From NCBI RefSeq assembly GCF_000243335.1, contig NZ_JH597773.1, positions 3,866,115-3,930,114 on the forward strand: a stretch of 64,000 bases of DNA, read 5' to 3'. The notes beneath the pieces are model-generated. The model was not told the origin of the DNA, did no database searches, and saw only the letters and a list, made by a program, of their open reading frames with translations. Below are positions 1 through 64,000 of this stretch, piece by piece (position 1 is the stretch's first letter; each line of letters begins with the position of its first letter). Source of the stretch: Leptonema illini DSM 21528 (GTDB lineage: Bacteria > Spirochaetota > Leptospiria > Leptospirales > Leptonemataceae). A program made the position numbers and the translations under genes.

Positions 1-94
1 ATGGATGATTACTCGTCTGCCCGTCACCCATTTCTTGCGGCATAATGATTGGCTTTTTAGGCTCGGTATCCTTTGCTGGCTGTGTTTGGGCCAT
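1..94 (-). CDS. N-terminal fragment of an unknown protein, cut by the window edge
   Basis: Reading leftward from an ATG at 94, 31 codons stay open to the window edge. The fragment is hydrophilic (Gln, Lys and Pro rich) with no signal peptide or recognisable motif. The ribosome binding site is not convincing, and the frame could be chance. The 130 bases between this start and the next gene hold nothing I can name. Confidence 0.3.
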   Translation of the reverse strand, partial: MAQTQPAKDTEPKKPIIMPQEMGDGQTSNHP

Positions 95-223
95 GGATAG
101 TGGAAGCAAAAAGAAAATCAAAGAGGCTAAGACTCGCATTCAATATATCCTTAGAGGTTCTATTAATTGTTGCACACTAGCCCAGTAGCCGGGCTCTATA
201 CGAAGACAGCTGCCCGGCACCCT

Positions 224-1063
224 CTACTCCTTGATGATAACCTCTATACCGTGCTGTTTGCATTGCCTGGTATAGTTCGCCAAGTCCTTCGGCTTGGCTC
301 CGGCGTTGACGAGGAATAGAATCAAGCTTTCATTATAAGTCCGCCTGTAATCGAAAAGTTGAGCGACCATCTGCCGCAATTCTGGCATCTTCCACGGGGT
401 CTTTACTTCCACGCCGACTCCAAGGACTTCAAAATCAATACGGCCTCCGGTAACAGGAACCTGTCGACTGACATTCAATCGGCCGAAGCGGGCAACCAGA
501 GCCTGATCAAGTTCATCCTCGATAATACGTGAGGAAATTTCGTAAGCCTGGACCCTGTAATCTTTGAGGAACGCGAATACCTCGCTAAACTGACGGGGTT
601 TTTCAGAGTCCGTTTGCTTTACGGGAGGTATCGCTTCGACCGGTTTCTCATGGTGAGCATTGCGGCCTTCTTTTTCTTTTAAAGCCGAGATGATGCTGGC
701 AACTGTGTTAGATTTCAGGAAACTGGGTCGAATGGAAAGTAGCTCGCAGACTTCGGCGAGTTCATCCTTATCGAACATTTCCAGAATTTCCTGAAGCCGA
801 TATTGCTTTGATCGCACTATGCGGTCTATTATATCTGCTTTTGTCCCGGAAGCTCGCGTGCCGAGACGTCTTGCGATGCTCTGGAGGCCATACTTGGTGA
901 AACCACTCAGCAGTGTGAGTTCGATGCCCGTTAAGTCAGAGCGCATCATGCTCTGAATCATTTCTTCTTTGCCACCCCTTAAGGTAATGTCGAGACTTTC
1001 ACCCAGCCTGCGCAGGTCGGCGCGATCAAAGAATTGCTCAAGAAAATCACTCAACTCAATCAT
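224..1063 (-). CDS. SAP-like protein with a C-terminal PD-(D/E)XK-type nuclease core
   Basis: 279 residues. Residues 1-130 contain two or three helical units resembling SAP/HeH-type nucleic-acid-binding repeats (Leu-rich, with Gly-Thr-Lys turns near 28-32 and 68-75). A Lys/Pro linker at about 131-158 follows. The C-terminal part carries D210, E219 and K221 in the order Asp, short hydrophobic strand, Glu-x-Lys, which is the metal-binding pattern of PD-(D/E)XK nucleases. Inference: a DNA- or RNA-binding nuclease, perhaps a defence or repair accessory. The family is not recognised by name. It is monocistronic, with another SAP-like gene 1.2 kb away. Confidence 0.6.
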   Translation of the reverse strand: MIELSDFLEQFFDRADLRRLGESLDITLRGGKEEMIQSMMRSDLTGIELTLLSGFTKYGLQSIARRLGTRASGTKADIIDRIVRSKQYRLQEILEMFDKDELAEVCELLSIRPSFLKSNTVASIISALKEKEGRNAHHEKPVEAIPPVKQTDSEKPRQFSEVFAFLKDYRVQAYEISSRIIEDELDQALVARFGRLNVSRQVPVTGGRIDFEVLGVGVEVKTPWKMPELRQMVAQLFDYRRTYNESLILFLVNAGAKPKDLANYTRQCKQHGIEVIIKE

Positions 1064-1293
1064 TGGCCTTTCCCTGCTCTCAAATGCGGCATCAGGCAGC
1101 CCAATCAGGACGGCCTGCGATGACTATACGCGAAGGCCAGGGGTTGCCGCAAGTATTTTTCTAAGAGCCTGATGAGTAGAGTGCGCAGCGACGTTCTGTC
1201 GAGAGCTACGATTCGGGTAAACGGTCTACCGCTTCGCCGCTAAGAATAGAATGAAGAGAGAAGGATTTCACATAATACAGAATCCGAGCCTTC

Positions 1294-1689
1294 TCATTTA
1301 TTGCCTTCGTATAGAAGCTCCAGCACCTCGGCAATCCTTTGCTTTGAAGACTTTCCGGAGGCTACGCCTATTACGAGCTCATAGAGCGTTCCTGCAGGAT
1401 CCAGTATCTCTATTGCATTCATCTCCAGGAAAACCAGACCACTCGCAAGGGCTGTTCTCTTGTTCCCGTCAAGGAATGGATGGTTCTGACAGATATGGAA
1501 AATATATGCCGCTCCCATGAGCCATATACTGTCATGCAAATACACGTCCTGATACGTAGCTCGTGGTTGCTCGATGGCCGAGGTGAGTGCACCTTCGTCC
1601 CTTATTCCCGATGCCCCACCATAGCGCGTAATCTGGTCCAGGTGTATCTCGATTACATCTTCGAGATTCAGAAAATCTATATATTGCAT
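1294..1689 (-). CDS. doc: Doc-family (Fic fold) toxin of a type II toxin-antitoxin pair
   Basis: 131 residues from the ATG at 1689; a TTG 12 bases upstream in the same frame is less likely. Residues 70-79 carry the Fic/Doc motif, starting His-Pro-Phe and ending Asp-Gly-Asn-Lys-Arg-Thr. Doc toxins phosphorylate EF-Tu and stop translation (family knowledge). The length fits Doc (about 125 residues). The start lies one base beyond the antitoxin stop codon, so the pair is translationally coupled. The antitoxin comes first, as is usual for phd-doc and its relatives. Confidence 0.85.
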   Translation of the reverse strand: MQYIDFLNLEDVIEIHLDQITRYGGASGIRDEGALTSAIEQPRATYQDVYLHDSIWLMGAAYIFHICQNHPFLDGNKRTALASGLVFLEMNAIEILDPAGTLYELVIGVASGKSSKQRIAEVLELLYEGNK

Positions 1690-1690
1690 C

Positions 1691-1924
1691 CTATTCCGCA
1701 AGCTTCTGAAGAGTCTTTGAATGATTTTTGTTCACTTTTTTTAAAGCCGCTGAGACGGACTTTTTCCTCTCCACCGTGTCTGGGCGTACCGGTACAATCA
1801 TTAAGGAGCGACCATCTGTGCTGAGTTCCAGTGTCGTGTCCATATCGATCTTGAGAAGGTCGAGGATCGGTTTATCTATTACAAGCGCGGCGCTATTACC
1901 GTGCCGTGTCAGCTTCTTTTGCAT
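1691..1924 (-). CDS. AbrB/MazE-type antitoxin partnering the Doc toxin
   Basis: 77 residues from the ATG at 1924. The N-terminus carries the swapped-hairpin AbrB signature (Lys-Leu-Thr-Arg-His-Gly-Asn-Ser followed by a hydrophobic strand), and the tail is Lys-rich. Such proteins dimerise through the AbrB fold, bind their own promoter, and use the flexible C-terminus to neutralise the toxin. This pairs Doc with an AbrB-type rather than a Phd-type antitoxin, a known combination. A TTGACA -35 box lies just upstream. The longer reading frame up to 2029 has no supporting start. Confidence 0.8.
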   Translation of the reverse strand: MQKKLTRHGNSAALVIDKPILDLLKIDMDTTLELSTDGRSLMIVPVRPDTVERKKSVSAALKKVNKNHSKTLQKLAE

Positions 1925-1930
1925 CGGCCA

Positions 1931-1959
1931 ATGGTAATACAAAGGTGATACATTGTCAA
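1931..1959 (-). promoter_or_regulatory. Candidate promoter of the AbrB-Doc operon
   Basis: On the minus strand a perfect TTGACA (1959-1954) is separated by 17 bases from TACCAT (1936-1931). Only six bases lie between that -10 box and the antitoxin ATG, so the transcript would be leaderless or nearly so. This is judged by eye with no expression evidence. Confidence 0.4.
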
Positions 1960-2216
1960 TACGATAAACTGGAAAAGGGAGCAGGGCAATAGGTGGAGGC
2001 CTATGCAAAGCGAAGCCAACAGGATTCACAGCTGTGACATAATAATATGCTTACATTGACTCCCGATCCTTATGCGAAATTTTATTAACATGGCGTATTA
2101 TGGCGCCGTCGACGGCATGCAGAGCGGCCGCGGGAAAAAGGCGATGCCGATGGAGTAGCTCTACGTCAGGCTTGCTCGCAGGCAAGCGATTTCAGGGGAG
2201 TGGTGGGCGGGAGTTT

Positions 2217-2858
2217 TTACTGTTGTGACTTCCGCGAATTCTGGCTGGCCTTCCATGAGCGGTAATCTTTCGGAATATCAAGTTTCTTGAGCTGCTTCCA
2301 GGCATGCAAAGCCTTTGCTCTCGTTGCTCCGGGTTCGTTTGCGGAAAAATCCGAAAGGAAGTTGATGTAGCGACCAACGGCAATCTTCTCAAACTCCGTA
2401 TCGATTTCATTCAGATGAACAAACTGCTTAACCAGGTCACCGTAGGTGATTTTTCTTCCCGCTGTGATCTGTTCATCCCGCCATCGGTTCAGGCGATACC
2501 AGACGCCTGTTTTTATTTTAAGTTTCGGAGCCAGCTTGCCGGCCTCAGACTTGATGAAGTCCTTTGTCTGTCGGTTACTCGTGTAATGAATGATCGGCAG
2601 AGAAGCTTTCAGACCGAGGTCGAGGTCTTTGCGGCCTGTTTTCAAGATGTTCTTTCGAGCTGCGGATTTGATTTTGCCCGTTCTGATATAATGCTGGATC
2701 AGCTGTTCAAGCTCATCTTTACGTAGCCGGCTACTGTTCGGGATTCCGATTTCTTTAGCGAAGGCCTTGATCTCGGTGGCATACCAGTATCCGTTGATGA
2801 ATTCCTGTTCTGTAATGCCTTTACGCAAGGCGGCTTTTCCGAACATGATGCTTCTCAT
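2217..2858 (-). CDS. SAP-domain / DUF6434-like protein
   Basis: 213 residues, basic. The segment around residues 18-62 (Trp-Tyr near 25, then an Arg-Leu-Arg-Lys-Asp-Glu-Leu turn) looks like the SAP-like helix-extended-helix module of proteins annotated SAP/DUF6434. The remainder (about 65-213) is rich in Lys, Arg and Trp and may bind nucleic acid. No catalytic motif is visible. It stands alone, with about 285 bases of gene-free sequence upstream and 290 downstream. Function unknown. Confidence 0.55.
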   Translation of the reverse strand: MRSIMFGKAALRKGITEQEFINGYWYATEIKAFAKEIGIPNSSRLRKDELEQLIQHYIRTGKIKSAARKNILKTGRKDLDLGLKASLPIIHYTSNRQTKDFIKSEAGKLAPKLKIKTGVWYRLNRWRDEQITAGRKITYGDLVKQFVHLNEIDTEFEKIAVGRYINFLSDFSANEPGATRAKALHAWKQLKKLDIPKDYRSWKASQNSRKSQQ

Positions 2859-3143
2859 AGACGGGACCGCTCAGATGTCAACGGAAGTGTAACCAGAAGG
2901 CGGCTTCTCATTCCAGTGGTTACGACTGCCTGCGTTCATCACTTAAGGGCCTATAACAAGAAGGCAACAGGCTAAATGGTGCGCAACATAATCATATTAT
3001 GTTCGCATTCAAGCCCCCGATCTGTATGTGAACTTAATTATAATATGTCGCGCAGGGACCCCGGCAAAACTCACGAACTGTTAAGCCGCATCAGGAAACA
3101 ACCCTCGCACTCCGCCTGTTCCGTAGTCCGCCCTGTCCTTCGC

Positions 3144-3836
3144 TTAACGAGGCCCCTCAATATCGAGCGCATGGATCACCCTCTGGATCAGCTCTTCAGG
3201 CCTTGAAGAGAGAAAGCCTTCGGGAATCTCAAATTTAACCGAAAGGCGCTTATGGCTTTCGAAGCCATAAGATCCGATAAAGGGTCGGATGCCGGCCGAA
3301 AGAGCGGCATTATAATCGCCGTGTTCATCGCCGCATGCGTAGGCCCTTGCCGGATTCACCCTGTAGTCTTTTACGATCTCCTGAAAATGCGGGCCCTTCT
3401 TTTCTTTGAGCGGAATACAGCGAATGAAATCAAGCTCATGAATATCGAGATCATGCCGGGCAAAGAGGCGACCGAGAGTGACCTCGGGTTCGTGCGTGAT
3501 GTTGCGCGTAACAAGTCCGACGCGAAGGTCGTCCGTTTTTATGAGCGAGCGGATAAACCCGGCCATGCCAGGGAAAAGCGAGGCCTCTTCGCGGTAGACC
3601 TCGGTAAGCGAGAGAAGAAGATCACTGCGGCGCACCTTGCGCATCTGACGCGCAAGATTACGGGGAAACTCCTTGATGCCGCCCAGGTATTTGAAGAGAT
3701 TCCGTCGCTGCTGAAATCGCTCCAGATCGCCGATGGACATCCCGTGCCTGACGAAGACCCGTTCGATGGCGGCAAAGGAGTCGATGGTCGTACCATCGGC
3801 GTCAAGGATGATAAGTTTGTCGTTGGAGGCGTACAT
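3144..3836 (-). CDS. HAD-superfamily hydrolase (phosphatase)
   Basis: 230 residues. All four HAD motifs are visible: D12 and D14 in Leu-Asp-Ala-Asp-Gly-Thr (nucleophile and acid/base), T110 in Val-Thr-Arg-Asn, K147 in a Lys-rich loop, and D170/D174 in Cys-Gly-Asp-Glu-His-Gly-Asp. The helical insert at about 20-90 is a C1-type cap, as in phosphoglycolate phosphatase-like enzymes. The substrate cannot be told. It is cytoplasmic and monocistronic, with an AT-rich stretch upstream of the ATG. Confidence 0.8.
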   Translation of the reverse strand: MYASNDKLIILDADGTTIDSFAAIERVFVRHGMSIGDLERFQQRRNLFKYLGGIKEFPRNLARQMRKVRRSDLLLSLTEVYREEASLFPGMAGFIRSLIKTDDLRVGLVTRNITHEPEVTLGRLFARHDLDIHELDFIRCIPLKEKKGPHFQEIVKDYRVNPARAYACGDEHGDYNAALSAGIRPFIGSYGFESHKRLSVKFEIPEGFLSSRPEELIQRVIHALDIEGPR

Positions 3837-3977
3837 CTGTTTCTTAGAGTCTATACAACGATTGTGTTACGGTTTGATGACAGAACAAGTAAAAAGCAAA
3901 TCAAGGGGATTGAAGTGCTGTCTGACGGAGAGGGCTACAAGAATCTTAGAACCTGTATAATGTGCCTTGTAGATTAT

Positions 3978-4607
3978 TCAGTAGGCCCTGGTTTCCTTGA
4001 GCATTTCTTCCAGCTTATTCAGGACAGCCGCAGCGGAAGCCGTTGATGGCGTCATAAGATAGACGGTCTCAGAAATGGGACTATTGTTCCTTCGGAATTT
4101 TATCTGCACGGTTGGGATTTTTATAGTTCCGCGATAAACAATGCCAGAGGTGATTTTGAGGTTTGAATTCACTATTTCCGAAAAGAGAGGGCTTTGTTCG
4201 CTGCCGACTGCAACAATCTGAAGGTCTCCCACGTCGCTGATCATGAGTTTGATCGGTAAAAAATAGCACATTCGCTTGTCGGAATCTTGTGTTCGAAACT
4301 TGCCAGTAGCGAGAACAGCGTATGCTTGATCAATAGAGGGGGCTGCCGCCAGGGGGCTCGGCTGAAAAAAGATGTGCTTCTTCAGGGAGGAAAACAGGAC
4401 AAGTGCCGCCAGGGTTAACAGGGAGTATCCAATGAACGAATTGGTCGATTCGCTGTATCCGGTTTTCATTCCGGTTAATAGTGGGAAGCTGAAAAGGACC
4501 GGTACTGTTATCAGCCAGAAATTAAGCGAGACTCTACGGAATCGAATCTTTGACGAATAATAAAAAATCGTCGATACAAATCCAAAGAAGAAGTAGTAGA
4601 CTCTCAT
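3978..4607 (-). CDS. Predicted membrane protein of unknown function
   Basis: 209 residues from the ATG at 4607, which has a GAGAG six bases upstream; an ATG two codons earlier (4613) is also possible. Two hydrophobic segments near residues 25-45 and 55-80 flank a short loop. They are followed by a soluble domain rich in beta strands, with a C-terminal helix. I recognise no family. It precedes a secreted protein of similar style on the same strand (4771-5439), but a 160-base gap argues for separate transcripts. Confidence 0.55.
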   Translation of the reverse strand: MRVYYFFFGFVSTIFYYSSKIRFRRVSLNFWLITVPVLFSFPLLTGMKTGYSESTNSFIGYSLLTLAALVLFSSLKKHIFFQPSPLAAAPSIDQAYAVLATGKFRTQDSDKRMCYFLPIKLMISDVGDLQIVAVGSEQSPLFSEIVNSNLKITSGIVYRGTIKIPTVQIKFRRNNSPISETVYLMTPSTASAAAVLNKLEEMLKETRAY

Positions 4608-4770
4608 AGCCATCTCTCTTATGCGAAGTATACAGTCAGGATTTTGAGGTTGGATTCCAGTTGCGAGCATTGTTTTTGAGATGATAGAGGCATTTCTCAC
4701 GATCGTGTGCTGCGGTGGTGTATGGCGATCAGCAAAAGGCGGTTTGAGAATCATAGCCCTTTGTGCGCGA

Positions 4771-5439
4771 CTATTTCTCCATCTCTTCCTTCAACTTCTG
4801 CACCAGTGCGGCGGTCGCATCCTGAAGCGTCGGCTTTTGAGATCCAAAGGAAACGACCTGTCTGTGCCCGGCGTCTGATAGCTCGCCGATGACGTAGTAG
4901 TCGGCGATGATATTGGAATGTTCGAGCTTGAAGATACGCACATCCTTTGAGTTCGGTCCGTAGTGCACGATGAATTTGTAATAGTTCGTGATCTTCGGCT
5001 CCTCATCGCCGAGTTCTTCGGGCATGAAATACTCGCATGATAGAATGATGAAGCCGGGTGTGTAAGTGACCATGCGCGCCCAGGTTCTCAGTCGAATGGG
5101 CATGCCGGCGTCCAGAAACTCTTCTTTATAGTGAGCAGTCCAGACCGTCAGGATCTGATTCCGAACGGCCTCAGCCTCTTCGTATCGCTTCTGCCCATTC
5201 AGCGCCTGATCAAGGCAAACGTAAAACTCGATTTGCTCTGGATACTGCTCTATGGCGAGCCTGGCCGCCTTCTCTGCCTCGGAATACTTGCGATCGGCTA
5301 ACGTTTCATAAAGCGCCTGTAGAGTGGCCTCTTCGCCTGCTTTTGATTCAGGCACGGCGGGGGCCGGTTCCGCTGAAAGCGGAAGAGCTGCCGAAAAAAG
5401 AACGAGCATAAGGCCGGCGGTGAGTAATCTCGGTTTCAT
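4771..5439 (-). CDS. Secreted protein with signal peptide and TPR-like N-terminal part
   Basis: 222 residues. Residues 1-24 form a clear Sec signal peptide (Lys/Arg, hydrophobic core, Leu-Ser-Ala cleavage region), so the protein is periplasmic. Residues 38-100 show two helix pairs with the Ala/Tyr spacing of tetratricopeptide-like repeats. The rest is a mixed domain with no known motif. No Cys follows the signal, so it is not a lipoprotein. Role unknown. Confidence 0.6.
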   Translation of the reverse strand: MKPRLLTAGLMLVLFSAALPLSAEPAPAVPESKAGEEATLQALYETLADRKYSEAEKAARLAIEQYPEQIEFYVCLDQALNGQKRYEEAEAVRNQILTVWTAHYKEEFLDAGMPIRLRTWARMVTYTPGFIILSCEYFMPEELGDEEPKITNYYKFIVHYGPNSKDVRIFKLEHSNIIADYYVIGELSDAGHRQVVSFGSQKPTLQDATAALVQKLKEEMEK

Positions 5440-5519
5440 ATCTGAATTTAGACGGCGATTCCTATATTTGTTTTTATTTTTTCACTGGAGCGCCGCGCAG
5501 CTGTTTATGGGCGGGCAGT

Positions 5520-6401
5520 CTATCGCTTTACCGGAATTTCACTCTCGATTTGCCATGATTCGGTCGTGCAGTCGAAACGATAGATATAGTGATCCACAAA
5601 GGTCTGAATTTCAGACTCCTGTGGTTCTACGGCGATCTTCAGATCGGCGCAGCTTTGAAGGGTGCGGATGCCGGTCTTAGTTGAGGCCATTGCCCTTAAT
5701 GGCTCTACTCTGGCAAATGAGGTTGTTCGATTTAAAAGCAGCGTGAATTCCTGCCAGCAGCAGGCGCCGAATTCAACGAGTATATCCTGACGCCCGTCGC
5801 CGTTGGCATCGAGGACCGTAAACGAGCAGGCTTGTTGCTCCAGAGGCTGAGGCACGCTGGACGCAAGATTGTAGATCGAGATATCTGAATCGCAGCTTAC
5901 CTGGTCAACATTCGGATCTAAGTATTCCATGTGAACATGGAATATAAGGAAATCCTCAATCCTCTGTATATCAAGCAGCCGCCTCACTGATTGCAACGTT
6001 ACATTCCTGGTGGCATCCGCTTTTATCTGTGTGAGTAGATGAGTATAGGCTATCAGGGCTCTGTCTTGATGAGAGCCGACATCGGGCATGATGTAGCCGG
6101 CAAAGGCGTAGCCACTTGTGTCGCCAAACTCTACATGCGCCCAGTGCGACTTAATCCCTTCAACGGAAATGGCAACGGCGCTTGCTGCTGATGGTTTCCC
6201 GTAACGTACACGAGTTCCGTATGGCATTCTGGCGATAACGGGCGCCTTCAGGTCGGGCTCTGCGCGAAGCATCAAACCGCTCTGTGCGGCTATGTAGCCA
6301 GCCTGCATCGTTTCGGCAGAAAGCATGGAAATCGACGAAATCACGGTAAGAAACGAGAGCATTATCAGGATGAACGATCGCATAACTCTGTATTCCATCA
6401 T
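5520..6401 (-). CDS. Secreted SH3b-domain protein of unknown role
   Basis: 293 residues from the ATG at 6401, which has AGGGA seven bases upstream. A signal peptide covers about residues 7-30. Residues 32-90 fit a bacterial SH3 (SH3b) domain: strand Gly-Leu-Met-Leu-Arg-Ala-Glu-Pro, then Pro-Tyr-Gly-Thr-Arg-Val, then a Trp-Ala-His-Val-Glu-Phe strand. SH3b domains usually bind cell wall or peptides. The C-terminal 180 residues contain an Asn-Gly-Asp-Gly motif that could bind calcium, and no known enzyme motif. Confidence 0.6.
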   Translation of the reverse strand: MMEYRVMRSFILIMLSFLTVISSISMLSAETMQAGYIAAQSGLMLRAEPDLKAPVIARMPYGTRVRYGKPSAASAVAISVEGIKSHWAHVEFGDTSGYAFAGYIMPDVGSHQDRALIAYTHLLTQIKADATRNVTLQSVRRLLDIQRIEDFLIFHVHMEYLDPNVDQVSCDSDISIYNLASSVPQPLEQQACSFTVLDANGDGRQDILVEFGACCWQEFTLLLNRTTSFARVEPLRAMASTKTGIRTLQSCADLKIAVEPQESEIQTFVDHYIYRFDCTTESWQIESEIPVKR

Positions 6402-6504
6402 GGTCTTATCCCTGCATTTATCACGGCATAGTATCATCGGCAATCAGTTTTTCCTCCGACGACCGGGCAGCTGCCGGGCCGTCGAAGGGAAACAGGGCAC
6501 TGAC

Positions 6505-8028
6505 CTACAGAAAGAAAATCACCGTTACAAGTGCAAAGACCGGAATCAGCACCAGACCCGAATAGAGCATGTATCCGAAGAACGACGGCATCTTAACGCC
6601 CTGCGATTCGGCAATCGAGCGCACCATGAAGTTCGGACCGTTGCCTATATACGTATTCGCTCCCATGAACACAGCGCCTGCCGAGATGGCCATGAGGATC
6701 TCGCGGGTAACGTTGCCTCCGTCGTGTAAAACGAAGCCGAGGTTATTTGGAAGCGCCAGGGCCTTACCGAGCGAAAGAAGCGTGAGATACGTCGGAGCGT
6801 TATCCAGGAATGAGCTCAGAAGTCCGGTCGCCCAGAAGAATTGCGCCGGCTCGCGGATGCCAAGCTCCGCTCCGCGCGCTTCGAGAATAACAAGCGCCGG
6901 AATCATGGTAGCGAAGATGCCGGCGAAAAGAAAGGCCACTTCTTTGATCGGTCCGAACGTGAAGCCGTTTTCCTGCCTGATGGAGCTTGCAAGCGGAGTA
7001 ATGAAGAGCGAGAGCATCGCAAGCAGGGCCATGGCAGTCTCTTGAGGTCCGAAATGCGGCCACCATGAGAAACGCGTGCTTAAAAAGCCCTGCATGTAAA
7101 TACTGAAGACGACTCCGGCAAGAAGAATGAAATTCAGACGTCCGCTGAAGCGAAGCGGTTCTTTCGTTGCCGGCATCTCTTCGACGAGGATGCGCTCCAG
7201 TTCGCTTGAGGCGAAGGCCAGCTTCTCGCGAAGCCTCTGCAAAAGATCGATGCGCACCTTGCGACGCTCGATCATCTCATCGAGATCCAGATCATGCAGG
7301 GCCACATCGAGCTCCACCTTGACGTTCTGCAGCGACTGAGCGGGCGATGAGCCGTTAACGCTGTTCAGATGCAGCCCTTCTTTACGGAACATACGCACGT
7401 CATATAGATAGAAGATGCCAAGTACGATGCCGGCAGTAAACGCCCAGTGTGGAAATAGATTCAGTGTCCATTCAAAAGGAACGCCCTGCAAGTAGCCGAG
7501 AAAGAGCGGCGGATCGCCGAGCGGCGTCAGGATGCCGCCGATATTCGAGACCAGAAAGATAAAAAAGACGACGATATGCGCCTTCTTCTGTCGGTTACGG
7601 TTCGCTCGCAGCAGAGGCCGGATCAGAAGCATGGAGGCGCCGGTCGTTCCGATGAGCGAGGCGAGAAGCGATCCTGTAAATAGAAACATGGCGTTCTGAG
7701 TGGGCGATCCGCTGAGCGTGCCGCCGATGTGGATGCCGCCCGAGATGATATAAAGCGAGGCGAGCAGCAGAATGAACGAGACGTATTCCAGCGCCTTTTC
7801 CAGGGTCAGATGCCGGATCTCGGGCCCGAGAAAGAAGACGAGCGGAACGAGCATGGGAAGAGCAAAAACGAAAAGCGAGATCCACCAGAGGTTATGCTCC
7901 CAGAAGTGAGCGTTGATGAGGGGGACGATCGCTATACTGAGTAAAATCAGGGCGAAGGGAATCACCCAGAGAAGGGAGAGGTGCGGTATTTCTTTTGTTA
8001 CCGCCGCCGACGTATTGAGTATCAGCAT
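6505..8028 (-). CDS. Sodium:proton antiporter, NhaD-like (ion transporter superfamily)
   Basis: 507 residues with 11-13 hydrophobic segments. The Gly-Asp-Pro-Pro-Leu-Phe-Leu-Gly motif in the first half and an Asn-Ala-Pro-Thr-Tyr motif plus Gly-Asn-Gly-Pro-Asn near the C-terminus are typical of NhaD/CitMHS-type carriers, with inverted-repeat hairpins holding the substrate site. Family members exchange Na+ or Li+ for H+ across the inner membrane. A charged cytoplasmic loop (about 225-290) splits the two halves. The gene is divergent from the ABC-F gene, with 85 bases between. Confidence 0.75.
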   Translation of the reverse strand: MLILNTSAAVTKEIPHLSLLWVIPFALILLSIAIVPLINAHFWEHNLWWISLFVFALPMLVPLVFFLGPEIRHLTLEKALEYVSFILLLASLYIISGGIHIGGTLSGSPTQNAMFLFTGSLLASLIGTTGASMLLIRPLLRANRNRQKKAHIVVFFIFLVSNIGGILTPLGDPPLFLGYLQGVPFEWTLNLFPHWAFTAGIVLGIFYLYDVRMFRKEGLHLNSVNGSSPAQSLQNVKVELDVALHDLDLDEMIERRKVRIDLLQRLREKLAFASSELERILVEEMPATKEPLRFSGRLNFILLAGVVFSIYMQGFLSTRFSWWPHFGPQETAMALLAMLSLFITPLASSIRQENGFTFGPIKEVAFLFAGIFATMIPALVILEARGAELGIREPAQFFWATGLLSSFLDNAPTYLTLLSLGKALALPNNLGFVLHDGGNVTREILMAISAGAVFMGANTYIGNGPNFMVRSIAESQGVKMPSFFGYMLYSGLVLIPVFALVTVIFFL

Positions 8029-8113
8029 GGCCAGGCGTGGAACCGGCCATCCGGCCGTAAAGAAAATCCTTCGCTTGCATTACAGATGCCGTGGAAAAAG
8101 AAGGAACAGTCCT

Positions 8114-9745
8114 ATGATCCGCACGAACAACATCAGCCTGGCCTATGGTGGCCGAAAACTTTTTCAAGACGTAACCGTTTCCTTTAACCCCGGCAACTGC
8201 TACGGACTGATCGGCGCAAACGGCGCCGGCAAGTCCACGTTTATGAAAATCCTTGCCGGCGAGATCCAGGCCGATTCGGGCGAGGTCATCGTCGGTAAGA
8301 ACGAGCGCGTCGCCATGCTGCGCCAGGATCAGTTCGCCTTCGACGACTACACCGTACTGGATACCGTCATCGTCGGCCACCGTCATCTTTATGACGTCAT
8401 GAAAGAGCGCGAGGCCATCTACGCGAAAGAGTCGATGACCGACGAAGAGGGCATGCGCGTCGGCGAGCTCGAAGAGGAGTTTGCCGAGATGAACGGCTAC
8501 GAGGCCGAAACGGAGGCCGCTTCGCTTCTGGAAAAACTGGGCATCGGCGACGACATGCTCTATACCGAGATGAAAAACCTCGAAGCGGGCCTGAAGATCC
8601 GGGTTCTGCTTGCACAGGCGCTTTTCGGTAATCCCGACGTCCTGCTGCTTGACGAGCCCACGAACAACCTCGATCTGAAAACGACGGCATGGCTTGAGAA
8701 CTTTCTCAGCAACTTCGAGAACACCGTCGTCGTTATCTCGCACGACCGCCATTTCTTGAACAGCGTCTGTACTCATATCGCCGATCTCGATTTCGGCAAA
8801 ATCCAGGTGTATACGGGTAACTACGATTTCTGGTATCATGCCAGCCAGCTCGCCGCGCAACAGCGCAAGACGGCCGAGAAAAAGGCGCAGGAGAAGATCG
8901 CCGAGCTACAGGCCTTTATTCAGCGTTTCTCGGCGCATAAGGCGAAGTCGAAGCAGGCGAGCTCGCGACGCAAGCTCATCGACAAGCTGACGCCTGAAGA
9001 GATGCCGCAGTCTTCGCGTAAAACCCCCTACATCCATTTCAAGGCCGAGCGCAAGTGCGGAGATCAGATCCTCGAAACCGAAGATCTGACGGTCGCGGTC
9101 GACGGCGAGAACGTCATCGAGAAGTTCAGCTTTCGCGTGAATCACGGCGAACGCATCGCTCTACTCGGCAAGAGCGTTACCCGTACGGCCTTCTTTCAGA
9201 CGATCGTCGAAGAGATCAAGCCCGTGTCGGGCAGCTTCCGCTGGGGGCAGACGATTAAATACGCCTACCTGCCCGCCGACAACGAGTCGTATTTCACCGA
9301 GAATAAGAGCATCCTCGACTGGCTGCGCGAGGTGGCCGGTCGTGACGATACGCAGGAGCTGCGCGGATTCCTCGGTCGCATGCTTTTCTCAGGCGAAGAG
9401 GTGAATAAAAAGGTCGGAGTGCTTTCAGGAGGAGAGCGTCAGCGCTGCGTGCTTTCGCGTATCATGATGACCGGAGCGAACGTGCTGCTGCTTGACGAGC
9501 CTACGAACCACCTTGACCTTGAATCGATTCAGGCGCTGAACGACGGCGTGCTCGATTTCCCCGAGGTCGTCATCTTCACGTCGCATGACCACGAGTTCGT
9601 CTCAACGGTCGCCAATCGCATCATCGAATTCACGCCGGGCGGCGTTATCGATCGCTCGATGAGCTTCGACGAATACATGGACGATACGAACGTGCAGGAG
9701 CTGCGCGATAAACTCTACAAAGGACACGTGGAGCTGCAACTCTGA
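8114..9745 (+). CDS. ABC-F family ATPase, YbiT type, with degenerate second Walker A
   Basis: 543 residues from the ATG at 8114. Two ABC domains are joined by a basic linker (about 250-300). Domain 1 has Walker A at 34-42 and DEPTNNLD. Its signature (Glu-Ala-Gly-Leu-Lys in place of LSGGQ) is degenerate, as in E. coli YbiT. Domain 2 keeps LSGGERQR and DEPTNHLD, but its Walker A loop near residue 352 reads Leu-Gly-Lys-Ser-Val-Thr-Arg-Thr and lacks Gly-x-Gly-Lys-Ser/Thr. ABC-F proteins act on the ribosome E site. PPK2 follows two bases later, probably in the same operon. Confidence 0.85.
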   Translation: MIRTNNISLAYGGRKLFQDVTVSFNPGNCYGLIGANGAGKSTFMKILAGEIQADSGEVIVGKNERVAMLRQDQFAFDDYTVLDTVIVGHRHLYDVMKEREAIYAKESMTDEEGMRVGELEEEFAEMNGYEAETEAASLLEKLGIGDDMLYTEMKNLEAGLKIRVLLAQALFGNPDVLLLDEPTNNLDLKTTAWLENFLSNFENTVVVISHDRHFLNSVCTHIADLDFGKIQVYTGNYDFWYHASQLAAQQRKTAEKKAQEKIAELQAFIQRFSAHKAKSKQASSRRKLIDKLTPEEMPQSSRKTPYIHFKAERKCGDQILETEDLTVAVDGENVIEKFSFRVNHGERIALLGKSVTRTAFFQTIVEEIKPVSGSFRWGQTIKYAYLPADNESYFTENKSILDWLREVAGRDDTQELRGFLGRMLFSGEEVNKKVGVLSGGERQRCVLSRIMMTGANVLLLDEPTNHLDLESIQALNDGVLDFPEVVIFTSHDHEFVSTVANRIIEFTPGGVIDRSMSFDEYMDDTNVQELRDKLYKGHVELQL

Positions 9746-9747
9746 GT

Positions 9748-10665
9748 ATGTCTGACTTTCGAGAAAACGACCGACGCCGCATCGAAGCCGAGATGTTCGA
9801 CAGCCTCGACGAAGAGCTTGAGATCGAGCTCGACGACGAGCAGTACGAGCAGCTGCTTGATCCCGATCATCCTTCGCATAAGGATCGAGATTCGCTTGAT
9901 CGCCGTTTCTATTTCAAAGAGCTTTTTCGGCTTCAGGGAGAGCTTGTTAAGCTACAGGACTGGGTCGTTCATAAGAAGCTGAAGGTCGTCGTGATATTCG
10001 AGGGAAGGGATGCAGCCGGTAAAGGAGGCGTGATCAAACGCGTCACGCAGCGCCTGAACCCTCGCGTCTGTCGCGTGGCGGCGCTGCCTGCTCCGAGCGA
10101 GCGCGAGAAGACACAGTGGTATTTTCAGAGGTATGTCTCGCATCTTCCGGCCGGCGGTGAGATCGTTCTTTTCGACCGCAGCTGGTACAATCGCGCCGGT
10201 GTGGAGCGCGTCATGGGATTCTGCACCGACGACGAATACGAAGAATTTTTTCGCAGCGTTCCCGAGTTCGAGAAGATGCTCGTGCGATCGGGCATCATCC
10301 TGATTAAATACTGGTTTTCGATTTCAGACGACGAGCAGTACTTCCGCTTTATGATGCGTATCAAAGATCCGCTGAAGCAATGGAAGCTTTCGCCCATGGA
10401 CCTTGAATCGCGCCGCCTGTGGGAGCATTATACAAAGGCCAAAGAAACGATGCTCGAACGCACGCATATACCAGAAGCTCCCTGGTGGATCGTCGGAGCC
10501 GATGATAAGAAGAGAGCTCGCTTGAATTGCATCCGTCATCTTCTTTCGCAGGTGCATTACGAAGAGGTGGATCGAGATCCGATCATTCTTCCCGAGCGAG
10601 TGTATAACCCCGACTATATTCGCGGGCCCGTTCCGAAAGAGATGTATGTTCCGGACGTTTATTGA
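9748..10665 (+). CDS. ppk2: Polyphosphate kinase 2 (PPK2)
   Basis: 305 residues, one catalytic domain. Walker A at 86-94 (Gly-Arg-Asp-Ala-Ala-Gly-Lys-Gly-Gly) and the following Lys/Arg-rich helix match PPK2. Walker B and the lid are at 141-151 (Phe-Asp-Arg-Ser-Trp-Tyr-Asn-Arg-Ala). The enzyme moves phosphate between polyphosphate and nucleotides; which nucleotide is preferred cannot be read here. The N-terminal 50 residues are highly acidic, an extension common in the family. The start is three bases past the ABC-F stop codon, implying cotranscription. Confidence 0.92.
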   Translation: MSDFRENDRRRIEAEMFDSLDEELEIELDDEQYEQLLDPDHPSHKDRDSLDRRFYFKELFRLQGELVKLQDWVVHKKLKVVVIFEGRDAAGKGGVIKRVTQRLNPRVCRVAALPAPSEREKTQWYFQRYVSHLPAGGEIVLFDRSWYNRAGVERVMGFCTDDEYEEFFRSVPEFEKMLVRSGIILIKYWFSISDDEQYFRFMMRIKDPLKQWKLSPMDLESRRLWEHYTKAKETMLERTHIPEAPWWIVGADDKKRARLNCIRHLLSQVHYEEVDRDPIILPERVYNPDYIRGPVPKEMYVPDVY

Positions 10666-10745
10666 CGCTCAATAAAATTTATTGACCTGCATCGACCGAC
10701 GCCGTTATTGTTTCGGCGAATCCGCCCTGATGAAATGAGGTTCGT

Positions 10746-11159
10746 ATGGACGAATTTTCGATGACGACGCCGGCCCTGTTCTTCTCGGCCATTTCGCTTC
10801 TCATGCTTGCCTATACCAACCGCTTCCTGGCACTGGCGCAGGTCGTGCGAGCCCTTCATGCACAGTATCGTGAGAACCTGAGCGAAACGATTTACGGAGA
10901 GATCCGCAATCTCAGGCTGCGTCTGCATCTGATCCGGGCGATGCAGGTGACGGGCATATCGAGTCTGCTTCTCTGTGTGCTCTGCATGTTTCTCATCTAT
11001 ATCGGGCAGCGAAGCATCGCCGAGATCGTCTTTGGCCTGGCCAACCTTCTTTTGATCGTCTCGCTTGCCATCTCGGTCGGTGAGATTCAGATCTCGGTAC
11101 GAGCGCTTGACCTGCATCTTGCCGACGTCGAAGATCTGCACCGTAAAGCGCGGCAGTAA
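10746..11159 (+). CDS. DUF2721-family membrane protein
   Basis: 137 residues with transmembrane segments at about 8-28, 74-97 and 100-122. The arrangement of a first helix, a charged Arg-rich helix, then a tight pair of helices matches DUF2721. Function of the family is unknown. It sits between ppk2 and an ECF sigma gene on the same strand, with short gaps that allow either one operon or separate units. Confidence 0.7.
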   Translation: MDEFSMTTPALFFSAISLLMLAYTNRFLALAQVVRALHAQYRENLSETIYGEIRNLRLRLHLIRAMQVTGISSLLLCVLCMFLIYIGQRSIAEIVFGLANLLLIVSLAISVGEIQISVRALDLHLADVEDLHRKARQ

Positions 11160-11249
11160 GCAGCCTCGCCCTGACGGAGCGCCCACTGTCGTGCCCCGAA
11201 AATTTTTTTGAGCCTCTTCTTGCGAAAAAGTACTCTCTTTTTCAGTCGG

Positions 11250-11864
11250 ATGGGTCTTTCTAACGATATGGTATTCTCTTTTCCCGAAAAAGCCGATGCG
11301 AACGGCTACGATGCCCTTGTTGCGGCGGCCCTTCGCGGCGACGAACGTGCCGCGGCGCAACTGGTGCAGAGCGTGCAGCGGCCATCTCTTCGCTATGCAG
11401 CGGCGATTCTGAAAAGCGACGAGCTGGCACATGACGCCGTTCAGGAGGCCTTTATCGAGGCCTTCACGAAACTCTATCAGCTGCGTACGCCCGCCGCCTT
11501 TCCGGCATGGTTTCGCCGCATCGTTTTCAAGCAGTGCGATCGCATCCGGCGCAAGAGGAGCGAGCAGGCGGATAACGAAACCGAGGCGACCAACGACGAC
11601 GATCCGCAGAAGCAGTTCTTGCGCACGGAGCTGCAGGAGCGTTTTTATCAGGAGCTGAGGCGTCTGCCCGAGAAAGAGCGCCGGCTTGCCGAGCTTCACT
11701 TCATCGAGCGTGCGCGACATCGCCGTATCGCCGACGAGCTCGGCTGGTCGGAACATACGGTAAAGAATCGCCTGCGCACGGTGCGACGCCGTTTGCAGAC
11801 GGTGATGCTTCCGTTTCTGGAGTCGAAGGCGCAGATTTGGACGGCGCTGCGTCTGGCCGCCTGA
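11250..11864 (+). CDS. ECF-type RNA polymerase sigma factor
   Basis: 204 residues from the ATG at 11250; a TTG at 11208 and an ATG at 11268 are in frame and none has a strong ribosome site. Region 2 is at about 20-90 (Asp-Glu-Leu-Ala-His-Asp-Ala-Val-Gln-Glu-Ala-Phe is the sigma-2 helix). Region 4 is at about 145-190 with a helix-turn-helix (Arg-Ile-Ala-Asp-Glu-Leu-Gly, then Ser-Glu-His-Thr-Val-Lys-Asn-Arg). No anti-sigma gene is adjacent, so the control input is unknown. The gene leads into clpP 53 bases later. Confidence 0.85.
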   Translation: MGLSNDMVFSFPEKADANGYDALVAAALRGDERAAAQLVQSVQRPSLRYAAAILKSDELAHDAVQEAFIEAFTKLYQLRTPAAFPAWFRRIVFKQCDRIRRKRSEQADNETEATNDDDPQKQFLRTELQERFYQELRRLPEKERRLAELHFIERARHRRIADELGWSEHTVKNRLRTVRRRLQTVMLPFLESKAQIWTALRLAA

Positions 11865-11917
11865 GCCTGACGTCTGTTTCTCGTACACCGGATTACGTTG
11901 CCGCGGGTCTTTCCGTT

Positions 11918-12523
11918 ATGTCAGAACAGGAAAATCCCGATCCATCTCCATCTGCGCTTCAGGCCATGCAGATGGCCGAACGCTTTCTTGATGCGCGTCA
12001 GATCTTCTTATGGGGGCAGGTTGATGACCAATCGGCCCGTCATGTGATCGAGCGCCTGCTCTATCTTGATGCAAAAGAACGCGGCAAAGAGATCACGCTT
12101 ATTATCAACAGCCCCGGCGGCATGAACACGGCCGGCTTCGCCATCTATGACGTGATGCAGGGCATCGAGTCGCCCGTGAGCACGCTCTGCTTCGGCCTCG
12201 CCGCGAGTTTTGGAGCGCTTCTTCTTCTTTCAGGGCAAAGGGGGCGTCGATTTGCCGCGCCGCATGCGCGTATCATGCTTCATCAGCCGTGGGTGCAGGG
12301 GCGCATCGAAGGCCCGGCCACCGATCTACGCATTCACGCCAACGAGATCATGAAGCAGCGCAAGCTGATCGAGCAGATCATTGCCGATCGTTGCAGTCGC
12401 GATCTGAGCTCGGTCGAGAAAGAGACGGATCGCGATCGCTGGTTTACCGCCGACGAGGCCGTGGACTTCGGTCTCATCGACGGCGTAAGGGTGGAGCTTC
12501 CGTCGCCCGTTCTTATGCGTTAA
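11918..12523 (+). CDS. clpP: ATP-dependent Clp protease proteolytic subunit paralogue
   Basis: 201 residues from the ATG at 11918. The catalytic triad is present: Ser in Gly-Leu-Ala-Ala-Ser-Phe-Gly-Ala, His in Met-Leu-His-Gln-Pro, and Asp in Glu-Thr-Asp-Arg-Asp-Arg. The Asn-Ser-Pro-Gly-Gly loop is also present. ClpP forms a tetradecameric barrel fed by Clp ATPases. No clpX or tig is nearby, so this may be a second, isolated paralogue. It converges with the DUF4349 gene. Confidence 0.9.
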   Translation: MSEQENPDPSPSALQAMQMAERFLDARQIFLWGQVDDQSARHVIERLLYLDAKERGKEITLIINSPGGMNTAGFAIYDVMQGIESPVSTLCFGLAASFGALLLLSGQRGRRFAAPHARIMLHQPWVQGRIEGPATDLRIHANEIMKQRKLIEQIIADRCSRDLSSVEKETDRDRWFTADEAVDFGLIDGVRVELPSPVLMR

Positions 12524-12538
12524 CCAGACTTCGAATAA

Positions 12539-13399
12539 CTATTGGGAGCGGCCCGGCTTCTTTTTGATGAAGTCGGGTAGGCGTTCTTTTAGAAGAAGCA
12601 ATACCCATATGCCAATGGCGGCAAGCGTTCCGAAAAAGAGAAGCATGGCGGATAGGGCAACCGTCCAGATCACGGAATCCTTCACGATGTGATAGATGCG
12701 ACGGGTGGAGAAGCCCTCTTTTTCGCGAAGCGAGAACTGCACCGTGCAGAATTCGTTCTCGGCGTTGAATTGACCGATGCTCAGATTCGCGTCCTGGAGT
12801 TGCTCGTCGATCTCAAGCAGCCGGTTTTCGAGCTTCAGAAACTCGTCCATGCTTCCGCCTTTCGCTTTGAGAGCGGCTAACGAGGCCCGCGTTTTTTCCA
12901 GCGAGGCTCGCCTCTCAAGCAGCGTCAGATATTCGCTGGTCTTGTCAGTTTTCTGGATGGAAATGCCGGTAGAGTCGGCGATGGCCTGTAGCTTCTCGAC
13001 CGTTGTATCAAAGGCCTCGGGCGGAACACCGGCCGACAGATAATAGACGCGACGGCCGCGCAGGCCTTCGAGGCTTTCAAACTGGATCACGCCTTTTTCT
13101 TCTGCGATGAGTTGATAAAGACGCTGCCGATCCTCGTCGAAGGTCGAAGTGGCCGAAGAGAGCCGTGCAATCTTCTCGTATTTCTCTGATGCGCCGGAAG
13201 GTCCGCTGTCCATCTGCACATCCTTTTTATAGGAGGCGTAGTTCTTGCGACTGCCTTCGAAGATGCCAGTATCAACGGCAGCAGTAACGATTCCGTCAGA
13301 CGTTACAGATCGATAGAAGAGTTGAATTACAAATAGCCAGCCCATGGCGAGCATACCGTAAAGGGCCAGGCGTTTCCACAAACCTTGATCCGTTTTCAT
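12539..13399 (-). CDS. DUF4349 membrane-anchored protein
   Basis: 286 residues: an N-terminal membrane anchor (13-28), a periplasmic alpha/beta domain, a coiled coil of about 150-205 (heptads of Leu, Ala and Glu), and a C-terminal transmembrane helix (about 240-265) with a basic tail. This layout matches DUF4349, whose role is unknown. No lipobox is present, unlike many members. It may be in one unit with the upstream antiporter gene (13424-15583), whose stop codon is 25 bases before this start. Confidence 0.7.
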   Translation of the reverse strand: MKTDQGLWKRLALYGMLAMGWLFVIQLFYRSVTSDGIVTAAVDTGIFEGSRKNYASYKKDVQMDSGPSGASEKYEKIARLSSATSTFDEDRQRLYQLIAEEKGVIQFESLEGLRGRRVYYLSAGVPPEAFDTTVEKLQAIADSTGISIQKTDKTSEYLTLLERRASLEKTRASLAALKAKGGSMDEFLKLENRLLEIDEQLQDANLSIGQFNAENEFCTVQFSLREKEGFSTRRIYHIVKDSVIWTVALSAMLLFFGTLAAIGIWVLLLLKERLPDFIKKKPGRSQ

Positions 13400-13423
13400 T
13401 GATTTCTCCAGAAGGGATGGCTT

Positions 13424-15583
13424 CTATTCGTTAACATTCAAAACAGCGACAGGACATTCGGCCTGAAGCACGATATTCTCGACTCTCGAACCGAGGAAGA
13501 GTCGTGTCGGCCCGGATCGCACGCTTGTTCCCATGAGAATCAGATCGATCTGATTCGCCTGTGCATAACGCAGTACCTCCCGGTCATAGGCGCGGGCGAA
13601 GACGACCTCATGCTCGGCCTTCGTTTCGAAGATCTCTCCCATAGCGGCGATCTCTTCAACGATGTCACGCTGTATCTGTTCGAGTCGCGTCATGCGAAAA
13701 GGGTTCGCAAAAATTCCCGATAGCCCGCGCCGCTGTTCTTCGATGACGTTTAGAATAATAACGACGGTATCTTTATCGGCAAGCTGAAAGGCAAGTTGCG
13801 CGGCGTTGCGTGAAGGCGCCGAACCGTTTACCGGAACGAGGATACGACGGGGCGACCATTGCCAGTTCACGGCTCCTTTACTTACGACAAGCGTCGGGCA
13901 GGGAGACTGTCGCACGATCGTATCGATGATCGGATTAAATAGCCCGCCGCCGCGCAGATCGTTGTCGCGCGGAGCACCGAGCATCAGAAGATCGCATCCG
14001 GCCCGGGCCTCATCCAGAATAATCGCAGCGGGCTCCTTTCCGGGAACGGCGCGCAGGATCATCTTTTCTACGTGAAAGAGCGGCCGTATCTTTTTCAGAT
14101 AATCAAGGCCCTGCTGTTTTTCTGCGGCCTTGTAGGGAATATTCAAGAGTTCAATCTGCAGGCGGTTAGTCGAACCGAGCAGATTGAGGATGCCCGCTTC
14201 GATAATGCGAGAAGAAGCGCCTTCGGGATCGATACGCACCGGAAGCAGTACACGGTTGAGCGAATGAATCGGGCTGTCGGCAAGTATGGCCTCCTGCTTC
14301 AGTCGTCGCTCTTCGTCGGCGTCGGGCGGAATGCGCTGCACGACCCAGCGCAGCATCGGAGGGGCGATCAGCGAGGTGACGATGGCCATGATGACGATGA
14401 TCGAAAAGAGATCCTGTGAGAGGATGCCGAGCGAAAGGCCGATCGTCGCAATCAATATCTCCATCGCTCCACGGGCGTTGAGTCCGGCGCCGAAGCTGAG
14501 CGCCGTCAGATGATTCTGTCGCCCGATCAGGCGGGCGCCGAGATACGTCCCGAGTATCTTGCCCGCCGTGGCGATTACGATGACGATGACGGTCAGCACG
14601 GCCATCTCGGCGTCGAGCAGGAAGGCGAGGTTAACCTTCAGGCCTGCGACGGCGAAGAAGATCGGACTGAAAACGCTGAACGAGATCACCTGTAGCGTTT
14701 CGTGCGCCTGTTTCGGAATGCCCCCTCCGCGAGCGAGTACGATTCCGGCCACAAAAGCGCCGAGAACGGGTTCGAGACCGAGAGCCTGCGTGATCGCGCT
14801 TAACGTAAACATCGTAAGCACGATCACGGTAAACAGCGCGCCGGGAATAATCGCATGTCTTTGCACAAGGCTGAGAGCATGACTGACGGCGTAGCTGCCG
14901 ACGGTGAAGCTGAAGGCGATAAAGAGCAGCACTTTTGAAACGATCCAGGCCACATCGCCCACACCGAGACCGTTCCCGCCGGCCAGGCCGATGACGACGG
15001 AAAGAAGAATCCATCCGACTGTGTCGTCGCTCATGCCGGCGGCGATCATCGTCTGCCCGAGGTTGCGTCGCATCAGTTTCATTTCCATGAGAACGCGCGC
15101 CAGAACGGGAATGGCAGAGATCGACATAGCTGTTGCGAGAAAAAGCGACGTGATCAGGCGGTTCTCTTTTCCCGAGAGCAGCGGTTCGGGCAGAAGCTGC
15201 CCCAGTGTATAACCACTGACAAAGGTTACGACGATGCCGCCGAACGAGACCCCGAGAGCGGTGCGGGCATGCCTGCGTATGAGCGCAAGATCCATCTCAA
15301 GGCCGGTTATCAATAGAAGAAAGAGAGCGCCGAGCAGGCTGATCGTCTCAAGCAGGTATCCCTGTACGGCCTCGGTAGGAACGATGATGCCATAGAGCCC
15401 TGGAAAAAGCGCCGCCGCGAAGGACGGACCGAGCAGGATGCCGGCAAGGATCTCGCCGATCACGCCCGGTTGTTTGAAGCGAGAAACGAGTTCGGAAAGC
15501 CCGCGGGCCGCGGCAAGCAGCACGACGATCTGAACAAGCAGCATCAGAACATCGTCATGTGAGGCGGCTCGGAATATTTGCAT
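13424..15583 (-). CDS. CPA2-family cation/H+ antiporter with tandem Usp domains
   Basis: 719 residues from the ATG at 15583 with GGAG six bases upstream. Residues 1-420 hold about 12 membrane helices with the Kef/CPA2 pattern (Gly-Glu-Ile-Leu-Ala-Gly-Ile-Leu-Leu-Gly-Pro early, and an Ala-Gly-Met-Ser-Asp-Asp pair in the ion-binding helix). Two universal-stress-protein folds follow (about 440-565 and 580-718), the second with the Gly-Thr-Ser...Gly-Ser nucleotide loop. Family members carry Na+ or K+ against H+, and the Usp part probably senses nucleotide. Confidence 0.85.
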   Translation of the reverse strand: MQIFRAASHDDVLMLLVQIVVLLAAARGLSELVSRFKQPGVIGEILAGILLGPSFAAALFPGLYGIIVPTEAVQGYLLETISLLGALFLLLITGLEMDLALIRRHARTALGVSFGGIVVTFVSGYTLGQLLPEPLLSGKENRLITSLFLATAMSISAIPVLARVLMEMKLMRRNLGQTMIAAGMSDDTVGWILLSVVIGLAGGNGLGVGDVAWIVSKVLLFIAFSFTVGSYAVSHALSLVQRHAIIPGALFTVIVLTMFTLSAITQALGLEPVLGAFVAGIVLARGGGIPKQAHETLQVISFSVFSPIFFAVAGLKVNLAFLLDAEMAVLTVIVIVIATAGKILGTYLGARLIGRQNHLTALSFGAGLNARGAMEILIATIGLSLGILSQDLFSIIVIMAIVTSLIAPPMLRWVVQRIPPDADEERRLKQEAILADSPIHSLNRVLLPVRIDPEGASSRIIEAGILNLLGSTNRLQIELLNIPYKAAEKQQGLDYLKKIRPLFHVEKMILRAVPGKEPAAIILDEARAGCDLLMLGAPRDNDLRGGGLFNPIIDTIVRQSPCPTLVVSKGAVNWQWSPRRILVPVNGSAPSRNAAQLAFQLADKDTVVIILNVIEEQRRGLSGIFANPFRMTRLEQIQRDIVEEIAAMGEIFETKAEHEVVFARAYDREVLRYAQANQIDLILMGTSVRSGPTRLFLGSRVENIVLQAECPVAVLNVNE

Positions 15584-15649
15584 CAAGGACTCCGGGAATA
15601 AATTCGGGAGAATCTCCGGAGGTTACTAAACGGATAAAAAGCTATTCCG

Positions 15650-16630
15650 TCAATTCCAAATCCGATCGCCCGGCTTCTCTCGCGCAAGCAGGATCGTATC
15701 GCGCAAAAAGCGTCGGTAACGGATCACCGTCTCGCTTTTCGTCTGCGGTGGCGGATTAAAGATATTCTTCGGGTCAAGCATTCGCGAGGGTTTCTCGCGA
15801 AGCTCCGTCCACGTGCCGACTTCGAGCGTCAGCGGAAGAAATCGAGATTTCAGCTTCGACGCCTCGGGCCGCACCTGATACTGATTGTAAAGACGATCCC
15901 ACAGGTCGCCGTGCGTCGTATAACTCTCGCTCTGCGGACCGTAGCGAAAACGGTCGTGGCCCGAATAGACGCGAAGACGATCGGCCAGCTTCTGAAAAAG
16001 CGGGGCGTCGATGCAAGGATCATGAGTGCCCGCGTAAGGCCACCAGACGTGATCGACGGAGCCGAAGCCGGAGTGCAGATCGACGACGGGAATCAGCGAG
16101 TTCTTCACCTCGAAGAAGGATTCGATCACCCATCTGGTTAACGCTCTGGATTCGGGTTCGAGTCCCTGTCCGCGAAAGTAGGGCAGATTGCGCGAGATGC
16201 GATGTCCTCCAAAAAAAGGCAGCGGGTCGACGGCTTCTACTCCGGAGTTACGCATCAGATCGACTCCGCCCGGATTCGACCTTCGCTTCAGGGCGACGCC
16301 GCCGGGATTGATAACGGGAATGCAGTGCAATCCGATCTTGCCTTTGCGGATGTCGGGCACGAAGTCCTCGTTAACGATCGATTCGATGAAATCGAGCAGG
16401 ATCTGAATGCCGATGATCTCGAGGCCATGCACGCCGGCGACCAGCCCCGCCGGATGCTTACGCAGAGCGGAGGGATTACCGATTTCAAGCGCATGGATCG
16501 GGAAGCGAAAGCCCTCTTTCGTCTTGCGCGAGAAACCGATCTGCTTGAGGCGCACAAGGCCCTTGCCTTTTTTCACGACATCAAGCATCCGCTTTTCGTA
16601 GCGGTTCAATCGACGCAGTCCACGCAGCAT
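15650..16630 (-). CDS. M14-family zinc carboxypeptidase-like protein
   Basis: 326 residues. Zinc ligands H68 and E71 lie in Gly-Val-His-Gly-Leu-Glu, and H186 in Val-Asp-Leu-His-Ser-Gly. The catalytic glutamate is probably E270 in Leu-Thr-Leu-Glu-Val-Gly-Thr. There is no signal peptide, so the enzyme should be cytoplasmic. That fits the M14 subfamily acting on small peptides or cell-wall turnover products, though the substrate is not visible. The start could be the ATG 14 codons further in (16588). Confidence 0.75.
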   Translation of the reverse strand: MLRGLRRLNRYEKRMLDVVKKGKGLVRLKQIGFSRKTKEGFRFPIHALEIGNPSALRKHPAGLVAGVHGLEIIGIQILLDFIESIVNEDFVPDIRKGKIGLHCIPVINPGGVALKRRSNPGGVDLMRNSGVEAVDPLPFFGGHRISRNLPYFRGQGLEPESRALTRWVIESFFEVKNSLIPVVDLHSGFGSVDHVWWPYAGTHDPCIDAPLFQKLADRLRVYSGHDRFRYGPQSESYTTHGDLWDRLYNQYQVRPEASKLKSRFLPLTLEVGTWTELREKPSRMLDPKNIFNPPPQTKSETVIRYRRFLRDTILLAREKPGDRIWN

Positions 16631-16703
16631 AGGACCAGCGCCGCATCGGCGGCAGAGTCAGCAAGGGCTTTCGGTCGGGCAAGTATGACAATTGCGTGGC
16701 GGC

Positions 16704-17168
16704 TCAGAAGACGGAGCGGACACTTTTCGGTTTTCGCTTCGCCGATAGTAGTAGCTCCACATCTTTCAATATCGAAAGGCTGTTAATTTCGAGCAGCAGC
16801 CATTTCCCGTCGGTATACGTCGGGGCCGCGTCATAGGCGCTTTGCGTCGGTTTGGAGAGGTTCGGTTGCAGAGCGTCTACCTTCTCTCTTTCTGATTTTC
16901 CGAAGACGATCACCAACAGAAAGCGATTCTTCTCGGGAACGAACGTGCAGAACGATTTGCTTTTCTTGTAACGCAACGACCATCCATGTTTTTTTCCGCC
17001 GTAAAGCCACTCAGGGTTAAAGACATCGGGATAATGCTCATCGATCCATTGACCGAGGCGCTGCCAATAGCTGTAGGCCTGCTTTCCAAGCCATGCGCTG
17101 ACGATGGCCTCGCTTGGCGGCTCGGGGTTTAACAGGCGAGAAGGGGATTCAGAGGTCTCCTCTGTCAT
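16704..17168 (-). CDS. DUF3788-family protein
   Basis: 154 residues from the ATG at 17168, just past the preceding gene's stop codon. It has Trp, Lys and Tyr-rich strands (Gly-Gly-Lys-Lys-His-Gly-Trp-Ser-Leu-Arg-Tyr-Lys-Lys and a Phe-Leu-Leu-Val-Ile-Val-Phe-Gly-Lys strand), as in DUF3788 of the YdhG/YjbR-like fold group. Soluble. Role unknown. Confidence 0.7.
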   Translation of the reverse strand: MTEETSESPSRLLNPEPPSEAIVSAWLGKQAYSYWQRLGQWIDEHYPDVFNPEWLYGGKKHGWSLRYKKSKSFCTFVPEKNRFLLVIVFGKSEREKVDALQPNLSKPTQSAYDAAPTYTDGKWLLLEINSLSILKDVELLLSAKRKPKSVRSVF

Positions 17169-17172
17169 GGAT

Positions 17173-17634
17173 TCATTGCGGACGCAGACAGGGATACTGA
17201 AACTCCCCCCTATCCTGGAAAGGCCAGGGAATGGGGCTACATAGAAAAAAATAGCCATATTCATATTCGTGAGTGAATGCAGATTTCAGGCTGCCACGTT
17301 CAAAATAAAGTTCTGTCGCATCTCGGCCCGTAGGAACCATGATCGGCACAGGAATAAAAACCGCCAGGAGGATGATGCCTGTCCAGCGCAGTTCACTATT
17401 GTCGTTATATACCCAGGTTTCGGTATTGGCCGTAAAGGTCTTCTTGTCTGGTTGCCCCCAGAGCTGCTCCACTTCAGCCGGCGTATAACTACGCATCTCT
17501 TCGTAATACTTCAATGATCTGCGATTTTGAGCGAGGTTCGCGTGCTCTATTCTGTAGGTCGAACGGCCATGCGCAATAAAGCCGATACAGCTGGAGAGGG
17601 TCATCAGTAGGGTCAGAGTAGCAATTCGTTTCAT
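17173..17634 (-). CDS. Predicted lipoprotein of unknown function
   Basis: 153 residues. Residues 1-16 form a lipoprotein signal peptide ending in Leu-Ser-Ser-Cys. The segment around 50-75 (Tyr-Thr-Pro-Ala-Glu-Val, then Trp-Gly-Gln-Pro-Asp) resembles the SmpA/OmlA-like folds found in many outer-membrane lipoproteins. A second hydrophobic stretch lies at about 85-103. The DUF3788 gene starts four bases beyond its stop codon, so the two are probably cotranscribed. Confidence 0.6.
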   Translation of the reverse strand: MKRIATLTLLMTLSSCIGFIAHGRSTYRIEHANLAQNRRSLKYYEEMRSYTPAEVEQLWGQPDKKTFTANTETWVYNDNSELRWTGIILLAVFIPVPIMVPTGRDATELYFERGSLKSAFTHEYEYGYFFLCSPIPWPFQDRGEFQYPCLRPQ

Positions 17635-17764
17635 AAGAGCCTCTCACGGTTACTGTCATAATGACCGGGCTTTTTATTCTATTGTTGCCTTTGTTGCCTG
17701 TCAATGAGAATATTGTATTTTTTGTCGGCGGAACGATGGATTACGGATCGCAGCGAGGTGCTTA

Positions 17765-18145
17765 TTATGAGATTGAGTTACCAGCTGATTCTCCCGTTTC
17801 CTGCGAAAACCGCCGGATCAGATTTTCACAAGCCGGTGTTCCATATTCGCGAGCCCAGGCCTCCTCTCTCTCGAACTCCGGTTGAAGCCTCTTGAGCGCG
17901 TTACTATCCCACAGATGGTGAGTATGGCCCGGCGGAAGGTAATCCGTCAGTGAATCAATACCGACGAATACGATTATGTCCGGATCACGCTCCTGTATGC
18001 CGAGATCGAATCGAAGCGAGCAAATCTTGATCGTGCCCTCAAGAAATGTTAATCTTCCATCAAGCATATCATGGCACGTCTGCACCAGGCGCTTTCGCGC
18101 AAGAGCCTGCGCCTCGTGCGGAGGTAGGTCTGATTTAAGGGGCAT
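17765..18145 (-). CDS. Small soluble protein of unknown function
   Basis: 126 residues, start ATG at 18145 with GAGAG upstream. The first half is helical. The middle has a hydrophobic strand (Ile-Ile-Val-Phe-Val-Gly-Ile) and a His-Thr-His-His cluster, and the rest is acidic. It looks like proteins annotated only as hypothetical that sit in toxin or immunity clusters. I recognise no family. Confidence 0.5.
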   Translation of the reverse strand: MPLKSDLPPHEAQALARKRLVQTCHDMLDGRLTFLEGTIKICSLRFDLGIQERDPDIIVFVGIDSLTDYLPPGHTHHLWDSNALKRLQPEFEREEAWAREYGTPACENLIRRFSQETGESAGNSIS

Positions 18146-18258
18146 AGTGCTCTCTTATAATACGGGCGTTCATGTCTTCCGTTCTGGGATACTCTTTTAC
18201 TCATGAAGTCTCTGTAGCGATTCGCTCTTCTGTCAATAGAAAACCTTTGTCATTTGGA

Positions 18259-18612
18259 TTATGAATCGCTGACCCGATCCTGGCTCAGTCTCATATATTG
18301 CGATACTCGTGTTTCAGTGCCGCACGTGCTACTGGAGTAATTGCTCTGCGCCGTGATCCCCTTGCGCTTACAGTACTCTGATTGCAGCCATATCGCAAGG
18401 GTTTTCGATCCCTTGCTTGAGTTGCATGATCTACAGCAAAGGGCAATGTTCTCGATTGTAATGATCGTCGCATCATTAAGGATATGCTCCCAGGAAGGGC
18501 GTCTTCCCTTCACCGGGTTCTCGTAAGAGAGAGTAATGCCGCAGTAGATGCACTCTCGGTCTCTTTTGCGGACGGCTTGTTCAAGCCAGTCGGGGATGTC
18601 CCAGCGATTCAT
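18259..18612 (-). CDS. HNH endonuclease
   Basis: 117 residues from the ATG at 18612; a longer start at 18651 is possible. The HNH core is intact: a Cys-x-x-Cys pair (Cys-Ile-Tyr-Cys), then Trp-Glu-His-Ile, then Glu-Asn-Ile-Ala-Leu-Cys-Cys and a second Cys-x-x-Cys knuckle (Cys-Arg-Ser-Cys-Asn). Metal-dependent nicking or cutting of DNA is the family activity. It lies eight bases after the PD-(D/E)XK gene at 18620-19558, so the two nuclease-like genes probably form an operon. Confidence 0.75.
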   Translation of the reverse strand: MNRWDIPDWLEQAVRKRDRECIYCGITLSYENPVKGRRPSWEHILNDATIITIENIALCCRSCNSSKGSKTLAIWLQSEYCKRKGITAQSNYSSSTCGTETRVSQYMRLSQDRVSDS

Positions 18613-18619
18613 CGCGCCC

Positions 18620-19558
18620 TTATCCGCCGATTTTGTTATAGGCCAGTTCAATGAAAGGTTTCATAAGTTCGAAATCTTCGACCGAAGAAAGAGTGAATTC
18701 GGCATCACCTGTGCCGAAGTGCCCGATCTCCGATACGTCGCGATAGAACGGAGGCGGAGCGATGACGTCTTTCTTCTTTAACTTTAGGAATAATTTGATA
18801 TTCCTATTCTGGGGCTCCATGCAGGCGATATTCTGCGAAATCTTGTATGCGATATAGTATTTTTTGGGAACTTCTTCGATGGCAGGATCAAGCCCGACGA
18901 TAAACTCGCGAATTCCATGCATGAGAGATTGTATTTGCGAAGGTTTGCCGGTCAGATGCTCTTCGAAATCATACGTGGCGGTTGCGCGCACCTGCGCCGC
19001 TTTCTTTCCCGCTTCGACCATGATCGGGTTTTTCCCTCCCTCTGAAGAGGATGGCGCGGCAATTACCTTTGTCGCCTGGAATACCTCTTCAAGATAGATG
19101 GAACCGTTTTTGAACAGGCGATACTTCCAGAGCTCGATGTTGGCGCCCATAACCTGAACGGCATGCAGATCGTATTTTTTATAGTTAGGCGCTATACAGA
19201 TCACTCGCACATCGGACCAATCCACCTCAATGCCGTTGCCGAGCTCTCTCTGTATGGCCATCTCAAAGTCGCCCTTGTGATCCTGGATCCAGTGTAGATA
19301 GAAAAGGCTCTGGTTAATCAATTCCGACGATTCAACCTTTTTGTATTCAATGATGACCGGGTTATTGTCTTCTGACAGTGCAAGGCTGTCGATGCGGCCG
19401 GCATGCAGCGGGCCCGTGGAGAACTCCGATGCGACGAAACGGCAATTGAAAACGACCTGTAGATTCTGCTCGATGAGTTTTTGTAGCTCTTTTTCCAGAG
19501 CGAAGTTGGTTTGTTCTACTGAAACGAGGCTTTCACCGGTTATCTGGAATAGCGGCAT
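18620..19558 (-). CDS. DUF5655-containing protein with PD-(D/E)XK-type N-terminal domain
   Basis: 312 residues. D57, E71 and K73 form the Asp...Glu-x-Lys triad inside Gly-Arg-Ile-Asp-Ser-Leu-Ala and Ile-Ile-Glu-Tyr-Lys-Lys. The C-terminal part (about 200-312), with Tyr-Ile-Ala-Tyr-Lys and Leu-Phe-Leu-Lys-Leu strands, matches DUF5655. These proteins are common in defence islands and may be nucleases or DNA-binding homologues; the activity is inferred. The ATG at 19558 has GGAG about ten bases upstream. It is followed directly by the HNH gene. Confidence 0.75.
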   Translation of the reverse strand: MPLFQITGESLVSVEQTNFALEKELQKLIEQNLQVVFNCRFVASEFSTGPLHAGRIDSLALSEDNNPVIIEYKKVESSELINQSLFYLHWIQDHKGDFEMAIQRELGNGIEVDWSDVRVICIAPNYKKYDLHAVQVMGANIELWKYRLFKNGSIYLEEVFQATKVIAAPSSSEGGKNPIMVEAGKKAAQVRATATYDFEEHLTGKPSQIQSLMHGIREFIVGLDPAIEEVPKKYYIAYKISQNIACMEPQNRNIKLFLKLKKKDVIAPPPFYRDVSEIGHFGTGDAEFTLSSVEDFELMKPFIELAYNKIGG

Positions 19559-19640
19559 GCGTGAAGTCTCCTATGGGGATGAGGGGTTTTAAATGGACGC
19601 TATATGCGTGTAAAATGTCCGTTCATGGGACGGTTATATC

Positions 19641-20126
19641 TCAGCCCAAGCATTTGTAGTAACCTTGTATCGTAAACTGAATTGTTCGCAGAAGAGGATA
19701 GCGTTCCGGAATGGCATTGCTGGCGACTTTCCCACAATGCATGATGTCCGCTTTTACGATCTGCATAAACTCATCAATGGAGATGATTTTTGCACCGCAG
19801 AGCTCGTCCCTGTCCTCGGGATGGGATACGAGGACGGCAATCCGTTCCACCGGAGTCGATGGATCCTGCCACTTAAAGACATCTGAGAACATATACCGTT
19901 CACCAGATTCAAACTTCTTCCGGAACCGCCTCTCTCGCTCGGCCCATGAATCTGCATCAATGGACGGTTCGATATGGACCAGACGTTTCGTTTCCGGATG
20001 AAATGCAACAACGTCCAACTCCATCTCCCAGCCGCCATGAGAAAGCTTGCCGACTTTGAGGTTCTGCTTAACGAGGTATCCGGACCAGTCATAGTACTCT
20101 GCAATCAGATCTTCGAGATGTGACAT
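19641..20126 (-). CDS. PD-(D/E)XK-like protein of unknown function
   Basis: 161 residues. The block at 34-55 (Glu-Met-Glu-Leu-Asp38, a short strand, then His-Ile-Glu53) has the order and spacing of a PD-(D/E)XK core. The Lys of the Glu-x-Lys element is replaced by Ser. The C-terminal part is helical. It could be an inactive or variant nuclease. It belongs to the same leftward cluster as the DUF5655 and HNH genes. Confidence 0.5.
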   Translation of the reverse strand: MSHLEDLIAEYYDWSGYLVKQNLKVGKLSHGGWEMELDVVAFHPETKRLVHIEPSIDADSWAERERRFRKKFESGERYMFSDVFKWQDPSTPVERIAVLVSHPEDRDELCGAKIISIDEFMQIVKADIMHCGKVASNAIPERYPLLRTIQFTIQGYYKCLG

Positions 20127-20180
20127 GCTCTTTTTCCGTGGGGTAACAGTCGAACCAAGTGTAAGCCGTCCCCCCTCAGC

Positions 20181-20252
20181 CTATACCGGCGGCAGTCCTT
20201 GTTCTTTCAAGAATATATTGCGCCCCTTCACGACTTCCGCCATGCTCTCTGT
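20181..20252 (-). pseudogene. Remnant of a type I methyltransferase (hsdM) 3' end
   Basis: On the minus strand, the frame ending in TAG at 20183-20181 reads Asn-Ile-Phe-Leu-Lys-Glu-Gln-Gly-Leu-Pro-Pro-Val-stop. The intact hsdM at 23780 ends His-Asn-Ala-Phe-Leu-Lys-Glu-Leu-Gly-Leu-Pro-Pro-Val-stop. Only about 13-20 codons are recognisable, and the upstream sequence does not continue the alignment. It suggests that a second type I methylase gene once ended here and was deleted. Confidence 0.45.
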
Positions 20253-20303
20253 CAGCGCATATTGTATCGCTGTGCCAGCAGGGCTCCAGAATGTGGTGGA
20301 CAG

Positions 20304-20320
20304 TATCTCGAATTGAGATA
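20304..20320. promoter_or_regulatory. Palindromic operator upstream of higBA
   Basis: A perfect inverted repeat, TATCTC and GAGATA arms around GAATT, ends nine bases before the higB start codon. HigA-type antitoxins repress their operon by binding such palindromes. The assignment is inferred from position and symmetry. Confidence 0.5.
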
Positions 20321-20329
20321 TGCTGACAT

Positions 20330-20626
20330 GTGCACGTTATTAGCCGGAAGAAGATCGCGGACTTCTCCGCCAATCATCCTGATGCGAAAACGGCTCTTGA
20401 GACGTGGTACAGAATCGTGAGGACCACCAACTTCCGAAATTCTGCCCATCTGAGATCCGTTTTTCCATCGGCGGACCCGGTCGGCAATCTAACCGTGTTC
20501 AACATCGGCGGGAACAAATACCGGCTGATTGCTGCCATTCATTATAACCGGAAGAAGGTCTACATCCGGCACATTCTGACGCACACAGAATACGACCGCA
20601 ACATCTGGAAGAGAGACATACCATGA
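20330..20626 (+). CDS. higB: HigB-type mRNA interferase toxin
   Basis: 98 residues from a GTG start at 20330. The sequence (basic N-terminus, Trp-Tyr-Arg-Ile-Val-Arg, Tyr-Arg-Leu-Ile-Ala-Ala-Ile-His-Tyr, Val-Tyr-Ile-Arg-His-Ile-Leu-Thr-His-Thr-Glu-Tyr) is the HigB/RelE fold of the HigB_toxin family, which cuts mRNA on the ribosome. The stop codon overlaps the antitoxin ATG (ATGA). The toxin-first order is typical of higBA. Confidence 0.9.
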   Translation: MHVISRKKIADFSANHPDAKTALETWYRIVRTTNFRNSAHLRSVFPSADPVGNLTVFNIGGNKYRLIAAIHYNRKKVYIRHILTHTEYDRNIWKRDIP

Positions 20627-21024
20627 TCGCAGAACTCGAAAAAATCAAAACCGTCTGGCCGAGCGTGCAGAACGTTCTTTCCGTCCCGCGCACGAAGAAG
20701 CACTATAACCTTCTTGCGAAGATCCTGGACGAACTAACGGACGAAGTGGGAGGGAACGAGAAGCACCCTCTTCTGCCGCTTATGGAAACGATAGGATGCC
20801 TGATTGAGATCTATGAGAACGAGAACATCCCCGAACCGGAAGGCAATTCCGTTGATGTAATCCGGCACCTCATGCAGGAACACGGGCTCACACAGAAAGA
20901 CCTGCCCGAGATCGGATCGCAGGGAGTTGTCTCAGAAGTTCTTAACGGGCGGCGAACTCTGAATGCACGACAGGTCAGAGCCCTTGCGAAACGTTTTCAT
21001 ATCTCGCCGGCTGCCTTTATCTGA
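20623..21024 (+). CDS. higA: HigA antitoxin with C-terminal helix-turn-helix
   Basis: 133 residues. The HTH is in the C-terminal third (Leu-Thr-Gln-Lys-Asp-Leu-Pro-Glu-Ile-Gly, then Val-Val-Ser-Glu-Val-Leu-Asn-Gly-Arg-Arg), as in HigA proteins with an N-terminal toxin-binding helical part. It is translationally coupled to higB through a 4-base overlap and probably represses the operon at the palindrome just upstream of higB. Confidence 0.88.
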   Translation: MIAELEKIKTVWPSVQNVLSVPRTKKHYNLLAKILDELTDEVGGNEKHPLLPLMETIGCLIEIYENENIPEPEGNSVDVIRHLMQEHGLTQKDLPEIGSQGVVSEVLNGRRTLNARQVRALAKRFHISPAAFI

Positions 21025-21208
21025 GAGCTCAACTATCTACATTTGCATGTTATCAGCCCATGCTCAAAAGGCCGAGTTATAGTCTTTGCATGAGCGCCCG
21101 TTAATGGGCCACTCCCCTTGACAGAGCTGGCCCATCCCATATCTTGCAGCAATGGCCCTGAAGCGCAATGGTATCGAGGGACCGATCGCCGAATCGCAGG
21201 CAGTAATT

Positions 21209-23005
21209 ATGAAACGAGCCTCCAGTATTCTCAAAGAAGTCTTCGGATACGATTCGTTTCGTCCGTTTCAGCGCGAGGTGATCGACAATGTTCTGTCGCG
21301 CCGTGATACGTTGGCCGTGCTTCCTACCGGAGCAGGCAAATCCCTCTGCTACCAGATTCCCGCTCTGGTCTTCGAAAAGCTGAGCGTCGTCGTCTCGCCG
21401 CTCATTGCGCTTATGAACGATCAGGTGCAGCAACTGCGCGCAGCGGGCGTGCCGGCCGTGATGCTGAATAGCTCGCTCTCGCCACAGGAATACCAGCGCA
21501 ACATCGACGCTTTGCAAAAGGGCGATGCACGAATCCTCTATGTCGCCCCCGAGACTCTGCTCTCGCCTCGCGTCACGGATCTTCTTGCATCGCTGCCTCT
21601 TGATCTGCTCACCATCGATGAGGCTCACTGCATCTCGGATTGGGGCCATGACTTTCGTCCGGAGTACCGCCAGATCGCTGCCGTCCGCCGTCGATTCCCC
21701 CGGGCCGTATGTCTGGCCCTGACTGCCACGGCAACGGAGCGCGTTAGACACGACATCCTCACCGCCCTCGGCCTTGATGAGGCAGCGCAGTTCGTTGCCG
21801 GATTCGATCGGCCCAATCTCTTTATTGAAGTGCTGCCGAAGCAGAACGCCCTAACTCAGACTCTCAGATTCCTCGAAGAACGCAGGGATCAGGCTGGCAT
21901 CATCTATTGTTTCTCGCGCAGGCAGGTCGATGATCTTGCCGCCGCTCTCGTTCAGAAGGGATTCTCGGCTCGTCCGTATCATGCCGGCCTTGGCGATGCG
22001 GAGCGTGCCGCCAATCAAGAGGCCTTTCTTCGAGACGATATTCAGATCATCGTGGCCACCATCGCCTTCGGCATGGGTATCAACAAGCCTAACGTTCGCT
22101 TCGTTATACACTACGATCTGCCCAAAAGCATCGAAGGCTACTACCAGGAGATCGGACGAGCCGGTCGTGACGGGCTGCCGTCCCACTGCCTGCTTCTTTA
22201 TAGCTACGGCGATGTGGCCAAGCTGCGGCATTTCATCGACCAGAAAGAAGAGGATGAGCGCCTTGTTGCCCTTGAGCATCTCGATGCCCTTGTTCGTTTT
22301 GCCGAGCAGCATGCCGGCTGTCGGCGCATCCCCCTGCTGCGCTACTTCGGCGAAGAGCCGACATCGACGCGATGCGATCGATGCGACAACTGCACGTCCC
22401 CCACGGCCACGCTTGTCGATATGACCGAGAACGCTCAGAAGCTCCTGTCATGCGTTAAGCGCACAGGGGAGAGGTTCGGAGCCGGTCACGTCATCGACGT
22501 GCTGCGCGGATCAAAGAACGAAAAGGTGCTGCGCAACCGACATCAGGATCTGAGCACATACGGCATCGGTACAAACCTCACGGCGATACAATGGAATCAT
22601 GTTGCGCGGCAGCTGGTGCGCCACGGCTATCTTGTTCAGGAGGGTGAGTTCCGCACGCTTCGTCTGAGCGACCTGGCAATCCGCTCTTTGCGCGAGCGGG
22701 CGCCCATTACGCTCGAAGCCATGCCACAAGGCGAGGCGCCCGTTAGGCGCTCTCCGTCGACGCTGGCGAGCGGAATGGACGAGACGTTGTTTGGTCTTCT
22801 TCGTCAGAGGCGCAAGGAGCTGGCCGACGCAGCGGGCATTCCCCCGTACATCGTCTTCTCGGACCGCACGCTGGTGGAGATGGCAAGCGCGCTTCCGCAG
22901 TCCGACGAGGAGCTGCTCAGTATCAGCGGCGTCGGTCAGGTGAAGCTGGAGCGGTACGGTGAAGAGTTCCTCGGTGTGATCAGGGATTATGTGAAGGGTA
23001 GGTAG
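21209..23005 (+). CDS. recQ: RecQ-family ATP-dependent DNA helicase
   Basis: 598 residues from the ATG at 21209; a start 19 codons upstream lacks support. Helicase core: motif I (Pro-Thr-Gly-Ala-Gly-Lys-Ser), motif II (Asp-Glu-Ala-His), motif VI (Gln-Glu-Ile-Gly-Arg-Ala-Gly-Arg-Asp-Gly). A four-Cys RecQ zinc site follows (ending Cys-Asp-Arg-Cys-Asp-Asn-Cys), then a winged helix, then a C-terminal HRDC domain (about 525-598). It unwinds DNA 3' to 5' in recombination and fork repair. It lies within the defence island but is a normal housekeeping gene. Confidence 0.93.
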   Translation: MKRASSILKEVFGYDSFRPFQREVIDNVLSRRDTLAVLPTGAGKSLCYQIPALVFEKLSVVVSPLIALMNDQVQQLRAAGVPAVMLNSSLSPQEYQRNIDALQKGDARILYVAPETLLSPRVTDLLASLPLDLLTIDEAHCISDWGHDFRPEYRQIAAVRRRFPRAVCLALTATATERVRHDILTALGLDEAAQFVAGFDRPNLFIEVLPKQNALTQTLRFLEERRDQAGIIYCFSRRQVDDLAAALVQKGFSARPYHAGLGDAERAANQEAFLRDDIQIIVATIAFGMGINKPNVRFVIHYDLPKSIEGYYQEIGRAGRDGLPSHCLLLYSYGDVAKLRHFIDQKEEDERLVALEHLDALVRFAEQHAGCRRIPLLRYFGEEPTSTRCDRCDNCTSPTATLVDMTENAQKLLSCVKRTGERFGAGHVIDVLRGSKNEKVLRNRHQDLSTYGIGTNLTAIQWNHVARQLVRHGYLVQEGEFRTLRLSDLAIRSLRERAPITLEAMPQGEAPVRRSPSTLASGMDETLFGLLRQRRKELADAAGIPPYIVFSDRTLVEMASALPQSDEELLSISGVGQVKLERYGEEFLGVIRDYVKGR

Positions 23006-23119
23006 GGTAGTAGATGGGCTCTCGATCGTGTATGCAGCAGCCGCATGCCAATTTGGGTTTAGCGATTCATGACGACGGTTCTGGCCGAAGCCAGTCTTTG
23101 GTTATTATAAGGAGTGCTG

Positions 23120-23764
23120 CTAAGAGAAAGCCTTGCTGATCGTTCCTTCCAGGTTATCCTTAAAGAGTTTGCTTACGGTCTCGATATAGCCGTCCTTGAT
23201 GATGATTCGGTTCAATGAATCACGCTCAATCGTTACTGAGTTTTTCTCAAAATACTGTAACAATCCGATTTTATCATTGTTCTCTGATACCTCGAGTACT
23301 CCCAGATTATGAACCAGACTGTTCCTGATTTTATTGATGCAAACAATCGCTTGCCACTGATGATTGCCGAGATCCTTTATGCCGCAGATTTTCTCCAGAT
23401 ATATTTTTGCCTGAAAAATCCCCCTCCCGGTTATAATAGCCAGATCGATATCGATGTTCTTATGCTGTTTAGCGCGGGCGCAGATGTAACGTAAAAAGTA
23501 TTCGTAGAGCGAATAGTAGCCTATAAGATAGCCAGTTCTTAGTACTTCTGGGAAAGTCTTTGAATACTCCACATAATCATCTACGTACCAATCAACGTTG
23601 CTGGCTCTCTCTTCATCGTCCATCTCGGCGAGTTCTGCATTCGTAAACGGAAACGCTTCTTCTGCTTGCAGGCGGAAATGACTTTCGGATTCTAAGAAGG
23701 CTCTATCATATGCACGAAAGCGGTTAGCGATTATTGCCTTTAAGAATGCCGAATGCTTATTCAT
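23120..23764 (-). CDS. HEPN-like protein next to the type I R-M operon
   Basis: 214 residues, mostly helical. R147-Asn-Ser-Leu-Val-H152 fits the R-x4-H motif of HEPN RNases, with a hydrophobic helix before it. The gene starts 15 bases after the hsdM stop codon, with GGGACGAG upstream of the ATG, so it is the last gene of the R-M operon. HEPN proteins in such loci often act as RNA-cutting toxins or guards. Catalysis here is inferred from one motif only. Confidence 0.6.
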   Translation of the reverse strand: MNKHSAFLKAIIANRFRAYDRAFLESESHFRLQAEEAFPFTNAELAEMDDEERASNVDWYVDDYVEYSKTFPEVLRTGYLIGYYSLYEYFLRYICARAKQHKNIDIDLAIITGRGIFQAKIYLEKICGIKDLGNHQWQAIVCINKIRNSLVHNLGVLEVSENNDKIGLLQYFEKNSVTIERDSLNRIIIKDGYIETVSKLFKDNLEGTISKAFS

Positions 23765-23779
23765 TCTCGTCCCCTTTGC

Positions 23780-25384
23780 CTACACAGGCGGCAGCCCGAG
23801 CTCTTTCAGGAATGCATTGTGCTTTTTGGCTGCTGTGGCTGCCCGTTTCTCAATCTCCTTCAGTTCAGCATTCACCTTTGCCAGATCAATCTCTTCTTCT
23901 GCAATGGAGGTGCTGACATAGCGCGAGATGTTCAGGTTGTAGCCGTTCTTTTCGATCTCGTCCATAGGGACGCGGCGGGAGTAGCGCGGTTCGTCCTTCC
24001 TGAACTGATAGGCATGGACGATCTTATCAATATGCTCGGGCAACAGGCGGTTCTGGCGCTTACCTTTCTCAAAATGCTCACTGGCGTTGATAAAGAGAAC
24101 ATCGTCGGGCTTCTTACATCGTTTCAGAACAAGGATGCAAACCGGAATGCCAGTAGAGTAAAAGAGATTGGCGGGCAAGCCGATCACCGTGTCGATATGA
24201 TTGTCTTTCAGAAGTTTAGTACGGATGCGTTCTTCAACGCCTCCTCGAAACAACACGCCGTGAGGAAGGATAATGGCCATCACACCGCTATCACTCAGAA
24301 AATGAAAGCCATGTAAAAGGAAGGCGAAATCGGCGGCAGATTTTGGAGCGATGCCGTAATTCTTGAAGCGAAAATCCTCGCCAAGCGCCTCGTTCGGCTC
24401 CCAGCGATAGCTAAACGGCGGATTAGCCACTACGGCATCGAACTGCATCTTTTTAGCAGGGTTCATTTCGTTCAGAAGGGGCCAGTCATTCAGCAACGAA
24501 TCACCGTGAAAGATCTCGAACTCCGTATCTTTCACACCATGCAGGAGCATGTTCATGCGGGCGAGGTTATACGTCGTGATGTTCTTTTCCTGACCGTATA
24601 TCTTGCCTATGCCGCTTGGGCCCATCTGTCGGCGTACATTGAGCAGTAACGATCCCGAACCGCAGGCAAAGTCGAGGATAGTCTTGAGTTTTTTCTTTCT
24701 ACCGTTTGTCGGTTCCTGGCTATCGAGCGTAACGATTTCAGAGAGAATTGTCGAAATTTGTTGCGGGGTATAGAACTCGCCTGCCTTTTTTCCGGAGCCG
24801 GCGGCGAACTGGCCGAGAAGGTATTCATAGGCATCGCCGAGAATATCGGTATCGGCACTGAATTTTGCAATGCCTTCAGCGATTTTCTGGATGATGGTAC
24901 AGAGCTTTGCGTTTCGTTCTTTCGGCGTTTTACCCAGCTTGTCAGAGTGCAAATTGATCTCTGAGAACAATCCCTGAAATGTGCTCTGGAAGGACTTTTC
25001 CTCAATATACTTGAATCCTTTCCAGAGCGTGCCGAGCAGATCATTGTCCTGTCGGCGCGCCATCTCGGCCACGTTGCTCCAGAGGAATGGCGGTTCGATT
25101 ACATAGTGAACCTTGAGGCGCATCTGCTTCTCAAAGTCGGGTACATCCTTCTTGTTCTTTGCATACCAGATGGCTAACGAAGAACGTCGATCGTCCTCTT
25201 TCGTCGCTGGATAGTCTCGTCCAAGCTCTTTCTTTGCGGCTGTCTCGTAATTGTCAGACAGGTAGCGTAGAAACAGGAATGAGAGCATGTAGTCGCGGAA
25301 GTCATCGGCGTTCATCGCACCGCGTAGCTGGTCGGCGATGTTCCAGAGGGTTTTGCCAAGTTGGCTCAGTTCTTCTTGCGTCAT
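23780..25384 (-). CDS. hsdM: Type I restriction-modification methyltransferase subunit
   Basis: 534 residues. An N-terminal helical HsdM_N domain (1-150) is followed by the N6-adenine methylase domain with SAM motif I at about 236-246 (Leu-Asp-Phe-Ala-Cys-Gly-Ser-Gly-Ser) and catalytic motif IV Asn-Pro-Pro-Phe at 321-324. The C-terminal coiled coil would contact HsdS. It forms the M2S methylase and the R2M2S restriction complex. The ATG overlaps the stop codon of the PrrC-like gene (ATGA), so the two are translationally coupled. Confidence 0.95.
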   Translation of the reverse strand: MTQEELSQLGKTLWNIADQLRGAMNADDFRDYMLSFLFLRYLSDNYETAAKKELGRDYPATKEDDRRSSLAIWYAKNKKDVPDFEKQMRLKVHYVIEPPFLWSNVAEMARRQDNDLLGTLWKGFKYIEEKSFQSTFQGLFSEINLHSDKLGKTPKERNAKLCTIIQKIAEGIAKFSADTDILGDAYEYLLGQFAAGSGKKAGEFYTPQQISTILSEIVTLDSQEPTNGRKKKLKTILDFACGSGSLLLNVRRQMGPSGIGKIYGQEKNITTYNLARMNMLLHGVKDTEFEIFHGDSLLNDWPLLNEMNPAKKMQFDAVVANPPFSYRWEPNEALGEDFRFKNYGIAPKSAADFAFLLHGFHFLSDSGVMAIILPHGVLFRGGVEERIRTKLLKDNHIDTVIGLPANLFYSTGIPVCILVLKRCKKPDDVLFINASEHFEKGKRQNRLLPEHIDKIVHAYQFRKDEPRYSRRVPMDEIEKNGYNLNISRYVSTSIAEEEIDLAKVNAELKEIEKRAATAAKKHNAFLKELGLPPV

Positions 25385-26490
25385 CCTTTTTTCTCTTCTG
25401 TCAGTTCAGGGAACAATTCGGGGTTAAAGCGATAGTTTGCCATGAAATCATTCAAGATCTTTTTGAAATACTGTTTATTCTCTTCGAGCATCTCACGAGG
25501 CTCAAAAAGGGAATAGTTACCATGACTGAGGACGTTGATCAGGCGCGCATGCAGCACGCCATCTTCATCGTCTGCATCCTTCTTAATGCAGGCGGAAAAA
25601 TTCTGAAACCCGTGAAAGGTCGCCGTCTTTTCCAGAATACTTCGTAAGATGTTGAAATGGTAGGTATAGAGCTGACCGGAATCCACGGCCTCACAGAGCT
25701 GTTTGAGCAGAGCGACGTGATGAAAGAAGGGCGTATCGTTCGTATAGCGCAATGTGTAGCTGCCCGTTCCCTTTTCTGTACTCAGGAAAAATGGCTGTAG
25801 CGGGTTGGTCTTTCCTCGTTCGCTGAGCTCATTCCATATTACGTTGAAAAAAAGGGCATGGTGAGAGGAGATCACGGTCTTGATACGGCCATTCGTGCTT
25901 CTTAATAATTGAGCAAGATGACTGGCCACTGCAATGGCATTGTTATCATCCAGAGATGATATAGGATCATCTACGTAGATGTATTTCACCCAGTCGTAGG
26001 CTTCCTGTTCGTCAATGGCCAGTTGAGCGACGGCAAGGAAGAAGCACCAGACAAAGATGTTTTCCTCGCCGCGCGAAACCTTAATCGGCGTCGGTGTACC
26101 ATCGCCGTCCGTGTCCCGAAAGAAGGTGATGGCCCAAGAATCGTAATCAATGAAAAAACTGAAATCCACGTATCGGGCCAGCAGTCGATTGATGCGGGTT
26201 TCCATCTCCAGCTCAGGTAGACCGGCAAAGAAACGAGAATCTCGATTCAAACGAAGAACGGGGTTTTCATCGTTTTCCAGATCGTTATCCCAGTAAAACA
26301 GGTCCTCGGTGAAGGCATTAAAATAGAGCGTGTCTCGCTCTTCGCCATTCTTCTTGAAAGCCATGGACAGCCGGGTCTTGCCCGTGCCGTTATAGGCGAA
26401 GAGAAGCATATATTTCTTCTCTTTGAGTCGGTCGCGCAGGTGTGTGGCGATGTCCTCAAGATTCGAGAATGTAAGGGCCCCATTGCTCAT
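25381..26490 (-). CDS. PrrC-like AAA ATPase, candidate anticodon nuclease guard of the R-M system
   Basis: 369 residues. Walker A at 33-40 (Asn-Gly-Thr-Gly-Lys-Thr), an ABC-type signature at about 139-146 (Ser-Arg-Gly-Glu-Glu-Asn), and Walker B at 171-181 (Tyr-Val-Asp-Asp-Pro-Ile-Ser-Ser-Leu-Asp) give an SMC/ABC-like ATPase. The C-terminus has R283-x3-E287 and H323 (Ser-His-Gly-Asn), spaced like the Arg-Glu-His triad of the PrrC anticodon nuclease. PrrC is held silent by a type I complex and cuts tRNA when a phage disables restriction. Overlaps hsdM by four bases. Confidence 0.75.
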   Translation of the reverse strand: MSNGALTFSNLEDIATHLRDRLKEKKYMLLFAYNGTGKTRLSMAFKKNGEERDTLYFNAFTEDLFYWDNDLENDENPVLRLNRDSRFFAGLPELEMETRINRLLARYVDFSFFIDYDSWAITFFRDTDGDGTPTPIKVSRGEENIFVWCFFLAVAQLAIDEQEAYDWVKYIYVDDPISSLDDNNAIAVASHLAQLLRSTNGRIKTVISSHHALFFNVIWNELSERGKTNPLQPFFLSTEKGTGSYTLRYTNDTPFFHHVALLKQLCEAVDSGQLYTYHFNILRSILEKTATFHGFQNFSACIKKDADDEDGVLHARLINVLSHGNYSLFEPREMLEENKQYFKKILNDFMANYRFNPELFPELTEEKKG

Positions 26491-26570
26491 ACGTCAACCT
26501 CAGTCACGGCAGGAAGAAGGCCTTGGACTAGGCTTTTCTTGTGGAGCTTGAGAAAATCACTCATCGACAT
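26487..26570 (-). pseudogene. Diverged duplicate of the hsdS 3' end (27 codons)
   Basis: Frame ATG 26570 (or 26564) to TGA 26487 encodes Phe-Leu-Lys-Leu-His-Lys-Lys-Ser-Leu-Val-Gln-Gly-Leu-Leu-Pro and an acidic end. It aligns without gaps to the last 22 codons of hsdS at 28971 (Leu-Lys-Leu-His-Lys-Lys-Gly-Leu-Met-Gln-Gln-Leu-Phe-Pro). Its TGA overlaps the ATG of the PrrC-like gene. It looks like the old end of hsdS, left behind when the two genes at 26.6-28.8 kb were inserted. Whether it is translated is unknown. Confidence 0.6.
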
Positions 26571-26626
26571 TTACAGGCGGAGACGCTAGGAACGCTGCAT
26601 AAAGCAATTTATGTTGCAAGTAGCAA

Positions 26627-27625
26627 TCAAAGACAGATCCCTGCCATATCTCCTTTGTAGTCATGGCCATGTTTGTCGACAAAGGCGTAAGATTCTGCTT
26701 TCAGAGAGTATTTATTCGTTAACATTTGCGCATAGCTGGAATGAAGTATTTGGTTGAGAAAACATGCCTTTATCTTGTAATCCTTGCACCCTCTCCAAGA
26801 ATCTGGCTTTGCTTTTTCTGCTACCCTGTGAAAATTGGTTACGGCGATGGAGTTGAAATCCCACTTCTCATCGAGCCTTCGGACAAAACCAACGGCCTCC
26901 TCTGAATCCATATAAAAGATATCCAAATGAGCACTCAGACGAAATGGTTCAGAGCTGATTGAGAGGGATAATCTTTCTATGGATGACAGACAGTCCTCAA
27001 GTGATAGAAAAGCAATAATAATTGCATCACCATTTGCCAGCAACGGTAAGTACGCTCGGGAAATTCTATCCAGGACACTCGGCCAATGGACAGACCACAA
27101 TCTGGAGATATAATGGTTGTAGGCAGGGGGATCTTTTTTTTGAAGTAACTGACTGCCCTCAATATCACACAGAAGATAGAACATTTCTCCATTCCGCACA
27201 GAATATTCTGATAAAAGCCTTGCAAGGTTTTCATAAGACCTGTTGCGAATATCAGCGTGGTTATCTTTAGAGACGAGGATGGAAAACGCGGGTACGTCGA
27301 AGATACTGATTTTTGAGCCACATTCAGGACAGGTAAAATCCGGCTTTGATAATTCCTCTATTGGTAAGAGTGCACTGCACTCAGGGCATTCGGGCTTCAA
27401 ATCAATGATTCGGTTCTCGTTAAGCGCATTAATTACATCAAAAAAAGCAGAATATTGAAAAGAAAAAATATGGACAAGACCCCAGTTGTCAATCGATCCT
27501 ACGGGGATTGCTTCTTCTATACGGCTTTTTACAGCCATTAGTGCATCGGTTTCTAAGGTTGCCAGACGTGGATCACGAAAAAATGCTATCCACTTGGCTT
27601 CGTATTCGTTCACTTTCTGTTCCAC
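26627..27625 (-). CDS. Zn-ribbon protein with class III nucleotide-cyclase-like domain
   Basis: 332 residues from a GTG at 27625; a GTG at 27613 has a better ribosome site, AAGGTGG. C80/C83/C99/C102 (two Cys-Pro-Glu-Cys knuckles) form a zinc ribbon. From about 147, Leu-Leu-Cys-Asp154-Ile-Glu-Gly-Ser, a long helix, then Leu-Ala-Asn-Gly-Asp200-Ala-Ile-Ile-Ile-Ala-Phe, then Ala-Val-Thr-Asn-Phe-His-Arg267-Val-Ala follow the order of class III cyclase elements: two metal Asp and a catalytic Arg. The usual Asn four residues before that Arg appears to be replaced or shifted by one. It overlaps the upstream 408-residue gene by about 50 bases. Inference: a signalling cyclase of a defence pair. Confidence 0.55.
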   Translation of the reverse strand: MEQKVNEYEAKWIAFFRDPRLATLETDALMAVKSRIEEAIPVGSIDNWGLVHIFSFQYSAFFDVINALNENRIIDLKPECPECSALLPIEELSKPDFTCPECGSKISIFDVPAFSILVSKDNHADIRNRSYENLARLLSEYSVRNGEMFYLLCDIEGSQLLQKKDPPAYNHYISRLWSVHWPSVLDRISRAYLPLLANGDAIIIAFLSLEDCLSSIERLSLSISSEPFRLSAHLDIFYMDSEEAVGFVRRLDEKWDFNSIAVTNFHRVAEKAKPDSWRGCKDYKIKACFLNQILHSSYAQMLTNKYSLKAESYAFVDKHGHDYKGDMAGICL

Positions 27626-28799
27626 CTTTCGCGTAGGAAATGCGATAGCTGTGCAATGCTGTATTTACATGAACACTTGCCACTTCAATTTTGCCGACTT
27701 CATTCAGAACCCCAATAAAGAAACCAGCACCGTAAGCCTCTACCTGATTATCACTATTTAAGCTTTGCTGAATGTGACCTTGATTAATATCTAGTCCGGG
27801 GTTGGCTTTGGTAAAGCCCTTAAGAGTGCTCTTTTCTTGGAAAAAGTCATTGAGTTTCTTGGCAACCGTCGCTCTGGCGACATCTTCAATTCTGTTTCGA
27901 TTATCTTCAATTGGGCCCACACCAATTGATTTTCGATCCATTTGAAATGGCAGAATGATTGAGTTATCTCCCTCGTTTATAGCAATTTTTTTGATGGAAT
28001 CCATGGTTATTAGATCGTTCTTATTTAATTCCGAAGCTATTTTGCCTTCTTTTTTATCCTCGCTAACGCCGACTTTTTCAAGAGCAGTATTCATAAACGA
28101 TACCAATCGATTCTCCGGTTTCAGACTTTTGGCATCTTCGTTGCTTGGGCCGTAGACACGAGGTTGATCCGTTGAAAATTCCACGTTTCCGTCATCTGTA
28201 TTCAGAATCACTCTGTAAATAACGCGTGAGAAGGTTGAAATCGTTGCAATCAACTCTTCAAGGTTCTGATAATCGGGATGCTTCTCTCTCAGCATTTCTT
28301 CTATACTGTTTTTTAGTCCTTCTTCAATTAATTCAAGGTCCAATTTTTCCGGGAAGTGTTTTGTCAACTTTTCGGCAAACCATGCTTCATACACCGCCTC
28401 ACTCTTCTTTGCATACACGAGAGTAGGATTGCCTGTCTTTCCACCGGCTGCATACATGTCATACGGCTTTTCCGCAAAATTGGCTTCAAGATCCTTTGCA
28501 ACTCTTTGTAGCTGTTCTGTTAGTTTGGATCTTTTTGTGAATTGTTCTCGATCTTTTTCAGCGCGGAAATTGAGCTTCTTAAATTCCTCTAATTTCGGAT
28601 CAAATTCTTCAATCCATGAAAAGAGGTAGTTGTTATATGTTTCTTCATTGTATTTGGGAATCGCAGGATTTTTTGTTTTTAAAAACGCAATATACTGCGA
28701 CCGCAACGGAGCACCCCAAAAGCCAAAGCTTCGATTATCGATCAATGCGCTTCTTACTAATGATTTTGCTTTATCGGACAACGCTTTTCCTTTTGACAT
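27573..28799 (-). CDS. 408-residue protein of unknown family, coupled to the cyclase-like gene
   Basis: Soluble, with no signal peptide or membrane segment. Residues 1-200 are mostly helical and rich in Lys and Glu. Residues 200-408 look alpha/beta, with an Ile-Ile-Leu-Pro-Phe strand, a Gly-Val-Gly-Pro-Ile-Glu-Asp loop and a strand pair near the C-terminus. No nuclease, TIR, NADase or nucleotide-binding motif can be picked out. The base composition appears AT-richer than in the hsd genes. It overlaps the cyclase-like gene, which suggests that the two products work together. It could be the effector or a regulator. Confidence 0.55.
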   Translation of the reverse strand: MSKGKALSDKAKSLVRSALIDNRSFGFWGAPLRSQYIAFLKTKNPAIPKYNEETYNNYLFSWIEEFDPKLEEFKKLNFRAEKDREQFTKRSKLTEQLQRVAKDLEANFAEKPYDMYAAGGKTGNPTLVYAKKSEAVYEAWFAEKLTKHFPEKLDLELIEEGLKNSIEEMLREKHPDYQNLEELIATISTFSRVIYRVILNTDDGNVEFSTDQPRVYGPSNEDAKSLKPENRLVSFMNTALEKVGVSEDKKEGKIASELNKNDLITMDSIKKIAINEGDNSIILPFQMDRKSIGVGPIEDNRNRIEDVARATVAKKLNDFFQEKSTLKGFTKANPGLDINQGHIQQSLNSDNQVEAYGAGFFIGVLNEVGKIEVASVHVNTALHSYRISYAKGGTESERIRSQVDSIFS

Positions 28800-28970
28800 A
28801 TACTACACCGGCCCTGTGACAGTGAACTCATTTCCAATCAATTATTTTTTGATGTAGCCGGCGTAATGCAAGCTTTTTTGATTTGAACCAAGCTGAAGAT
28901 TCCAAATTCGGATTAGTTTTCCGACTGATGAGATCCCCGACACGTCCGTGTATAACTCTTGACTGTTGGC

Positions 28971-30242
28971 TCATTCTTCCACCTCATGCGCAACAGGGAA
29001 AAGCTGCTGCATCAGGCCTTTCTTGTGGAGCTTGAGTGCATCGAGTTTTCGCGTCTGGGCCGTGATGAGATCGTCGAGGGAGGAGAGGCAGTCGGCGATT
29101 CGCTGTTGCTCTTCCGCGTCTGGTACATGGAATTTGTACCTCTTAAACTGGTTGCCATTTATCGAGTTAATCGTTGCGCCCAAATCTGCTGAGACTTGCT
29201 TTTCGTATGCCGCAGTTTGAAATAGCTGAAATATGAATTTTGCTGATTCCGATCTAAACACCGTCATGAAGGCGCCATGGGTAGATGGTGGCATCCTGTC
29301 AGGGATAATTGCATTCTTCCCTATCAAAGATTTCGAGCCATTTCGAACACAGATCAATATGTCGTTTGGTCTTGATAGATTGACCCCCTTTATATCTGGC
29401 CTAACGAACACATTGTCCTCTAATGCGATCGTGCCATTCTGAACATTCGAGGATCTCAAGACCAACAACCCAGCATCACGAATATCGTCAGGGCTATATG
29501 TCAAACCAGAAACGAGTTCTCCTAGTTGACCAAGCTCGACCTCCTCCCACTCGCCCTTCCCCCGAAACTCAGGAAACCGCAGCTCTGGCACGGTTTCGCC
29601 TTCAGCCGGGAAAAGCTGCTGTATCAGGCCTTTCTTGTGCAGCTTGAGGGCATCGAGTTTTTGCGTCTGGGCAGTGATGAGCTCGTCGAGGGAGGAGAGG
29701 CAGTCGGCGATGCGGGATTGTTCTCTGATTTCCGGGAAAGCAAGAGGAAAATCCTTCAATGTCTTACCAGAGAGTTCTTTGAACGTATTGCCAGAGCCTA
29801 GGTCCTGTAACTGCGCCTTGGACTTATAGAGGGAATAGTAAACAAAGTGTGCATCACTTGTGGGCTCTGGAATCAAACCTCGACATCCTTGGTTGATTGC
29901 CATCGGCTCATGATTTATGGCGAGATAACCGATAGGGGCTCGTGTTGAGATTATGACCGAATTCGCAGGCAATAGCTCTGAAGAACAATTCTTCAAGCCG
30001 GCTTCAGTTATTGATCGAGCTGTCCTCGCAACGTATTTGCTACCGCCTATGCCCATGTCTGCGGGCGTGGCCCATTGAACCGAGCCACCCCAGAAATCGC
30101 GCACTGTTGTATCAGGCGTCCCCCCCTGGGTGACACGGCACACTTCGGAAAGGGCTTTCTCCCCCCACTCTCCCTTTTCCCGAAACTCCGGAAATCGTAG
30201 GCGGGGAACCAATCCTCTCCCTTTCTGTTCTCGCTTCTTCAT
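28971..30242 (-). CDS. hsdS: Type I restriction-modification specificity subunit
   Basis: 423 residues with the classical two-fold layout. Target recognition domain 1 covers about 10-175 and conserved helix 1 covers 178-211. TRD2 covers about 220-380 and conserved helix 2 covers 382-416. The two helices are nearly identical (Ile-Ala-Asp-Cys-Leu-Ser-Ser-Leu-Asp...), as are the openings of both halves (Leu-Arg-Phe-Pro-Glu-Phe-Arg). The halves read the two parts of a bipartite DNA target. The gene is intact but followed by 171 non-coding bases and the inserted pair instead of the PrrC-like gene. Confidence 0.95.
   Translation of the reverse strand: MKKREQKGRGLVPRLRFPEFREKGEWGEKALSEVCRVTQGGTPDTTVRDFWGGSVQWATPADMGIGGSKYVARTARSITEAGLKNCSSELLPANSVIISTRAPIGYLAINHEPMAINQGCRGLIPEPTSDAHFVYYSLYKSKAQLQDLGSGNTFKELSGKTLKDFPLAFPEIREQSRIADCLSSLDELITAQTQKLDALKLHKKGLIQQLFPAEGETVPELRFPEFRGKGEWEEVELGQLGELVSGLTYSPDDIRDAGLLVLRSSNVQNGTIALEDNVFVRPDIKGVNLSRPNDILICVRNGSKSLIGKNAIIPDRMPPSTHGAFMTVFRSESAKFIFQLFQTAAYEKQVSADLGATINSINGNQFKRYKFHVPDAEEQQRIADCLSSLDDLITAQTRKLDALKLHKKGLMQQLFPVAHEVEE
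28995..29099 (-). repeat. hsdS conserved-helix repeat, copy 2
   Basis: 105 bases coding for the second conserved helix of HsdS, near-identical to 29607-29711. Such repeats are the usual crossover sites for exchanging target recognition domains between hsdS genes or within one. Confidence 0.8.
29607..29711 (-). repeat. hsdS conserved-helix repeat, copy 1
   Basis: 105 bases coding for the first conserved helix, in direct orientation to 28995-29099 and differing at only a handful of positions. Recombination between the copies would delete or exchange the second recognition domain. Confidence 0.8.
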
Positions 30243-30304
30243 AACAAATTACCGGCTAACTCCGCGATCTCCGCGTGAGCATGGGGCCCATCTGCAAATC
30301 CTCA

Positions 30305-31144
30305 TCATTCCAGTCTATCCGGATGCTGTAGGCTCTTCTTCACCGCCGAATCAAGGCGCCGCTCGACTTTTTTGGCATCCTCGGCAGGCGGAAGACTCTC
30401 CGGGCGAATTCCGCGATTCAATAAAGTATCGCGCACGGCTTGGTTGTTGCTTACATGTTCCGCTGATATTGCCGATTCACTACTCATCCTCTGTTCGCGG
30501 GCATTGTGAATCGTGATCTCGGTGGCGAAGTCTTTCGCTTTTAAAATGATCGTTGGGGCAAAGTCTGCGAGTGGGCGGTTGTCTGGTACTCGCCATGCTG
30601 CCTTCATGGCCTGCGTGGATTTGCCGAATAGGGCGTGATCGCCTTTGCTGCGAATCAAAGCGAAATTCTGATTGCCGCCCGTTTGCTCGTAGATCACCTC
30701 AGAGAGTTCTTTCTCTGTTGCTGTAAGCTTTTTTCGGGCCGAGATACGCTCGGCTTCAAGCATTCGTTGTTCGATCAACTCCGCCTTTCGGGTCTGTATA
30801 GCGAAGTAGGTTTGTGCGAATGCGATCTCCTGCTTGGCTGGATCGCCGTTCTGAGCGATGAGATAGCAGGCATAGCGCGTCAGCATGATGTCGCTGATTT
30901 CACGCTGGCTTCCGGAACCCAGATCGACCATTTTCCCGACATCGGCAAAATGGTCTTGAATTTCATGCCCTGAGACCTCGCATGCGGTCTTTGCCTTTGA
31001 GATTACGTTGAGAAAGTTGTCCCATTTCGAGTAACCCAGAAGGTGCTGTAGATCCCGTGCAAGCCAGTACTCCACGCCGTTTTCGGTCGTCTGTGCATGC
31101 CCTTCGAAGGTTTCAGTTAGAGTGTAGATGAGTTCGTTTTCCAT
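30305..31144 (-). CDS. dinD: DNA-damage-inducible protein D (DinD) homologue
   Basis: 279 residues from the ATG at 31144, which has GGAGG ten bases upstream; an ATGA-overlap start at 31183 is the alternative. The Bro-N-like opening (Tyr-Trp-Leu-Ala-Arg-Asp-Leu-Gln-x-Leu-Leu-Gly-Tyr-Ser-Lys-Trp) and the middle block (Leu-Thr-Arg-Tyr-Ala-Cys-Tyr-Leu-Ile-Ala-Gln-Asn-Gly-Asp) match DinD, which in E. coli is LexA-controlled and inhibits RecA filaments. Its place between hsdR and hsdS suggests a job in coping with restriction damage, but that is inference. Confidence 0.85.
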   Translation of the reverse strand: MENELIYTLTETFEGHAQTTENGVEYWLARDLQHLLGYSKWDNFLNVISKAKTACEVSGHEIQDHFADVGKMVDLGSGSQREISDIMLTRYACYLIAQNGDPAKQEIAFAQTYFAIQTRKAELIEQRMLEAERISARKKLTATEKELSEVIYEQTGGNQNFALIRSKGDHALFGKSTQAMKAAWRVPDNRPLADFAPTIILKAKDFATEITIHNAREQRMSSESAISAEHVSNNQAVRDTLLNRGIRPESLPPAEDAKKVERRLDSAVKKSLQHPDRLE

Positions 31145-31179
31145 TGTCTTGTCGTCCTCCGCTCCGTTTCCGCCTGATT

Positions 31180-34100
31180 TCACGATGCAGCTGTCGTTGA
31201 TTCATAACCCTGCAATCCCGAAATAGTGTGCCCGCCTGCAAGCTTCCTCAAATAAGGAACCAGCTCAGCCATGAGTGCCAGTTCGGCCTCGCGTCGTTCT
31301 TTCCAGCCGAGCTCCAGCGGAGCGAACAGGTCTGTTAACGCTTCCCCGTCAAAAATCATTCGGTCGATGATGGTATCGACGAAGCCCTTTAAGGCAGTGA
31401 TGGGCAGCCCTTGCATGGCAGCAATCCGTGCCAGCTCATCGGCGGCCTTTTCGGCCTTGAAAAGGTCGTAGCCCCGGCGGATCTCTTTTTCATTCAAGAC
31501 TTCACCCGTTTTCAGGCTGTTGATATAGGCGATAATCTCTTCGCGTTCTTCCATCAGGTTTGCATGGGCGCTGATGAGTTCGATCAGCTGGAGTCTGGTC
31601 ATCCTGTGTTTAGCCGTCGGCTGCGTTGACCGAGCAATCAAGGCCATGATGTAATCGTAGTCGATGAGAGCTGACGAGAAAAGAACCAGATCGAATTCGA
31701 GCTGCTGCACTTCGTCCGTTGCATCGGGCCTGTTCTGCTTTCGTTTGAGTTCGAGGGCCGTGTCAAGATAAACGGCTTTGAAGCTACGCAGGGTATCGGC
31801 AGACAGTCTCTGTTCGATGGTTTGCTTGCTTGCCGTATCGAGATCGGTATACTGTTCCAGCTGGGTTTTAATCCGTTGCACCTCTCTGAAGCGGTTGATA
31901 AACTCTGCTCTGGCATCATCACCCTTCAGATTCAGAACCTGTGACGGCTCACAGGGCAGACCGCTTGCCTGCATGAAGCTTTCCAGTTTCTCGACGGCCG
32001 TCTGAAATTTTTGCACAACTTCAGGTGCCGGATCAACAAGCCAGATCTCCTTTACCCTGTCCTGGGCCTGGCCCGAAAAGAGACGGATGGCCTCGTCGAC
32101 CTCGTCTTCCTGATAGCGAAAGTCGAGGATGTTCCCCCAAGGCTTGGTATCGTTAAGGACGCGATTCGTGCGCGAGAAGGCCTGGATCAGTCCGTGATGC
32201 TTGAGTTTCTTATCCACATACAGAGTGTTCAGAAACTTGGAATCAAACCCCGTTAAGAGCATGTCTACGACGATGGTGATGTCGATCTTGTTCTTGCGCG
32301 GGTAATCGGCATTGCTGTACTTCTGGTCCTTGATGCGCTTCTGCACATCTTGATAGTATAGATCGAATTCAGAAATACTGTGATTCGTACCGTATTGTCG
32401 GTTATAATCTTCGATAATGGATTTCAGTGCGGCCTTCTTCTGCTCGGGTTCTTGCTTGTTGTCCTCCTTCTCCTGTTCCAGATCTTCCTGCAACTGCTGC
32501 ACATCCTTATTGCCTTCGGCCGGAGGCGAGAAGACGCAGGCAATCTGTAGCGGCTCAAAGACTTCATCGTTAAGCTGTCTGTTTGCCTGAACCTTTTTGA
32601 ACAGCTCGTAGAATTCGATGGCATTGTTGATGGACGCCGTTGCCAGCAGGGCATTAAAGCGACGTCGGTCCGTGGCACTGTCGTGTTTTTCTAAAATGGC
32701 ATCGATAACGGCCTCAGTTGGCGGGTTTTGCCCTTTTCGCGGCTTCTTGTCTCCATCCTTACCGTAGTAGTCGATGTGAAAGCTGAGCACATTTTTGTCG
32801 TCGATGGCATGAGTAATGGTGTAGGCATGAAGTTCTTTCTCGAAGATGTCTTTCGTGGTTTTGAATGATCCCACCGTACCTTCGCTCTGTTGATACGTAG
32901 CATTCTCTTCGAAGATAGGAGTGCCCGTAAACCCAAACAGCTGTGCCTTCGGGAAAAACTCTTTAATCATCTTATGATTATCGCCGAACTGTGAGCGGTG
33001 GCATTCATCGAAGATGAAGACCACCCGTTTATTGCGCAGGGGCTCAAGTCGTTCTTTGTAGGTCTGCTGGCCTACCTTCGACTTCATCTTGTTGCGTTTA
33101 CTGTTCTCGTCAAGGGCCAATCCAAGCTTCTGGATCGTTGTCACGATCACCTTGTCGGCATAGTCCTCAGAAAGCATGCGGCGTACAAGCATCTCAGTAT
33201 TGGTGTTTTGCTCGACGCATCCGTCCTGGAATCTGTTGAATTCTTCTCGCGTCTGTCGGTCAAGATCCTTACGGTCGACGACAAAGAGACATTTTTCGAT
33301 ATCAGGATTATCTTTCAAGAGAGTCGAGGCCTTGAAAGAGGTAAGCGTTTTTCCGCTACCTGTCGTATGCCATATATAGCCGTTACCTCGATTCTGGTGA
33401 ATGCAATCCACGATGGCTTTCACTGCATAGATCTGATAGGGGCGCATAACGAGGACCTTTTGCTCGCTTTGCACCAGAACCATATAGCGACTGATCAAGC
33501 GCCCCAGATTGCATTTCTCGAGGAAGTCATCAGCAAACTCGTGCAGATGAGCGATCTTTCGGTTCCCTCTATCGGCATGCTGGTAGATGGGCAAGAATCG
33601 TTCGTCTGCGTTAAAGCTAAAATGCTGACTGTGATTGTTCGCGAAATAGTGCGTATCGCTTTCGTTGCTGACGATGAACAGCTGCATAAAGCAAAGCAAT
33701 GAGTTAGAGTATCCGTTGCCGGGATGGTTCTTGTACTGGACGATCTGCTCCATCGCGCGACGAGGGCTGATTTGCAGCCCCTTCAGCTCGATCTGAACCA
33801 CGGGAACACCGTTGATCAGGATGATGACGTCGTACCGGTGATGGCTGTATTCGGTATTGATGCGAAGCTGGTGGATGACTTCGAAATCATTCTTGCACCA
33901 GTCCCGGATGTTGACCAGCATGTATTCCAGTGGTGTTCCGTCTTCGCGCGTAAATTTGCCCTTCTCGCGCAGCGCCTGCGATGCCGTGAAAACATCGGCA
34001 GTGATGATCTCGTCGCGAAGTCGGGAGAACTCGGCATCAGTAAGCTGAACGCGATTCAGGGCCTCAAATTTCTTGCGAAAATTCTGCTCCAGCGCTGCCT

Positions 34101-34185
34101 TATCGCCAATGTCGGTCCGGATGGTGTATTTCAGATCTGAGAGCTTCTGAATCAGTTTCTGCTCGATCTCTTGTTCTCTTGTCAT
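31180..34185 (-). CDS. hsdR: Type I restriction-modification endonuclease/translocase subunit
   Basis: 1001 residues. The N-terminal nuclease has D119 and E133-Leu-K135 (PD-ExK). The SF2 translocase has Walker A at about 274-281 (Thr-Gly-Ser-Gly-Lys-Thr), DECH at 393-396 and later helicase motifs including Leu-Leu-Thr-Gly-Phe-Asp-Ser. The C-terminal helical domain contacts HsdM. It pulls DNA through the bound R-M complex and cuts far from the site when translocation stalls. It is the first gene of the leftward operon. Its length is normal and no break is seen. Confidence 0.95.
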   Translation of the reverse strand: MTREQEIEQKLIQKLSDLKYTIRTDIGDKAALEQNFRKKFEALNRVQLTDAEFSRLRDEIITADVFTASQALREKGKFTREDGTPLEYMLVNIRDWCKNDFEVIHQLRINTEYSHHRYDVIILINGVPVVQIELKGLQISPRRAMEQIVQYKNHPGNGYSNSLLCFMQLFIVSNESDTHYFANNHSQHFSFNADERFLPIYQHADRGNRKIAHLHEFADDFLEKCNLGRLISRYMVLVQSEQKVLVMRPYQIYAVKAIVDCIHQNRGNGYIWHTTGSGKTLTSFKASTLLKDNPDIEKCLFVVDRKDLDRQTREEFNRFQDGCVEQNTNTEMLVRRMLSEDYADKVIVTTIQKLGLALDENSKRNKMKSKVGQQTYKERLEPLRNKRVVFIFDECHRSQFGDNHKMIKEFFPKAQLFGFTGTPIFEENATYQQSEGTVGSFKTTKDIFEKELHAYTITHAIDDKNVLSFHIDYYGKDGDKKPRKGQNPPTEAVIDAILEKHDSATDRRRFNALLATASINNAIEFYELFKKVQANRQLNDEVFEPLQIACVFSPPAEGNKDVQQLQEDLEQEKEDNKQEPEQKKAALKSIIEDYNRQYGTNHSISEFDLYYQDVQKRIKDQKYSNADYPRKNKIDITIVVDMLLTGFDSKFLNTLYVDKKLKHHGLIQAFSRTNRVLNDTKPWGNILDFRYQEDEVDEAIRLFSGQAQDRVKEIWLVDPAPEVVQKFQTAVEKLESFMQASGLPCEPSQVLNLKGDDARAEFINRFREVQRIKTQLEQYTDLDTASKQTIEQRLSADTLRSFKAVYLDTALELKRKQNRPDATDEVQQLEFDLVLFSSALIDYDYIMALIARSTQPTAKHRMTRLQLIELISAHANLMEEREEIIAYINSLKTGEVLNEKEIRRGYDLFKAEKAADELARIAAMQGLPITALKGFVDTIIDRMIFDGEALTDLFAPLELGWKERREAELALMAELVPYLRKLAGGHTISGLQGYESTTAAS

Positions 34186-34421
34186 CCCGTAGACTCTATT
34201 AGATTGCCGCGGTCGGGCGTTTTTCTCACTGTTTGATAACGTTTTAATAGTATCGATCGTGCTCGCAACAATAATTAGAGCCGACAGTGAAATGACGGGC
34301 AGCCGCCGGGGAATGGTCCATAGGTCTATAAACAGTTATTTAGTTTAAAGTGAATTTATTTGTCAGATGAATGACTCCTGGCAATATGGCGGAAGCAGAC
34401 AGCCAACCTGCGCCCCGCCTC

Positions 34422-34775
34422 CTACCTGTATTCCTCGGGCAGAAACTCGCAAACTCTGGCCCAGCATCTGGTAATCTCATCGACCACACTGGAAGCGGCG
34501 GGTCTTTCCGAAGCTTCGTTAGAGATGCATATATTCTTGCGCAGCCATTGACGCGAGAATCCCGCCCATTCACCGACGATGTTTCGTAGATTCGATTCAA
34601 GAACTGGAAAGACTTCAAGCCAGAGTATGCGCTCTACCTCCTCTTTGCCGTAGCCTGATTCGATGACTCTACGCGCAATATTTCGGTATCTGTCTTCGGT
34701 AATTTCCGTGTCGAGGAAGAGATCTGACATCGCCTCCCAGACGGGCAATCGTCGTTCTATTTCAGGTGATTGCAT
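34422..34775 (-). CDS. DUF7079-like small protein
   Basis: 117 residues from the ATG at 34775, chosen because GGAGG lies seven bases upstream. The opening (Arg-Arg-Leu-Pro-Val-Trp-Glu-Ala-Met-Ser-Asp-Leu-Phe-Leu-Asp-Thr-Glu) is characteristic of the DUF7079 hypothetical family. All-helical and soluble, role unknown. It stands alone between hsdR and the hairpin block at 34831-34980. Confidence 0.6.
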   Translation of the reverse strand: MQSPEIERRLPVWEAMSDLFLDTEITEDRYRNIARRVIESGYGKEEVERILWLEVFPVLESNLRNIVGEWAGFSRQWLRKNICISNEASERPAASSVVDEITRCWARVCEFLPEEYR

Positions 34776-34830
34776 CGGTATTCCTCCATTGGATATGTCG
34801 TCTGCTGCTTCGGTCTCTTCTAACAGGCTG

Positions 34831-34860
34831 CTGAAAAAGTCCATCCGTGGACTTTTTCAG
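34831..34860. repeat. Hairpin A: perfect 13-bp stem
   Basis: CTGAAAAAGTCCA and its reverse complement enclose a 4-base loop. Together with hairpins B and C it makes a dense block of secondary structure. The arm has the T-run/A-run shape of a bidirectional terminator, and also resembles repeats associated with small mobile sequences. Confidence 0.75.
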
Positions 34861-34895
34861 CTGACGGATTTTTGAGCTAAGCCCAAAAATTCTTA

Positions 34896-34927
34896 CAAAA
34901 TGGCCTTTTTCCAAAAAGGCCATTTTG
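34896..34927. repeat. Hairpin B: perfect 15-bp stem
   Basis: CAAAATGGCCTTTTT and its reverse complement are separated by two bases. The A/T runs on both arms would end transcription in either direction. Confidence 0.75.
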
Positions 34928-34945
34928 GCAAAGCATCCTATTTTG

Positions 34946-34980
34946 CCATAGCAGGCTGCTGAAAAAGCAGCCTGCTATGG
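34946..34980. repeat. Hairpin C: perfect 15-bp stem overlapping the vapC stop codon
   Basis: CCATAGCAGGCTGCT and its reverse complement flank a 5-base loop. The distal arm contains the TAG stop codon of the vapC remnant. The core AGGCTGCTGAAAAAG also occurs beside hairpin A (from 34826), so the two outer hairpins share a repeated sequence. Confidence 0.75.
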
Positions 34981-35364
34981 CTTGAACAATTTCAGCTGGA
35001 GGTTTTTTATATTCTTGAAATGCTTTCCGTTAGCCGTCGAAAGCGGAAGGCCGTTCTCGGTGGCCGTTGCTGCGATAATGGCGTCGCCCGCGCGGATTCC
35101 CGTAGCCAGACTGTACTCTTCAACATAAACGGTAGCTCGATGGCCGATGTTTTCCGTTAATGGGAGGATTTCAAAGCCGAATCGATTCAGGAATCGTTGA
35201 ATAATGCGTTGTTCTTCACGATTGCGTGCACCCTGGAGAAGTTCCATCAGGGTTTGAACGGAAACGGCTCTTTCCATTGATGAATCGATAAGCCTGGCCG
35301 CTTTATGGTTACCTCTCTGCACGAAGATTATCCATGATCTCCTCAACACTGATGTCGGGCGCAC
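34975..35364 (-). pseudogene. vapC: vapC toxin missing its N-terminus and first catalytic Asp
   Basis: From about codon 17 (Arg-Gly-Asn-His-Lys-Ala-Ala-Arg-Leu-Ile) to the end this is a VapC PIN-domain RNase. It keeps the Glu of Met-Glu-Leu-Leu-Gln-Gly, the Asp of Gly-Asp-Ala-Ile-Ile-Ala-Ala-Thr and the C-terminal Asn-Gly-Lys-His-Phe. The first 15-20 residues of the family, with the metal-binding Asp (Leu-Leu-Asp-Thr-x-Val), are absent. The frame instead runs back into the vapB coding region. A small deletion at the vapB-vapC junction (about 35312) explains this. The product, if made, should lack RNase activity. Confidence 0.7.
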
Positions 35365-35536
35365 TTTTCATGCCAAAAAAAGGATCTTCGAGAACGCGCA
35401 CATGTTCCCTGTCCGCCGATGGCAGAATGACTCCACGCTCTTTGCCCCTTTCCCTTACCGTTACCTTTTCGCCATTGGCAAGGGCTGCCAGTATATCCCG
35501 GGTTTTGTAGCGTAGATCGAGAATGGATGCTTTCAT
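35309..35536 (-). CDS. vapB: VapB/Phd-type antitoxin
   Basis: 75 residues from the ATG at 35536, with GGAGAGGG just upstream. Residues 1-45 (Leu-Arg-Tyr-Lys-Thr-Arg-Asp-Ile-Leu-Ala-Ala-Leu, then Val-Thr-Val-Arg-Glu-Arg-Gly-Lys) form a Phd/YefM-type DNA-binding fold. The tail (Val-Glu-Glu-Ile-Met-Asp-Asn-Leu-Arg) is the toxin-binding helix. It is complete even though its toxin is broken, so it could still act as an antidote against related toxins or as a repressor. Confidence 0.75.
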   Translation of the reverse strand: MKASILDLRYKTRDILAALANGEKVTVRERGKERGVILPSADREHVRVLEDPFFGMKSAPDISVEEIMDNLRAER

Positions 35537-35864
35537 AGGCCCTCTCCTTGAGAACACGTCCCAGAGCCCCTCCATGGGTTTTGCGACGGGTGCTAAATGT
35601 CTATATCAATATAGGCGTTCCGCCAACAGAAAAACCTGGCCTTATTCCGGAATATGAATCGTCGCCTTAATATGCTTCAGGTTGGCCACAATCGTAAAAC
35701 TCATCAGCATTCTTATCTTTCCCTTATACTCAGAGGCTTCTCGCTGATTCCGTTCTTATAAAACTGTGACTTTTTGCCATCGATCGAAGCACTGCATTCA
35801 TACTCGTCTGGCCGCCCCAGGGCTCTTTTGCTCCGTTGACATAAAGGAATACAGGAGGAGCACA
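35537..35864. other. Intergenic region between vapBC and kdpABC
   Basis: 328 bases without a gene. It must hold the divergent promoters of vapB and kdpA. The only element I can point to is the CTATAT/ATATAG palindrome at 35601-35614. I looked for a c-di-AMP (ydaO-type) riboswitch ahead of kdpA and saw no convincing core. Confidence 0.5.
35601..35614. promoter_or_regulatory. Palindrome upstream of vapBC, candidate operator
   Basis: CTATATCAATATAG is symmetric about a CA centre and lies 65 bases before the vapB start. It overlaps a possible -10 region, where VapB-type antitoxins usually bind. Inferred only from position and symmetry. Confidence 0.4.
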
Positions 35865-37541
35865 ATGGACTGGATAGAGTTGCTCGTTTATAGCGTGTTG
35901 CTGACGATGACGGCGCCGCTTATCGGAGCGATGGTGGCGACGGTTTTTGATCCGATCATGTTGCGAAGACCGATCGCAGTAGCGGAGCGATGGATTTCGC
36001 TGATCACACGTATTGATCTACAGGAGTCGATGGGCTGGCGCCGCTATGCGTTAACCGCACTGCTTTTCAACCTCGTCGGATTTGTCGTTCTGCTTGTGAT
36101 GCAGCTCTGGCAGTCCGGGCTGCCGCTGAATCCTGCCGACAAAACCGGCGTGCCTCTGGATCTCGCTTTTAATACGGCGGTGAGCTTTGTTACGAATACG
36201 AACTGGCAGGCCTATTCCGGCGAGGATGCGATGTCGTATTTCGTTCAGATGGTCGGATTGGGCGTTCAGAACTTCGTCAGCGCAGCGACGGGCATCGCCG
36301 TCCTGATCGCGTTGATTCGCGGCTTGCGACAGGGCGAATCCGAAGGGATCGGCAACTTCTGGTCTGATCTGTTTCGTTCCGTAATGCTGTTGCTTCCTTT
36401 TTCATTTATCCTGGCGATCTTTCTCGTTTCGCAGGGTGTCGTGATGAACTTCGATGCTCCGGTAACCTCCGTGTTCGATGGTTTTACACAGATACTGCCG
36501 CAGGGACCGGGAGCCTCGCAGATCGCCATCAAGCAGCTGGGCACGAACGGCGGCGGCTATTTCGGCGTGAACAGCGCTCATCCTTACGAGAATCCGACAG
36601 AGTTAGCCAATCTGGCCGAATCGCTTTCTATACTCATTCTGCCCGCCGCCCTTGTTTTTACGTTTGGTCGGATGATCGGCGATGTGCGGCAGGGCCGGGC
36701 CCTTTTCGCCGCGATGATGATTCTCTTTCTTGTCGGCCTTGGCGTCTCACTCCTGTCGGAGTTTCAGGCCAATCCGGCGCTCGGCGTACAGGCCGGCGAG
36801 ATGATGGAGGGCAAGGAGACGCGCTTCGGCGTTACGCAGAGCGTGCTCTGGTCGGTGGCGACCACGGCCGCTTCCAACGGATCGGTAAACGCCATGCATG
36901 ACAGCCTCAGTCCGCTTTCGGGCGGTGTGGCGCTACTCAACATGCTTCTGGGCGAGATCGTATTCGGCGGCGTCGGATCGGGGTTATACGGCATGATCCT
37001 CTTTGTTGTTCTGACCGTATTTATGACGGGCCTGATGGTCGGGCGCAGTCCTGAGTATCTCGGCAAGAGAATCGAGGCCTTCGAAGTAAAGATGGCCATG
37101 ATCGGAGTGCTGGTTCCGGGCGGAGTGGTGCTCGTTCTGACGGGCATTGCATGTATCTATGAACCGGCGCTGCAGAGCCTTACGAATACCGGCCCGCATG
37201 GATTCGCGGAGATACTCTACGCCTTCGCCTCGGGAGCCAATAACAACGGGTCGGCCTTCGGCGGTCTTGCGGCGAATACGCCGTTCTATAATTATACGAT
37301 CGGTGGCGCCATGCTTCTCGGTAGATACGCTCCGATGGTGACGACGCTTGCTATCGCAGGGTCGCTTGCTCGAAAGCGAATCGCTCCGCCTTCCAGCGGC
37401 GTTTTTCCTACGCATTCGCCGCTTTTCGTGCTGTTGTTGATCGGCGTTATACTTATCGTCGGAGCGTTAACCTTTTTCCCGGCCCTCACGCTCGGACCGA
37501 TCCTTGAACATCTTCTTATGCAGTCAGGAGTGACATTATGA
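35865..37541 (+). CDS. kdpA: K+-transporting ATPase potassium-binding subunit
   Basis: 558 residues from the ATG at 35865, with AGGAGG upstream. It has ten hydrophobic segments and the four selectivity-filter-like loops of the KtrB/KdpA fold (including [10 protein letters not shown] and Asn-Asn-Gly-Ser-Ala-Phe). The subunit binds K+ and passes it to KdpB in high-affinity uptake. Its stop codon overlaps the kdpB start (ATGA). Confidence 0.97.
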
Positions 37542-39736
37542 ACATCGAACGTGATTTTGGCGAATTCCCTCGCATTCAGGTCGACACGTCGGCACATCAG
37601 CCTTCCTCTCCGGAGGATCGTCGTAAGAGCTTTAACCGAAAGATCTTTATAGACAGTCTGCGCAGAGCGGTCATGAAGATGCATCCGAAGGAGCAGTTGA
37701 AAAACCCGGTAATGTTTCTCGTGAATATCGGCGCTCTGATCACGACGGGCATCGTAGCTTACGAAGGCTTCACAACCTATCGGGCGGTGTCATCGGCGGA
37801 GAGTGGCTCCCTGTTTTTTCATCTGCAGATCATGGCGTGGCTCTGGTTCACCGTCCTGTTCGCTAATTTTGCAGAGGCTGTGGCTGAGGGAAGGGGCCGA
37901 GCCCAATCGGAGTCTCTACGCAAGAACCGAGCGGAAACGATGGCCCGTCGTCTCAAAGGGGGGAACGGCAACTTTGCAGATCGCTCTGAAGAGTTCGTTC
38001 GAGCCTCGGAACTTCGTGTCGACGATATCGTCGTCTGCGAGGCAGGCGATATCATCCCCTCTGACGGGGACGTGATCGAGGGCGTGGCCAGCGTCGACGA
38101 ATCGGCCGTTACGGGAGAATCGGCCCCCGTCGTGCGCGAAAGCGGCGGCGACCGCTCGGCCGTTACCGGCGGCACACGCGTCACAAGCGACCGTATCTAC
38201 ATTCGAATCACGACGGCTCCTGGCGATACGTTTCTTGATCGTATGATTGCTATGGTAGAAGGTGCCAGCCGTCAGAAGACGCCCAATGAGATCGCGTTAA
38301 GCATACTGCTTGTGGCGCTGTCGGGCATCTTCGTTCTGGCCGTCGGTGCGATGATTCCGTTTCTCATTTATACGGCTCGCGGAGCGCAGGTAGATCCCTC
38401 CTCTCTCGTCGATGTTCCCGTTCTGATCGCCCTTCTTGTCTGTTTGATTCCGACGACGATCGGCGGCTTGCTCTCGGCGATCGGCATCAGCGGCATGGAT
38501 CGATTGATTCGCAAAAACGTCATCGCGACATCGGGTAAGGCGGTCGAGGCCGCGGGCGATATCGACGTTCTTCTGCTCGACAAGACGGGAACGATCACTC
38601 TCGGCAACAGAATGGCCGTGCAATTCCTGCCGGCGGCCGCCGTCGACGAGCTTGAGTTAGCCGAAGCGGCGCAACTCGCCTCTCTCTCCGATGAGACTCC
38701 GGAGGGACGATCCATCGTCGTTCTGGCAAAAGAGCGATTCGGCCTGCGAGCCCGGGACATCGGGAACTGCACGGTGATTCCGTTCAGCGCCCAGACCCGA
38801 ATGAGCGGCATCGATATTCCGGCAACGGATGGTCGTCCGGCTCGATCTTTGCGTAAGGGTGCCGCCGATGCGGTACGCCGTATGGTTCTCGATTCGGGCA
38901 AGGCCTTTCCCTACGAAGTCAATATGTACGTCGAAGATATCGCACAGGCCGGCGGTACTCCGCTGGTAGTCACGGACGCGGGGCGCGTACTCGGCGTTAT
39001 CTTTTTAAAGGACGTGATTAAAGGCGGCATTCGCGAGCGCTTCGCACAACTGCGTCGTATGGGCATCCGCACCGTCATGATCACCGGGGATAACGCGACG
39101 ACGGCCGCTGCGATCGCCGCCGAGGCGGGCGTGGACGATTTCATGGCGCAGGCGACGCCCGAGGCCAAGCTCGCGCGCATCCGGGAGGAGCAGGCCGCCG
39201 GTCATCTCGTCGCTATGACGGGAGACGGAACGAACGACGCTCCGGCGCTGGCGCAGGCCGACGTAGGCGTGGCGATGAACACGGGAACACAGGCCGCTCG
39301 CGAGGCCGGCAACATGGTCGATCTTGATTCTAATCCGACGAAGCTCATCGATATCGTCGAGACGGGGAAGCAGCTTCTGATGACGCGGGGCGCGCTTACG
39401 ATGTTCAGCATCGCCAACGACGTTGCCAAGTATTTCGCGATTCTGCCCGCCATGCTCGGCGGACTCTATGCGGCGGATAACTCCGGTCCGTTGCAGCAAT
39501 TGAATCTGATGAATCTGGCCACCCCGCAGAGCGCCGTGCTCTCGGCTATCATCTTCAACGCCCTGATCATCGTCGCGCTGATACCGCTCGCTCTTCGCGG
39601 AGTGAAATACCGTGCTGTCGGCGCCGAATCGCTGCTCCGACGAAATCTGATCGTCTACGGCTTCGGGGGCCTGATCGCTCCTTTCGCGGGGATTAAGCTC
39701 ATCGATCTCGCCGTGGTGACGATGGGCCTTGTTTAG
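37538..39736 (+). CDS. kdpB: K+-transporting P-type ATPase subunit
   Basis: 732 residues, slightly longer than the usual 680-700 because of an N-terminal hydrophilic stretch of about 50 residues. The phosphorylated Asp lies in Asp-Lys-Thr-Gly-Thr at about residue 348. Thr-Gly-Glu-Ser (actuator) and Gly-Asp-Gly-Thr-Asn-Asp (hinge) are present. It drives K+ import with ATP in complex with KdpA, KdpC and, in many species, KdpF. No kdpF is seen: kdpA follows its own ribosome site directly. Confidence 0.97.
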
Positions 39737-39772
39737 CCGTACAGTCGGCGAGAATACTCCAGAGAGCTTATA

Positions 39773-40327
39773 ATGGAAAAACATATGCTTTATCTCAAAA
39801 TCCTGTTTCAGTCCGTGGTCGGACTCTTATTCCTCACATTGCTTACCGGCATCGTCTATCCGCTTGCCGTATTCGGTTTCGCTCAGGCGATCTTTCCTTA
39901 TCAGAGCAACGGCTCGCTCATCATTGATCGGTCGGGGGGCGTTCTTGGTTCGCAGCTGATCGGGCGTCGCTATGAAAGCGCCGGGTACCTGAAAGGTCGG
40001 CCGTCCGCATCGGAGTATGCAGCCGGTGCGGCGTCGAATCTCGGTCCGATGGATCGCCGGCTGAAGGATCGTGAGCAGAGTGACGATCGACAACCTGTGC
40101 TTCTGCGCTTCAGCTCGGGAAGCGGACTTGATCCGCATATTTCTGGTGATGCCGCCCGTTTTCAGTTCGACCGTATTCTGTCCGAACGGAATATGAAGGA
40201 AGATCAGAGAGCGAGCCTCGAACAGATACTCGCGAAGTGCGGCGAGACCCGGTCGCTTTTCAGAGCGGACAAGGTGAACGTCTTCTGTTTTAATCGCCTG
40301 CTCGATGAAAAGACGTCAGATCGCTGA
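39773..40327 (+). CDS. kdpC: K+-transporting ATPase C chain
   Basis: 184 residues: one N-terminal membrane helix (about 10-35), then the periplasmic domain with Leu-Ile-Gly-Arg-Arg and Gly-Arg-Pro-Ser-Ala. The conserved C-terminal part (Asp-Pro-His-Ile-Ser) is present. It stabilises the KdpFABC complex. It lies between kdpB and kdpD on the same strand with gaps of 36 and 47 bases. Confidence 0.95.
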   Translation: MEKHMLYLKILFQSVVGLLFLTLLTGIVYPLAVFGFAQAIFPYQSNGSLIIDRSGGVLGSQLIGRRYESAGYLKGRPSASEYAAGAASNLGPMDRRLKDREQSDDRQPVLLRFSSGSGLDPHISGDAARFQFDRILSERNMKEDQRASLEQILAKCGETRSLFRADKVNVFCFNRLLDEKTSDR

Positions 40328-40374
40328 AGGATATTTATGGTTAACGTCTGTAATTCCTGATTCGGATCATCCCT

Positions 40375-41757
40375 ATGCAAGATTACAATCGACCTGATCC
40401 GGACGCCCTTCTGCGGCAGATCCAGAAAGAGGAACAGAAGAGGCGTCGCGGACGTCTGACGATATTTCTCGGTATGGCTGCGGGCGTCGGCAAGACCTAC
40501 GCGATGCTTCAGGCGTCGCACCGGCGCAAAACCGAGAGAAACGTGCTGATAGGATTCGTCGAAACGCATGGGCGGGCTGAGACGGCGGCTCTGCTTGAAG
40601 GATTGCCGGTGCTTCCGCGCAAGAAGATCGAGTACAGAGGCGTCCAGCTTGAAGAGATGGATCTTGACGCAGTGCTTGAGAGACGCCCCGACGTCGTCGT
40701 CGTCGACGAGCTCGCCCATACAAACGTGCCGGGAACGCGACATGCAAAGCGGTGGCAGGATGTCGTCGAGATTATTGAGGCGGGCATCGATGTGTGGACC
40801 GCCGTGAATGTGCAGCATGTGGAGTCGCGGTCGGGGACGGCGGCGCAGATTGCCGGCGCAGAGATTCGCGAAACGATCCCCGACAGCGTGCTTGATATGG
40901 CCGACGAGATCGATCTCATCGATATCGCTCCCGATGAGCTGCTGGAACGGTTGCAGGCTGGCCGTATCTACGAGAGGGACCGTGCCCGTCGCGCCCTGGA
41001 TAATTTTTTCAAGCCGGAGCGTCTTATCGCCCTGCGAGAGCTCTCGCTTCGACTAACGGCGGAGCATGTCGATCAGAGCCTGCGCGAGCAGATGCGAGAG
41101 AAGCATATCGAGGGGCCGTGGAAGGCGAACGAGCGCCTGCTCGTGGCCGTTTCTTCTTCGCCGACGGCCGCCGATCTCATACGCTGGACGCGTCGTCAGG
41201 CCTACACGCTGGATTCGCCGTGGACGGCGGTTTATGTGGAGGGATCGCGTCCTCCCGATGCGGTAGATCGACGACGCATCGAATCACATCTTGATCTGGC
41301 GAGAGAACTTGGCGCGGAGGTCATCGTCACACACGACGAAAACGTCGCCGAGGGCATATTGCGGGTCGCACGCGAAACCAATGTGACGCAGATCGTGCTG
41401 GGGCGTACCGGGCTATCGAGATTTGCCGACGTCTTGCGCGGCGGTTCGATCACAAACCGACTGCTTCGCAACAGCGGAAGCATTGATATTCACGTTGTCG
41501 CCGCTCCGCATAAATCGCAGAAAGAAACGAAGCTCAAAGAAGAAGTGTCTTCATCATTAGCAGGTCGTTTCATCTCCAATCGACTGCAATACGCCGTGGC
41601 CGCGCTTGCCGTCGGCATCGTGACGAGGCTCGGTCTTGCCGCTCTTCCGGTTGTCGGCTACTGGTCGATCTCGCTTTTCTTTTTGCTAGCCGTACTCTTG
41701 CTTGCACTCGTCGTCGGTCGCGGCCCCGTTCTACTCGCCGCTGTCCGGGGGGAGTAG
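40375..41757 (+). pseudogene. kdpD: kdpD sensor kinase truncated after its second membrane helix
   Basis: 460 codons remain of a normal length of about 890. Present: the KdpD N-terminal domain with the Walker-A-like loop Gly-Met-Ala-Ala-Gly-Val-Gly-Lys-Thr (about 33-41), the Usp domain (about 245-375), and two of four membrane helices (about 400-455). Missing: the rest of the membrane domain, the GAF region and the histidine kinase. The frame ends a few codons after Gly-Arg-Gly-Pro-Val-Leu-Leu-Ala-Ala-Val, where prophage DNA begins. The stump could still bind c-di-AMP or nucleotide, but cannot phosphorylate KdpE. Confidence 0.88.
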
Positions 41758-41799
41758 AGATAAAGGGTGATGTGGAGTTATATGGGGAATGGATCTGTC

Positions 41800-41868
41800 G
41801 GAAAACGGGGGGAAAACGGGCCAATCCACCCCATTCAGACACCTAAACTGTCACAGAGAGTGTCACAG
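41800..41868. repeat. Short direct repeats at the prophage left end
   Basis: GGAAAACGGG occurs at 41800-41809 and 41811-41820. TGTCACAG occurs at 41849-41856 and 41861-41868, with a similar TGACACA just after. Repeats next to the end of a Mu-like element are expected where the transposase binds. The second pair overlaps the last codons of the C5 methyltransferase gene. Confidence 0.4.
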
Positions 41869-42894
41869 GCTGACACACGATTCCTTGCCTATCACAGCGC
41901 CGCGATCGATTGAGGACACCATAGCGCCCGCCAAAATCCGAATTACCGGGGGGATAACGGAGTTTCCGAGCTGCTTGTAGGCCTGAGAATCGCTCACCGG
42001 GAAGACAAAATCGTCTGGGTAGCCCATCAGGCGAGCGCATTCTCTGGGCGTCAGCCTGCGAGGATTTCGGCCTATTTGCTCGATGAGAATCTCGGCGCCA
42101 TCTTTTCCGTAGCGTGCGGGCAGCGTATTTGCGCAGCCGTCGAGATCTGCGAACCCTTTGACTCCAAATCCATTCCCTTTCTGGCGGTGCTTTTCGGCAT
42201 GGCCTTGCAAGTAAGACCATGTTTTATCGCCGAGCGTATATCGCTCAGGAACATCTACATCGAGGATATCGGCGAGCTTCGGCAACGGGCTCTCGTCAAA
42301 GAGTGATCCGCTGATTGCATCTTCGAAGCGACGCACAAACGCTGCCCATGCTGCTCGATCTCTAAAGCCGGCGATGTATATGCGCTGCCGCTTTTGCGGT
42401 ACCCAGAATCGTCCATCAATCAATTGTACGAAGAGCTTATATCCGAGAGCTTCCAGCGATTTCTGGATAACCGTAAAGGTGCGGCCTCTGTCGTGTGCTT
42501 GGAGGTTTTTCACGTTTTCGAGCAGGAAGGCCGACGGCTGATGCCATTCCAGAATCCGAAGTATCTCGAAGAAGAGCGTGCCAGACGTCTTATCGGCAAA
42601 GCCATGTGGTCGCCCCATCGATTGCTTCTTCGAAACGCCGGCAGAGCTGAACGGCTGACAGGGAAAACCGGCACAAAGCACATCGAATCGCGGAATATCC
42701 ATGGCATGGATGTTCCGAATATCTCCAGCGGGCTCATCACCGAAGTTCTCTTTGTATGTTCGTCGGGCCGATGGATTGATCTCGGATGAAAAAACGCAGC
42801 GGGCTCCGACTGACTCGAAGGCCAGCCTGAACCCGCCGATACCGGCAAAGAGATCAATGATCCTGACAGGATTCATTGCGTTTACTTTTTCCAT
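41863..42894 (-). CDS. Phage C5-cytosine DNA methyltransferase
   Basis: 343 residues. Motif I at 14-22 (Asp-Leu-Phe-Ala-Gly-Ile-Gly-Gly), the catalytic Cys79 in Gly-Phe-Pro-Cys-Gln-Pro-Phe, Glu-Asn-Val (motif VI), Gln-Arg-Ile-Tyr-Ile-Ala-Gly (motif VIII) and Gln-Leu-Gly-Asn-Ser-Val (motif X) are all present, so the enzyme should be active. There is no partner endonuclease. It is the last gene of the early operon and probably shields phage DNA from host restriction. The start may be the ATG at 42876. Confidence 0.93.
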   Translation of the reverse strand: MEKVNAMNPVRIIDLFAGIGGFRLAFESVGARCVFSSEINPSARRTYKENFGDEPAGDIRNIHAMDIPRFDVLCAGFPCQPFSSAGVSKKQSMGRPHGFADKTSGTLFFEILRILEWHQPSAFLLENVKNLQAHDRGRTFTVIQKSLEALGYKLFVQLIDGRFWVPQKRQRIYIAGFRDRAAWAAFVRRFEDAISGSLFDESPLPKLADILDVDVPERYTLGDKTWSYLQGHAEKHRQKGNGFGVKGFADLDGCANTLPARYGKDGAEILIEQIGRNPRRLTPRECARLMGYPDDFVFPVSDSQAYKQLGNSVIPPVIRILAGAMVSSIDRGAVIGKESCVSL

Positions 42895-43120
42895 CAGCTA
42901 ACCTTCTTTCGAAGGCTTCCTTTGCTGCCTTCTTATGACCTTTAAGAAACGGTTGGTCGGCGATAGTAACCTTAAAGACCTCGTTGTCTTTGATGCCGTA
43001 CCATCGAATCAGAGCTTTGATTGCTTGATCGAAACTAACCGCCTCCATCCGAAACGGAATGCTGACCCTCATGTACGTCTTGTTATCCAGAAACTCGATT
43101 CGTCCGCTAAACGCCCTCAT
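42854..43120 (-). CDS. Small phage protein of unknown function
   Basis: 88 residues with a Lys/Arg-rich C-terminus. It overlaps the gene upstream by an ATGA and the C5 methyltransferase downstream by about 40 bases, so it is clearly part of the operon. No motif recognised. Confidence 0.65.
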   Translation of the reverse strand: MRAFSGRIEFLDNKTYMRVSIPFRMEAVSFDQAIKALIRWYGIKDNEVFKVTIADQPFLKGHKKAAKEAFERRLADGKSKRNESCQDH

Positions 43121-43452
43121 ACAGTTTCGCTCTCCTCAACCTGCTTGAGCACAGGACGTGTGTTCCTCTGTCGGTGCAGACATTCGATCATTGCTACAGC
43201 TACGGCAGCGACCTGGATCAATTCCTTTTCATAGTTTTCAATGAGCGTATGAACCGGATGATTTGCTGCATGATATTGCAATGGATTGATCGTAGTCTCA
43301 AAGTGTGCCTCAATGGCAGCCTTGCATACTTCCCCATATTCCTCACCCAGAATACCGAGCCAAATGGTTGGCTCGTGATTTTGCTCTCCCCACATGCCAT
43401 CCTGTCGCTCTCGTTCCTTGGATATTGCATTGAAAATGTCGATCCTGTTCAT
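43117..43452 (-). CDS. MazG-like phage protein
   Basis: 111 residues, helical. Ile-Leu-Gly-Glu-Glu-Tyr-Gly-Glu-Val is the Glu-Glu-x-x-Glu metal motif of all-alpha NTP pyrophosphohydrolases, and Glu-Leu-Ile-Gln-Val-Ala-Ala-Val-Ala is the second helix, lacking the usual Glu-x-x-Asp. It may hydrolyse non-canonical nucleotides or counter (p)ppGpp-type signals, but the weak second motif makes activity uncertain. ATGA overlaps at both ends. Confidence 0.6.
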   Translation of the reverse strand: MNRIDIFNAISKERERQDGMWGEQNHEPTIWLGILGEEYGEVCKAAIEAHFETTINPLQYHAANHPVHTLIENYEKELIQVAAVAVAMIECLHRQRNTRPVLKQVEESETV

Positions 43453-44534
43453 GCCTTCCTCCGTTTGCCTTCGCTAAACTTCTTTAGATTCTGCCTGGCC
43501 TCGTCTGCGTGTTGAGGGCCGAGTTCGATGCCTATGAATTCTCTGTTGTGCTTCAACGCTGCGATGCCTGTCATGCCGGCACCCGCGAAAGGATCGAGGA
43601 CCGTGGCGGGTTTCACAAGACCACTGCACGAACAGGAGCGCTTCCAGTGGTACTCATAGATCCGAGATGCAGAGTCGAGTATTCTGCGCTTCACGTCGGA
43701 GGGGTTCGGGGCTGAAGCATCTTCGTAGTCCTTTCTGCCTTTGCCGTTGTACTGACCGCGTGCATCGCTGCCCATCGCTCGAACCTTGTCGGTCACCTGC
43801 CTGCCGACAACCGTTCGATGCTCGACGAGCGGCGCATGACATTGCTCACAGACGCCCACGCTCGGCGTGCCGCCAATGATCAGGGGTTCGACGAGCTCCG
43901 GCGGGTACGTAGCTGTGTGTGCTCCGTCATAAGACCCGGGCCGAACGATCCAGACAGAATCCCATCCGTGAGTTCCGTGATTCTTAACATGGCGCTTATT
44001 CCAGTAGTATTGCTGGCTCTTCGAGAAAAAGAGAAAAGCTTCATGCCTCGTGTTCGGCCGATCGTTAGCCGATTCCGGAAAACCTCCACCTTTATACCAG
44101 ATGCAATATTGTCGCCAGATCCAACCGTCTGCCTGTAAAGCAAGGGCCAACCGGCTGGGGACTCCGATCAGATTCTTAGACGCAAGGCCGTCAATCCGAC
44201 AACTTCCTTTGCGCCGCTCGCCTGCTCGTCGCCAGTTTCGTTCTGCACGGCCGCATGTCCTCGCCCCGCCGGGGCCGGTGAACTTGTCGCCGATGTTGAT
44301 CCAGAGAGTGCCGGTCTTGTGCAGCACGTCTCTTACTCCTCTGAACACCTGAACCAGTGAGTCGATATACTCATCAATGGTCTGATCCTTACCGATCTCG
44401 CCGGGGCCAGAATCGTAGTCGCGCTGGAGGAAATAAGGGACGCTCGTTATACAGGTCTGCACGCTCTCACGTGTGATGTGCTGCGTGTATGTTCTGGCAT
44501 CTCCGGTGAGAATAAGAGGTGACATCGTTCCCAT
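43449..44534 (-). CDS. Phage N4-cytosine/N6-adenine DNA methyltransferase with variant motif IV
   Basis: 361 residues from the ATG at 44534, six bases after GAGG. The catalytic motif IV is at about 31-34 and SAM motif I near the C-terminus (Val-Leu-Asp-Pro-Phe-Ala-Gly-Ala-Gly-Met-Thr), the beta-class order. Motif IV reads Thr-Ser-Val-Pro-Tyr, where Ser-Pro-Pro-Tyr is expected. A Cys-x-x-Cys and a Cys-x-Cys in the second half may bind zinc. It probably protects phage DNA, if the variant motif is active. Confidence 0.85.
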   Translation of the reverse strand: MGTMSPLILTGDARTYTQHITRESVQTCITSVPYFLQRDYDSGPGEIGKDQTIDEYIDSLVQVFRGVRDVLHKTGTLWINIGDKFTGPGGARTCGRAERNWRRAGERRKGSCRIDGLASKNLIGVPSRLALALQADGWIWRQYCIWYKGGGFPESANDRPNTRHEAFLFFSKSQQYYWNKRHVKNHGTHGWDSVWIVRPGSYDGAHTATYPPELVEPLIIGGTPSVGVCEQCHAPLVEHRTVVGRQVTDKVRAMGSDARGQYNGKGRKDYEDASAPNPSDVKRRILDSASRIYEYHWKRSCSCSGLVKPATVLDPFAGAGMTGIAALKHNREFIGIELGPQHADEARQNLKKFSEGKRRKA

Positions 44535-44535
44535 C

Positions 44536-44976
44536 TCACACCTCAATCTGATTGCGGCTGCACATGCTTTTCAATGCCTCGATAACTGCCTGCGCTTCCC
44601 GCCGATTCAGCTTCGATCCTTCTTTGCCGAACATGCGTCTGGAGAGCGAATCCAGAGAGAGTTTCGGATAGATACCGTTGACCCTCTCGATTAAGATCGC
44701 CAACTTCTCATCCTGCTCCTCTGTGCGGCGCCATGCGTCGATTCGGGCGACGCCCGTGCTCTTATCTTTCAGGAGCTGATTTCTCTTCGCCTTCTGGAGC
44801 AGATCATTCAGGCGGCGAATGACTTCCTTTCCTTCGGCCTCCGTCAGATCGCTGATCGAGCTTTTCCCCGTGGCTGACATCACGAGGGTGTAAAGCTGAT
44901 CATCGGTCATGCGCAGGCCGCCTTTTGCGATTCCCCAGATGCGCTTTATCGCACCCTTCGTGATATCGTTCTTCAC
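44536..44976 (-). CDS. gemA: GemA / Mu gp16-like regulatory protein
   Basis: 146 residues from a GTG at 44976 with AGGAG upstream. The opening (Ile-Lys-Arg-Ile-Trp-Gly-Ile-Ala-Lys, then Thr-Asp-Asp-Gln-Leu-Tyr-Thr-Leu-Val, then Thr-Gly-Lys-Ser-Ser-Ile-Ser-Asp-Leu-Thr) is the DUF1018/GemA signature. In Mu, GemA alters host supercoiling and gene expression. Its position downstream of Gam matches other Mu-like phages. Confidence 0.85.
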   Translation of the reverse strand: MKNDITKGAIKRIWGIAKGGLRMTDDQLYTLVMSATGKSSISDLTEAEGKEVIRRLNDLLQKAKRNQLLKDKSTGVARIDAWRRTEEQDEKLAILIERVNGIYPKLSLDSLSRRMFGKEGSKLNRREAQAVIEALKSMCSRNQIEV

Positions 44977-44988
44977 TGTTGTATCTCC

Positions 44989-45225
44989 TCAGATCTCAAG
45001 CGTGCCGGCGATGCGCCAGCCCTTCTGTTTTGCATAGGATCGCAGGTCGGACTCTGCTTCCTCGGGATTAGTTCGAACCGGCAGGAGGGAAGGAGCGATT
45101 CGCTTTTTCATGCGATCACCTTCGCGCATCCTTACGGAGAAGTAGGCGGGCTCCCTTCCGGGAGCCCGAGTTACAGCGTAGAAAACGTCCAGCGATGCCG
45201 GGTCGTTATACAGGGTGACCACCAT
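44989..45225 (-). CDS. Small phage protein of unknown function
   Basis: 78 residues. The ATG overlaps the Gam stop codon (TGATG). Mixed strands and helices, basic in the middle, no motif. Its place between gam and gemA fits a non-essential early gene. Confidence 0.6.
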   Translation of the reverse strand: MVVTLYNDPASLDVFYAVTRAPGREPAYFSVRMREGDRMKKRIAPSLLPVRTNPEEAESDLRSYAKQKGWRIAGTLEI

Positions 45226-45788
45226 CAGGCGACCTCCATCTCCGTGTCGATGGTGTTAGGCTTCACGTAGAAGCGTTCGATGCCGCTTTCGATTTCAATA
45301 CCGAAGTCTGCAGCCGATTCGGGATCAGCCAGCACGCCTTCTTTATCGAGTTCGAGTTTGAGGCGGAGGAATACCTTGCGCAGCTTCGAGCGTAATCGGT
45401 CGGTTGCACCCACGAGGTCCGCCGTTTCGAGAATGGACTGGATGAGACGATCAGTCGAACGAGTCGCAACGGCCGCTGTTTTTGCTCGATAGGCGATCGA
45501 CCCTGTGGGCAGATCCACGCTCTTCTTGTCAGGCGCGATGAGCTGCGATCGGTTTGCATCGGCGAATACCTTCACACCTTTTGCAAGGGCTTGAATACGC
45601 TGATCGACAGGGGCAACTTCAGAGGCCAGTTGCTCTTGAAGCTCCTGGATTCTCCCGTTGTAGATGTTCTCGATATCGTTCTTGCGGCGCTGGAGATCAC
45701 CGATCTCCTTGATCGCTTTTTCGAGTTCGAGCTTGTCATGGATTGCCGCGGGTTCAATGCCGGGCGCTTTTGCTTTGGTTTTAGCCAT
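45225..45788 (-). CDS. gam: Mu Gam-like DNA-end-binding protein
   Basis: 187 residues. The long coiled helix at about 20-75, followed by Val-Asp-Leu-Pro-Thr-Gly-Ser-Ile-Ala-Tyr-Arg-Ala-Lys, is diagnostic of the Mu Gam family, a bacterial Ku relative that coats double-strand ends and blocks RecBCD-type nucleases. Starts at an ATG after GAGGTTACACG. Confidence 0.9.
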   Translation of the reverse strand: MAKTKAKAPGIEPAAIHDKLELEKAIKEIGDLQRRKNDIENIYNGRIQELQEQLASEVAPVDQRIQALAKGVKVFADANRSQLIAPDKKSVDLPTGSIAYRAKTAAVATRSTDRLIQSILETADLVGATDRLRSKLRKVFLRLKLELDKEGVLADPESAADFGIEIESGIERFYVKPNTIDTEMEVA

Positions 45789-45813
45789 CGTGTAACCTCT
45801 GAGTTTGTTTTCT

Positions 45814-45936
45814 TTATTGCATCACTACTGAACGCCGGTCGCTTTTTACGATCCGGCTTTCGTCCTTTTTGCGGCGCTTGCCCGCCGCCTTCTTCGTGAC
45901 CTTCTTCGCCGTTTTCTTTTTTGCTTGATTTTTCAT
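45814..45936 (-). CDS. 40-residue very basic phage protein
   Basis: ATG at 45936, stop TAA at 45814, with GGAG seven bases before the start. More than a third of the residues are Lys or Arg. The first 25 are Lys/Ala-rich like histone-H1 tails, and the C-terminus is Asp-Arg-Arg-Ser-Val-Val-Met-Gln. It lies between muB and gam in the operon. Probably a DNA-binding peptide (inference from charge). Confidence 0.6.
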   Translation of the reverse strand: MKNQAKKKTAKKVTKKAAGKRRKKDESRIVKSDRRSVVMQ

Positions 45937-45987
45937 GAGATGCTCCGCTCTATGGGATAACCCTGGCCGCCCATAAAGCGGCTTTTT

Positions 45988-46977
45988 TTATCCGACCGCT
46001 TCGATCTCTTTCTCCTGACCTGCTCCGACGATGCTTGCGACTGCATTCTCCAGTTGCTGGCCGATTGCCGAATCCTGTAGCTTGCCGCTGAGCATCTCGC
46101 TGATCCGCTGCCGACTGGCGCTCTTCACGCCTTTTTCTTTTGCCAGATCGGTCAGTTGCTGTAGTGTATAACCACTCTGCTTGACCATCCACTTCAAGGA
46201 GAGGAGCGGCAGGATTTGCAGGTGATCCTTTCGCACGGTGATCGGCTGATGATCGGGCCAATCGACGAATTCCTCCGTCTGGCGCAGAGCCATTGAAACG
46301 TATTTCACGCCGAGCGGGGTCTTATGCCTGACGACGGCCGGAAAGCGTTCCTTTGTCTTAATATCCTGAAATTTCAGATTCCACTTTTGCTCTGCGAACA
46401 GAATGATTTCCTCTGACGTCAGCAGCTCCAGCTTGACTCGATTGATTCGATAGCCGAGCTCCGGGAGCGAGAACAGGCGATCCCATGTGTTGTGCAGCTT
46501 TCCGAAGTAGAGAATCGAGAACAGATTGTCCTGATGCTCTCCGCGTCGATCTCGCCCGTCGATTTCATGGAGCTTCTTGAGATCTCGGAAAGTCTGCAGA
46601 CTGAGATCCTGTGCCTCATCGATGGCAAGGATTACCCTCCTGTTGTTATGAGTGGCGTTATACCGCAGCGCTCGGGCGAGCACTTCGTAGCGTGATTCGA
46701 TATCGCCGGGAATGTGAAGCTCCGGATCAATCGCTCGAACGAGCAGCTTGCTGAGCGCCGAGATGCGCGACGGTCCCTGTCCTTTGAACGCCTTTACCTT
46801 CACAACCGAAAACTTGTGCGGATATTGCTGCCAGTAGTCGACCATGTGGTTATACAGGGTCGTCTTTCCGCTGCCCACCTCAGCCATTACAGCGAGCATT
46901 CCGTTCGTCTGCAATGCTCTCGTGCATGCAGCTTTCACTGCGCGCACGTTTCTCGTTTCAACGAGCTTCGTTGTCAT
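45988..46977 (-). CDS. MuB-like transposition target-selection ATPase
   Basis: 329 residues. Walker A at about 33-40 (Glu-Val-Gly-Ser-Gly-Lys-Thr-Thr) and Walker B at 115-124 (Val-Ile-Leu-Ala-Ile-Asp-Glu-Ala-Gln-Asp) belong to an AAA+ ATPase of the MuB/TniB group. The C-terminal region has a second HTH-like helix set (Leu-Gln-Gln-Leu-Thr-Asp-Leu-Ala-Lys). MuB picks target DNA and activates the transposase. It overlaps the transposase gene by 20 bases. Confidence 0.9.
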   Translation of the reverse strand: MTTKLVETRNVRAVKAACTRALQTNGMLAVMAEVGSGKTTLYNHMVDYWQQYPHKFSVVKVKAFKGQGPSRISALSKLLVRAIDPELHIPGDIESRYEVLARALRYNATHNNRRVILAIDEAQDLSLQTFRDLKKLHEIDGRDRRGEHQDNLFSILYFGKLHNTWDRLFSLPELGYRINRVKLELLTSEEIILFAEQKWNLKFQDIKTKERFPAVVRHKTPLGVKYVSMALRQTEEFVDWPDHQPITVRKDHLQILPLLSLKWMVKQSGYTLQQLTDLAKEKGVKSASRQRISEMLSGKLQDSAIGQQLENAVASIVGAGQEKEIEAVG

Positions 46978-48721
46978 ACGTGTTCTCCTTCTCGGATTTC
47001 GATCTATTCAGGATATTGGCGAACTCGATGACGAGTGCCGCCGGAATATAGCCGTTCGTCTTCATGGATAACTCGAAACCCTTTTGCATGATGTCGTGCA
47101 GATCCTCGTCGATCTGATCATCCATCAGCCCTGTTTGCATCATGATCCAGCGACGGGCATGCTCGACGCTGCCGAACTGATCCGGCGCGACGGCGCTGTG
47201 GGTGCTGACCGGCGCTGCTCGGTTCGGCATGTGCCGCAGGTTCGTATCTTCGTGATCCGGTAAGAGGTCTTCGAACTGTAGAACGCTGCGGATCTGCGAA
47301 GCGACGAGTCGTGCCTCATCTTTGATGCGTGCCGCTTCTGATTTCGGGAAGGCCTTGATGTCGTCGAACCCGTGTCCTTTTGCGCCGTGCTCGCACTGGA
47401 AGACGATGCCATCAGAAGTCTCTGCGAACCACCGTCGCTCCCCTGTGCGATTTAATGGTCGATACAGCTGAACACGAGTTTTCTGATAACGCTCTTCATG
47501 CGTGACGAACCATTTCTCGCCGTCGATGCTTACGCAGCCATATCCGTCGATGACTCGCTCGATATGAGATACGTACGCCTCCTGAATATTCTCGGGCGTG
47601 ACCCGGAATATCGGCCGCTCTACAGCGCCCGCCCGCCACTTCTGATAGAAGCTGCGTTTTCGGTTTGTGTCAGAAGACCATGACTGGTAGAAGTAGTTCA
47701 CTTCGTCCAGAGTCGTGAACCGACTCTTCAGCATGAATACCTCAAACGATCTCTTGAATGCACCGATGCGGCTTTCTACCAGCCCTTTCGCCGATGGGTT
47801 ACCTGGCAGATGCGTCTCGATTTTGATTCCGAGATGCCGGCACAGCAGCTTTATCTTTGCTGACTTGCCGATGCCGGAGCCCTTATCGCAGTACAGAATG
47901 GTCGGCGCTCCCTCCAGCGGGCAATCGTCGAGCGGATTCGGGAGGCCATCGATCGGCGACGACGACGGTGATTTTGGGAGGAAGGCCCATGTCAGGAAGG
48001 TTATCCAGTCATCGGAATTCTCTCCGCCGTTTCGTCGGCCGGTTCTGGCCTCGGGAGCGAACGCACGCACAAGGAAGGTCTTCGAGTGCATATCGACGAG
48101 ATAGTACACCCAGATCTTATAGAGTCCGTCCCGTTCAAGTAAGTCGTTAAGGTGTGTATCACCGTCCGGCGTCTGGAACTGCACAACCTTCTGGATCTGT
48201 CCATCAAGGCGCAGATAGTAGTGGTTCATGGGCGTCGCATCGACGACGAACACATGGCCAGGGTACTCAGCGGTCAGCGACATTGCCGCCGGCCGCGTTT
48301 GTGATATGCGCCGCGAAAGGCCACATTCGCGCAGTATGCGATCCATGCGGTCGCGAGAGTAGATTCCTTCCGGGATGACGCCCGCCTTCTCGGCAAGGCG
48401 TATTGCCTGTTCGGTGGATACCCAGTACGCTGCCTGTTCGCCGGGCATCGTTTTCATGGCCCAAACAGCCTTGGCATGTTCTCGCTCCATAGCGCGCACG
48501 GCCTCGGCTTTGCGCTTCTTGCGTGTCTTCGGCCGTGCGCCGCTATCGGCTCGTTCGCCTACGCGCAATCTTTGCAGTCGCTTGTAGGCTGTGGTTTTGC
48601 TTATGCCCGCTGCCTGTGCGAATTCATCGACGATGCGGCCACGATCATTCCAGTCTGCGATCGACCATCGATGGAAGTACTGAGCGAGGATAGCTGCATG
48701 AATGACCGTGCCGCGCGCCAT
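46958..48721 (-). CDS. MuA-like DDE transposase
   Basis: 587 residues with an N-terminal HTH (about 25-52), a basic linker, then an RNase-H-like core. The catalytic residues are D161 (Val-Val-Asp-Ala-Thr), D279 (Tyr-Cys-Asp-Lys-Gly) and E316 (Gly-Leu-Val-Glu-Ser). The spacing of 36 between the last two is right for rve-type enzymes. A beta-barrel C-domain follows. The enzyme cuts the phage ends and joins them to target DNA for integration and replicative transposition. It looks complete. Confidence 0.93.
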   Translation of the reverse strand: MARGTVIHAAILAQYFHRWSIADWNDRGRIVDEFAQAAGISKTTAYKRLQRLRVGERADSGARPKTRKKRKAEAVRAMEREHAKAVWAMKTMPGEQAAYWVSTEQAIRLAEKAGVIPEGIYSRDRMDRILRECGLSRRISQTRPAAMSLTAEYPGHVFVVDATPMNHYYLRLDGQIQKVVQFQTPDGDTHLNDLLERDGLYKIWVYYLVDMHSKTFLVRAFAPEARTGRRNGGENSDDWITFLTWAFLPKSPSSSPIDGLPNPLDDCPLEGAPTILYCDKGSGIGKSAKIKLLCRHLGIKIETHLPGNPSAKGLVESRIGAFKRSFEVFMLKSRFTTLDEVNYFYQSWSSDTNRKRSFYQKWRAGAVERPIFRVTPENIQEAYVSHIERVIDGYGCVSIDGEKWFVTHEERYQKTRVQLYRPLNRTGERRWFAETSDGIVFQCEHGAKGHGFDDIKAFPKSEAARIKDEARLVASQIRSVLQFEDLLPDHEDTNLRHMPNRAAPVSTHSAVAPDQFGSVEHARRWIMMQTGLMDDQIDEDLHDIMQKGFELSMKTNGYIPAALVIEFANILNRSKSEKENTYDNEAR

Positions 48722-48722
48722 A

Positions 48723-49610
48723 TCAGTTCTCCTCCCCCGGTACCAGATCGGGATCGATCTTCGCTTTCGGGATATACATCACGGCAGCCCACTCGTCCCG
48801 GGCTTTATCCAGCGATGCTTCAATGGTGCTGATCGTGCGGCTGATATGGCCTGCCACTTCGGCATCCACCAGCTTATGAGGGATGGTGCTCAGACGTCCG
48901 AGCATATCCAGGGCGCCGAGGGTGACTTCATTCAGGAGAGCGATGATCTCTTTTTTCTCATGAATGAGCACGATCATTTTCGGATCGATGTCTTTCTTGC
49001 CCATTAGCTCGCGCACTGTATTGTTCAGGGCTTCGATTTCCTGGTCTTTGCCTTCGAGCTGCTGCGCCAGGCGAGTTCCCGTTTCTTTGGAAACGCGCAT
49101 CTGCTGATGCAACTTCTGGACCTTCTCGTTGACCTTCTGAACCTCCCCGGCTAATTCCTCTTTGAGCTGCTTAGCGAATACCGGGAGGGGGATCGACGAT
49201 CCGTCGGGCTGGATAACCTGTCCGGCCTCTATCTGCATCTCGCCAGATTGCAGCTGTTCCATTGCGTCCTTTGAGCGGGATATGGTTAACAGATGCGACA
49301 GGGGTTCTCGAAGCACATCTTCGGCGTTTGGCAGGGCCGCAAACTGATCGGCTGCTTCGAGCAGTCGGTATCCTGTGCGGGCCGACTGGCCGAAAACGTT
49401 AACCAGCCATGCGGTCATGCTATCGCACGAATCGAGCAGATAGAGCTTTTGATCCCGGATCATCTTCAGGCCGAGGGCCATCTGGGCCATGCCGGTTTTG
49501 ATCTGGGTCTTGGCGGATTCGAGCATCAGGCGATGCTCGGGCGAGAATGTGATCTCTGCGTTCGTCTCGGGATCAAAGATCACGAGCGGTTTTGGTTCTT
49601 TTCGAGCCAT
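48723..49610 (-). CDS. Phage early protein with long coiled coil
   Basis: 295 residues. A helical N-terminal half resembles DUF3102-like regulators found beside Mu-type transposases. A coiled coil spans about 150-205. The stop codon is one base before the transposase ATG, and a strong GGAG precedes its own ATG. Role unknown; linkage to MuA/MuB suggests transposition or early control. Confidence 0.65.
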   Translation of the reverse strand: MARKEPKPLVIFDPETNAEITFSPEHRLMLESAKTQIKTGMAQMALGLKMIRDQKLYLLDSCDSMTAWLVNVFGQSARTGYRLLEAADQFAALPNAEDVLREPLSHLLTISRSKDAMEQLQSGEMQIEAGQVIQPDGSSIPLPVFAKQLKEELAGEVQKVNEKVQKLHQQMRVSKETGTRLAQQLEGKDQEIEALNNTVRELMGKKDIDPKMIVLIHEKKEIIALLNEVTLGALDMLGRLSTIPHKLVDAEVAGHISRTISTIEASLDKARDEWAAVMYIPKAKIDPDLVPGEEN

Positions 49611-49864
49611 TGATGTTTCTCCAATTCGGTTTTATGAAACCACCGCGCACCGTAGAGCTGGGTAACCAGGTCGGTGCGCAGTCTGTATGCCGTGTAATGC
49701 TTCTCGATCAGTTCGGCCTCAAGCATGTCCGCTATCACGCGTTGTATCTTGCGCTTCGGTTCACCGAAGGCCAGAGCCAGCTCTTCCGCTTTGAAAGCAT
49801 GCGGGTGATGAGCTATGATCGCGCGAGTTATGCGCAATGATAGGGATGCCCGAGACCGTTCCAT
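49580..49864 (-). CDS. Small winged-helix-like phage protein
   Basis: 94 residues. Helices at 8-45 with Lys-Ala-Glu-Glu-Leu-Ala-Leu-Ala-Phe-Gly-Glu-Pro-Lys-Arg-Lys-Ile-Gln-Arg-Val-Ile look like an HTH, followed by a wing (Leu-Ile-Glu-Lys-His-Tyr-Thr-Ala-Tyr). Probably a small DNA-binding regulator. It overlaps the next gene by 31 bases. Confidence 0.6.
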   Translation of the reverse strand: MERSRASLSLRITRAIIAHHPHAFKAEELALAFGEPKRKIQRVIADMLEAELIEKHYTAYRLRTDLVTQLYGARWFHKTELEKHQWLEKNQNRS

Positions 49865-49865
49865 A

Positions 49866-50288
49866 TTACGAGACCGCCCAGATCAAGAGTGCGAGCACGG
49901 CCATCGTGCCGCCGGTGACGATCGTGATACGCACGTTGGCGTTCTCGTTCCAGAGACGCTTGAGTGCCGGCCATACCGTTTCACGCCAGGTTTCGGCAAC
50001 ACCCGGTCCTATGCTTTCTGCATACGAAAGAGTGTCCGCTGTGGGCGGTACGAGAAACCCGTCGTCCTGTGCAGCCGATGCGGCCGCAGCCACTTCCCGG
50101 TCAGAGATCTGTGTCTTGACACCTGTCGTAGCGCCGAGAGATTCTACCGGTGACGCCGGTCGCCGTCTTGCCGCGGTCGTATCGTCGTGTAACCTTCCAC
50201 CTGCACCGGTTGCAGCCGGTGTGGGTGCTTTTTTCTTCGAGGCAGCCGTCGCTGTCTTCTTTGCAGCCTTTTTTGATGTTGTTGGCAT
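49866..50288 (-). CDS. Lys/Ala-rich protein with C-terminal membrane helix
   Basis: 140 residues. Residues 1-28 are Lys/Ala/Thr-rich like histone-H1 tails; the middle is disordered and Pro/Ala rich. The last 22 residues are hydrophobic (Ile-Thr-Ile-Val-Thr-Gly-Gly-Thr-Met-Ala-Val-Leu) and would anchor it in the inner membrane. A tail-anchored DNA-binding protein is a possible reading. No family recognised. Confidence 0.6.
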   Translation of the reverse strand: MPTTSKKAAKKTATAASKKKAPTPAATGAGGRLHDDTTAARRRPASPVESLGATTGVKTQISDREVAAAASAAQDDGFLVPPTADTLSYAESIGPGVAETWRETVWPALKRLWNENANVRITIVTGGTMAVLALLIWAVS

Positions 50289-50304
50289 CCGTGTTCTCCT
50301 TTAC

Positions 50305-50754
50305 TCAGATCACGAGGTTATCTTCTACGATCTGCATGCATTCTCTCGCCGTGTTGCGAGTGATCCGCTTCATGGCCTGCTCGCGAACCTCAATGGATCG
50401 CTCAGCGCCAATCTTCCCGCGCAAACGCGCTACGGATTTCCGGGCAAACTCCGCTCTATCGAGTGCGTTCTCGACTGCGCGGACGAGCTGCTGGTATGTG
50501 GGTTCGTCTACCAGCGCCGTCGAGGCTGAGGCGAGTTCGTTATAGTCCAGATGGATATCGTTGTTTTCCATCTTCTCGAACATCGATACGAAGGCGAAAT
50601 GGAAGAACATGTCGCGATCTGCTTCGCGCATGCCTCTTGTGATCTCGATCATCGTATCAACGTATAGATGAGCCGCCGACGTGGATTGCTCCATTGCGCC
50701 GTCGTATGTTATCGGTATCAGGGTTATCCCTGCGTCTTCAGGAAGTCCTTTCAT
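50305..50754 (-). CDS. Phage early protein of unknown function
   Basis: 149 residues from the ATG at 50754, which has GGAGATCACGA upstream; the longer frame crosses the tRNA-like element and is not used. All-helical and acidic, with an Arg/Lys-rich C-terminal third. No motif recognised. Confidence 0.6.
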   Translation of the reverse strand: MKGLPEDAGITLIPITYDGAMEQSTSAAHLYVDTMIEITRGMREADRDMFFHFAFVSMFEKMENNDIHLDYNELASASTALVDEPTYQQLVRAVENALDRAEFARKSVARLRGKIGAERSIEVREQAMKRITRNTARECMQIVEDNLVI

Positions 50755-50781
50755 TCGTGATCTCCGTTTTTGTTTTCTTCT

Positions 50782-50857
50782 GTGAGGATGGAGGAGTCGA
50801 ACCTCCAGATTGCGTGCGGTCTTTCTCCGCAGCCCATGGCGACGAGCGCAACCCTCA
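50782..50857 (-). other. tRNA-like element (degenerate) in the early operon
   Basis: Read on the minus strand, 76 bases fold as a cloverleaf. The acceptor is TGAGGGT with ATCCTCA (one G-T pair). The T arm is GGAGG-TTCGACT-CCTCC with a perfect T loop. The anticodon-like arm is TGCGG-AGAAAGA-CCGCA, and a weak 4-bp D-like arm is GCTC/GGGC. It lacks U33, the D-loop GG and an encoded CCA, so decoding is doubtful. It occupies the only non-coding gap (122 bases) in this part of the operon. Confidence 0.45.
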
Positions 50858-50876
50858 CCACGATTCCTCGTATGGC

Positions 50877-51101
50877 TCATTCGCCTTTCTCAACCATGAT
50901 GACGTTGTTTGCCGCATCGAAACTGAATCCCTCCGGCAGGTCCGGGTAGATCGTCTGGAGGCGGTTAAAAAAATCCTTGTGTGCCTTCTCGTATGCATCT
51001 GCACAGAAAATAAACGCCGCATAGTGCTCTCGCATTCTCTGGATGAGAGGCCGCAGATCTTCTGCGACTTCATCGCTGATTTTGCAGTATTCTGTTAGCA
51101 T
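50877..51101 (-). CDS. Small phage early protein
   Basis: 74 residues, helical and acidic, with a final Val-Ile-Met-Val-Glu-Lys strand. Start overlaps the stop codon of the preceding gene. No motif recognised. Confidence 0.6.
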   Translation of the reverse strand: MLTEYCKISDEVAEDLRPLIQRMREHYAAFIFCADAYEKAHKDFFNRLQTIYPDLPEGFSFDAANNVIMVEKGE

Positions 51102-51520
51102 GCCGATCGCTCCTTTTCTCGTTGTTCGATCTTTACCAGGATCTCAGCATCTTTCTGGAGGGCCTCGAAGGGGTTCGGGCCATCCTCACGGCAAAGAGAG
51201 ATCATAGATACACAGTCCCTCTCATTGCGAATGCAGCCGGGCTGATACAGGCTGACGTCGTTTCTATGCTCTCTTAACCAGCGCACTACATTGGTTAACG
51301 GTAGCTCCATCACCTCGGCAAGATATGGCGATTCATTAAATGCGGTTCGAACTCTTACAAGCTCCTGCGCCCATATTGGATGAATGTTCAGACCGTCGCT
51401 GAGGTATTTCCACCAGCTTCTGTGACGTCGATAGAGGTGCATCTTGCGAGATTTTGCAAATTGGAGCACATCGGCTAAGGCGATAAGTTGCTCGGCAGAT
51501 GCATAGATGCGGGGCCTCAT
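51095..51520 (-). CDS. Phage early protein of unknown function
   Basis: 141 residues. The ATG at 51520 overlaps the stop codon of the Ner-like gene (ATGA), which decides the start. The N-terminal half is basic and Trp/Arg-rich (His-Arg-Ser-Trp-Trp-Lys-Tyr), the C-terminal half is acidic with a Cys pair. No family recognised. Confidence 0.6.
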   Translation of the reverse strand: MRPRIYASAEQLIALADVLQFAKSRKMHLYRRHRSWWKYLSDGLNIHPIWAQELVRVRTAFNESPYLAEVMELPLTNVVRWLREHRNDVSLYQPGCIRNERDCVSMISLCREDGPNPFEALQKDAEILVKIEQREKERSAC

Positions 51521-51807
51521 GATGCACGACCTTCTTTCGGCCATCGCTGCAACATTGGCCAGAGGGTTAGCACTTCGCGGTTGGACAGGCCTAACCTGTT
51601 TTGAATTGTTGCTACATGCCTGACGATGAAGAGGCGGCCATGAATCATGTCGCTCATCTGGGTGTAAGGGATACTGAGCGCCCGAGATGCGGCGGTGATC
51701 GTGCCGAATTCTCGAATGATTCGTCGTCGCAAATCGGCAAGGCCGTTGATACCGTCAGTCGGTTGCGCCTTGAGGCTATTGCTAACTCTATCCTGGACAG
51801 ATTGCAT
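51517..51807 (-). CDS. Ner/Cro-like DNA-binding regulator, first early gene
   Basis: 96 residues. The helix-turn-helix is at about 35-58 (Ile-Thr-Ala-Ala-Ser-Arg-Ala-Leu-Ser-Ile-Pro-Tyr-Thr-Gln-Met-Ser-Asp-Met-Ile). It is the first gene of the leftward early operon, with AAGGAGATTACA before the ATG. In Mu, ner at this position shuts down early and repressor transcription. The same role here is inferred. Confidence 0.7.
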   Translation of the reverse strand: MQSVQDRVSNSLKAQPTDGINGLADLRRRIIREFGTITAASRALSIPYTQMSDMIHGRLFIVRHVATIQNRLGLSNREVLTLWPMLQRWPKEGRAS

Positions 51808-52129
51808 TGTAATCTCCTTAATGTTTAGTTGCAGCTCGCGCCGATAATCAATGCATGCGATACGCTATGTGTCTCGACCTGGAATGCCGGACAGAAGCGG
51901 CGCGCTTCGGAGAAGTCCCTTTAGATGGTATGGCAGACATGATCTCGCTCCTCTTTCATTCCTTCCATCGACGCTGCGATACTATGCGTCGCTCCGCTTG
52001 CTGGACTCATGGCACCAGCTACCGTCCGTCCGGGGTCTCCCGTCCGTCAGGCCGCCGCCCGCCGAAATGGCTTGCGTGGCCGCCGCTTTGTTGCGTCGAT
52101 GACGATGATTTACTACTACCAACAGTATC
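51808..52129. other. Early-operon / repressor intergenic control region
   Basis: About 320 bases with no gene I accept; the open frames here have unlikely composition. It should contain the leftward early promoter and the rightward repressor promoter. The operators themselves sit at its right end (52130-52177). Confidence 0.5.
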
Positions 52130-52145
52130 GCTCCGAATTCGGAGC
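52130..52145. promoter_or_regulatory. Operator palindrome 1 of the phage repressor
   Basis: GCTCCGAATTCGGAGC, a perfect 16-bp palindrome, is repeated exactly 32 bases further right. An identical pair at three helical turns, just upstream of an HTH-S24 repressor gene, is the expected form of a cooperative operator. Confidence 0.7.
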
Positions 52146-52161
52146 AAATCAAGCAAAAAAT

Positions 52162-52177
52162 GCTCCGAATTCGGAGC
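52162..52177. promoter_or_regulatory. Operator palindrome 2 of the phage repressor
   Basis: Same 16 bases as the first operator. It ends 12 bases before the TTG chosen as the repressor start and overlaps an in-frame ATG (52160), which is one reason to reject that ATG. Binding here would block the repressor's own translation start region or promoter. Confidence 0.7.
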
Positions 52178-52189
52178 TGGCGGTTTTTT

Positions 52190-52936
52190 TTGAAAGATCG
52201 GATTAAGGCGATAATAGACCATTTGGGGATCAGCCAGAGCGAGTTTGCAAAGCGGGCGCATATTTCGACTGGTCGCCTCAGCGATTTGCTTTCCGGCCGC
52301 GTGAAATCCTTGTCGGCCGAGGCTATAGCATCCGTGCACAGGGCCTTTTCAGTTGATACGAACTGGCTCCTAACCGGTGAAGGAAAAATGTTCCATACTG
52401 TTACACGCCCGCAGCACTTGGATGATATCGTAGAAGGTCAGATTATTCCACCCACATCTGCACCGTCTGATGATCTCCCCGAGGGCTGGATTGCTGTAGA
52501 CAGTTTGCCGAAGATTGTATTACGGTATTATCCTGGCGGGATTCCGGCAGGCCCTCTGGATCTGGCAGACGATTACTATGAGCTGGTTCAGGTGCCGATG
52601 ACCGGCGCTGTCGGACCGGGATGCATAATGATACGTGTGCGAGGAAACTCGATGATCGGGGCTGGTATTTATGATAACGACATTATGTGTGTGGATACAG
52701 GGAAGCGCCACCCTGAGAATGGCGACGTCGTCGTCGTGACTGTGGACGGGGAGTCAACGGTCAAGTACTGGTATCAGGATGGCGATCGTGTCATTCTCTG
52801 TCCCGATTCTGAATTGCATGATCCGATTGATGTGACGGGGCGAGAGATCATCGTCAACGGCACCGTTACCGAAGTGAAGCGCTTTGTGAAGAAAGGAAAG
52901 CCTATGCCTAAGAACGGCAATGGGAATGGAAAGTGA
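52190..52936 (+). CDS. Phage repressor, HTH plus S24 (LexA-like) peptidase
   Basis: 248 residues from a TTG at 52190, so that helix 1 (Lys-Asp-Arg-Ile-Lys-Ala-Ile-Ile) begins the protein. HTH at about 14-37 (Ser-Gln-Ser-Glu-Phe-Ala-Lys-Arg-Ala-His-Ile-Ser). The S24 domain has a candidate Ala120-Gly121 cleavage site, S154 (Arg-Gly-Asn-Ser-Met) and K192 (Ser-Thr-Val-Lys-Tyr). Such repressors cleave themselves when RecA is activated, so induction by DNA damage is expected. That differs from Mu's own repressor. Confidence 0.88.
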   Translation: MKDRIKAIIDHLGISQSEFAKRAHISTGRLSDLLSGRVKSLSAEAIASVHRAFSVDTNWLLTGEGKMFHTVTRPQHLDDIVEGQIIPPTSAPSDDLPEGWIAVDSLPKIVLRYYPGGIPAGPLDLADDYYELVQVPMTGAVGPGCIMIRVRGNSMIGAGIYDNDIMCVDTGKRHPENGDVVVVTVDGESTVKYWYQDGDRVILCPDSELHDPIDVTGREIIVNGTVTEVKRFVKKGKPMPKNGNGNGK

Positions 52937-52944
52937 GGTGTGAG

Positions 52945-53604
52945 ATGAACAGAGTCATGAAATACTCTTTAATTATCGTAGCCCTTTCAGCAACACAGCA
53001 CCATGCTCAAGCGTTACCCCAGAGCAGCCTTTGCGATCTGGACCTCCATGATAGATCTGCGGTGTCGCGAGCGCTTGATCTCGGTGCCAATCCGAACCAA
53101 GTTTGCAGTGATGGTCTGAAAGCAGTGGCTCGTCCGATGAGTCTGGACGTTTTTTCCTTGCTGATCCGGAAAGGAGCCGAGGTTCCCCCGTCGATGGCAT
53201 CAGAATGGCTCAGCAATATTGTCAGATCAGCAGCCACTTTGAAAACTCAAAAAGATGCGGCCCAGGTCGATTCATTTGAGATGGCTCAATATTTACTCAA
53301 GAAAGGTGGCAGATTTCGGAGAGATGAGCTGATCTACGATCGTCTTTTTCTTGATGGACGATGGATTCGGCTGTGCCTTGACAACGGTGCTGACCCAAAC
53401 GCTGACAATGGCAACGGTTGGACACCTCTCTTCGCGGCGGCGAATGCAGACAATATTCAAGCCGGGGAGTTGTTACTGAAAGCCGGAGCTAATCCGAACA
53501 TTCATCGGCAGGTTCGAGGTGGTAATAAGCAGAGCCTTCTTGCATTTGTTTCAGAGTCCCCGCGCTGGACTGCACTCCTCAAGCGGTACGGTGCGAAGGA
53601 ATGA
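52945..53604 (+). CDS. Secreted ankyrin-repeat protein carried by the phage
   Basis: 219 residues from the ATG at 52945, with GAGG six bases before. Residues 1-24 form a signal peptide (Gln-Ala-Leu-Pro end). Ankyrin-type units follow, clearest at about 38-50 (Ala-Leu-Asp-Leu-Gly-Ala-Asn-Pro-Asn) and 140-190 (Asn-Gly-Ala-Asp-Pro-Asn, Gly-Trp-Thr-Pro-Leu-Phe-Ala-Ala-Ala, Ala-Gly-Ala-Asn-Pro-Asn). Starts nine bases after the repressor stop codon, so it is probably expressed in the lysogen. A periplasmic exclusion or fitness factor is a guess. Confidence 0.7.
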   Translation: MNRVMKYSLIIVALSATQHHAQALPQSSLCDLDLHDRSAVSRALDLGANPNQVCSDGLKAVARPMSLDVFSLLIRKGAEVPPSMASEWLSNIVRSAATLKTQKDAAQVDSFEMAQYLLKKGGRFRRDELIYDRLFLDGRWIRLCLDNGADPNADNGNGWTPLFAAANADNIQAGELLLKAGANPNIHRQVRGGNKQSLLAFVSESPRWTALLKRYGAKE

Positions 53605-53801
53605 GAGTCAGGGATGAGGTCACTGGCCGCGTATACGAAGCGGCTTTCCGAAGTGACCTCGATCCCAGAGGTGTATTCGTCCTGGCGTTATCCTCGGGCG
53701 AGAGATTCACGAAGTCACAGGTGTTGCATCTGACGGTCGTCGAAGAGAGCGAAGAAGAGGCTCGCATTCGCAAGGGCGCAAAGTTCAAGTTTCAGGGGTA
53801 G
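53601..53801 (+). CDS. Small phage protein of unknown function
   Basis: 66 residues, overlapping the ankyrin gene by ATGA. Mostly beta strands with an acidic then basic tail. No motif recognised. Coupling suggests joint expression with the repressor and ankyrin genes. Confidence 0.55.
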   Translation: MRVRDEVTGRVYEAAFRSDLDPRGVFVLALSSGERFTKSQVLHLTVVEESEEEARIRKGAKFKFQG

Positions 53802-53848
53802 GAAGGAATTAGCGATTGCAAAAATCCCGTTTCTGACGATAATATGGT

Positions 53849-54589
53849 ATGGCAATCAACAGCAAAATCGAATGGACTGATGCGACATGGAATCCAGTGC
53901 GAGGATGCACGAAAATTTCTCCTGGCTGCAAACACTGCTATGCGAAGACTTTCGCAGAGCGCTTTCGTGGAGTAAAGGGTCACCCATTCGAAAACGGATT
54001 CGATCTTCAGCTCGTTCCGGATAAACTGCTTGAACCCTTGAAATGGAAGTCACCGAAGAAGATCTTCGTTAACTCTATGAGCGATCTTTTTCACGAAGCA
54101 ATTCCCGATGAATATATCCTGAAGTGCTTTCAGATCATGGCCGAAGCGAACTGGCATACATATCAAGTTTTGACGAAGCGAGATGCCCGAATGTCGGCAT
54201 TGAGCCATACGCTTCTTGCAGAATTTGGCCATCTCGATCATATATGGTGGGGAGTCAGTGTCGAGGATCGCCAGTACGGTGTTCCGCGCATTAAGCGACT
54301 CCAGGATGCCAGTTGCGCGACTCGATTTCTCTCTGTTGAGCCGTTGCTTGAAGATCTGGGTGAGCTGGATCTGGACGGTATCCACTGGGTGATTGTGGGC
54401 GGCGAAAGTGGCCCCGGAGCAAGGCCGATGCAGGAGAGTTGGGTTGTATCGCTTCGTGACCAGTGCAAGGCACAGGATGTTCCTTTCTTCTTCAAACAAT
54501 GGGGCGGCGTGCAGAAGAAGAAAACGGGGCGGTTGTTGAAGGGACGAACCTATGATGGTATGCCGAAGGCTAAATTGATGAAGGTATAG
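53849..54589 (+). CDS. DUF5131 (phage Gp37/Gp68) three-Cys-motif protein
   Basis: 246 residues. The opening (Ile-Glu-Trp-Thr-Asp-Ala-Thr-Trp-Asn-Pro) and the Cys-x7-Cys-x2-Cys motif at about residues 20-31 are characteristic of DUF5131. The three Cys recall the iron-sulphur site of radical-SAM enzymes with altered spacing. Trp-Gly-Val-Ser-Val-Glu and Val-Gly-Gly-Glu-Ser-Gly blocks follow. Function unknown. It is regularly found beside tcmP, as here (7 bases apart). Confidence 0.85.
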   Translation: MAINSKIEWTDATWNPVRGCTKISPGCKHCYAKTFAERFRGVKGHPFENGFDLQLVPDKLLEPLKWKSPKKIFVNSMSDLFHEAIPDEYILKCFQIMAEANWHTYQVLTKRDARMSALSHTLLAEFGHLDHIWWGVSVEDRQYGVPRIKRLQDASCATRFLSVEPLLEDLGELDLDGIHWVIVGGESGPGARPMQESWVVSLRDQCKAQDVPFFFKQWGGVQKKKTGRLLKGRTYDGMPKAKLMKV

Positions 54590-54596
54590 TGATCAG

Positions 54597-55868
54597 ATGG
54601 GAAAGAATCAAGCGCATTGGTCGGCTGACGGATCAATCATGCCGAAACTTGAAATCCATACGAAGAAAAAGCATGAAATCTACAGCCACTATCTTCATGA
54701 TTGGATTCTCACGACATGCGGTAATCATCGCGGCAATTCTTCCACTGTCACGATTGTAGATGGTTTCTGCGGTGGTTCTTTCTACAGGCAGCCCGACAGT
54801 TCAGATATATGGTATGGGTCACCGGTCCGGATCTTGAAGGCCATTAAGGAAGGATTGAATTCCGTAGCCGAGAGAAAAGGTAAGACCGGGTACCAGCTGG
54901 ATTACAAAGTCATACTGATGGATAATCAGCAGGAACATCTCGACTCGACGAGGAATGCCCTCGAAGCGAATGGATTCGGCAACGAAGTGAGAGATGGCAG
55001 ATGCGAATTCATGAAGGGTGACTTTACCTCGCTACTTCCACAGTGCCTTGATGCGGTGCGAAAACGCAAGGGCTATTCAGTGTTCTTGATCGACCCATTC
55101 GGTTACACGGATTTCAGTATGGCTGATCTAAGATCCATCATGCAGCTGGGTCGCACCGAGATATTCCTGACCTTCATGATCGAGTTCGTGCAGCGCTTCA
55201 TGTCTCTCCGGGAAGCAAAGCTACGGGATGCTTTTGAAAGGGTGCTCGAAGCGAACGGCTTTTTTACGGAATATGCTGTGGGGCGATCAGACTCCGAAGG
55301 GCAGCAGATCTACCTGAAACATGAATCGCAGCGACTGATTCGAGAGCGAGTCGGTCCTAATTACCTCTACGTCTTCAGTCTGATGGCCGAGAGAAACAAG
55401 ACCAAGTACTATCTCTTTCACCTTGCAAATAGCCCAAGGGCGACTCAGGTTGTAAAGGATACTCTATGGGCTCACAACAACATCAATCTACAGTATGGAT
55501 TCGCAGGCGGGCAATTCGGGCTCGGCCATATTACGCCCGACTACCTTGAGGAGCTTGAACAGCAAAAACTCTTTGTCATTGAAGACATCAATGCTGAAGC
55601 TGCAAAAGATGCGCTATTCCCAACGCTTATTGATCAGATCGATAGAAATCGAAACGGTATAACGTTTCAGCAGGTTGAAATCAATACCATGCAGGAAAAC
55701 CCTGCTCGATCGTCCATGTATCAGGATGTAATAAGAAGCATTCGGGACGAAGGCGATGTGGCAATCTACCGTGATGGTAAGAGCACAAGGGCTATGCATT
55801 TGCGTTCCGGTGATGTTATTCGCCGAATCCCAAAGCAGTTGTTTCTATTCGGACCGAAACCTCCTTGA
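54597..55868 (+). CDS. tcmP: Three-Cys-motif partner protein TcmP
   Basis: 423 residues. The Lys-His-Glu-Ile-Tyr-x-His-Tyr opening, Val-Asp-Gly-Phe-Cys-Gly-Gly (Rossmann/SAM-like loop at about 57-64) and Ile-Asp-Pro-Phe-Gly-Tyr (about 162-167) match the TcmP family. It has methyltransferase-like features but no proven activity. The name records its constant pairing with three-Cys-motif proteins such as the preceding gene. Together they form a mobile two-gene unit of unknown purpose. Confidence 0.85.
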   Translation: MGKNQAHWSADGSIMPKLEIHTKKKHEIYSHYLHDWILTTCGNHRGNSSTVTIVDGFCGGSFYRQPDSSDIWYGSPVRILKAIKEGLNSVAERKGKTGYQLDYKVILMDNQQEHLDSTRNALEANGFGNEVRDGRCEFMKGDFTSLLPQCLDAVRKRKGYSVFLIDPFGYTDFSMADLRSIMQLGRTEIFLTFMIEFVQRFMSLREAKLRDAFERVLEANGFFTEYAVGRSDSEGQQIYLKHESQRLIRERVGPNYLYVFSLMAERNKTKYYLFHLANSPRATQVVKDTLWAHNNINLQYGFAGGQFGLGHITPDYLEELEQQKLFVIEDINAEAAKDALFPTLIDQIDRNRNGITFQQVEINTMQENPARSSMYQDVIRSIRDEGDVAIYRDGKSTRAMHLRSGDVIRRIPKQLFLFGPKPP

Positions 55869-55913
55869 CTCTTTGTCTCGCTTTCGCTTTCCTGCACTGC
55901 AACGGAGCGTGAC

Positions 55914-56168
55914 ATGCAGCCAACAAGCCAGACAGCTCAACCAGCTACACCCCCGAACGATCTGATAACCATTCAAGAAGCCGCTCGCATACTGCAATAT
56001 GATTGCACGCGCACGGTGCTTAACTACGGCCATGCCGGTGATCTGGAGTTGTGGCCGAAGTCTCGTCGCCGTTATCTCGTTACCCGATCAAGCGTGTATC
56101 GCTTCCTTGTGAATCGTCGCAAGCATTACGTTGAAACGCATCAGATGGATCTTTTTTTGGCTCATTAA
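55914..56168 (+). CDS. Excisionase/MerR-like small DNA-binding protein
   Basis: 84 residues from an ATG with GGAG six bases upstream. Residues 18-70 (Thr-Ile-Gln-Glu-Ala-Ala-Arg-Ile-Leu, then Arg-Arg-Arg-Tyr-Leu-Val-Thr-Arg-Ser-Ser-Val-Tyr-Arg-Phe-Leu) form a winged helix of the helix_turn_helix_17 type. It is the last gene before a terminator and may control the late genes, filling a Mor/C-like position. Confidence 0.65.
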   Translation: MQPTSQTAQPATPPNDLITIQEAARILQYDCTRTVLNYGHAGDLELWPKSRRRYLVTRSSVYRFLVNRRKHYVETHQMDLFLAH

Positions 56169-56212
56169 AGGAAAGTTAGGAACAGTTCGGAATCTTCCGT
56201 AAGGATCGGAAA

Positions 56213-56239
56213 GGTAGGCATTGAGGCCTGCCTTTTTTT
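56213..56239 (+). terminator. Intrinsic terminator ahead of the lysis cassette
   Basis: GGTAGGC pairs with GCCTGCC (one G-T pair) around a 6-base loop and is followed by seven T. It separates the repressor-side accessory genes from the lysis genes, so the latter need their own promoter. Confidence 0.7.
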
Positions 56240-56288
56240 ATGCCAGTATGCAAGCACTAACTTAACTACTCAGGGAGTTGCAGTTCAC

Positions 56289-56310
56289 GGGCCGAAAGGC
56301 CCGCCTTTTT
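56289..56310 (+). terminator. GNRA-loop hairpin with T-run before the holin gene
   Basis: GGGCC-GAAA-GGCCC followed by GCCTTTTT. It lies inside the leader of the lysis cassette, so it may be a second terminator or an attenuator rather than a simple end. Confidence 0.5.
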
Positions 56311-56331
56311 CAACTCCTTGCGGAGCTATCG

Positions 56332-56580
56332 ATGCCGCAACTGGATCAGGATCAACCTACGTCGAATGGTCGCAAACACTTCCTTGCTCTTGAGCTGAAA
56401 GATGTTCTTCAGTTCGGCATCCTCCTCGTCTCGATGACAGTCTTCTATTTCTCGCAGGTGCGAGATACGGACCGTCGGGTAACGATCATCGAGACAAAGC
56501 TCCAGAACCTCGAAACGAACATGGCCGAGCTCAAAGGCGACGTGAAGAGCATTCTCACGGCCGTCAGGGGGAACCGATGA
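56332..56580 (+). CDS. XhlA-like small membrane protein, candidate holin component
   Basis: 82 residues from the ATG at 56332 with GGAG upstream. One membrane helix (about 26-42) is followed by a short coiled helix with Glu, Lys and Leu heptads, as in haemolysin XhlA-type phage proteins. First gene of the lysis block. The stop codon overlaps the next start (ATGA). Confidence 0.55.
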   Translation: MPQLDQDQPTSNGRKHFLALELKDVLQFGILLVSMTVFYFSQVRDTDRRVTIIETKLQNLETNMAELKGDVKSILTAVRGNR

Positions 56581-56894
56581 AGATTCTGCCTCGCGAATTT
56601 CGCAACCGCCGCGGTGGCACTACGCTACGCACGTGGATGGTGTTTACGCTATTCTTTCTTTTTGCCATCGCCCTCTGCGCAGCGACGATCCTGTCGATCT
56701 TCTGGCCCTTCGCTGATCTTTCCGGCAGGTTCGGTCCGGCCCTGCAACTGTTTGAAGCGCTCGCCTTTGCAACGATGCTTCAGGGCTCGATTTACACGGG
56801 CAAAAGGGCAATGGAGCACTGGACGCAGGGTAAGTTCCGCGGAGCGCAACCGCCCGTTCGTCCTTTTTCGCCTCACGACATGGAGGATAAATAA
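56577..56894 (+). CDS. Two-helix membrane protein of the lysis block, candidate holin
   Basis: 105 residues. A strong membrane helix at about 19-45 and a weaker one at 55-75 are followed by a basic, Pro-rich tail. Size, topology and place between a XhlA-like gene and an endolysin suit a holin. No family is recognised. Confidence 0.55.
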   Translation: MKILPREFRNRRGGTTLRTWMVFTLFFLFAIALCAATILSIFWPFADLSGRFGPALQLFEALAFATMLQGSIYTGKRAMEHWTQGKFRGAQPPVRPFSPHDMEDK

Positions 56895-56895
56895 C

Positions 56896-57378
56896 ATGAG
56901 ATTCCTGACTTACGCCATCGCCCTTGTCTATGCCATCATGCATCCCATCGAAGCAGCTCGTGGTTTCTGGGATTATCTGATGAGCGATCGCGTCCGAGCT
57001 GTTAAGGTGCTTCTGCCTGTCCTGCTTTCGTGCGCCGCTCTACTGCTCTTCTTCGCCGGTTGTTCGACTGCTCCGGTCACGGTGCCCCCGATTGAGCAGG
57101 CACTCGATGAGCTGAATGACATTCCCTGTCCGGAGTCTCCCGATACAGCCAGGACCGATTGCGTTCAGAAGAAGACGACCGTGCGGCAGGCCATCATGCA
57201 AACGCATGCGGCCGCAGAGCAATCGGCAATAACCATCGCCGAGCTCAAAGAGGAAGTCGAAGATCTTCGCGAAGACGCCGCTCTCGGCAGCACGATTAAA
57301 TGGATCGTCTATTCAGCCGGAAGCCTGCTCGCTCTCGGCATCCTCTTTCTGGGCCTTCGCAAATTCGGAATCATCTGA
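56896..57378 (+). CDS. Membrane/lipobox protein, candidate spanin
   Basis: 160 residues from the ATG at 56896, with GGAGG ten bases before. An N-terminal amphipathic stretch leads to a hydrophobic helix ending in Phe-Phe-Ala-Gly-Cys (about 52-56), which looks like a lipobox. A periplasmic part with a coiled helix ([11 protein letters not shown]) and a C-terminal membrane helix follow. Two membrane anchors with a coiled coil fit a spanin bridging both membranes. Inferred from topology. Confidence 0.5.
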
Positions 57379-57386
57379 GGTACGAC

Positions 57387-58139
57387 ATGAAGATCACGGA
57401 ACAACTGCTCACACCGACTCCGTATAACCGGCCCGGCATTCCGATGTCTGAGGTCCGTGCTCTGATCATCCACTATGTAGGCGCTGCCGGCGGTACGGCG
57501 GTCGGCGTGCGGTCGTGGTTCGAATCGATCCCGTCACACAACCGTGTGGCGGTCGAGAAGGCTCTGCGCTTCCTGGGCTTCGATCCGGGCAAGGTCGATG
57601 GCGACTTTGACTCTGCTTTTATCAATGCTGTGACAGCGTATCAGTCCAGCCGCGGTCTCGTGCCTGACGGTGTTGTCGGGCAGGTCACAATCAATCATCT
57701 CAGTAGAGAGATCTATAGCAACGGTTGGCGGGATCTGCCTTTGGAGTATGCGGCCTCTTCGCAGTACGTCATTGGTCTGAACGCAGAGATCATTCGCATG
57801 ATCCCCGAGACCGAGGCTGCGTACCATGCAGGCGGGTCGTCGTATCAGACCGGCGCTGCCCGACTGTTCTTTGATCGTGATCGCGGTGGTCGCGTTTATC
57901 CGCACGATAAATGCATCGGCGTTGAGGTCTGCCATCCCGATGTATCAGGCAAGTTTCTGCCAGAGACACGGCAGGCCCTTGTTGAGCTCTCGGCCAATAT
58001 CGTGAGGCGTTACGGACTTTCTCGTGATCGGGTTATGCGCCACTACGATGTGACCGGCAAGCAGTGCCCGCTCTACTATGCGCGCAACCCCGCCGAATGG
58101 GAAAGCCTGCGCGACGATATCATGGAGGCTGCAGCCTGA
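57387..58139 (+). CDS. Endolysin: N-acetylmuramoyl-L-alanine amidase with nested peptidoglycan-binding domain
   Basis: 250 residues from the ATG at 57387. Amidase_2 elements are split: zinc ligand H29 (Ile-Ile-His-Tyr), then after an insert H147 (Tyr-His-Ala-Gly-Gly), Gly-Val-Glu-Val at 178-181, and H219/C227 ([11 protein letters not shown]). The insert at about 51-106 ([10 protein letters not shown]...Val-Asp-Gly-Asp-Phe-Asp...Leu-Val-Pro-Asp-Gly-Val-Val-Gly) is a PG_binding_1 domain. It should cut the peptide off glycan strands at lysis. Confidence 0.85.
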
Positions 58140-58693
58140 TGGCTTACTCTGCACTTGTAAGAGAGCGTGCCCTCAGCCTGTATCTGATGGGCGAGAATCC
58201 TGAGAGGATTGCTGAGGTGCTCTCGCCCGAGCACCCGAATCTCTCGGCGAATACGATTCGCCGCTGGGCGTCGGATGAGGACGATCGAGGCCAGACATGG
58301 GATCAGCTGCGCAAGATGGTCGACGAGAAGGCCGTGCAACGTGCTGCCACGCATGTGATGGATACTCGATCTCGCATCATGATGCAGATGAAGGCGACTG
58401 TCGATCTCGCTCATGAGAACCTTCTGAAGAGCCTGCGCAAGACCGAAGTGAAAACGCCCGAGCAGATGATGTTCGCCCTGGCGTCGTACTACAAGGTGAT
58501 GATGCAGTTGGACGATGAAGAGCGCGCACGCTGGACGCCGGCACAGGCGGTGCACATGCTCTTTGATGCGATGAGCAGGATACCCGACATCAAGAACGCC
58601 GTGGATGCAAACTGGCATCTCCTGAGAGAAGAAGTCGCCCAGATCGTCGATACGACGACGAGAACAGTAACCGTTGAGGCACAAGCAGAATGA
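58139..58693 (+). CDS. Mu gp27-like small terminase / DUF1804 protein
   Basis: 184 residues. The ATG overlaps the endolysin stop codon (TGATG). The opening (Val-Arg-Glu-Arg-Ala-Leu-Ser-Leu-Tyr-Leu-Met-Gly-Glu...Ile-Ala-Glu-Val-Leu) is an HTH followed by Asn-Thr-Ile-Arg-Arg-Trp, as in DUF1804 of Mu-like phages, with a long helical middle. It would recognise phage DNA ends for packaging. The next gene is the large terminase. Confidence 0.75.
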   Translation: MAYSALVRERALSLYLMGENPERIAEVLSPEHPNLSANTIRRWASDEDDRGQTWDQLRKMVDEKAVQRAATHVMDTRSRIMMQMKATVDLAHENLLKSLRKTEVKTPEQMMFALASYYKVMMQLDDEERARWTPAQAVHMLFDAMSRIPDIKNAVDANWHLLREEVAQIVDTTTRTVTVEAQAE

Positions 58694-60369
58694 AAGCATT
58701 GATCATCTTATTAACCGTTCTGGGGGCCTGTATGCCGAGACAGCAGGACAAAGAGTTTTTCGAGGCGTTTATGGACGCCGGTCAGCGGCAATTTGCCCGG
58801 ACGACACTGCAAGAATTCTTGCTGACCAAGATTGTAGTGAGAGATGGAAAGAAGTTTCGTCTCTGGACAGCGGAAGGGCATGCGTATCTGGCCGCGCTGA
58901 ACGCGAAGTTTGCTCGTTCGAAAGATCTGGTTATTCAGAAAGGCGCTCAGCTTGCCATATCCACCTGGATGATCGGTCGCACGTTCTGGATGCTGGATGG
59001 ACAGCCACTCAAGGCCGGCTTCTTTTTTCCTGATGACGAAAGTATGAAGCTCTTCGTGCAGGACCGTGTCGATGAGATGATCGACACATCTCCGTACATC
59101 AAACGATCCATAGATGCGACAGACTCAACTGATAACGTAAAGCTCAAGAAATATCAGCAGGCCACGCTGGCGTTCCGTGCCACCTCGACGAAGAAAGGGG
59201 TGAAGACTTTCGACGCAGACATCATCAACCTCGATGAAGTGGACGAGCACGACGTGGAGAACCTTGAGTTCGCCGACGACCGTTTACTGCACGCCGCAGA
59301 GCCGGTGCGACTCGCTGCTTCACAACCATCCTTTGAGGATTTCGGAATCAACGCTGATTACCTGACAACCAATATGCATGCATGGTTGATTCGGTGCGCA
59401 TGCGGTCACTGGACGGACCTTGTCGAGCGATTCCAATCTGACCCGGAAAGCATTTTTGGAGCGCAAAAGACGGCCGGGACCGTATATGTGTGCGAAAAAT
59501 GTGGGCGCCGGGTAAACAACCAGAAAGGGGAATTTGTCCCTCGCTTCCCAACGGTGAAACGTGATGGAGTGCAGATCTCGCAACTCTTTCGCGCTGATAT
59601 GAAACCGGAGTCGGTTCTTCAAAAATTCCGTAATGCCACTACCTCAGTAAAGCTGAAGCGGTTTTATATCTCCATTATTGGCGTGCCGTTTTCTACGGCG
59701 GATGAACGCCCGATCTCACAGGCTATCCTCGATGCAAACCGGGGCGATCATCGGATTTTAGAGCATTCAGATTCGTTCACTTACATGGGGGCGGACCAGG
59801 GCGATACTGTGCACATGGTCTTTGCCGAGCCTACGCGTGATGCTCGTCTGCGTATCACTGGCCTGCTCAAATGCTCGGTGCTGGACGAAAGCCTGCATCA
59901 TCGCTGGATCGAGTCCTTTCGCGTGTTCACCGGTCATGTCGATGCTATGCCAAACAAGAACTGGGCCGTCAGAATGGCGATGCGTTATCCAGACAACATT
60001 CGCATCCAGTACTTTCAGAAGAAGTTCGCCGAGCGCACCGAGGCGGTGCCCGGAGACGATGACGGCGTGCAGGTACTACAGGTCAATCGTGACGAGTCGT
60101 TGCAGGATACCGTGGATGCCATCAAGAATGGCCTGTTCATCTTCCCTTCAAAGTCCGGCCTTTCCGGACCGGATCTGGCGCTCGTCGAAGAGCTGGAGCT
60201 GCACATCAAGAACCTCATCCGTGAGCGCAAGGAAGATGAGAACGGGAAGCCTGTGTACCAATTCAAGAAGAAGATCGCCAACCACTTCGGTATGGCTCTC
60301 AACTCTTTGCGCCTTGCATACGAGGCTGAGGGTACGCCCGGCGAGGCCCCGCCGCCTCTTTTCGGATAA
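58690..60369 (+). CDS. Mu-like large terminase subunit
   Basis: 559 residues from the ATG that overlaps the small terminase stop codon; the first 14 residues look like a signal peptide, so the ATG at 58732 may be the true start. The ATPase part has Gly-Ala-Gln-Leu-Ala-Ile-Ser-Thr at 85-92, a poor Walker A without Lys, and Leu-Asp-Glu-Val-Asp-Glu at about 181-186. A Cys-x-Cys / Cys-x-x-Cys zinc site lies in the middle, then an RNase-H-like nuclease (Gly-Ala-Asp-Gln-Gly-Asp). It drives headful packaging. Confidence 0.85.
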   Translation: MKALIILLTVLGACMPRQQDKEFFEAFMDAGQRQFARTTLQEFLLTKIVVRDGKKFRLWTAEGHAYLAALNAKFARSKDLVIQKGAQLAISTWMIGRTFWMLDGQPLKAGFFFPDDESMKLFVQDRVDEMIDTSPYIKRSIDATDSTDNVKLKKYQQATLAFRATSTKKGVKTFDADIINLDEVDEHDVENLEFADDRLLHAAEPVRLAASQPSFEDFGINADYLTTNMHAWLIRCACGHWTDLVERFQSDPESIFGAQKTAGTVYVCEKCGRRVNNQKGEFVPRFPTVKRDGVQISQLFRADMKPESVLQKFRNATTSVKLKRFYISIIGVPFSTADERPISQAILDANRGDHRILEHSDSFTYMGADQGDTVHMVFAEPTRDARLRITGLLKCSVLDESLHHRWIESFRVFTGHVDAMPNKNWAVRMAMRYPDNIRIQYFQKKFAERTEAVPGDDDGVQVLQVNRDESLQDTVDAIKNGLFIFPSKSGLSGPDLALVEELELHIKNLIRERKEDENGKPVYQFKKKIANHFGMALNSLRLAYEAEGTPGEAPPPLFG

Positions 60370-60380
60370 GGAGTAAACCG

Positions 60381-60794
60381 ATGGAACAACTGCAAATTTC
60401 GATGACAATGCATAAGGTCGAAGCCGGCACAGGTAAGGTGCTCGTTTCGAACATCGTAAACGATACGCGTAAGTATAACCGCGTTGAAGGGAAGGACGGA
60501 GAGTCGCTGCGCCTGCGGGCCGCCGATGGTGCGGCCGCTATCGATCTCAGCCAGTACGAAGACATCACCTTCTTGCAGATCGCCGGCACGTATGCTGAAT
60601 CTGACTCCGTCGCCGGTATCATAGAGGGTTCGCCTGCGCCGATCGAATACGAGTTGGATGGCGATGGGACCGGCGCATTCAGCCGTGCGTCCCGTCTCAC
60701 TCTTGAGGGGCCGACGAACGTATCCGCTCTGCATGTACGAGCGATCGACGAGCGTCTTGTTAAGTTCAGCATCATCGTTGGAGCAAATGCATGA
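60381..60794 (+). CDS. Phage structural-region protein of unknown function
   Basis: 137 residues from an ATG with GGAG upstream; beta-rich, with no cysteine. Lies between terminase and the protease/scaffold gene, which it overlaps by ATGA. It may be a head decoration or auxiliary head protein (position only). Confidence 0.55.
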   Translation: MEQLQISMTMHKVEAGTGKVLVSNIVNDTRKYNRVEGKDGESLRLRAADGAAAIDLSQYEDITFLQIAGTYAESDSVAGIIEGSPAPIEYELDGDGTGAFSRASRLTLEGPTNVSALHVRAIDERLVKFSIIVGANA

Positions 60795-61936
60795 GCGAGT
60801 GGATCGTAGATAAGAAGAACGGGATCGCACGGTTCGGACAGACGGCCGAGATGAACGCGAACGGTACTGGCCGCCTTCGTCTCTCAATGGAGAACGGGGT
60901 GTTGCTTGCAGCCGAGCAGGATGCAGATGCGGCTTCTACCGAGGGCTTCCGTCTCGACGGCGGGTTTTTGTTCCGCCCCTTCCGTATGCTGTCAGCTGTG
61001 CTTGTCGATGGCTACTGGCTGGACTTCACCGACGCGAAGATGCTGGAAGCGGCGACTCCGCTCTTCGGTGGCGTGACGATCTTTACGAACCATCGCCCTG
61101 ATGTGAACGACTGGATCGGTGTGACGCAGTCGCCCAGGTTCACGCAGTCGAAGGGCGTTCCCGGTATCGATGCGGAATTCAAGATCGATGCCACAGACTA
61201 TCCTCGCATCGCTAAGGGTTTGCAGCTCGATCCGCCGGCGATCAAAGCGAACAGCGTCGGCCTGACCTTCACGGCAAACCGCAGCCATCCCGATATGGGC
61301 AGCGAGTTCTGGAGTAACCTCGGCCGTGAGGTCGACGGTCAGGTCGTGCGATTCATCGTCACGAGCATCAAGCGTGTGCTCGAAACATCGCTTGTCTACG
61401 CCGGTGCTGATCCCTACGCCGGTGCCCTTTCAGCGCCGGACCGTCAGTTCTTTATCTCATCAAACGATACGGAGAAACCTATGCCCACAGAACAACATGC
61501 AGAGGATCTGCAAGCCTCGCTTACATCACTCCAGGCAGAGCTCGCCGAGAAGGATACCGCCTTGAAGAGTTATACGGAGCTCGGAACCGTAGAAGAGTTT
61601 AAGGCACTGCGTTCGGAGCAGGCATCAGCGCTCAACGCCGTTCGCGACAGGGCTCTGGCCGTGTATCTCTCTCTCGAAGGCGAGAAAGCGAACGATACGA
61701 TGAAAGGCATCATCGAGTCTGCCAGCTTCGAGCAGGCGACGGCCCTGCATGCTGATTTTCAACAGAAGCTTGAAGAGCGTCATCCGCTCTCCTGCCCGAG
61801 CTGTGGAAAAGCAGGCCTGACACGTGCATCGTCTGAGCGACCGGCTCCGCCGGAAGGATCATCGAGCTCGGTGGATCGAGCAGATCAGGTCGATGTATCG
61901 ACCGTGAAGATGTCGGCGAAAAACGGCGCACGCTGA
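60791..61936 (+). CDS. Head maturation protease fused to scaffold
   Basis: 381 residues. Residues 60-215 carry a His in Phe-Thr-Asn-His-Arg-Pro and a Ser in Ala-Asn-Ser-Val-Gly-Leu-Thr-Phe, spaced as in phage prohead proteases. Residues 231-320 form a coiled coil like a scaffold, ending with a Cys-Pro-Ser-Cys pair and a disordered tail. This matches the Mu gene I/Z arrangement, where protease and scaffold share a frame. A strong internal start at 61481 would give the scaffold alone. Confidence 0.7.
   Translation: MSEWIVDKKNGIARFGQTAEMNANGTGRLRLSMENGVLLAAEQDADAASTEGFRLDGGFLFRPFRMLSAVLVDGYWLDFTDAKMLEAATPLFGGVTIFTNHRPDVNDWIGVTQSPRFTQSKGVPGIDAEFKIDATDYPRIAKGLQLDPPAIKANSVGLTFTANRSHPDMGSEFWSNLGREVDGQVVRFIVTSIKRVLETSLVYAGADPYAGALSAPDRQFFISSNDTEKPMPTEQHAEDLQASLTSLQAELAEKDTALKSYTELGTVEEFKALRSEQASALNAVRDRALAVYLSLEGEKANDTMKGIIESASFEQATALHADFQQKLEERHPLSCPSCGKAGLTRASSERPAPPEGSSSSVDRADQVDVSTVKMSAKNGAR
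61481..61936 (+). CDS. Scaffold protein from an internal in-frame start
   Basis: 151 residues (residues 231-381 of the protease gene). GGAGAAACCT directly precedes ATG 61481, a better ribosome site than many full genes here. The product would be the coiled-coil scaffold without protease, like Mu Z inside I. Inferred from the ribosome site and domain border. Confidence 0.6.
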   Translation: MPTEQHAEDLQASLTSLQAELAEKDTALKSYTELGTVEEFKALRSEQASALNAVRDRALAVYLSLEGEKANDTMKGIIESASFEQATALHADFQQKLEERHPLSCPSCGKAGLTRASSERPAPPEGSSSSVDRADQVDVSTVKMSAKNGAR

Positions 61937-62097
61937 GAGGCCATTAGACGGGCCTGTACGCCATCGTGATTCGCGAGGGGTGTAACTGGTCCCGAGAAGG
62001 GTTTGGAACGATTTGGAACGGGTTCGCTTGCGTCTGACGTAGCGAATTTCCGAGGTCGACAGAATGGATGCGACATAATCAGGGGAAAACGAGCAAA

Positions 62098-63453
62098 ATG
62101 GGTATCTGGAACGATATAAAGAGCCTGTTCACCCGCCCGGATGGGCCTCCGATTGCTCTCACGGAGAGGGATAAACCGCTCCGCGAGCATACGGCTGAGG
62201 TGCGTCGTTTCCTTGATGGCGTCGATCCGTCGTTCCCGATCGAATTCTACGAGTTGATACCGAAGCTGGTGCTCGTTACGCCTGACCTGCGTCAGGCCAC
62301 ATCGAGGACTATCAATCTTGCGAATACAGGTCTGACCTTCCGCCTGGTCGGTGCATCGAAGCGCATGCAGGAGCGAGCCGATATCGAGATCCGCAATCTG
62401 CTGAATAACCATCCGGGATTGATTAACCGTCTGCTGCGACAGGTAGCCACGTCAGGCGCTCTGTCGATGGAAGCCATCCCGTCGGTATCCCTCTCAGGTA
62501 TTGAAGAGCTGCGTATCGTGCCGGTTCGGAAGATACGCTTCCGCCGTGAGGTTGTGGATGGTCGGGATCGCTTTGCTCCGTATGAGGTGCGCGCCGATGG
62601 GAACTGGTATGAGCTAAATCTCGCGCAGTATTCGTACGAGGCTCTTGAGCAGGAAGAAGAGAGCCCGTACGGCATTCCGCCGTATATCTCTGCTCTCCGT
62701 TCGGTGAATATCCAGCGAGCCGGCGTTTCGAACATCGAAAAGATCATGCGCAAGTTCGGGCTCTTCGGATTCCTCTCTCTTCTCAAGAAACGCCCGAAGC
62801 CCAGGCCGGGTGAAGATGATCAGACTTATGCCGCCCGCTTGAAGCGAGACCTTGAGCAGTTGCGCGACACGACGAACGACAGAATCAGATCGGGCATCAT
62901 CTATTCTTACGATGACATCGATGTGAAGCACTCAACGGTCTCATCTGACACACGTGGCTTCGAGCAGATCTGGCAGACGAACGAGGAGCAGATCGCGTCC
63001 GGAGCCGACATTGATCCGGCGCTGCTCGGTCGGTCTTATTCCACCACCGAGACGTATGCGACCGTCGTCTTCGCCGCTTTCATTTCGAAGCTTGCCAATA
63101 TCCGGTATCCGGTTGAGCGAGCACTGAAGCGAGCCGTCGATATGCATCTGCGGATGCTCGGCTATCGGTTCGATCGCATCTCTGCCGAATGGGGCGAAGA
63201 TCCGAGCATGAACCGGGAGCAGGATGCTAACGCAGATAAGGCAGCTGCGGAAACTCAGGAGATAAGGCAGCGGACCATCCTGGCTCTTGTAGCCGCCGGC
63301 ATCATAGATCTCGATCAGGCGGCAAGGGAGCTGGGTTATGAGAAGGCCGCGCTACGGAAACCGCCGGCATCCTTGCGAGTCGCCGACAGGAAGGTCATCG
63401 ATCTGTATGACGTAAAAAAAAACGGCTTGAGGAGACGTGCGATTGCGGGGTGA
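62098..63453 (+). CDS. Mu-like portal protein
   Basis: 451 residues from the ATG at 62098. Features of the Mu gp29/DUF935 portal group include an N-terminal tail, a mixed clip/stem region, and the Gln-Ile-Trp-Gln-Thr-Asn-Glu-Glu-Gln-Ile...Leu-Leu-Gly-Arg-Ser-Tyr region. A helical C-terminus (Ala-Ala-Glu-Thr-Gln-Glu-Ile-Arg-Gln) with late Tyr-Glu-Lys repeats follows. It forms the dodecameric ring for DNA entry. The 160 bases before it hold repeated TTTGGAACG, nothing else. Confidence 0.8.
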   Translation: MGIWNDIKSLFTRPDGPPIALTERDKPLREHTAEVRRFLDGVDPSFPIEFYELIPKLVLVTPDLRQATSRTINLANTGLTFRLVGASKRMQERADIEIRNLLNNHPGLINRLLRQVATSGALSMEAIPSVSLSGIEELRIVPVRKIRFRREVVDGRDRFAPYEVRADGNWYELNLAQYSYEALEQEEESPYGIPPYISALRSVNIQRAGVSNIEKIMRKFGLFGFLSLLKKRPKPRPGEDDQTYAARLKRDLEQLRDTTNDRIRSGIIYSYDDIDVKHSTVSSDTRGFEQIWQTNEEQIASGADIDPALLGRSYSTTETYATVVFAAFISKLANIRYPVERALKRAVDMHLRMLGYRFDRISAEWGEDPSMNREQDANADKAAAETQEIRQRTILALVAAGIIDLDQAARELGYEKAALRKPPASLRVADRKVIDLYDVKKNGLRRRAIAG

Positions 63454-64000
63454 ACCACGCCGCACTTGAGGAGCGGAATGCAAGACTGACGGATGAGGAT
63501 CTCGAAACAGAAGAGACTCTCAACCGGTTGCAGGAAGAGTTCCTCTCCCTGTTTTTCAGGAAGATGAACCTCGCGATCAGGCGACTGGTTCGCGAGGTGA
63601 AGAAGGTCGGCGATGCAGAGGATGCAGTCGATCGCATTGTTGAGGCGTATCGCAGCGAGATGGGCAATCGGTTCCCCGATGCCGTTTACAAAGATCTCGC
63701 AGATGCGATGAAGAAAGGCTGGCAGGCCGGGCATTACCCAGCCTCGACCGATTGGTCGCAGCGGCCAGCACCGAAGCAGGCGATCGAATGGTTCGCAAAA
63801 GCGAATCACTTCGACATCGGTAAGACCTTTGCGGGATACGCTGACGAGATACGCGAGGCTGCGATCGAGTCGCTCAAGACGGGCGATCGCAAGCAGGCTC
63901 TCAAGGATCTGGAGAAGCGCATTCCGGGAGTGCTCCATGATGAGCGAAAGCGCCGCCAGCTGGGCGACATCTTTCGCAATCTGCATAACCGAGCGTACAC
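63450..64000 (+). CDS. Minor head / head morphogenesis protein (partial, Mu gpF/gp30 region)
   Basis: GTG at 63450 overlaps the portal stop codon (GTGA), and the frame stays open to the window end (183 codons). It is helical and highly charged, with long Arg/Glu helices like the N-terminal part of SPP1 gp7 / Mu F-type proteins that follow the portal in Mu-like phages. The conserved C-terminal core lies outside the window, so the assignment rests on position and composition. Confidence 0.65.
   Translation, partial: MNHAALEERNARLTDEDLETEETLNRLQEEFLSLFFRKMNLAIRRLVREVKKVGDAEDAVDRIVEAYRSEMGNRFPDAVYKDLADAMKKGWQAGHYPASTDWSQRPAPKQAIEWFAKANHFDIGKTFAGYADEIREAAIESLKTGDRKQALKDLEKRIPGVLHDERKRRQLGDIFRNLHNRAY

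Follow-up and report, generated by a model that had tools for sequence, protein, structure and literature searches.

A tRNA-like element between early genes of a Mu-like prophage of Leptonema illini as a possible mRNA processing signal

The question raised by this locus is what a tRNA-like sequence without a decodable anticodon does between two protein-coding genes of a phage operon. The element is located in a stretch of 64,000 nucleotides of the Leptonema illini 3055T genome, referred to as the window, which carries a transposable Mu-like prophage with genes encoding MuA-like, MuB-like and Gam proteins and a divergently oriented repressor (Table 1). This prophage is probably identical with ILNN158, which is described in PMC8705779 as the one transposable prophage of L. 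illini, and the prophage itself is probably already known. According to the same source it is present in two L. illini genomes and, since both carry the same prophage, the second genome would add no variation. There is no mention of tRNA in the main text of PMC8705779, and a report of this RNA was not found in the literature searched.

The early operon is oriented leftward. The open reading frames taken as genes between positions 45988 and 51807 either overlap or are separated by at most 16 nt, with the exception of the gap between the 74-aa and the 149-aa reading frames, and the preliminary description was correct in calling this the only sizeable gap of the region. The extent of the gap depends on the start codon assigned to the downstream gene, as the rule-based reading frame begins at ATG 50880 (50305-50880) and ATG 50754 is the start chosen by us. 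With this start, the gap has an A-rich stretch and a GGAG ribosome-binding site (50765-50762) at its end, and neither promoters nor terminators were found within it. No homologues of the flanking 149-aa and 74-aa proteins were found in IMG/VR, the 149-aa protein has no match in Pfam, PHROGs or NCBIfam, and the 74-aa protein has none in Pfam or PHROGs.

Table 1. Features of the tRNA-like element, of the early operon of the Leptonema prophage and of the conserved block in related phages. Positions refer to the window unless a region is named.
Feature	Position	Strand	Basis or remark
tRNA-like element	50782..50858	-	sequence; Rfam RF01852 28.9 bits; pairs and energies
Acceptor, 8 bp, one G-U	50858-50851/50789-50782	-	strands GUGAGGGU/AUCCUCAC
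D-type hairpin, 4 bp, GCUC/GGGC, loop GUCGCCAU	50847-50832	-	sequence
Anticodon-type hairpin, 5 bp, UGCGG/CCGCA, loop AGAAAGA	50831-50815	-	sequence
T arm, stem GGAGG/CCUCC, loop UUCGACU	50790..50806	-	sequence, pairing
GAGGA, rival 5' partner of acceptor 3' strand UCCUC (50788-50784)	50865..50869	-	folding; ARAGORN at lowered threshold
Intercistronic gap, 122 nt given start at 50754	50755..50876	-	sequence, ORF list
149-aa ORF downstream of element	50305..50754	-	start chosen at ATG 50754; no known family
74-aa ORF upstream of element	50877..51101	-	no known family
96-aa ORF, called Ner-like	51517..51807	-	name from position; no family match
LexA/S24-type repressor, divergent from early operon	52160..52936	+	phrog_4; TIGR00498 below its cut-off
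MuA-like DDE transposase, 587 aa	46958..48721	-	matches phrog_310 (transposase); phrog_2610, of unknown function, matches best
MuB-like AAA ATPase	45988..46977	-	matches phrog_296 (DNA transposition protein); phrog_2630, of unknown function, matches best
Mu Gam-like protein	45225..45788	-	phrog_491
106-nt block of related phages	L034 1752-1857; L054 3674-3779	sense to operon	102/106 identical

The element is co-directional with the operon, and the ribosome-binding site of the downstream gene follows directly after it. Its sequence yields the tRNA-like cloverleaf with a flawless T arm that had been reported in the preliminary description, and the acceptor is present in tRNA-like spacing to the T arm, although it comprises 8 bp including one G-U pair and not 7 bp as had been stated. 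The two reported deviations from a functional tRNA were likewise evident from the sequence, as the anticodon-type loop AGAAAGA lacks U33 and cannot be decoded and the D loop of this cloverleaf, GUCGCCAU, lacks the GG required for the elbow contact. An encoded CCA is absent from the element as well, but this is no strong objection, since ARAGORN detects a terminal CCA in only nine of the 41 host tRNA genes. By contrast with these decoding features, an acceptor-like helix of 11-13 bp stacked on the T stem-loop, which is characteristic of RNase P substrates, is predicted for the element, with 8 + 5 bp in the cloverleaf or 5 + 6 bp in an alternative fold.

The programs and models for tRNA detection returned weak scores. 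ARAGORN predicted no gene at the locus with default settings; at a threshold of 90% it reported an 89-nt tRNA with undefined anticodon at 50870-50782, in which GAGGA serves as acceptor strand and the anticodon-type hairpin becomes a (long) variable arm. Since this reading differs from the cloverleaf, the assignment of the arms is not unique. The Rfam tRNA model RF00005 (cut-off 29 bits) listed 44 places of the Leptonema genome at E<=10, 41 of them above the cut-off, and the locus was not among them. The best-scoring Rfam model for the element was that of selenocysteine tRNA (RF01852) with 28.9 bits, which is below the cut-off of 47 bits and corresponds to an E value of 0.0019 in the search of 901 nt against 4227 families and of 0.0022 for this model in the whole genome. 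At E<=1, with 150 of the 415 first-look candidates scored, RF01852 matched 20 places in the host genome, of which 19 are tRNA genes according to RF00005 and the twentieth is the element. With this score and the loop AGAAAGA in place of a UCA anticodon, the element does not belong to the tRNA-Sec family. The best RF01852 match of the host (47.4 bits, cut-off 47) is tRNA-Ser(UGA) according to ARAGORN and reaches 61.7 bits with RF00005, so that no genuine tRNA-Sec was seen in the host. At the Rfam gathering score no family matches the window, including the C4 antisense RNA family, which we take to be present in the Rfam library.

To estimate how often such a structure arises by chance, both strands were searched for a motif consisting of a perfect 5-bp T stem, a TTCRANY loop and seven contiguous acceptor pairs in tRNA-like spacing, which was chosen after the element had been seen but is composed of textbook tRNA features. 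The window contains one instance of this motif, and 400 dinucleotide shuffles together yielded one as well. The element is thus statistically tRNA-like with weak scores, and according to the motif rate it is not chance-like.

Folding calculations gave different results for the isolated element and for its mRNA context. The folding energy of the element is only slightly exceptional (z -1.95; eight of 200 shuffles were as good), and the best isolated fold (-32.6 kcal/mol) is not the strict cloverleaf (-29.9 kcal/mol). Acceptor pairs 1-6 have probabilities of 0.88-1.0 in the isolated element, versus 0.11-0.22 for pairs 7-8. The T arm is formed with a probability of 0.98-0.99 in isolation and in contexts of at least 116 nt (0.36 in a 96-nt context), whereas that of the cloverleaf acceptor decreases to 0.00-0.03 in contexts of at least 116 nt and is at most 0.18 in the 96-nt context. 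The cloverleaf acceptor is predicted to be unstable within the mRNA because the upstream GAGGA pairs with its 3' strand; the fold containing the GAGGA/UCCUC helix has an energy of -39.4 kcal/mol, compared with -36.3 kcal/mol when six cloverleaf acceptor pairs are forced, and is better by about 3 kcal/mol. In this alternative fold, the 5-bp GAGGA/UCCUC helix is likewise stacked on the T stem, which comprises 6 bp there.

Relatives of the transposase were drawn from 198 genomes of the phylum, IMG/VR, GTDB genomes and plasmids, and the scanned set comprised 17 distinct early regions with 93,236 nt, including region L042 with only 1,344 nt, the stretch of which starts at a contig end. More distant records, 52 from phages and 12 of the 13 from plasmids, with transposases that are only about 23-26% identical in the matches listed, lay outside the scan. 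The survey was based on a perfect T arm and at least six acceptor pairs, a rule that was set after the elements had been seen. A minihelix of this type was detected on the sense strand of three of the 17 early regions, namely the window, L050 and L054, and on the antisense strand of none of the 17. Among 200 rounds of dinucleotide shuffling, 196 yielded no hit and four yielded a hit in one phage, with a mean of 0.02 hits. L050 is derived from the same contig as L034 (IMG/VR 3300048837_002000), L054 represents the same place as L037 (metagenome-assembled genome Spirochaetales bacterium H5_SPI1) and, since L050 and L054 are homologous, the three positives amount to two independent cases. The motif is absent from the other 14 early regions, among them L057 and L053, whose transposases are similarly close to that of the window (47% and 43% identity, respectively). 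With a looser rule, weak candidates appeared in L043, in L047 and twice in L038, which shares its phage with L053. All of these candidates fail the strict rule, indicating that loose matches are not rare. An annotation gap in the prophage of a Leptospira weilii plasmid (L098 4717-4875), located after the third early gene and comparable in position to that of the window, contains no tRNA-like match. Searches of IMG/VR with the Ner-like and gene-1 proteins revealed no new phage, and neither the four of 296 genomes detected with the Ner-like protein nor the five of 30 detected in an order-wide transposase search were additional to the known set. A poor covariance score and a lack of stem conservation in relatives had been named in the preliminary description as arguments against the element. 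The outcome is mixed, as the score lies below the curated cut-off and no homologue of the exact element was found, yet an acceptor/T-arm minihelix recurs in the early operons of two relatives.

In these relatives the element occupies another place than in the window, after the first early gene and before the Ner-like gene. It is made up of a 6-bp acceptor, a mini-hairpin of 3 bp and a perfect T arm, an anticodon arm being absent; the Ner-like protein of the window is homologous to the product of the gene directly downstream of this mini-tRNA in L034 and L054 (39% identity over 77 aa). The mini-tRNA and the conserved nucleotides after it constitute a 106-nt block (Table 1) that is far more similar between L034 and L054 than its surroundings, for which the DNA identity is 64% in gene 1, 70% in the Ner-like gene and 72% in the transposase gene. 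Two of the four differences within the block form one compensatory pair (positions 53/64), which is part of a hairpin immediately 3' of the mini-tRNA. With the flanks given, the acceptor probability in L034 and L054 ranges from 0 to 0.7, and the stability of the block does not exceed that of mononucleotide shuffles (z about +0.4). The L034 copy attains an E value of 0.35 with the mascRNA model RF01684, whereas the near-identical L037 copy does not match any Rfam model at E<=1. From the variable arm to the acceptor, the L054 copy resembles a spirochaete tRNA-Ser(UGA) along the 3' half of the latter, with 84% identity over 37 nt comprising variable arm and T arm; this is the sole such match in 296 genomes besides the block itself. 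It differs from tRNA-Ser in that D and anticodon arms are missing, the 5' acceptor strand GCGCAG lies directly upstream and about 60 conserved nt follow. The block was also considered as a host tRNA or a spread repeat and rejected as either, since it is present in one of 198 genomes (G005) and one IMG/VR contig, with matches in two of 296 genomes (G005 and, inside tRNA-Ser, G203). A covariance model of the block (R1) gave six matches at E<=10 in 21 sources, among which some contigs are represented twice, and none in the window. The elements of the window and of the relatives also differ in sequence, size and gene position, and their homology is unsupported.

Several explanations of the element have to be weighed against these data. 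If translation of the downstream gene started at ATG 50880, the element would encode an Arg-rich N-terminus of 42 residues, and this frame is indeed open and begins in an ATGA overlap with the stop codon of the upstream gene. However, the 42 extra codons have a score of -0.294, compared with an out-of-frame mean of -0.139 (sd 0.209, 115 windows), and none of the 45 in-frame windows compared scores as low (lowest -0.222), in what is a weak test of one short stretch, another frame of which scores +0.071. In addition, a good GGAG site precedes ATG 50754. A coding function is therefore considered very unlikely, and the gap is taken to be non-coding with modest confidence. The element might also be a GC-rich intercistronic stretch that resembles a tRNA by chance, the element of the relatives being unrelated. 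The marginal folding z value and a covariance score that does not reach the curated cut-off are in agreement with such a coincidence, as are the different position and sequence of the relatives' element, a cloverleaf that is disfavoured in context and ambiguous in its arms, and a rate of one match per about 400 windows, which is not negligible across many windows. The genome-wide E value and the occurrence of two independent cases in 17 regions, as opposed to the mean number of hits in shuffles, argue against chance, which we regard as a possible but rather unlikely origin.

Descent from a captured tRNA gene that is decaying and without function, as had been suggested in the preliminary description, is doubtful as well. 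It would account for the lack of U33 and of the D-loop GG and for the sub-threshold scores, and a comparison with all 41 host tRNA genes identified tRNA-Gln(UUG) as the closest, with 22 of 25 nt identical over the variable region and the T arm. The corresponding score of 19 arose in one of 300 dinucleotide-shuffled versions of the element, and tRNA-Gln genes of other spirochaetes match the same part; the resemblance of the relatives' element to tRNA-Ser(UGA) may point in the same direction. When the T arm was kept and the rest shuffled, however, 105 of 300 controls reached a score of 19, so that the likeness to tRNA-Gln is a T-arm likeness and no proof of descent. A remnant of a tRNA is possible but rather unlikely, and a specific ancestry is unsupported. 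Moreover, the acceptor and T stems are intact, and decay does not explain why the element of the relatives is conserved far beyond the surrounding genes. Among 198 genomes, a search at the DNA level for relatives of the element returned short matches only, some of them inside real tRNA-Gln genes, and nothing convincing was found in phages or plasmids. A duplicated host tRNA end was ruled out, since the 3' 20-mer of the element occurs only once in the genome with up to three mismatches allowed. The preliminary description had further proposed a decoy for tRNA-cutting host defences such as PrrC, to which a working non-canonical tRNA, for instance of the selenocysteine type, may be added. Bacterial tRNA-Sec has a 13-bp acceptor plus T branch, as does the cloverleaf of the element, and RF01852 is the best-scoring model. 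Both proposals are nevertheless extremely improbable, as the hairpin contains neither U33 nor a UCA anticodon, the best RF01852 match of the host is tRNA-Ser(UGA) with no genuine tRNA-Sec seen, and the relatives' element is devoid of an anticodon arm. The decoy of the PrrC type is left unsupported by the latter finding, and we know of no anticodon nuclease that targets AGAAAGA.

An mRNA processing signal of the RNase P type, the remaining suggestion of the preliminary description, fits the data best and is tentatively preferred, short of an even chance, with cleavage being a prediction. This preference follows from the position of the element between cistrons, its co-directional orientation with the operon and the retention of the acceptor/T-arm half along with the absence of decoding features; moreover, the early operons of two related phages contain a mini-tRNA reduced to roughly this half. 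According to PMC11143913, model hairpins with an acceptor stem, a T stem and a T loop are cut by RNase P. The element would then form part of the early mRNA of the Mu-like prophage as a tRNA-like RNA in which the half recognised by RNase P would have been kept and the decoding features would have been lost or never have been present. If the element is transcribed and acted on by RNase P or RNase Z, as we infer, cleavage by RNase P would take place at its 5' end and part the upstream cistrons, among them the Ner-like and 74-aa genes, from those leading to the transposase and MuB genes. The two halves of the message could thereupon be expressed or decay differently, and it may be speculated that the competing GAGGA strand makes the cut dependent on RNA folding. 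A more general scheme is improbable, namely that tRNAs stripped down to acceptor and T arm have been recruited repeatedly as cis-acting RNase P switches of the early operons in transposable phages of Leptospirales-like spirochaetes and that the acceptor 3' strand of the Leptonema element, with its two 5' partners, would leave it to folding to decide on a cut between regulatory and transposition genes.

To our knowledge, there are very few phages in which RNase P is known to cut a message at a tRNA mimic contained in it. The precursor of the C4 antisense RNA of P1 and P7 was reportedly found by Hartmann in 1995 to be an RNase P substrate. It is comparable to the processing signal considered here as a phage regulatory RNA with RNase P cutting, which is only predicted for the element, and it is different in being an antisense RNA of an immunity operon. 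The mascRNA/menRNA family (RF01684) likewise represents a tRNA-like element at an RNA processing point. Its members combine acceptor and T arm with a reduced middle part and are found at the ends of mammalian nuclear lncRNAs. The L034 element is similar to them with 26.6 bits for RF01684, but this value is below the cut-off of 42.5 bits, and neither the L037 copy nor the element of the window was listed with this model. Selenocysteine tRNA (RF01852) shares the 8 + 5 bp acceptor/T branch with the element of the window and is its best Rfam model, but differs from it in score and anticodon. If a processing signal were confirmed, it would represent a point at which transposable phages control their lysis-lysogeny operon, in a group of bacteria for which genetic tools are scarce, and it would show how tRNA pieces turn into mRNA signals.

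Additional observations were made in the vicinity of the early operon. Beside the repressor gene, the window encodes a radical-SAM-like protein (weak TIGR04471 match, below cut-off) that adjoins a three-Cys-motif partner TcmP (TIGR04474, above cut-off) at 53849-55868 on the plus strand. A gene annotated as belonging to the Gp37/Gp68 family is also present in the prophage of the Leptospira weilii plasmid (L098 14033-14770), by which no relation to the TcmP pair is implied. Downstream of the Gam gene, two DNA methyltransferase-like genes are located at 41863-44546 on the minus strand, one of the cytosine-5 type (above the TIGR00675 cut-off) and one of the adenine type (weak matches). Beside the early genes there is a block of large opposite-strand reading frames with 591, 732, 184 and 460 aa (35766-41757, plus strand), in which the 732-aa frame matches a phage ATPase family and the 591-aa and 460-aa frames have no PHROG match, and which perhaps represents cargo or defence genes.
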